From: a virus
Length of the DNA: 20,955 bases
Reading direction: 5' to 3' (one strand)
IMG/VR virus record: IMGVR_UViG_3300006128_000075
Span: 1-20,955 of that record
In this document: positions 1-20,955 of the stretch, piece by piece
Layout: every line of letters starts with the position of its first letter
Numbering within the stretch: the stretch's first letter is position 1
Position numbers and translations under genes: made by a program
The notes under the pieces: model-generated
Told to the model about the DNA's origin: nothing
The model's input: only the letters and a program-made list of their open reading frames with translations
The model's database searches: none

Positions 1-26
1 CGCTGGATTAGAATAGGATAAGTCCA

Positions 27-3000
27 ATGGCATATCCAGTATGGACAACACCAAGTGGTAATCTAGGCAAGATTCAAGCCTTGCAGTTTTTTGATCTAAA
101 TCTGCAGGCTGTTGATCCAACTGGTGCTACAGATGGCAGTGATATCACATATCAATTAATAAGTGGAAAATTGCCTGCTGGTTTGCAAGTAGATAATAGT
201 GGAAAAATAAAAGGTAATCCAAATGATCAATATCAGATTGATGGGGTTCCTTTTGCTGTTGATCAGGATAGAACAAGCAAATTTACAGTTAGAGCAACCA
301 ACAGCGCAGGGTTATTTACTGACCGTAATTTTGTTATTACTATTACTGGAAATTATCCACCGCAATTATTAACGAGTAACTATACTGCATTAGGTCAATT
401 TTTTGATGGTACTCAAGTAAGTATACAGCTAAGTGCTATTGACCTTAATTATGATGCACTTACGTTTAGTATACTAAATGGAAAATTGCCGCCTGGTTTA
501 AGTTTAAGCAGCGATGGTAAAATTACTGGTGTATTAGAACCTACACACTTGCAAGCTGGACCTGGTTGGGATACTACTTATGTAGGATGGGATACTCTGG
601 GATGGGACCAAGGAACGGTTGGTGATTATACAAAAATTGATAGAATTGTTTATACATTTACTATCGAAGTTAGTGACAAAAAATCTGTAGATTTACGAAC
701 ATATGCTATTGTTGTTTATAATAAATCAGATGTTACAGCAGATAATGCAGTCATCACAGATGATAATGCAATCTTTACTACAGATATTACAAATTCTAGA
801 ACTCCAATACTTCTTACTACTGATTTAGGTGACCATTCTACATTTACAAGTGGCAATTATTTTGCATTTAAATTTAATGCAGTTGATTTTGACAACACTG
901 GAATTATATATAGTTCAGTAGGCGCTGCAGGCACAGGGTTTGACGCATCAACTCAATTTTACCCAGTTATAGACCCAGTAGATGGTTGGGATTCTCAATC
1001 ATTTGATCAAAGCACACTTGGTATTCCTACCTTTTTAAGTTTGTATGAAAATGGTTGGTTGGTAGGTTATATTCCTCCACAGACTGCTGTGAGTCAAACA
1101 TTTAACTTTGCAATCTCTGTTAAGAATGCGCAAGATAATAGTATAGTAAGTCCGCCTAGACTTTTTACTTTAACAATTTTGGGTGCGTTAAATCTAGAAG
1201 TAGTTTGGAATACTCCATCTAACCTTGGATATATTGATGGTGGCAGCGTAAGTCAATTAAGTGTAAATGCTACTACACCAAGCGGTCGCCCACTTTATTA
1301 TTCATTAGCGACTACGCAAAGTAAACTACCGCAAGGACTTGAACTAGTATCTGATGGCAGTATAGTTGGACGCACCAGTTTTCAAACATTTAGTTTAGAC
1401 GAGGGAAATACTACATTTGATTTAACAAATAAAGCAAATGGGCTTTACACATCAATAACAACATTTGACAAAACTTATACATTTACTGTAATTGCTAAAG
1501 ATTATAGTGCTAAAATTAGCGGAGAGAAAACATTTAAATTATTAATCAATAGTGTCACTTATGCTCCATATGATAACTTATATCTAACATGTTTGCCAAG
1601 TATAGAAAAAAGAACAGTACTAGATACTATTTTAGGAAACACTGACTACTTTAGCCCAGAAGATATATATCGACCGAATGATTCTTATTTTGGTGTTCAA
1701 AAAGATATTAGATTATTAGTTGGATATGGATTAACATCAAACCAAGCAAGTGCTTATATAACTGCTATGCAAAAACGTCATTATAATAAGAAATTTTATT
1801 TTGGAAATTATAGTTATGCCACTGCAAGTGATACAAACGGCAATCCCATATATGATGTTATCTATGTAAACCTTGTAGAGGATACAAAGACATATTCTAC
1901 AAGTGCAAGTGGCGTAACAATAAGAAAGATACCAGCGAGTAGCTTTACAACTAAAGATGGTACTACGCTTTACCCAAATGATTTAGACTTAATGATAAAT
2001 GATATTGTTGTAGCTATTGGTGAAACAAATGTTAATACTCTTCCTCAATGGCAAACAAGCATACAACCAAATGGTAAAGTGGTGGGTTATCAAACAGCAG
2101 CCGTTCTTGCTTATTTAAAACCAGGAACTGGCGCAAAAGTGTTATATAAATTAAACAACAAAGTGCCAGCAGATATTAAGCAAATTCCGTTTGTTGCAGA
2201 TCGTTATGTCTTAGATAATAATCTCGATACTAATTACAACATACCAGTGGCAACAAGTGGAAATTTAGTAGGCGGAAGTTCAGTAATTTCAAATGTTAGC
2301 AACACTTCTTACATAGCAATCGGGTACAAAGTAAGTGGCGCATATATACCATCAGCAACTTATGTTAAATCAATTCAAGGCAATTCAGTTACAATGACCA
2401 ATACTGCATTTGCAAATGCAAATGCTGTTTCACTTACATTTGGTGGAACTTTTGCATCTAAATCTTATACTACTTTTGACACTGGATTTATTACAAGTAT
2501 TACACCGACAGCAATAGTAGATTATGGTATAGATATACCATTCAATTATGTAGATGGCAGAACAATTGCACAAATAAATGCTATTGGTGGATTAGATGGT
2601 GATCAAAGCGGCGATTGGAACGGAAAAACTGTAATTTTCAGTACACAAGAAAATTATGTAGGTGTTTATCCAAATTTAACAAATGATGGTTGGATACAAA
2701 ATAATACAATTATACCAGGTTATACTGAATTAACAAATGGCACAAGTTTAATTAATAAACGCAGCGGCATTTGGAGTATAAGTGTTGTTAATAACTTGGT
2801 AAGCCTTACTTTTGTTAAAACAATATTAGTTGGACAAGTAGTATCAGTTAGATTTGGTGCAAAAAGTAGCAAATCTTATAATTATAGTGCAGCAGGCATT
2901 GGTGTGGGTGCTCAAAAAGTACCAGAATACATTTATGTAAATATTAATACACTGCAACAAAAATCTCCAACAACATTTGATACACGCAATACTGTGTTTA

Positions 3001-3080
3001 TCAATAATGAAGATCAGTATCAACCATCTTTCTCTAATGATAGATATCTTAAATTTGCAAAGACAAATATATACCAATAA
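27..3080 (+). CDS. Large virion protein with repeated Ig-like (He_PIG-type) domains, probable tail/adhesin structural protein
   Basis: A 1017-residue protein. The N-terminal half carries repeated 'putative Ig' units recognised by the signature LPxGLxxxxxGxIxG: near residues 49-65 (LPAGLQVDNSGKIKG), again around 152-170 (LPPGLSLSSDGKITG) and near 435-450 (LPQGLELVSDGSIVG). A more diverged unit near 330-350 contains NGWLVGYIPP. The C-terminal half from about residue 530 is a different, beta-rich region; its segment around 558-600 (QKDIRLLVGYGL, then a Tyr-rich stretch) resembles a block I associate with large structural proteins of marine T4-like phages. Such Ig-like units usually sit on exposed virion proteins and bind surfaces weakly. 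The start is supported by AGGA at 15-18, 8 nt before the ATG. No enzymatic motif is visible. A structural role is likely; the exact location (tail fibre, baseplate or head) is unknown. Confidence 0.8.
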   Translation: MAYPVWTTPSGNLGKIQALQFFDLNLQAVDPTGATDGSDITYQLISGKLPAGLQVDNSGKIKGNPNDQYQIDGVPFAVDQDRTSKFTVRATNSAGLFTDRNFVITITGNYPPQLLTSNYTALGQFFDGTQVSIQLSAIDLNYDALTFSILNGKLPPGLSLSSDGKITGVLEPTHLQAGPGWDTTYVGWDTLGWDQGTVGDYTKIDRIVYTFTIEVSDKKSVDLRTYAIVVYNKSDVTADNAVITDDNAIFTTDITNSRTPILLTTDLGDHSTFTSGNYFAFKFNAVDFDNTGIIYSSVGAAGTGFDASTQFYPVIDPVDGWDSQSFDQSTLGIPTFLSLYENGWLVGYIPPQTAVSQTFNFAISVKNAQDNSIVSPPRLFTLTILGALNLEVVWNTPSNLGYIDGGSVSQLSVNATTPSGRPLYYSLATTQSKLPQGLELVSDGSIVGRTSFQTFSLDEGNTTFDLTNKANGLYTSITTFDKTYTFTVIAKDYSAKISGEKTFKLLINSVTYAPYDNLYLTCLPSIEKRTVLDTILGNTDYFSPEDIYRPNDSYFGVQKDIRLLVGYGLTSNQASAYITAMQKRHYNKKFYFGNYSYATASDTNGNPIYDVIYVNLVEDTKTYSTSASGVTIRKIPASSFTTKDGTTLYPNDLDLMINDIVVAIGETNVNTLPQWQTSIQPNGKVVGYQTAAVLAYLKPGTGAKVLYKLNNKVPADIKQIPFVADRYVLDNNLDTNYNIPVATSGNLVGGSSVISNVSNTSYIAIGYKVSGAYIPSATYVKSIQGNSVTMTNTAFANANAVSLTFGGTFASKSYTTFDTGFITSITPTAIVDYGIDIPFNYVDGRTIAQINAIGGLDGDQSGDWNGKTVIFSTQENYVGVYPNLTNDGWIQNNTIIPGYTELTNGTSLINKRSGIWSISVVNNLVSLTFVKTILVGQVVSVRFGAKSSKSYNYSAAGIGVGAQKVPEYIYVNINTLQQKSPTTFDTRNTVFINNEDQYQPSFSNDRYLKFAKTNIYQ

Positions 3081-3100
3081 ATAGAATTGACTAAATACCA

Positions 3101-3108
3101 TATAAATT
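3101..3108 (+). promoter_or_regulatory. Candidate T4-type late promoter box
   Basis: TATAAATT, one mismatch from the T4 late consensus TATAAATA, lies in the 40-nt gap before the structural gene at 3121. Transcription would start near 3114. A TTGACT at 3087-3092 lies upstream but has no convincing -10 partner at 16-18 nt. This is a short AT-rich motif in an AT-rich genome, so chance occurrence is quite possible. Confidence 0.3.
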
Positions 3109-3120
3109 GGAATCTTATAA

Positions 3121-4026
3121 ATGAGTAATATTAATCCTAACAACATAAATGGCGCATATCCTGTAGCAGGCGTTGATAATGATAGCCAAGGTTTTAGAGA
3201 TAACTTTACCAATATTGTAACAAATTTTACCTATGCTGCAACAGAAATAGGTGATTTACAAAGCAAAGCAATTGTTAAGAGTGCTCTTTCAGGTAGCACT
3301 TTAAACAACAATATGCAAGGTACGCTGCTAAGTAGTGCTCTTATTCAAGATTTTCGTGAAACAGAATTTGATAATGGTCCAATTTCAACAAATGTTATTT
3401 TAGATCATACTCGTGGTCACGTTCAAAAAGTAACTACAAATGGAACAATTACTGTAGGATTTAGTAACTTTCCAACTGCTGGTACAGTTGGTCGTATTCG
3501 TTTGAAATTAATTGTTTCTAGTTCAAGTGATCGAATGATTTTGCCAAGTGCAGTATCTATTGGTACACAATACTTACAAGATTATAATTCCAATAATAAC
3601 AGCGTTGGTTATACTCAGAGTGGCGCTGGAACATATTGGTATGATTTTATAAGTGATGATGCGGGTGCAACTATTACTGTATTTCCACTTTCGCGTGCTC
3701 GCAATAACGTAGATTATTATTATGCAAATATTGCAAATGGTACGGTTGCAAGCCCACAGGCGATAACGCTTGTTACAAAATTAATATTAGATTCAACTAG
3801 CGGAACTGCACTCAGCAATGTAAATGTTACTTTTCCAAGCTATCCAGTAGATGGACAAGTAGTTCAAATTTCAGCAAATGTTGCTGTAAGTAATCTTAAT
3901 TTAATTAGTGCAAATACTATTAATGGAAATACTACTACTATAAGTGCAGGTACCCATCTTGGATACACTTATATTGGTGCTCCACGCAATCCTACTATTA
4001 ATAAATGGTTTAAAACACAGATATAA
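3121..4026 (+). CDS. Virion structural protein, T4-like marine phage type
   Basis: A 301-residue protein opening with a motif (INGAYPVAGVDNDSQGFRDNF, quoted in parts: AYPVAGVDNDSQ at about residues 12-23, GFRDNF at 24-29) that I recognise as recurrent in tail-fibre or neck/virion proteins of cyanophages and other marine T4-like phages. The remainder is rich in Thr, Ser, Asn, Val and Gly with alternating hydrophobics, as expected for a beta-structured fibre or decoration protein. There are no Cys-rich, Walker or catalytic motifs. It follows the large Ig-like protein after a 40-nt gap and is followed by a promoter for the next gene, so it is probably the last gene of a structural unit. The specific role is not assignable. 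Confidence 0.7.
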   Translation: MSNINPNNINGAYPVAGVDNDSQGFRDNFTNIVTNFTYAATEIGDLQSKAIVKSALSGSTLNNNMQGTLLSSALIQDFRETEFDNGPISTNVILDHTRGHVQKVTTNGTITVGFSNFPTAGTVGRIRLKLIVSSSSDRMILPSAVSIGTQYLQDYNSNNNSVGYTQSGAGTYWYDFISDDAGATITVFPLSRARNNVDYYYANIANGTVASPQAITLVTKLILDSTSGTALSNVNVTFPSYPVDGQVVQISANVAVSNLNLISANTINGNTTTISAGTHLGYTYIGAPRNPTINKWFKTQI

Positions 4027-4028
4027 TA

Positions 4029-4057
4029 TTGACTACTAGCCTATCTAACGTTATATT
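4029..4057 (+). promoter_or_regulatory. Sigma70-type promoter upstream of mazG
   Basis: TTGACT at 4029-4034, a 17-nt spacer, and TATATT at 4052-4057. A start near 4064 would give a roughly 10-nt leader. AGGAG at 4063-4067 lies 6 nt before the ATG at 4074, so it would be at or just inside the transcript's 5' end. Confidence 0.6.
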
Positions 4058-4073
4058 AGAGTAGGAGTAAATC

Positions 4074-4490
4074 ATGACAGACCTTAAACTATACCAAGAC
4101 TTTGTTCTGGAAGTTACCAGTGCTCAAAGCAAGTATGAATATGCATTCACAGAACGTTTCGACCAGCTAAGCCAATATCAAGAAGACCGCACTAAGATTA
4201 ATCCCGCACTGCTACTAACTGCTGGTATGGGCTTGAGTGCTGAAAGTGGGGAATTTAACGAAATCATTAAGAAGATGTTTTTCCAAGGCAAACCACTGAA
4301 TGAAGAAAACGTATTTCATATGAAACGTGAACTTGGTGATATCATGTGGTACTGGATGAATGCATGTACTGCACTTGGGCTTGACCCCAATGATGTTATT
4401 AATGAAAATGTAAAGAAGCTAGAATCACGTTATCCAGGTGGCAAGTTTGATGCATGGCTTAGCGAAAATCGTGTGAAGGGTGATCTATAA
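4074..4490 (+). CDS. mazG: MazG-like nucleotide pyrophosphohydrolase
   Basis: A 138-residue all-alpha NTP pyrophosphohydrolase of the MazG type. The metal-binding signatures are ExxE at residues 57-60 (AESGEFNEIIKK) and ExxD at 86-89 (ELGDIMWY), followed by NxxKLxxRYP near 111-121, the usual order in single-domain phage MazG. The family hydrolyses (d)NTPs to (d)NMP and PPi. Phage versions are thought to shape host nucleotide pools, and the alarmone-depletion idea is debated. The gene has its own sigma70-like promoter and a strong AGGAG, and its stop overlaps the next ATG (TAATG), indicating translational coupling. Expression from a host-type promoter suggests early or middle timing. The family call is firm; the substrate is not known. 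Confidence 0.88.
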   Translation: MTDLKLYQDFVLEVTSAQSKYEYAFTERFDQLSQYQEDRTKINPALLLTAGMGLSAESGEFNEIIKKMFFQGKPLNEENVFHMKRELGDIMWYWMNACTALGLDPNDVINENVKKLESRYPGGKFDAWLSENRVKGDL

Positions 4491-4723
4491 TGCATCCACT
4501 ACTAGCTGATTTAAGTACTAAAACACTTGATGAATTGCTTAAAACCCAAAATGAAACTTATAAAAAAATAAGTTTTGCTGGCAAAATGGGTAATGCAGCT
4601 ATGTTAAATCAGTTACGTATGATAGCAGATACTTTTCAAGAAGAAATTAATAAACGTTATCGTGCAGAAGCAAATGCTGCAAAAGAAAACCCAATTTTCA
4701 AGGATAGTTTGGATATCGGATGA
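4490..4723 (+). CDS. Small hypothetical protein, helical
   Basis: A 77-residue protein that I do not recognise. The start overlaps the mazG stop by one base (TAATG) and its own end overlaps the next start as ATGA, so it sits in a translationally coupled string. The composition (heptad-like Leu/Ile with many Lys, Glu and Ala) predicts two helices, roughly residues 10-30 and 35-65, possibly a helical hairpin. There is no signal peptide, Cys cluster or membrane segment. Coupling on both sides and consistent codon use support a real gene. Confidence 0.65.
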   Translation: MHPLLADLSTKTLDELLKTQNETYKKISFAGKMGNAAMLNQLRMIADTFQEEINKRYRAEANAAKENPIFKDSLDIG

Positions 4724-5376
4724 GTGATATTAGTTGGACAGCAGAGTTTACTGCTATTAATTGCTACCAAGATTTACTTGAACCATGCACTTATACTATA
4801 AGCATAGATTTTGATGACCAATCACAGGAAGAACAAGACCCATATACTGCCTTTGGTCGTATTCGTGGGTTAATAAAAGATTTATATCAAGATGCAATTT
4901 TTGTTTATGTTGCCAATCCACTGCTGCCCACGTTACATAAGAAATTTAGTTCTCGTATTATAACAATGCCATATGCACCAAGTAATTTTGCTATCGGTTT
5001 AGTTACTTGGTATAAAATTTTGAGCATTACACAAGGTCGAGTAACAATTGAACACATCGGCGTAAGTTGCGACAAGAGCGATGATCTTACCCTACACGTT
5101 GATGAAGAGATTGTTTCTAGTGATGAAGTAATAGCGGATATGGCTTTTAAAAATTGGGAAAAACCTGCATGGTGGTTCAGGTCTACGCCAACTACTTGGG
5201 ATATTCCAATTATAAAAAACAAAGAAGTTACTGTTGCATATGACGAAGGTGAATGGCCAGAAACTTTGCAATGGGAACAGAAACCTGTTACAATAGCCAA
5301 GAAGAAAAAAAAGGAAAACAATATTATTCCTTTAAAGAAATGGAAGCCAGAGGTTATTAAAGGTGATAAAGTCTGA
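4720..5376 (+). CDS. Hypothetical protein, 218 aa
   Basis: No family recognised. The first 130 residues look alpha/beta with regular hydrophobic strands (for example AIFVYVAN, ITMPYAP, VTIEHIGVS). The middle holds a Trp-rich patch (about residues 143-163: NWEKPAWWF, then TTWDIP). The C-terminus is strongly basic, with a run of five to six lysines around residues 193-199 and a KKWKPE segment near the end, which could contact nucleic acid or acidic partners. It starts in an ATGA overlap with the upstream gene and overlaps the next gene by 14 nt. An antisense open frame over 4905-5321 is judged a shadow. Confidence 0.65.
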   Translation: MSDISWTAEFTAINCYQDLLEPCTYTISIDFDDQSQEEQDPYTAFGRIRGLIKDLYQDAIFVYVANPLLPTLHKKFSSRIITMPYAPSNFAIGLVTWYKILSITQGRVTIEHIGVSCDKSDDLTLHVDEEIVSSDEVIADMAFKNWEKPAWWFRSTPTTWDIPIIKNKEVTVAYDEGEWPETLQWEQKPVTIAKKKKKENNIIPLKKWKPEVIKGDKV

Positions 5377-5878
5377 CGAGTATGGTCGTAGCGTAATCAG
5401 CGATAGTGAGTTAGCGCAATTACTTTATATGAATCCGCAAATGACATTTGATGATATTGCTATTATCGATCCAGAAAAATATAATTCTGCTATCAAGAGT
5501 TTGTATCTTGATTATAAACCGTTAAAAAAATTAGCAACATTAAATGGCACTATACAAGAATATCATAAAAATAATCAAAAAGAATGGTTTATGCCAGAAG
5601 ATTATAAAAACATGGATATTGCCAAATGGGTACTCGACCAGTGCAAGAATCAAAATGAACTACAACGTGCTGGTAGTGAACTAATAGAGTATGCTGAACG
5701 AGACCTATTACCGCTGCTACAGTACTTAAAATATCTTGTTGACACAATGAGTAAACATAGTGTAATATGGGGAGTTGGTCGTGGTTCAAGTGTAGCAAGT
5801 TTTGTATTATACTTGATTGGCGTCCATCGTATTCATAGTTTAGAGAAAAATTTAGACTTCTCTGAATTTATGCGTTAA
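5363..5878 (+). CDS. DNA polymerase III alpha (DnaE/PolC)-like fragment protein lacking the catalytic aspartates
   Basis: A 171-residue protein starting with GTG at 5363, supported by AGAGG at 5349-5353 nine nt upstream. The C-terminal third matches the palm entrance of bacterial family-C polymerases: a Leu-rich helix (LLPLLQYLKYLVD), then VIWGVGRGSSVAS at about residues 138-150, equivalent to the VGPGRGSxAGS nucleotide-binding loop, then LYLIGVHRIHSLEKNLDFSEF, matching the 'Y.LGIT.iDPL...L.FERF' block. The protein ends exactly where the catalytic PDxDxDF motif would begin, so it cannot be a polymerase alone. The N-terminal 90 residues are unrecognised. It may be a domesticated nucleotide-binding or scaffold fragment. 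The homology is seen by eye only, but the GRGSS block is distinctive. Confidence 0.7.
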   Translation: MIKSDEYGRSVISDSELAQLLYMNPQMTFDDIAIIDPEKYNSAIKSLYLDYKPLKKLATLNGTIQEYHKNNQKEWFMPEDYKNMDIAKWVLDQCKNQNELQRAGSELIEYAERDLLPLLQYLKYLVDTMSKHSVIWGVGRGSSVASFVLYLIGVHRIHSLEKNLDFSEFMR

Positions 5879-5903
5879 ATACCCAAAAGGACAATCTATT
5901 AGA

Positions 5904-6326
5904 ATGAGTATTCATCGAACTGCAACTGGAAAATTTTTAGACATCAATGCTTTAAAAATACAGCAAGAGCATGCAATTGCCGTGGGAAATGCTAGGCAAA
6001 ATGCACGAGGCGACTTGCTTGGAAATGGAGGACAGATTGTGAAAACAAGAGATGAAATCATGAATGAGTATTATAAATCACAACAAGGCAATAAATTGAT
6101 GGATAATCCAATTTATTCTAATGCTGATGAAGCAAATCAATCGCTAGTCGCAGATATTTTTGAAACACCTATTGCAAATGGTTATGATCAGATTGAACAA
6201 TCGCTTATAGAACCAACAGTTGTAAATCCAAAAACAGGCGCAGCCACTAGCGGCGGTTATGCAGATGCACTAGTTCGTAGTCAAGAATTAGCAGAAAAAA
6301 TGAAGGCACAGAGAACTAGAATATGA
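5904..6326 (+). CDS. Conserved hypothetical T4-like phage protein upstream of the co-chaperonin
   Basis: A 140-residue soluble protein. The stretch covering residues 13-50 (EHAIAVGNARQNARGDLLG, then a Gly-rich GGQIVKTRDEIMNEYY) looks familiar from hypothetical proteins of marine T4-like phages, but I know of no assigned function. The rest is Gln, Asn and Ala rich with predicted helices at both ends. AAGGA lies 12 nt upstream of the ATG, a rather long spacing. The stop overlaps the next ATG as ATGA (6323-6326), so translation is probably coupled to the GroES-like gene. Confidence 0.65.
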   Translation: MSIHRTATGKFLDINALKIQQEHAIAVGNARQNARGDLLGNGGQIVKTRDEIMNEYYKSQQGNKLMDNPIYSNADEANQSLVADIFETPIANGYDQIEQSLIEPTVVNPKTGAATSGGYADALVRSQELAEKMKAQRTRI

Positions 6327-6718
6327 AAACTGATACTATTGGACCACGCAGTAGCACTCTACACTATAACCAAGACTATCGCAAGATTACTCCAACTAAG
6401 AACAATGTGTTGGTTAAAGATATGGAATTTGGCGAACGAATGACGCTAGGCGGTATTATCATTCTTGACGATGATAAGAAAGGACAAGGCATTCGTCCAC
6501 GTTGGGCAGAAGTGGTGGCAGTTGGGCGACTACAAGAAGATGTTAAAGTTGGTGAATATATTCTTGTTGCTCATGGTCGTTGGACACGCGGTCTTGATAT
6601 GACCGATGAAGATGGTGTTACAACAACAGTTCGTCTTGTTGATCCAAAAGATATTCTTATGAGCAGCGACGAGCCGCCAAAGGAAGATTTAACTTTTGGT
6701 ATTAATCCAACTTACTAA
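6323..6718 (+). CDS. groES: GroES/gp31-like co-chaperonin
   Basis: A 131-residue protein with the layout of the 10-kDa co-chaperonin: ITPTKNNVLVK at about residues 22-32 (first beta strand), then a segment fitting the flexible mobile loop ending in the hydrophobic GGIIIL that binds GroEL (about 34-48). RPRWAEVVAVG follows (about 58-68), then VKVGEYILVAHGRW (about 74-87), the region around the conserved 'vGd.Vlf' strand. T4 replaces host GroES with gp31 so that GroEL can fold the major capsid protein; this protein is a plausible functional counterpart using host GroEL, since no GroEL is seen here. It is longer than typical GroES (about 97 aa) by N- and C-terminal extensions. The upstream gene overlaps as ATGA and a promoter follows immediately. 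Confidence 0.82.
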   Translation: MKTDTIGPRSSTLHYNQDYRKITPTKNNVLVKDMEFGERMTLGGIIILDDDKKGQGIRPRWAEVVAVGRLQEDVKVGEYILVAHGRWTRGLDMTDEDGVTTTVRLVDPKDILMSSDEPPKEDLTFGINPTY

Positions 6719-6722
6719 GTTG

Positions 6723-6754
6723 TTGACATTCCTCTAACCATATGTTAGTATAAT
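6723..6754 (+). promoter_or_regulatory. Sigma70-type promoter abutting the clamp-loader start codon
   Basis: TTGACA at 6723-6728. Two overlapping -10 options exist: TAGTAT at 6746-6751 (17-nt spacer) and TATAAT at 6749-6754 (20-nt spacer). The ATG follows at 6758, so a transcript would begin at or slightly beyond the first codon, and no Shine-Dalgarno is visible. This suggests a leaderless transcript, or reliance on read-through from upstream. Confidence 0.5.
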
Positions 6755-6757
6755 TGC

Positions 6758-7693
6758 ATGACAAAAAATTATCTTTGGGTTGAAAAATATCGTCCAAATA
6801 GCGTGACGGATTATGTGTGGCGTGATGCGGCACAAGAAGCACAGGTTCGCCAGTGGATTACAGATAGCACTATTCCACATTTGTTATTCAGTGGTGGACC
6901 AGGTACTGGCAAGACAACACTTGCAAAAGTTCTTATCCATGACTTGGGCGTCGATGACTTTGATGTTCTACAAATCAATGCTTCACGAGATAATGGTGTA
7001 GACTTCATTCGTGATAAGATTGAAGGATTTGTTTCTACTATGCCATTTGGTGAGTTCAAGATTGTTCTCCTTGATGAAGCAGATTATCTTTCACCAAGTG
7101 CACAAGCAGTTCTACGTGGATTGATGGAAACGTATAGTGCCAGTGCTCGCTTTATTATGACTTGCAACTATCCTAACAAGATTATTCCAGCACTTCATAG
7201 CCGTTGTCAGGGATTTCATATTGAACGCCTTGATAAAACCGAGTTTACTGCACGTGCTGCTACCATTCTTGTTGAAGAAGGTGTTGACTTTGATTTAGAT
7301 ATGCTAGATGTTTATGTAACAGCAGCCTATCCTGACCTTCGTAAATGCATAAACAGTTTGCAAAGTTCTAGCAATGGCGGAACCCTAGGTTCTGCAAGCA
7401 GCGATTCGCAAAGCAGTACAGATTATCGCATTGCGGCTGTTGATTTATTCAAGAGTGGTAAGATACGAGAAGCACGTAAACTCCTATGCAATCAAGTTCG
7501 TGCAGATGAGATCGAAGAAGTATTTCGTTGGATGTATGACAATCTTGAATTGTTCTCAACGAGCGATGAAGGACAAGATCGTGCTATTGTTATTATTCGC
7601 AATGGTCTAGTAAACCACTCTATGGTTGCTGATGCTGAAATTAACTTAAGTGCTACACTATGTGAGTTAGCGGAAATTAATGGAAATTCTTAG
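6758..7693 (+). CDS. 44: Sliding-clamp loader ATPase subunit (T4 gp44 / RFC small-subunit type)
   Basis: A 311-residue AAA+ ATPase. It opens with LWVEKYRP, the signature start of RFC/gp44 subunits. Walker A is GGPGTGKTT at residues 46-54, Walker B is LLDEADYL with D106/E107, sensor 1 is in MTCNYPNK near 141, and the SRC arginine-finger motif is at 148-150 (HSRCQ). In T4, four gp44 and one gp62 open the gp45 clamp for the gp43 polymerase. Length and motif order agree with T4 gp44 (319 aa). It has its own TTGACA promoter and overlaps the next gene by 14 nt. A Ser/Gly-rich linker near residues 201-222 separates the ATPase from the C-terminal collar-like domain. No gp45, gp62 or polymerase is seen in this window. 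Confidence 0.92.
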   Translation: MTKNYLWVEKYRPNSVTDYVWRDAAQEAQVRQWITDSTIPHLLFSGGPGTGKTTLAKVLIHDLGVDDFDVLQINASRDNGVDFIRDKIEGFVSTMPFGEFKIVLLDEADYLSPSAQAVLRGLMETYSASARFIMTCNYPNKIIPALHSRCQGFHIERLDKTEFTARAATILVEEGVDFDLDMLDVYVTAAYPDLRKCINSLQSSSNGGTLGSASSDSQSSTDYRIAAVDLFKSGKIREARKLLCNQVRADEIEEVFRWMYDNLELFSTSDEGQDRAIVIIRNGLVNHSMVADAEINLSATLCELAEINGNS

Positions 7694-8015
7694 TCACATA
7701 CATAACACTTATAAGAAAACACGCAAAAAGAAATTTACTGCGGAAGAAAAACGCATATTACGTCCTATTGCAGAAGTAATTGCGATAATGGATGGCAATG
7801 CTTTCTTTGGTATACAAAAAGATGATAATGGTAAAGATACATGGTATGAGCAATACCTAGTAGAAGCATGGATGGTTGCTTCATATAAAAATAAAATCAA
7901 CGGATGGGTTCGTGAAACTAGTTGGGTAAAAGATATGACCCACGAGAACCCATCCGTTGAAGAAGCCTATAATAATTGGCAACTATTAAAGATATTAAGT
8001 CGCCCTAATAATTAG
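7680..8015 (+). CDS. Hypothetical protein downstream of the clamp loader (position of gp62)
   Basis: A 111-residue soluble protein overlapping the clamp-loader gene by 14 nt and the convergent phoH gene by 4 nt. It reads like a small alpha-helical protein: a basic segment (KKTRKKKFTAEEKRILRP, about residues 12-29), then AEVIAIMDGNAFFG, WYEQYL and a C-terminal AYNNWQLLKILSR. I associate this architecture with hypothetical proteins of other environmental myophages, without a known function. In T4 this slot holds gp62 (187 aa), but I see no recognisable gp62 similarity and the protein is much shorter. The 3' third of the gene contains a strong inverted repeat, described separately. Confidence 0.65.
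   Translation: MEILSHIHNTYKKTRKKKFTAEEKRILRPIAEVIAIMDGNAFFGIQKDDNGKDTWYEQYLVEAWMVASYKNKINGWVRETSWVKDMTHENPSVEEAYNNWQLLKILSRPNN
7897..7960 (+). repeat. Perfect 14-bp inverted repeat inside a coding region, near a convergent gene junction
   Basis: TCAACGGATGGGTT at 7897-7910 is the exact reverse complement of AACCCATCCGTTGA at 7947-7960. The stem can extend by four pairs (CGTG at 7911-7914 with CACG at 7941-7944) across a 2-nt AG bulge, leaving a 26-nt loop. It lies in the last third of the gene ending at 8015, about 50 nt before phoH ends from the other side. It would form an RNA hairpin on either strand, but no T-run follows directly. Confidence 0.75.
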
Positions 8016-8773
8016 ATATCTCCATAAATTCTGAGGATTTCTTCAACTGCAGGATGACGTTCAATGTCACCGCCGTTGAACTCAACGCAGCCAACGTATT
8101 CACTGTCACGGAAACGATCCATTAGACGATTAAAGTCTAACAATCCATTTTCACCCTCAGTTCTGTCAGTTTGGCGAATATCACCAGTAACAATAATTTT
8201 ACTGCCTTCGCCAATACGAGTAAGCAACATTTTCATTTGATTTGGAGTTGCATTCTGCATTTCATCAGCAATAATCATACTTTTCTTAAATGTGCGACCA
8301 CGCATAAATGCTAGAGGGCAAATTTCAATAACTTGACTATCTACCATTTGCATCGTTTCACGAACTGTATAATACTCATGTAGCACATCAAAAAGTGGTT
8401 TTGTCCATGGCTCCATTTTTTGATTTAGGTCGCCAGGTAAAAACCCATGTTTCTCACCTTCTACTCCCACCGCTGGACGCGTTAAGATTATCTTGTCAAT
8501 CTCACGCTCTTTAAGTGCTTTGATTGCTGCTTGCATTGCCAGTAATGTTTTACCAGTACCTGCTGGACCGCTTGCAATTACAATAGAGATATCTGGATTT
8601 AGTAGTAGGTCAAGATAGTTTTCTTGATTGATATTTCGAGGAATTATTTCAACTCGTCGTTTCTTTTCTGGTAGAAACTGTTCTATTTGGGTTATGTTGT
8701 TGTAGTTTTTGCTGTAGGACTGATTGTTTGGGTTCATGTGTTGATTGTTTTTCTGTCTACGCTTATTCTGCAT
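8012..8773 (-). CDS. phoH: PhoH-like P-loop ATPase
   Basis: 253 residues, the only minus-strand gene. Start chosen at ATG 8773 (MQNKRRQK) because AGGGA lies about 7 nt upstream on the minus strand; a longer frame to 8983 would run through the intergenic region and into the divergent gene. Walker A is GPAGTGKT at residues 69-76, Walker B is IIADEMQN with D170/E171, and TGDIRQTD follows near 197-204, the standard PhoH core order. GVEGEKHGFLPGDLNQKM around 103-120 is also typical. PhoH proteins are ATPases tied to phosphate stress in bacteria and are very common in marine phages, where RNA metabolism or helicase roles have been proposed. The first 40 residues are low-complexity Asn/Gln/Lys. The 3' end overlaps the convergent gene by 4 nt. 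Confidence 0.92.
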   Translation of the reverse strand: MQNKRRQKNNQHMNPNNQSYSKNYNNITQIEQFLPEKKRRVEIIPRNINQENYLDLLLNPDISIVIASGPAGTGKTLLAMQAAIKALKEREIDKIILTRPAVGVEGEKHGFLPGDLNQKMEPWTKPLFDVLHEYYTVRETMQMVDSQVIEICPLAFMRGRTFKKSMIIADEMQNATPNQMKMLLTRIGEGSKIIVTGDIRQTDRTEGENGLLDFNRLMDRFRDSEYVGCVEFNGGDIERHPAVEEILRIYGDI

Positions 8774-8885
8774 TTTGTATCCCTGTGTTGGTTGTAACAC
8801 ATAATTATTTAAGATTGTAATATGACAATTAAGTCGTAATCTTTGATGTATCGTTTTCTGCATAAATATCTCAAAGGTGTCCGTA
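8774..8885. promoter_or_regulatory. Divergent intergenic region between phoH and the 8886 gene
   Basis: The largest gap in the window (112 nt) and the only divergent one. It must hold the start signals for phoH (AGGGA on the minus strand) and for the + strand gene (AAAGG at 8873-8877, 8 nt before ATG 8886). CATAAATA at 8861-8868 is one mismatch from the T4 late box and is suitably placed for the + strand unit. A weak, imperfect dyad (AGATT at about 8814, AATCT at about 8840) lies in the middle. No clear sigma70 promoter for phoH could be identified. Confidence 0.4.
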
Positions 8886-9431
8886 ATGTCAGTAAAGCCA
8901 AATTTAAATTCAGTTAAAAAATTGTTTATGAGTGATGCTAGCTTGAATATGCTATGCGACTTTGAACGAGTACTAGATAACATGGATTTTTATGCATTTC
9001 CTAATTGGAGAATTGGTGAATTAGTAGAAGGACCAATGATAAGTCGTTATTGGGTTAAATGTAAATTTATGTGGCCGTTTGATCGTATGCCAGACCCAGC
9101 AGCAGCAAAACGATTAATACCATATGGTGCAAAAATTACTTACAAAAAAGATAAAGTTCAAATGCCTGTAAAGATTCGTAGCCCACAAGATATTCGACCT
9201 GGTAGTCACAAAGGTCGGTTAATGGATTTTCCAGTGTGGTATGTAGAAATGATGTTGCCCAAAAAACTAATGGCAGATATTAAACAAGGTTCAGTAGATA
9301 TTGCTGGCGAAGAAGTTGATTTAGCCGATTTACAAAATAGTATTGAAAAAGGCTTAACTGATAAGAGTGTTACACAAAACAGTCAGCAGTCTGCTCAAGC
9401 ACCAGAAGAAACAGGAGCAACAGAAATTTAA
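8886..9431 (+). CDS. Hypothetical protein, possible structural or assembly role
   Basis: 181 residues from ATG 8886, chosen over the in-frame GTG at 8877 because AAAGG at 8873-8877 then has an 8-nt spacing. I recognise no named family. The middle (FPNWRIGELVEGP at about residues 37-49, then WVKCKFMWPFDRMPDP near 54-69 and PYGAKI) resembles conserved hypotheticals of marine T4-like phages. The last 40 residues are low-complexity Gln, Ser, Thr, Ala and Glu, probably disordered. The stop is followed directly by the next ATG with no gap. A late-type box lies upstream and lysis genes follow, which fits late expression, but this is inference. Confidence 0.65.
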   Translation: MSVKPNLNSVKKLFMSDASLNMLCDFERVLDNMDFYAFPNWRIGELVEGPMISRYWVKCKFMWPFDRMPDPAAAKRLIPYGAKITYKKDKVQMPVKIRSPQDIRPGSHKGRLMDFPVWYVEMMLPKKLMADIKQGSVDIAGEEVDLADLQNSIEKGLTDKSVTQNSQQSAQAPEETGATEI

Positions 9432-9953
9432 ATGTCTCAGTTACTTTCAGAAGGTTTGCAAATAGGCGACTTAAATTATCTAGTAAGTGAAAAAATTCAC
9501 ATTGACGAATATAACAGCAAAATGGGACAGGCAAGTGATGTTGTAACCCTTAGCTTTAAGGTTCGCGATATCATGCCAGCAAATGATTTAGTAAGTTATT
9601 TAGAAAATGGTTATGATTGGATATTAGACGCTGATGTCAGCACAGGCGAAGTTAGTGATAATAATCGCCTTGTATTTGTGGAAGCACAACGCAGACCTGG
9701 TTTATACAAGTATATTAGTGAAATGCTCACTGATTTAGATCATCTTACTGGAATTAAACTTGATAAGTGGAAATTCAAATGGTTCATGAGTGAAGATTAT
9801 TTGCCTCTTAACGAAGAAACATTTGAAAAAGTTGTACCAACAACACCAGATAAATACGAAAAGAGTGTTGCAGCTTTTGCATCATACAAAACTGAATCAC
9901 AAAAACTAACCGACGATATTAATACAATCAAAAAATTAAGTGGGATCATCTAA
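9432..9953 (+). CDS. Hypothetical T4-like phage protein with a possible protease-leader N-terminus
   Basis: 173 residues starting immediately after the previous stop. It is an alpha/beta protein. The block at about residues 23-80 (IHIDEYNSKMGQ, VVTLSFKVRD, NDLVSYLENGYDWILDADVS, VFVEAQRR) looks like a family repeatedly found in marine myophage genomes without assigned function. The N-terminus MSQLLSEG contains Leu-Ser-Glu-Gly, which matches the T4 gp21 prohead-protease rule ((L/I)-x-E before A/G/S), but one such match by chance is plausible. The stop overlaps the i-spanin start as TAATG. Confidence 0.62.
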   Translation: MSQLLSEGLQIGDLNYLVSEKIHIDEYNSKMGQASDVVTLSFKVRDIMPANDLVSYLENGYDWILDADVSTGEVSDNNRLVFVEAQRRPGLYKYISEMLTDLDHLTGIKLDKWKFKWFMSEDYLPLNEETFEKVVPTTPDKYEKSVAAFASYKTESQKLTDDINTIKKLSGII

Positions 9954-10354
9954 TGTTTGGATTTAGCCTCTGGAAAATATTTGTTATCATTGGTTTAATC
10001 GGCGCAGGCGTTGGGTATTTTAAATATACTCAAGATGAATTAGCTAGATTAAATCAAGAGGTTGCTACAAAAGACTTTGCTCTTAAAACAACTACCGCAA
10101 CTCTTGAAAAAACACAAGCAGACCTTAAAGAACAACAAGCAATTTCACAAAAAACATTTGATGATTACCAAGCTGCTCGTAACGAAGTAAATGACATCCA
10201 AGAAAAGTTTACAAAAAATAATCGTGACCTCGGTGCATTTGCACAAAGCAAGCCTACCGAATTACAAAAGCGTATGAATGATGCAACAGCCAAATCATTC
10301 CGCTGCATAGAAGATACAGTCAACAAAGGTTTAGTCAATGCAAAAGGTTGTTAA
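9953..10354 (+). CDS. Rz: Rz-like inner-membrane spanin (i-spanin)
   Basis: 133 residues with classic i-spanin topology: a short N-terminus, one membrane segment at about residues 5-24 (LWKIFVIIGLIGAGVGYF), then a long, charged, heptad-like periplasmic helix (about 25-100) rich in Gln, Lys, Glu and Ala. The o-spanin gene begins inside its 3' end (17-nt overlap, different frame), the arrangement typical of Rz/Rz1 pairs. Spanins fuse the inner and outer membranes in the last lysis step, so the pair points to a Gram-negative host. It ends in Gly-Cys. Sequence identity to lambda Rz is not evident; the call rests on topology and gene arrangement. Confidence 0.8.
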   Translation: MFGFSLWKIFVIIGLIGAGVGYFKYTQDELARLNQEVATKDFALKTTTATLEKTQADLKEQQAISQKTFDDYQAARNEVNDIQEKFTKNNRDLGAFAQSKPTELQKRMNDATAKSFRCIEDTVNKGLVNAKGC

Positions 10355-10736
10355 AATTCTGCCTCTATTTTTATTTCTCGCCGCTTGTCAGACAATGCAG
10401 CCAACTACTGCAGTTGTTACTGTTGAACGTCCAACTCTTGTGCTGCCAAGCGTAGACCAAGTTAAGTTAAATGATGTTGAATGGCATGTGGTAAATAAAG
10501 CAGCAAAACCAGGAAGTGAAGATCACATTGACACGGCATTTGGAAAAGCACATAGCGAAAGCCTTTTCGCCATTAGTCCAAGAGATTACGAAGACATGGC
10601 AGTTAACCAAGCCAACCTTGTTAAAGTCATTAGACAATATCAAGCACAAATTAACGCCTATAAGCAATACTACGATAGCCAAGCCTCTACTCCAGGTACA
10701 ACTAAATCAGGAAGCACCAGTGGCAGCACCAATTGA
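10338..10736 (+). CDS. Rz1: Rz1-like outer-membrane lipoprotein spanin (o-spanin)
   Basis: 132 residues. The first 17 form a lipoprotein signal: Lys3/Lys6, hydrophobic ILPLFLFL, then lipobox LAAC with the lipidated Cys at residue 17. The mature part is hydrophilic, with a helical segment near 75-110 (MAVNQANLVKVIRQYQAQI) and a Ser/Thr/Gly tail. It overlaps the i-spanin by 17 nt, with AAAGG about 9 nt upstream of its ATG. It is longer than lambda Rz1 (60 aa) but within the range of non-embedded o-spanins. It should sit in the inner leaflet of the outer membrane and pair with the product of 9953-10354. The holin-like gene starts within its 3' end. Confidence 0.8.
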   Translation: MQKVVKILPLFLFLAACQTMQPTTAVVTVERPTLVLPSVDQVKLNDVEWHVVNKAAKPGSEDHIDTAFGKAHSESLFAISPRDYEDMAVNQANLVKVIRQYQAQINAYKQYYDSQASTPGTTKSGSTSGSTN

Positions 10737-11337
10737 AGATGATGACGAACCAGTTGGTCCTCGTCGTATGGCTGATGATGAACGTCCAGCGGATGCTCAG
10801 TTAAAAACTGCTGCTCCTATAGAAGTTGCTGCTCCCCCTGTTCCACTATCCAATGACATTGAACTTCGCAAATTAATGCTTGAAGAAATGCGCTTCCATC
10901 TTGAAGAACGCAAAGAAGTTCATAAGATGTCAATTGAAATTCGTCACGAAGAACAACGTGAAGATGAAATTGCTTATGAACGTGCACAAATAGCCAAAGA
11001 AGAAACCAAAAAAGAAGATAAAGCAAGCGAACACTGGATGAAGTCATATTGGCGTCCAGCAATGGGTTGGCTTTATATGTTAATTTGTTTCTTTGACTTT
11101 GTTGCTGCACCAGTGCTAAGCATGCTGATGCCAATTTTCTTGAAAAGCTTGGGCGCAAATACAGTTACCTATGCTCAATGGCAAAGTCTCACGCTATCAA
11201 ATGGTGGGTTAATTCATCTTGCATTTGGTGCTATTCTTGGTATCTCTGCATATGGCAGAACACAAGAGAAAACATCAGCAGCAAGTGCAGCAACTGCTGC
11301 AACAAAACCACCAGGTGGTTCAGTTAGCACGACTTAA
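10720..11337 (+). CDS. Holin-like membrane protein (GTA holin / 3TM family type)
   Basis: 205 residues from GTG 10720, preferred because AGGA at 10709-10712 lies 7 nt upstream. An in-frame ATG at 10516 would add 68 residues read in a second frame over the o-spanin gene, and no good ribosome site was noted there. The first 100 residues are acidic/proline-rich, then a charged coiled coil (about 45-105, many Glu/Arg/Lys). WRPAMGWLYMLICFFDFVAAP at 111-131 begins the first membrane segment (quoted in part: WRPAMGWLY). A second lies near 163-183 (GGLIHLAFGAILGISAYG). The SYWRP motif and the LTLSNGGLIHLAFG block resemble the GTA_holin_3TM family. The location next to spanins supports a lysis role; no endolysin was found nearby. 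Confidence 0.75.
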   Translation: MAAPIEDDDEPVGPRRMADDERPADAQLKTAAPIEVAAPPVPLSNDIELRKLMLEEMRFHLEERKEVHKMSIEIRHEEQREDEIAYERAQIAKEETKKEDKASEHWMKSYWRPAMGWLYMLICFFDFVAAPVLSMLMPIFLKSLGANTVTYAQWQSLTLSNGGLIHLAFGAILGISAYGRTQEKTSAASAATAATKPPGGSVSTT

Positions 11338-11340
11338 TAC

Positions 11341-11369
11341 TTGACAACTATACTGTATTAAGGCATAAT
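11341..11369 (+). promoter_or_regulatory. Sigma70-type promoter directly before the dnaJ-like gene
   Basis: TTGACA at 11341-11346, a 17-nt spacer, and CATAAT at 11364-11369. The ATG is at 11377, so the expected start site coincides with or just precedes the A of the start codon, and no Shine-Dalgarno is visible. The 14-mer ATACTTGACAACTA (11337-11350) recurs exactly at 12252-12265 before the clpA gene. Confidence 0.65.
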
Positions 11370-11376
11370 TACCTTT

Positions 11377-12249
11377 ATGAATCATTATGAAACACTTGGT
11401 GTAAGCGAAAATGTATCTGCTGATGAATTAAAATCAGCATTTAGAAAACTTGCAAAACAACATCACCCAGACATGGGTGGTGATCAAGCAAAATTTCAAC
11501 AAATTAATGAAGCCTATACTACCCTGAGTGATCCTAATAGTCGTGCGCACTATGATCACACATTGCGTAATCCACAACCACAATTTCAAGGTAACCCATT
11601 TGGACAACGTGCTGGAAATCCGTTTGAATTTCATTTTAATTTTGGCGGCGGACCTGACCCAATGTCTGCATTTCATGACCAATTTTTTAATCAATTTGGT
11701 TTTCAAGCTAGACAACAACAGCGTAATCGCAACCTAAGAGTTGCTATAGATTTAGATTTTGCAGAGACTATAAGTGGTGTTAAAAAAGTAATTAACTATC
11801 GTACTACAAATACTAATGAAACCTTAGAAATTGAAATACCAGCAGGTATTGAAAATGGCAACATTTTTACAATACAAGGACGTGGCGACGATGCTAATAT
11901 CTCTATACCTCGTGGTAATCTTGAAATAGTAATAAATGTCAAACCGCATCCTAGATTTATTCGCAGCAATGAAAATATTATTGAAGATTTAACTGTTGAT
12001 TGTTTTCAAGCAATGACAGGAACAGTAATCCCACTTATACTGCCAAGTGGAAAGTTTATCGAACTTAATATACCTGCTGGCACACAAAATAATTCACAAT
12101 TTGGTATTACAGACGAAGGTTTTCCAAGAGGAAACGGAACTCGTGGCAAGTATATTGCAAAAATTAATATTTTAATTCCAACCGCACTTACGCTTGATCA
12201 ACTTAATTTAATTCGAGAAATACAAAACATTAAACCTGTAAATACTTAA
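11377..12249 (+). CDS. DnaJ-like co-chaperone without zinc finger (CbpA type)
   Basis: 290 residues. A complete J-domain spans about 1-65, starting MNHYETLGVSENVS and carrying the HPD motif at residues 30-32 (QHHPDMGG) that triggers DnaK ATP hydrolysis. A Gly/Phe/Asn-rich linker follows (about 66-115), then two beta-sandwich substrate-binding domains (about 118-285). There is no CxxCxGxG zinc region between them, so it is class II, like E. coli CbpA (306 aa). It would work with host DnaK, as no DnaK is seen here. It has its own promoter and lies directly upstream of the ClpA-type unfoldase, which shares the same promoter motif, so the two probably act in one protein-quality or remodelling programme. 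Confidence 0.9.
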   Translation: MNHYETLGVSENVSADELKSAFRKLAKQHHPDMGGDQAKFQQINEAYTTLSDPNSRAHYDHTLRNPQPQFQGNPFGQRAGNPFEFHFNFGGGPDPMSAFHDQFFNQFGFQARQQQRNRNLRVAIDLDFAETISGVKKVINYRTTNTNETLEIEIPAGIENGNIFTIQGRGDDANISIPRGNLEIVINVKPHPRFIRSNENIIEDLTVDCFQAMTGTVIPLILPSGKFIELNIPAGTQNNSQFGITDEGFPRGNGTRGKYIAKINILIPTALTLDQLNLIREIQNIKPVNT

Positions 12250-12255
12250 ATATAC

Positions 12256-12283
12256 TTGACAACTACTAAATTTATGCTATATT
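12256..12283 (+). promoter_or_regulatory. Sigma70-type promoter directly before the clpA gene
   Basis: TTGACA at 12256-12261, a 16-nt spacer, and TATATT at 12278-12283. The ATG at 12290 is 6 nt downstream of the -10 box, placing the start site on the start codon. No Shine-Dalgarno is visible. It shares the 14-mer ATACTTGACAACTA with the promoter at 11341. Confidence 0.65.
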
Positions 12284-12289
12284 AATAAT

Positions 12290-14527
12290 ATGACACAGTT
12301 TAATAACAGCAACGACCTTGATAAAATTGTGCGCATGGCTAAGCAACATGCGGCAGATAACAATCACCAATATTTTACAGTTGAGCATTTACTGCTTAGT
12401 ATGCTTCACGAAAAAGGATTCAAAAAAGTTCTTGAATCTATTGGTATTGATGTATTAGAACTAGTAAATGAATTAGAAGATTACATTGCTAGTAATATTC
12501 CAATTAATAACAAAAGTGAAGAAGAACCTAAAAAAACACAAAGCCTTGAACGAGTGTTTAATCGTGCATTTACCCAAGTAATTTTACTTGGTCGTCAAAA
12601 TATTCATATTACCGATTTATATCTATCTATTAGCAAAGAATCACAAAGTCATGCTGCATTCTTTTTGCGAAAGTATGGAGTTGAACCTGAAAAAGTTGTT
12701 GAAATTTATAATAAGAATAAAAACAAAAAAAGCATCAATTTAGGCAACAATGCACTTGAAGAACATTGCACCAACCTAAATGAAATGGTTCGCAATGGTA
12801 AAGTTGAAGCTGTTATTGGTCGTGGCACTGAACTCGCTGATATGCAGCAAATTCTTGCTCGCAAAAATAAATGCAATGTTTTGCTTGTAGGCGATGCTGG
12901 TGTCGGCAAGACTGCTATTGCCGAGGGTCTTGCATATAATATTGTAAATGGCGATGTTCCGAAATTTTTGAAGGATCATGAGGTTTATAGTCTAAACATT
13001 GGTTCGCTACTTGCAGGAACAAAGTATCGTGGCGACTTTGAAGAAAAGTTGCAAGAGATTATTGCAGCAGCAACTGAACTTGGCAATATTATTTTGTTTA
13101 TTGATGAAGCACATCAAATGCGTGGAGCAGGCAGCGGAAGCAATAGTTCAGTAGATTTCTCAAATATGTTAAAACCAGCACTTGCTCGTGGTGACTTTAA
13201 AGTTATTGCCTCAACCACTTGGGAAGAATATACACAACATTTTGAAAAAGACCGTGCGCTTATGCGACGCTTCAATCGCGTTGCAGTAGATGAACCAAGT
13301 ATAGCAGATTGTAAAACAATTCTTCTTGGTATCAAAGCTAGTTACGAAACTTTTCATGGAGTAAAAATAACAGATGGTGCGATTAGTGAAGCTGTAGAAT
13401 TGAGTGCTCGTTATCAAGCAGATAAGAAACTGCCAGATAAGGCAATTGACCTTATTGATAGTGCTGCAGCATTACGCCGTACCAAGGCACGTGGCTCACG
13501 CACCATTGATGTTGCGCAGATTCGTCGTGAACTAAGTCGTATTACTAAGATTCCAGAAAGTCAATTAGGTGAAGAAAATACGCAAAAGATTATGCCTAAT
13601 ATTGGTGCCGAGATCAAAGCAGTTGTGTATAATCAAGATACTGCAGTTGACAAGGTGTTAGACCGTGTATGGGTATCACAAGCTGGTTTAAAGGCAGATA
13701 ATAAACCTGTTGGTTCGTTCTTGTTTCTTGGTCCTACAGGCACAGGCAAGACTGAACTTGCCAAGCAATTAGCAGATCGTTTAAGTATGAAGTTGCTACG
13801 CTTTGATATGAGTGAATATCAAGAGCGTCATTCTATCTCACGACTTATCGGTGCGCCACCTGGCTATGTTGGATATGAGGATGCTAACCTTGCTGGTGGC
13901 TTGCTCATTAGTGAGATTGCTAAGAACCCACATTGCATCATTCTTTTTGATGAGATAGAAAAGGCACATCCTGATGTATCACAGGTGTTATTGCAAGTTA
14001 TGGATGAAGGTTTTATTACTGGCACCAATGGCAAGCGAGCAGATTGTCGTCAGGCTATCCTTATTATGACAAGTAACTTGGGTGCTGCCGATAGCGAACG
14101 CAATGTCATTGGTTTTGGTGGCGGAACAAATAGCGATGCAGTTGATGCTGCTGTCAAAGAATACTTCCGTCCAGAGTTCCGCAATCGTGTTGATGCGATT
14201 GTTACATTCAATAAACTTGATACCGCTACAATTCGCAAGGTTGCAGAAAAGTTCATTCGTGAACTCAATGAACAACTTGCGTCAAAAAATACATCAGTAT
14301 CTCTCACTGATTCTGCGTGGAATTGGCTGTGTAAGACAGGATATACTCCAAGTCTTGGTGCTAGACCAATGCATCGCACAATTCACGAACACATTAAAGT
14401 TCCGTTAGCAAAGAAAATACTGTTTGACAAGACAGGAAATCATGCTAGTATTAAGGTAGACCTAAATGTTGACAAGTTGGAATTGGTAGCGCAAGATGAA
14501 CGAGATATCAGAACTAACGCTGATTGA
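12290..14527 (+). CDS. clpA: ClpA-type double AAA+ protein unfoldase
   Basis: 745 residues, close to E. coli ClpA (758). The N-domain (about 1-140) carries the HQYFTVEHLLLSML repeat typical of Clp_N. NBD1 has Walker A GDAGVGKT (201-208) and Walker B LFIDEAH (D272/E273). NBD2 has Walker A GPTGTGKT (481-488), Walker B LFDEIEKAH (D554/E555), and the GAPPGYVGY pore loop. The two ATPase domains are joined directly (ITKIPESQLGEE) without the roughly 125-residue coiled-coil M domain of ClpB, so it is ClpA/C-like. IGF at 607-609, in VIGFGGG, lies where ClpA has its IGL/IGF ClpP-docking loop, implying that it can dock onto host ClpP. It may redirect host proteolysis. Its 3' end overlaps the next gene by 32 nt. 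Confidence 0.93.
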   Translation: MTQFNNSNDLDKIVRMAKQHAADNNHQYFTVEHLLLSMLHEKGFKKVLESIGIDVLELVNELEDYIASNIPINNKSEEEPKKTQSLERVFNRAFTQVILLGRQNIHITDLYLSISKESQSHAAFFLRKYGVEPEKVVEIYNKNKNKKSINLGNNALEEHCTNLNEMVRNGKVEAVIGRGTELADMQQILARKNKCNVLLVGDAGVGKTAIAEGLAYNIVNGDVPKFLKDHEVYSLNIGSLLAGTKYRGDFEEKLQEIIAAATELGNIILFIDEAHQMRGAGSGSNSSVDFSNMLKPALARGDFKVIASTTWEEYTQHFEKDRALMRRFNRVAVDEPSIADCKTILLGIKASYETFHGVKITDGAISEAVELSARYQADKKLPDKAIDLIDSAAALRRTKARGSRTIDVAQIRRELSRITKIPESQLGEENTQKIMPNIGAEIKAVVYNQDTAVDKVLDRVWVSQAGLKADNKPVGSFLFLGPTGTGKTELAKQLADRLSMKLLRFDMSEYQERHSISRLIGAPPGYVGYEDANLAGGLLISEIAKNPHCIILFDEIEKAHPDVSQVLLQVMDEGFITGTNGKRADCRQAILIMTSNLGAADSERNVIGFGGGTNSDAVDAAVKEYFRPEFRNRVDAIVTFNKLDTATIRKVAEKFIRELNEQLASKNTSVSLTDSAWNWLCKTGYTPSLGARPMHRTIHEHIKVPLAKKILFDKTGNHASIKVDLNVDKLELVAQDERDIRTNAD

Positions 14528-15197
14528 ATATCGTGATCGGTTTAAAGATCATTTGTTTAAGTGGTACATTTATACTGAAAACAAGCTATGGTATGGCAAG
14601 TATCATTTTCGTATAGAATTTGCAGTTCCAAGGGATTGGGATATTCGTGAAAATATGCACAAGACCTTGAAAAATCTTGATCCGCACTGTCGTATTCGTA
14701 AAGAATCATATTTGCGTTTCTTTACCAATAGTACCACTGCACTTGATGCTATTCTTGATGACCCATCATTGCTTGCAGCAGTCAAGGGATTTACCACAAG
14801 CAATAATCAGTATATTTCTGAAATAAAAAACCTTGACGGTATCGCAGTAGATGTTAAACTGGTAAGTGAATTAAAATATAGTCCTGATGTCCCTTATCAA
14901 GTTGATTTTCACACTTATTGGGGCTGGCAAACAGGTGGTTATAGTAGCAGAAAAACACAGCGAGATAATCTACTTGAATTATATGAATTTGTTAATAATA
15001 ATAAAGATGACTTGTTCATGCCATATGAATTAAACCGTTGGTGCGTTCGTGCTGCTGCAGGTTTTGAAACAGGTTATTACTATGGTTCAGTTCGTGTATA
15101 TTGCAGAAGTAGTGATAATATTCCACTGCTGTATATGTTATTTCAAGATGGAATTAATAAAGTTTATAAGTTAGTAAAGAAAGAGAGTAAAGCGTAA
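14496..15197 (+). CDS. Hypothetical protein, 233 aa
   Basis: No named family recognised. It starts inside the clpA 3' end (32-nt overlap) and ends in a TAATG overlap with the next gene. The N-terminal half has RVxxE-like and FFTNS patterns (WYGKYHFRIEFAVPRDW at about residues 29-45, then YLRFFTNSTTALDAIL near 69-84) that resemble an uncharacterised family in T4-like phages. The C-terminal half is rich in Tyr and Trp (FHTYWGWQTGGY at about 138-149, then a GYYYGSVRVYC run near 205-215). No signal or membrane segment is evident. The start has no strong ribosome site, so coupling to clpA translation is likely. Confidence 0.65.
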   Translation: MNEISELTLIEYRDRFKDHLFKWYIYTENKLWYGKYHFRIEFAVPRDWDIRENMHKTLKNLDPHCRIRKESYLRFFTNSTTALDAILDDPSLLAAVKGFTTSNNQYISEIKNLDGIAVDVKLVSELKYSPDVPYQVDFHTYWGWQTGGYSSRKTQRDNLLELYEFVNNNKDDLFMPYELNRWCVRAAAGFETGYYYGSVRVYCRSSDNIPLLYMLFQDGINKVYKLVKKESKA

Positions 15198-15547
15198 TGA
15201 ATAAAGCATTAGCAACAGCCCTTATCAATCGCGGTGTCGTGAATAGCAAGACTCGTATTCTAGCACGTTGTCCTGTACCAGCTTTTGGCGGTATGCCAAT
15301 GGAAAAACAATTATTTCTTAATGTAGATAAAGTTGTTAGCGATGAAGGCACAATGAAGTTTATTTCTTCACATCGTAGCGGTCGCAAGTTCAGTGTACCG
15401 ATTGATAAAATTGATGAGATTGATGGAATGGAACCTACTCGTTTAGGTCTTGCTTATGATATTAAACCAAATGGTGCCGCACGTGGTGGCGGCAAAAAGC
15501 GTGGACGCAAGCCTAGAATAAATACATTGGAGAATATCAATGGCTAA
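15197..15547 (+). CDS. Small basic hypothetical protein with AT-hook-like tail
   Basis: 116 residues, coupled to the previous gene (TAATG) and overlapping the next ATG by 8 nt. The body (about 1-80) is an alpha/beta unit of unknown family. The C-terminus has GGGKKRGRKPR at about residues 97-107, a Gly/Arg/Lys segment resembling the AT-hook core (GRP flanked by basic residues, here GRKP), suggesting DNA or RNA contact. No catalytic motif is seen. The function is unknown; the binding idea is inference from composition. Confidence 0.62.
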   Translation: MNKALATALINRGVVNSKTRILARCPVPAFGGMPMEKQLFLNVDKVVSDEGTMKFISSHRSGRKFSVPIDKIDEIDGMEPTRLGLAYDIKPNGAARGGGKKRGRKPRINTLENING

Positions 15548-15710
15548 AATCTACGAAGAAGTATTAGTTATCAAAGTAAGCAAACTTGTTGCTGACAAGA
15601 ATTCAAGTAATCAAGACATCCTACGTGATGATATTGTTGAAAGTATTGAAAGTGTTGTTCAGGAATTAGTTGGCAATAATATAATTGTTGAAGTTGAAAA
15701 AGCGGAATAA
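15540..15710 (+). CDS. Small hypothetical protein, 56 aa
   Basis: A 56-residue reading frame from ATG 15540 to TAA 15708-15710, overlapping the upstream gene by 8 nt and stopping 2 nt before the next ATG; it exactly fills the space between them. The protein (MAKIYEEVLVIKVSKLV, then an acidic helix and EVEKAE at the end) is predicted as strand-helix-strand. GGAG lies at about 15530, roughly 7 nt before the start, a good ribosome site. No family recognised. The tight packing and ribosome site make it a credible gene despite its size. Confidence 0.62.
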   Translation: MAKIYEEVLVIKVSKLVADKNSSNQDILRDDIVESIESVVQELVGNNIIVEVEKAE

Positions 15711-15712
15711 TA

Positions 15713-16084
15713 ATGGCTAGTTTACCACAAGTAGTGTTAAGTTCAATACAGTACGGACAAGTTTATCCGCCATATGATGGCACGAGTACTACTTGGAGCA
15801 GCAATCAATTTAAAGGTAATGGCTACTATGGTTATACAGATGGATTACACACAGTAACATATAGTTTAAGTGGATTTGTTGGCATATTAAAATTTCAAGC
15901 AACACTATTAACAAATCCAACAGACAGTGATTGGTTTGATGTTACTGGAACATCTATTGGAGATGGAACAACTCCAATAAGCGGCACAACTTTTTATAAT
16001 TTCACAGGCAATTTCGTCTGGTGTCGTGCGCACATCACAAACTTTTCTGGTGGTAACATTAATAGAGTGCTATATAATACATAA
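15713..16084 (+). CDS. Beta-rich hypothetical protein, probable virion component
   Basis: 123 residues, rich in Thr, Ser, Gly, Tyr and Asn with alternating hydrophobics, and only one Cys. The pattern YYGYTDGLHTVTYSLSGFVG (about residues 43-62), then FQATLLTNPTDSDWFDV and NFTGNFVWCRAHITNF, resembles a short family I associate with marine T4-like phages, likely a virion surface or tail-associated jelly-roll. It starts 2 nt after the preceding stop. There is no signal peptide. The structural role is inferred from composition and similarity by eye, not demonstrated. Confidence 0.65.
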   Translation: MASLPQVVLSSIQYGQVYPPYDGTSTTWSSNQFKGNGYYGYTDGLHTVTYSLSGFVGILKFQATLLTNPTDSDWFDVTGTSIGDGTTPISGTTFYNFTGNFVWCRAHITNFSGGNINRVLYNT

Positions 16085-16116
16085 TACTCAATTAACCAAG
16101 GAAAGATTATTAATCA

Positions 16117-16968
16117 ATGAATGATACTACACAGCAGCCACAAAATGAGTTTGGCTTACCGCCAGAAGCACTAGATTTTTTACGCAAACAACATATTCAT
16201 TTCTGCTTACCAATGTATGGTGGTCTTTGTAATGAAGCAACTTTTATTGCAATGATCAAGTTTGGTATTATTGCAGGCAAGATGGGACTTAATTATTCAA
16301 TTGATACAATGGTTAATGAAAGTCTTATTACTCGTGGGCGAAACAACCTTGTTGCAAAGTTCTTGTTTAACCAAGCTGCAACACACTTGATGTTTATTGA
16401 CGTTGATTTAGGATTTGATCCAGAAGCAATTATTCGTTTGCTTCTTGCCAATCAGGATGTTGTTGGCGGCGTTTATCCAATGAAGCGTATTCCAATTCGT
16501 TATGTTATTAACACTGTTCCTAATCCTGCTATTTTAGGTGACCTAGTTGAAGTTTCAACACTTGGAACAGGATTCATGATGGTCAAGCGTGGGGTTATCG
16601 AACAACTAATTGCTCTGCATCCAGAATTAAAATATCGCGATAATATTGGTATTGGTGCGCAATATGAGCCACTTATGTATGGTTTGTTTGACACAATGAT
16701 TGATAAGGATGACAACTATCTGAGTGAAGATTGGACATTCTGTTATCTATGGCGTATGGCTGGCGGCAAGGTATTTGCTGATACAGGCATTAAACTTGAC
16801 CATACTGGTTATCACAAGTATGAAGGCAATGTTGAAGAACTTAAGAAAGTGCTAACAAATCAAACTTCAAATGGTGGCCCACATCATCTTGATGCGCCAC
16901 AAGCAGCACCTGCCGCTCCAACAAACACGCCACAACCTATTAAATTAAAATTAAATAAAAAGGTATAA
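16117..16968 (+). CDS. Glycosyltransferase-like protein (GT-A fold type)
   Basis: 283 residues. The pattern ITRGRNNLVAKFL (about 69-81), HLMFIDVDLGFDPEAI with the DxD motif D95-V96-D97, VVGGVYPMKR (about 116-125), GTGFMMVKR (about 150-158) and SEDWTFCYLW (203-212) followed by LDHTGYHKY is characteristic of phage GT-A family glycosyltransferases: the DxD binds Mn/nucleotide-sugar and the ED pair near 204-205 is a likely catalytic/acceptor element. The acceptor could be phage DNA bases, a virion protein or a host glycan; nothing here decides. The last 40 residues are Pro/Ala-rich and basic. AAGGAAAG lies 11 nt before the ATG. The next gene may bind carbohydrate, which fits a sugar-related pair. 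Confidence 0.8.
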   Translation: MNDTTQQPQNEFGLPPEALDFLRKQHIHFCLPMYGGLCNEATFIAMIKFGIIAGKMGLNYSIDTMVNESLITRGRNNLVAKFLFNQAATHLMFIDVDLGFDPEAIIRLLLANQDVVGGVYPMKRIPIRYVINTVPNPAILGDLVEVSTLGTGFMMVKRGVIEQLIALHPELKYRDNIGIGAQYEPLMYGLFDTMIDKDDNYLSEDWTFCYLWRMAGGKVFADTGIKLDHTGYHKYEGNVEELKKVLTNQTSNGGPHHLDAPQAAPAAPTNTPQPIKLKLNKKV

Positions 16969-16979
16969 AGGATACTTTA

Positions 16980-17459
16980 ATGTCTGATGATTTAGAAACA
17001 GTAGAATTTAAAGTTCAATTAAGCAGTTCATGGCATAATGATCCGCCTAAATTTGAAATACTCATCAATGATGATATTGTTGAATCAGGCGAAGTTTCTG
17101 AATTAGAAAGCGATAGCAATGTAAAAACTATCGCTTTTTCCAGAGATTTACCAGAAGGCGACCACACTTTAAAAATCAGACTTGTTAATAAAAAACCCAA
17201 ACATACAGAAGTAGATGATAGTGGTAACATTATTTCTGATCAACTATTACATCTTAAAGAAATTGAACTTGACGAGATTGAATTAGAATGGTTGGCATAT
17301 TTCAACGGTAAATTTTATAAACAAATTGGTGCCAAAAGCGGCAAACCAATTTACGAAGATGAACCACTGCCAGAAAAGTTTAATGTAATTGGTTTAAATG
17401 GTGAGTGGCGTCTTGGTTTTAGTGTGCCCACATATATGTGGTTCCTAGAAAACCTATAA
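16980..17459 (+). CDS. Possible carbohydrate-binding (CBM36/60-like) beta-sandwich protein
   Basis: 159 residues, with AAAGGA 7 nt before the ATG. The first 110 residues fit a calcium-type carbohydrate-binding sandwich: WHNDPPKFEILINDDIV (about 18-34), a central strand pair, then LPEGDHTLKIRLVNK (about 57-71), reminiscent of the 'G.HtV.vrF.ND' strand of xylan-binding modules. The Asp/Glu-rich insert (about 77-88) could bind metal. The C-terminal 50 residues (NGEWRLGFSVPTYMWFLENL in parts: GEWRLGF, TYMWFLENL) are Trp/Phe-rich. The similarity is judged by eye and could reflect a generic Ig-like fold. The position after a glycosyltransferase-like gene favours a sugar-related role. Confidence 0.5.
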   Translation: MSDDLETVEFKVQLSSSWHNDPPKFEILINDDIVESGEVSELESDSNVKTIAFSRDLPEGDHTLKIRLVNKKPKHTEVDDSGNIISDQLLHLKEIELDEIELEWLAYFNGKFYKQIGAKSGKPIYEDEPLPEKFNVIGLNGEWRLGFSVPTYMWFLENL

Positions 17460-17462
17460 ATA
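17455..17462 (+). promoter_or_regulatory. Exact TATAAATA late-type box overlapping a stop codon
   Basis: TATAAATA matches the T4 late promoter consensus exactly and overlaps the stop codon of the upstream gene. A T4-like start, about 6 nt downstream, would fall on the ATG at 17467, and there is no Shine-Dalgarno. It is either a leaderless late promoter or a chance AT-rich match. Confidence 0.35.
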
Positions 17463-17466
17463 TTTG

Positions 17467-18594
17467 ATGTTCATTAATCAGATTATCAGCGAAGCGCCTA
17501 AAGTTGGTCGTGCTTTTCAGCACGTAGAAGACCTTGTTCTCATTGAAGGTAGCATGGGCGCTGAAAAAGCTATTAATCGACTCGCCCAAATTGCAAGCAA
17601 TCCACAAACCGTGCGTTGTAAATGGGATGGCAAACCTCAAGTCTATTGGGGACGTGAGCCAGATGGTAAATTTATTATGGTTGGTCACAATGGTTGGCTA
17701 AAACCAGATGGCAGCGGTAAAAGCCAAAGCCCACAAGAATTAGTACGTTTTATCATGAGCACTGGTAAAGTAGAAGCGGGCAAAGAAGACGAACGCATGC
17801 GGTTTGCCAACGAATACGCAAGTTTATGGTCATTGTTTGAAGCTGCAACTCCACAAGATTTTCGTGGCTATGTATATGGTGATTTGTTGTTTATGCGCAG
17901 ACCACCACTAGAAAATAATGCATATACTTTTACACCAAATAATGTAACATATAGCATACCTGCTTCAACAGAACTTGGGCAACGAATATCAAAAGCAACT
18001 GCAGCAGTCGTAGGACATGCATACTTTCCACAATTTGGCATGGGCGATGACCAACAACAACCTATTGATGATTTTACACCATTTAATAAGTCACAAGGCT
18101 TGATTGTATTGGGTCCGCGATATGCACAGCAGCCTGTTAAGATTGACACTAAGAAATTGCAAGATTTACAAAAATATGTTGCAGCAAATAAAAGCGCAAT
18201 AGATAATTTCTTGAACGATGAGCGCCTCGCTGCTATGAAAATGGCAAGCTTTAAGGGTGTGCTTTATAATTTTAATAATCAAATGGCAAGAGTTGGCAGA
18301 ACAAGTGATCTTGCAAGCGAATTTACAAATTGGATAAGCAGCGGTAGCAAACAAAATGCAACAATGCAGCAGAAGATAAAGGATTGGATTGCGCAAAACC
18401 AAAAAGGGTTTATTGCTACATTTGCAGTTCTTGAGAACCTACGCAATATTAAAAATGCAATCATTGATCAATTAGATAGTGAAGGCGGCGATATACAACA
18501 AACTACCAAGGGACAAAAGGGCGGAGAAGGTTATGTCAATTATGGCGAACCTAACATTAAACTTGTGCCTCGTCATCTCTGGACACCAAATTAA
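17467..18594 (+). CDS. Ligase-fold nucleotidyltransferase (DUF6267-like) with head-packaging leader
   Basis: 375 residues from ATG 17467 (a TTG directly before is in frame). Residues 1-10 (MFINQIISEA) resemble the T4 internal-protein leader, with IISE before A fitting the gp21 protease rule. HVEDLVLIEGSMGAEKAI (19-36) precedes a nucleotidyltransferase core: KWDGKP at 52-57 (motif I KxDG, K52 as candidate nucleotidyl-lysine), GYVYGDLLF at 134-142 (motif III-like), EGYV at 354-357 (motif IV) and IKLVPR at 364-369 (motif V, K365). The family occurs in T4-like phages and I recall it as DUF6267. Likely chemistry is nucleotidyl transfer to a DNA/RNA end or protein; no OB-fold is evident, so it is not a canonical ligase. 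Packaging into the head is inferred. Confidence 0.7.
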   Translation: MFINQIISEAPKVGRAFQHVEDLVLIEGSMGAEKAINRLAQIASNPQTVRCKWDGKPQVYWGREPDGKFIMVGHNGWLKPDGSGKSQSPQELVRFIMSTGKVEAGKEDERMRFANEYASLWSLFEAATPQDFRGYVYGDLLFMRRPPLENNAYTFTPNNVTYSIPASTELGQRISKATAAVVGHAYFPQFGMGDDQQQPIDDFTPFNKSQGLIVLGPRYAQQPVKIDTKKLQDLQKYVAANKSAIDNFLNDERLAAMKMASFKGVLYNFNNQMARVGRTSDLASEFTNWISSGSKQNATMQQKIKDWIAQNQKGFIATFAVLENLRNIKNAIIDQLDSEGGDIQQTTKGQKGGEGYVNYGEPNIKLVPRHLWTPN

Positions 18595-18600
18595 TACCTA

Positions 18601-18639
18601 TTGACATACCAGATAAATATTTTATCTGGATTGTATAAT
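18601..18639 (+). promoter_or_regulatory. Atypical promoter-like elements before the giant reading frame
   Basis: TTGACA at 18601-18606 and TATAAT at 18634-18639, whose last two bases are the first two of the ATG at 18638. The 27-nt spacing is too long for an ordinary sigma70 promoter, so function is uncertain. The two boxes may belong to different signals, with the palindrome between them. Confidence 0.3.
18609..18629 (+). repeat. Perfect 21-bp palindrome upstream of the giant reading frame
   Basis: CCAGATAAA at 18609-18617 and its exact reverse complement TTTATCTGG at 18621-18629 flank a 3-nt TAT. It lies between TTGACA (18601-18606) and TATAAT (18634-18639), where the other promoters of this window have a 16-17 nt spacer; here the gap is 27 nt. 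It could be an operator, an RNA hairpin or a weak terminator of the upstream gene (no T-run follows). Confidence 0.75.
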
Positions 18640-20955
18640 GACCCTAAGCCACCGCACTATCTTTAATGAAGCACCAAATCCTCATGTTGCATTTGCATTT
18701 GGGCGCATGAATCCGCCGCATTTTGGTCACGAAGGGCTTATTAAAACCCTACAAAGTGTAGCAAAAAAAGGCAGTTGGGCGTTATTTCTAAGTAAAAGCC
18801 AAGATGCCAAAAAGAATCCACTTAACTATGAACAAAAAGTTAAATGGGTTAAAGCACTTTATCCACAAACACAAGGACATCTCGTTGAAGAACCATCAAT
18901 CAAAACATTCCTACAAGCAGCCGCATATCTTTATGACAAAGGTTTCCGCAGTGCCACTTTTGTGGCTGGCGAAGACGACATGGCAAGTATGCGACCAGTA
19001 TTGGAACAATACAACGGCAAGCAAGTAACACATGGTTTCTATCATTTTGAGCCGCTTTCTTTTATGGAAAGCCCACGATTAACCTCCGCGACAAATGCAC
19101 GTGAAGCAGCCAAAAGCGGCGATCCAGAAGCATTTGAACGTGCTACACGTGTGCCACCAAATATCACAGTAGATGGCAAGACACTTATGCAAGCAGTTCG
19201 CATTGGTATGGGACTTGGTGAAAGTGTTGAAGAAAGTATCATCACTGAAAGTTTATCAGTAGAACAACTTGCTCACATAAGTGATAAAGCACTTGATGAC
19301 GCTTATCATTATGGGTTATCTACACCTAACAATAACTTTGGTTGGTTGGCAAATATTGAAAGTGCCACTGCTGCAAAGCGTATGATTGATAGTGGCATTA
19401 CAGATGTAGAAGCCATTGCCAACGCTATCCACGATGGTTGGAATAAAACTGCTATGGCTGATTATATGGGCAAGTTGCAGCTAGATACGCCAACCATTCC
19501 CGATAAGAAAAAGAAGCGTTATGCTCTTGCCCAACAAACTTATGCACAGTTGCCAGAAGTAGAAAAAGAAAAAGACCGTGTAGTTGCTCGTGCTATGTTG
19601 AAGGCAATGGGTATCGTTACCGAAGCACCAGGCATTGGTGGCGATTGGGGTGATAATCCTAAACTAGTCAAACGTGGTCGCAAACCATATGAACCCAATA
19701 AGGATGATACCTATTACGGCTCTGCCCACGGCACAGACCTTGATTTATATGGTTTGCCAAAATATGAATTAGATGAAGACCTAACTCCTGACCAATGGGC
19801 AGAGTTGCGCATTACTGATCCAAAAGCCTATATGGGTAATAAGGATTATACTAATCGTCGTTGGTGGACTCTGCAGTTTAAGAAGGCTCGTGCTGCTGCC
19901 CGTGATCAAGGTGCTAATCGTTTTGAGTTTCCGCCAGGTTCTAAGAACAGTTATATGGTTGCTCCTGACTTGGCAAATGAAAATTTAGATGAAGCCGCAG
20001 AAAAATCAACCAAAGCCGAAGCCAAGTATCAGGCAATGCCTCGCAATGGTCAGCGTTGTGATTACTGCACTATGTGGCGTCCTCCGCATGGTTGTTCGGC
20101 TGTTAGTGGCAAGATTGCGGCAAATGGTTGGTGTTCATATTACAAGCGTAGTCATCGTAAAGATTTAGATGAAACTATTGAACCAAATAGCAATATGTTA
20201 GCAATAGCACAACGTCTCGAAGATTATGCTAATGAACATATTCCACACGAAGACGATGGTTTTGGTGATTTTATGTATCACGCAGAACTTATTCGCAAAG
20301 GTCATCTTGACATACATCGTGAAGATATGGTGAAGGTTCAACCACGCTATCTTCCGATTATGAAATCTATCACAAAGAATGAATTAGTATCAGAATCACA
20401 ACTTGACGAAGCAGCATCACCAGTGTTGTTCCATTATACAGGCAGTGTGGGTGCAGCATTAAACATTCTTAAAAACAATGAGTTTATGTTGAGCATTTCT
20501 ACTGGTAGTGTAGAAGACCAATATGCACCACGTGGTTATAACTATTTCTTATCCACAACACGCAGCAAAGTAGGTGGATATCACGAGTTTACTGGCGGCA
20601 CTGCTGTTATGTTCAACCTTGATGGCAATTGGTTCAATCGTCGCTATCCAGTTAAAGCAATTGACTATTGGGCAGGATTTGATAAGCAAAAGCACAGCGA
20701 AAGCGAAGACCGTGTATTCTCACGTGAGCCAACTATACCAGCAGATGCGATTACAGCAGTTCATATCTTACTTAAAGAAGCAGGTGAGTTTGCAAGTCCA
20801 ACTACTCGCCAGTTGATGATTGTAGCAAAGAAGCGTGGATTACCAACCTATCTTTACAGTGATGAAAATGCGTGGAAATTACAGGACACCAAGCGAGCAA
20901 TACCAGTAAGCAAAGCCCAAGATTTAATTCGTGGTCAAAAGAAGACTGGTTATAT
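18638..20955 (+). CDS. Multidomain phage polyprotein: NMNAT-like, RyR-like, HiPIP-like and ART-like domains (runs off right edge)
   Basis: Open from ATG 18638 to the window end with no stop: at least 772 residues, C-terminus missing. Leader 1-11 (MTLSHRTIFNE, then AP) resembles a capsid-targeting leader. Residues 17-200: nucleotidyltransferase with GRMNPPHFGH at 22-31 (HxGH) and SATNAR at 150-155 (NMNAT-like SSTxxR). Residues 255-325: RyR-like, with HDGW at 265-268 and YAQLPEVEKEKDR at 302-314. Residues 330-452: unknown, ending in an Arg/Ala helix and FEFPPGSKNSY. Residues 470-505: HiPIP-like cysteines C474, C477, C486, C499 with GWC. Residues 595-730: ART-like, with FHYTG (H599), YFLSTTRS (636-643) and SESEDRVFS (E688/E690). 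Sites fitting a prohead protease occur after E11, E204, E329, E452, E586 and E591, between the domains. No good ribosome site is visible. Confidence 0.8.
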   Translation, partial: MTLSHRTIFNEAPNPHVAFAFGRMNPPHFGHEGLIKTLQSVAKKGSWALFLSKSQDAKKNPLNYEQKVKWVKALYPQTQGHLVEEPSIKTFLQAAAYLYDKGFRSATFVAGEDDMASMRPVLEQYNGKQVTHGFYHFEPLSFMESPRLTSATNAREAAKSGDPEAFERATRVPPNITVDGKTLMQAVRIGMGLGESVEESIITESLSVEQLAHISDKALDDAYHYGLSTPNNNFGWLANIESATAAKRMIDSGITDVEAIANAIHDGWNKTAMADYMGKLQLDTPTIPDKKKKRYALAQQTYAQLPEVEKEKDRVVARAMLKAMGIVTEAPGIGGDWGDNPKLVKRGRKPYEPNKDDTYYGSAHGTDLDLYGLPKYELDEDLTPDQWAELRITDPKAYMGNKDYTNRRWWTLQFKKARAAARDQGANRFEFPPGSKNSYMVAPDLANENLDEAAEKSTKAEAKYQAMPRNGQRCDYCTMWRPPHGCSAVSGKIAANGWCSYYKRSHRKDLDETIEPNSNMLAIAQRLEDYANEHIPHEDDGFGDFMYHAELIRKGHLDIHREDMVKVQPRYLPIMKSITKNELVSESQLDEAASPVLFHYTGSVGAALNILKNNEFMLSISTGSVEDQYAPRGYNYFLSTTRSKVGGYHEFTGGTAVMFNLDGNWFNRRYPVKAIDYWAGFDKQKHSESEDRVFSREPTIPADAITAVHILLKEAGEFASPTTRQLMIVAKKRGLPTYLYSDENAWKLQDTKRAIPVSKAQDLIRGQKKTGY

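Follow-up and report, generated by a model that had tools for sequence, protein, structure and literature searches.

The window, that is, the whole stretch of DNA analysed, is an IMG/VR virus fragment of 20,955 bases. Its polyprotein gene is an open reading frame of 772 codons (18638..20953, plus strand) that starts at an ATG and stays open up to the end of the contig, where it is truncated; the complete protein of a relative (L017), 94% identical, has 1,050 aa. The claim of the first-pass annotation, made from the sequence alone, that one uninterrupted frame of at least 772 codons is present, thus held. The features of the locus are given below, with predicted cleavage points marked by a slash and CTS standing for capsid-targeting sequence.

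17456..17462, plus strand: ATAAATA late promoter element, 11 nt upstream of the DUF6267 gene
17467..18594, plus strand: DUF6267 protein (PF19782), with a CTS-like leader MFINQIISE/A and a second site LFE/A
18613..18619, plus strand: ATAAATA, T4-type late promoter element, 25 nt upstream of the polyprotein ATG
18638..18670, plus strand: leader MTLSHRTIFNE/A (residues 1-11), resembling a T4 CTS, predicted to be removed after E11; pLDDT below 50
18671..19249, plus strand: NMNAT-like nucleotidyltransferase module (residues 12-204), whose tail carries LGE/S (195), VEE/S (199) and ITE/S (204)
19250..19624, plus strand: RyR-like module (residues 205-329; PF02026, 2.6e-4), C-terminal end VTE/A
19625..19777, plus strand: short segment PGIGGDW..LDE/D (residues 330-380), without known fold, exchanged as a unit in homologues
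19778..19993, plus strand: DLTPDQW..RRWW module (residues 381-452), C-terminal end LDE/A, exchanged as a unit
19994..20173, plus strand: HiPIP-like 4-Cys Fe-S module (residues 453-512; Pfam, PioC), C-terminal end LDE/T
20174..20410, plus strand: helical module of unknown function (residues 513-591), C-terminal end VSE/SQLDE/A, either there or missing as a unit in homologues
20411..20953, plus strand: ART-like module (residues 592-772), incomplete at the contig end (the module of L017 has 287 aa)

The chain had been described as linking NMNAT-, RyR-, HiPIP- and ART-like domains, and these assignments are not equally firm. The NMNAT-like module matches PHROG 3041 (5.9e-36) and, when the segment is searched alone, the Pfam family CTP_transf_like (PF01467; 21.3 bits against a cut-off of 21); the HxGH motif is present as PPHFGHEG, and the top matches of the chain model in the PDB (Foldseek) are NMNATs. 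This assignment, inferred from sequence and fold matches, is solid, while the substrate and the enzymatic activity are not established. The HiPIP assignment is also solid, with PF01355 above the Pfam cut-off and an alignment to PioC that keeps all four cysteines (E-value 5.6e-10). The RyR assignment of the second module is likely, but its score for PF02026 (21.6 bits) is under the curated cut-off of 27.4 bits and the module is therefore called RyR-like only; no match to it was found among cultured phages. The ART module has no Pfam match by sequence search and rests on weak fold matches only, the top PDB matches of its model being the ART-superfamily proteins Tpt1, DarT1, CteC (a Chromobacterium effector) and Pierisin (best probability 0.96, E-value 0.06, TM-score at most 0.41). 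H8-Y9, FLSTTR and ESEDR are invariant in a nine-row alignment of this module, an alignment which alone allows no catalytic assignment. No peptidase domain (Pfam-type searches) and no tail fold were found in any module, and PADLOC gave no defence-family match. The suggestion that NAD chemistry is a common theme was borne out in part: it fits the NMNAT and ART modules only, HiPIP, ParB-like, amidoligase and PGDYG modules lying outside it. NAD chemistry thus remains a possibility raised by two modules, with no established role in the host for any of the modules.

The first-pass annotation had further listed six protease-type sites, FNE/A (residue 11), ITE/S (204), VTE/A (329), LDE/A (452), VSE/S (586) and LDE/A (591), had placed them at the joints and not inside domains, and had proposed a head-packaged polyprotein cut into effectors during capsid maturation. 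Every one of the six positions proved exact. Further strict sites, absent from that list, are LGE/S (195) and VEE/S (199), to which relaxed joint sites, LDE/D (380) and LDE/T (512), can be added. Two more strict matches, also not listed, fall within domains, FME/S (144) in the NMNAT-like module and LKE/A (714) in the ART-like module, so that eight of the ten strict sites are at joints and the claim about their placement held in part. With the strict motif defined as [FILVM]xE/[AS] and expectations derived from composition (4,000 shuffles), the polyprotein contains 10 matches against 1.8 expected, a count that none of the 4,000 shuffles reached. Control motifs occur at about chance level, namely [FILVM]xD[AS] (2 against 1.8) and the reversed motif (1 against 1.9), as does the strict motif in the 57 other ORFs of a sister phage taken together (46 against 44). 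Similar enrichment was found in the gp22-type scaffold of the sister phage (14 against 2.3). One homologous chain of 2,286 aa (L022) shows no overall enrichment (6 against 5.5), as sites are scarce in its long C-terminal half; within residues 600-2286 of that chain two amidoligase-like domains (PF12224, 2.1e-12) are encoded, with few protease-type sites between them.

The linkers are frequently rich in E, A and S and frequently carry two to four sites in tandem, as in VEESIITES and VSESQLDEA. In a full-chain AlphaFold model every joint site falls in coil, and for almost all of them the pLDDT is below 50; therefore a placement of the glutamates inside folded cores, which would have refuted the proposal, is not observed for the joint sites. 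The mean pLDDT of this model is 53.6 and it is poor for the NMNAT-like and HiPIP modules, so it served for linker position only, and the low pLDDT at the joints comes partly from a shallow alignment and is not proof of disorder.

Relatives were sought in viral contigs, where the scan returned 24 loci. A scan of bacterial and archaeal genomes gave no relative of the whole polyprotein, and therefore the host cannot be named. Chains in relatives reach 1,883 aa (L010), at least 2,286 aa (L022) and, for the longest, 2,845 aa on a 338-kb contig (G014). The window chain has at least five modules, and relatives have more; unlike T4 cargo, it is not organised as one domain per gene. The order in homologues is NMNAT, variable modules, HiPIP, variable modules and ART, then frequently a GWILP module and an amidoligase. 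The NMNAT-like module is always first, and almost all chains on contigs of sufficient length contain both HiPIP and ART; L006 and L009 have another module after the RRWW segment, after which the contigs end. The variable modules include RyR, three or four ParB-like domains, a PGDYG domain, an amidoligase and others. In one homologue (L014) the leader is lost and the first 20 residues start with MANNPHIAF. In the same protein, at residues 484-543, a fusion lies within the HiPIP and RRWW modules (RNGQRFEFPPGSK), the product of a recombination not at a joint.

Swap points were defined as the ends of high-identity blocks among 13 homologues, with expectations obtained by circular shifts. A strict site lies within 5 residues of 44 of the 117 swap points, against 12.8 expected, and any hydrophobic-x-E lies near 67 (26 expected), whereas the control hydrophobic-x-D is depleted (13 against 29 expected). 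The p-value of this test is not to be taken literally, the homologues being related, but the control motifs have equal relatedness. The glutamate is kept at nearly every internal joint regardless of the upstream module. Thus the HiPIP module is preceded by ten distinct sequences, each terminated by E (LDE, VNE, VEE, TNE, VKE, VSE, LNE). Some joints have a non-hydrophobic P3 (TNE, ANE), which counts against cutting by gp21.

These patterns bear on a first rival explanation, an ordinary late cytoplasmic multidomain protein whose Glu-rich flexible linkers arose by recombination at short GAA-GCN repeats. In its favour, the linkers are rich in E, A and S, recombination requires short identity, and LxEA could arise in this way. 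Against it, the joints are enriched only in hydrophobic-x-E and not in hydrophobic-x-D, DNA identity does not explain a P3 residue that can be L, I, V, F or M, the gp22 scaffold is equally enriched, and the leader tracks the protease across phages (see below). This explanation is considered very unlikely, and GAA-GCN recombination as the sole cause was rejected, the hydrophobic P3 being left unexplained.

Several modules are also encoded as single proteins with leaders of their own. A scan with the ART-module profile returned 67 loci, most of them single proteins of about 290 aa with leaders such as MRANEFLIE/R, MQINEIITE/S, MNIKEILIE/A, MRATEFIIE/G and similar. The spacing is constant: whether the ART follows a leader or an internal joint, the Glu of a hydrophobic-x-E stands exactly 6 residues ahead of [YF]H in 28 of 28 distinct contexts. 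The P1' residue of many single-protein ARTs is Arg and not of the A/S form, which counts against cutting by gp21. That this glutamate is part of the ART fold was rejected, as the ARTs of gp21-less phages lack it (MKPLYHF, MILYHF, SSVLYHL). HiPIP stands alone as a 67-aa protein of Synechococcus phage S-SRM01 (leader MKSFQEFLFE/E), and NMNAT stands alone in three cyanophages (343-389 aa; MKKFSAFLSE/A, MKTLKFFLE/S, MKKFSDFLSE/A). Where the polyprotein leader itself is present in homologues, it ends in FNE/A, FAE/A or LKE/A.

Arrays of small genes with such leaders were also observed. Alishewanella phage Slickus01 (L132, 1839-8441) has nine adjacent genes, nearly all with MKIDxLYESLLEE/G-like starts and several of them ART-like; they could be separately encoded CTS cargo and perhaps an unfused counterpart of the polyprotein. 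In relatives, genes with CTS leaders are clustered beside the polyprotein. Other groups of small genes whose products begin with CTS-like leaders (MRISEIIVEA, MRASQFISES, MRAAEFVIEA, MKIKDIILEAS) are present in G014 (297068-300048 and 61658-62367) and in G005 (96952-104451); these products, of unknown function, are candidates for injected proteins.

In T4, gp21 cleaves the leaders of internal proteins after L/I-x-E, and ten residues are enough as a CTS for packaging (PMC9026906). The window contig has no gp21, the fragment being too short to show head genes. A gp21 gene (PF03420) is encoded in the 111-kb relative G005, adjoining gp23 and a scaffold-like ORF in which 14 sites occur, and in seven of seven tested relative contigs of at least 117 kb, G014 among them; the loci of G014 and G020, both within these seven, are nearly identical. 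Among cultured phages with the ART, three have both gp21 and the leader (Slickus01, Vibrio K566, SCTP-2) and five have neither a PF03420 match nor the leader (Dickeya JA13, Rhizobium N46, Lu11, Sen-NF, HRDY3). This sample is small and uncorrected for kinship, and PF03420 could miss a diverged protease.

A second rival explanation is a tail or baseplate protein cut by another protease and delivered from outside the head. A late promoter and association with the virion are compatible with it. Against it, the leaders match the T4 CTS, which acts via the head core, and the domain searches found no tail fold in any module; this explanation is very unlikely.

The main rival is a packaged polyvalent protein that is delivered uncut, only the N-terminal leader being removed, with the internal sites as relics of the leaders of fused ancestors. 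Descent accounts for all joint data, packaging without cleavage is known for polyvalent proteins, the N4 virion RNA polymerase being an example (PMC5512222), and single proteins with leaders exist. However, the joint Glu is conserved while its neighbours in the linker and the upstream modules vary, which a relic would not need, the linkers frequently have two to four tandem sites, and gp21-type proteases require very little sequence context (PMC9026906). Uncut delivery is therefore held to be unlikely, if less so than the cytoplasmic and tail explanations.

ATAAATA is the core of the T4 late promoter. In the relative G014, 52 of the 71 copies of this element are at most 60 nt upstream of ORFs, against 2.4 expected, and the genes that follow include structural genes, CTS-leader genes and the polyprotein. 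In the window, the late promoter of the polyprotein sits in a perfect palindrome, CCAGATAAATATTTTATCTGG (= CCAGATAAA-TAT-TTTATCTGG, 18609-18629), just upstream of the start codon; a similar palindrome is present in the 338-kb relative (L066, near 4866). The leader of the neighbouring DUF6267 protein is matched in G014 by MFINQILTE/A next to the polyprotein, and PHROG 455 aligns with both the DUF6267 protein and the NMNAT region. A ClpA/ClpB-like ATPase (12290-14527; PHROG 4871, 7.6e-246) and a DnaJ-like protein (11377-12249) are also encoded in the window.

Virion data exist for single homologues. Virions of S-CBWM1, S-SZBM1, S-SCSM1 and S-CREM2 contained NMNAT-like proteins (PMC10665884, PMC9602691), and those of S-SM1 contained a citidylyltransferase (PMC3037559); according to the authors, carry-over through CsCl purification could not be ruled out. 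These phages differ from the cyanophages whose NMNAT leaders were compared, and none is known to carry the polyprotein.

Taken together, the protein is likely an effector polyprotein of T4-like jumbo phages from lakes, expressed late, packaged in the head and cut at its module joints by gp21, a reading inferred by sequence comparison, in which packaging, cleavage, injection and enzymatic activities are all inferences. What computation shows is the set of modules, an enrichment of the motif that only the scaffold equals, the coincidence of joints and swap points with sites, the joint Glu across unrelated modules, the single forms with CTS leaders, the gp21 and gp23 genes in larger relatives and the T4-type late promoter. 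These tests and the co-occurrence of leader and protease mean that the proposal of a head-packaged, cleaved polyprotein was supported in every comparative test run. Cutting in the head at two or more internal joints is probable on the same comparative grounds, in the absence of proteomics of a polyprotein phage. Besides the P3 and P1' exceptions, the two strict sites within domains, the lack of enrichment in L022 and a window contig without gp21 weigh against this reading.

In the proposed mechanism, the polyprotein would be expressed late, and its leader MTLSHRTIFNE would take the chain into the prohead core formed by the gp22-type scaffold, like the CTS of T4 internal proteins. During head maturation, a gp21-type protease would cleave the linkers after hydrophobic-x-Glu and take off the leader, so that the NMNAT-, RyR-, HiPIP- and ART-like modules would be freed and retained in the head in equal numbers, and would enter the host along with the DNA. 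The probable origin would be a fusion of separate CTS-tagged internal proteins, whose retained cleavage sites may serve as neutral joints for module exchange. A bolder reading, towards which the balance tips only slightly, is a retrovirus-like strategy for injected effectors, in which one leader would target a whole cargo polyprotein to the head and the protease of capsid maturation would divide it into as many as about ten equimolar proteins, with the sites as exchange points for effector modules.

The suggestion that this is a new kind of virion cargo system is too strong, as multidomain polyvalent proteins that are co-injected have been described before, and so have internal proteins tagged with a CTS. 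Polyvalent proteins (Iyer et al. 2017, PMC5512222) are likewise very long and mosaic, with 2-15 domains in which ART and ParB-like effectors are mixed, and are proposed to be co-injected with DNA; the window protein, being multidomain, mosaic among relatives and provided with several known conflict domains, meets the criteria for them. They differ in that a built-in metallopeptidase (common, not universal) or no processing is proposed for them, whereas no peptidase domain was found in the polyprotein, which has gp21-type sites at its joints; sites for a head protease at joints are not described in the pertinent passages of that paper. T4 IPI-IPIII and Alt (PMC9026906, PMC3012670) share with it a leader of about ten residues ending in (L/I)xE, late expression, the gp21/gp22/gp23 genes, cargo that is diverse except for the leader, and an ART as cargo, but they have one protein and one leader per gene (Alt adds a C-terminal cut), whereas the polyprotein has many modules and a site per joint. 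The polyprotein may thus operate like a T4 internal protein, if an untypical, multi-module one, packaging and cleavage by gp21 being unproven. Inner-body proteins of phiKZ and SPN3US, cut by gp175/gp245 (PMC9026906, PMC10052503), are packaged ejection proteins cleaved after x-Glu, some of them multiply; there, however, the multiple cuts fragment propeptides, and the release of several mature effectors is not described. The virion NMNAT/cytidylyltransferase of cyanophages (PMC10665884, PMC9602691, PMC3037559) is homologous to the first module, with a CTS-like leader in cyanophage homologues, but it is a single protein (343-389 aa in three cases) and not part of a polyprotein. A search of open-access literature, subscription journals excluded, returned no paper that joins a prohead protease with cleavage sites in a phage polyprotein or with a cytidylyltransferase. 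The novelty consists in joining the polyvalent and CTS-cargo ideas through a head-protease site per module joint, which is undescribed in the literature searched.

If this reading is true, long polyvalent proteins would have a defined route for being loaded into the head and split, and hydrophobic-x-Glu joints together with a leader and gp21 would provide a signature for genome searches, with exact neo-N-termini predicted for virion proteomics. Furthermore, an Fe-S (HiPIP) module in the head would be an unusual cargo, and small unknown genes that start with a CTS leader, hundreds in number, would become candidate injected effectors.
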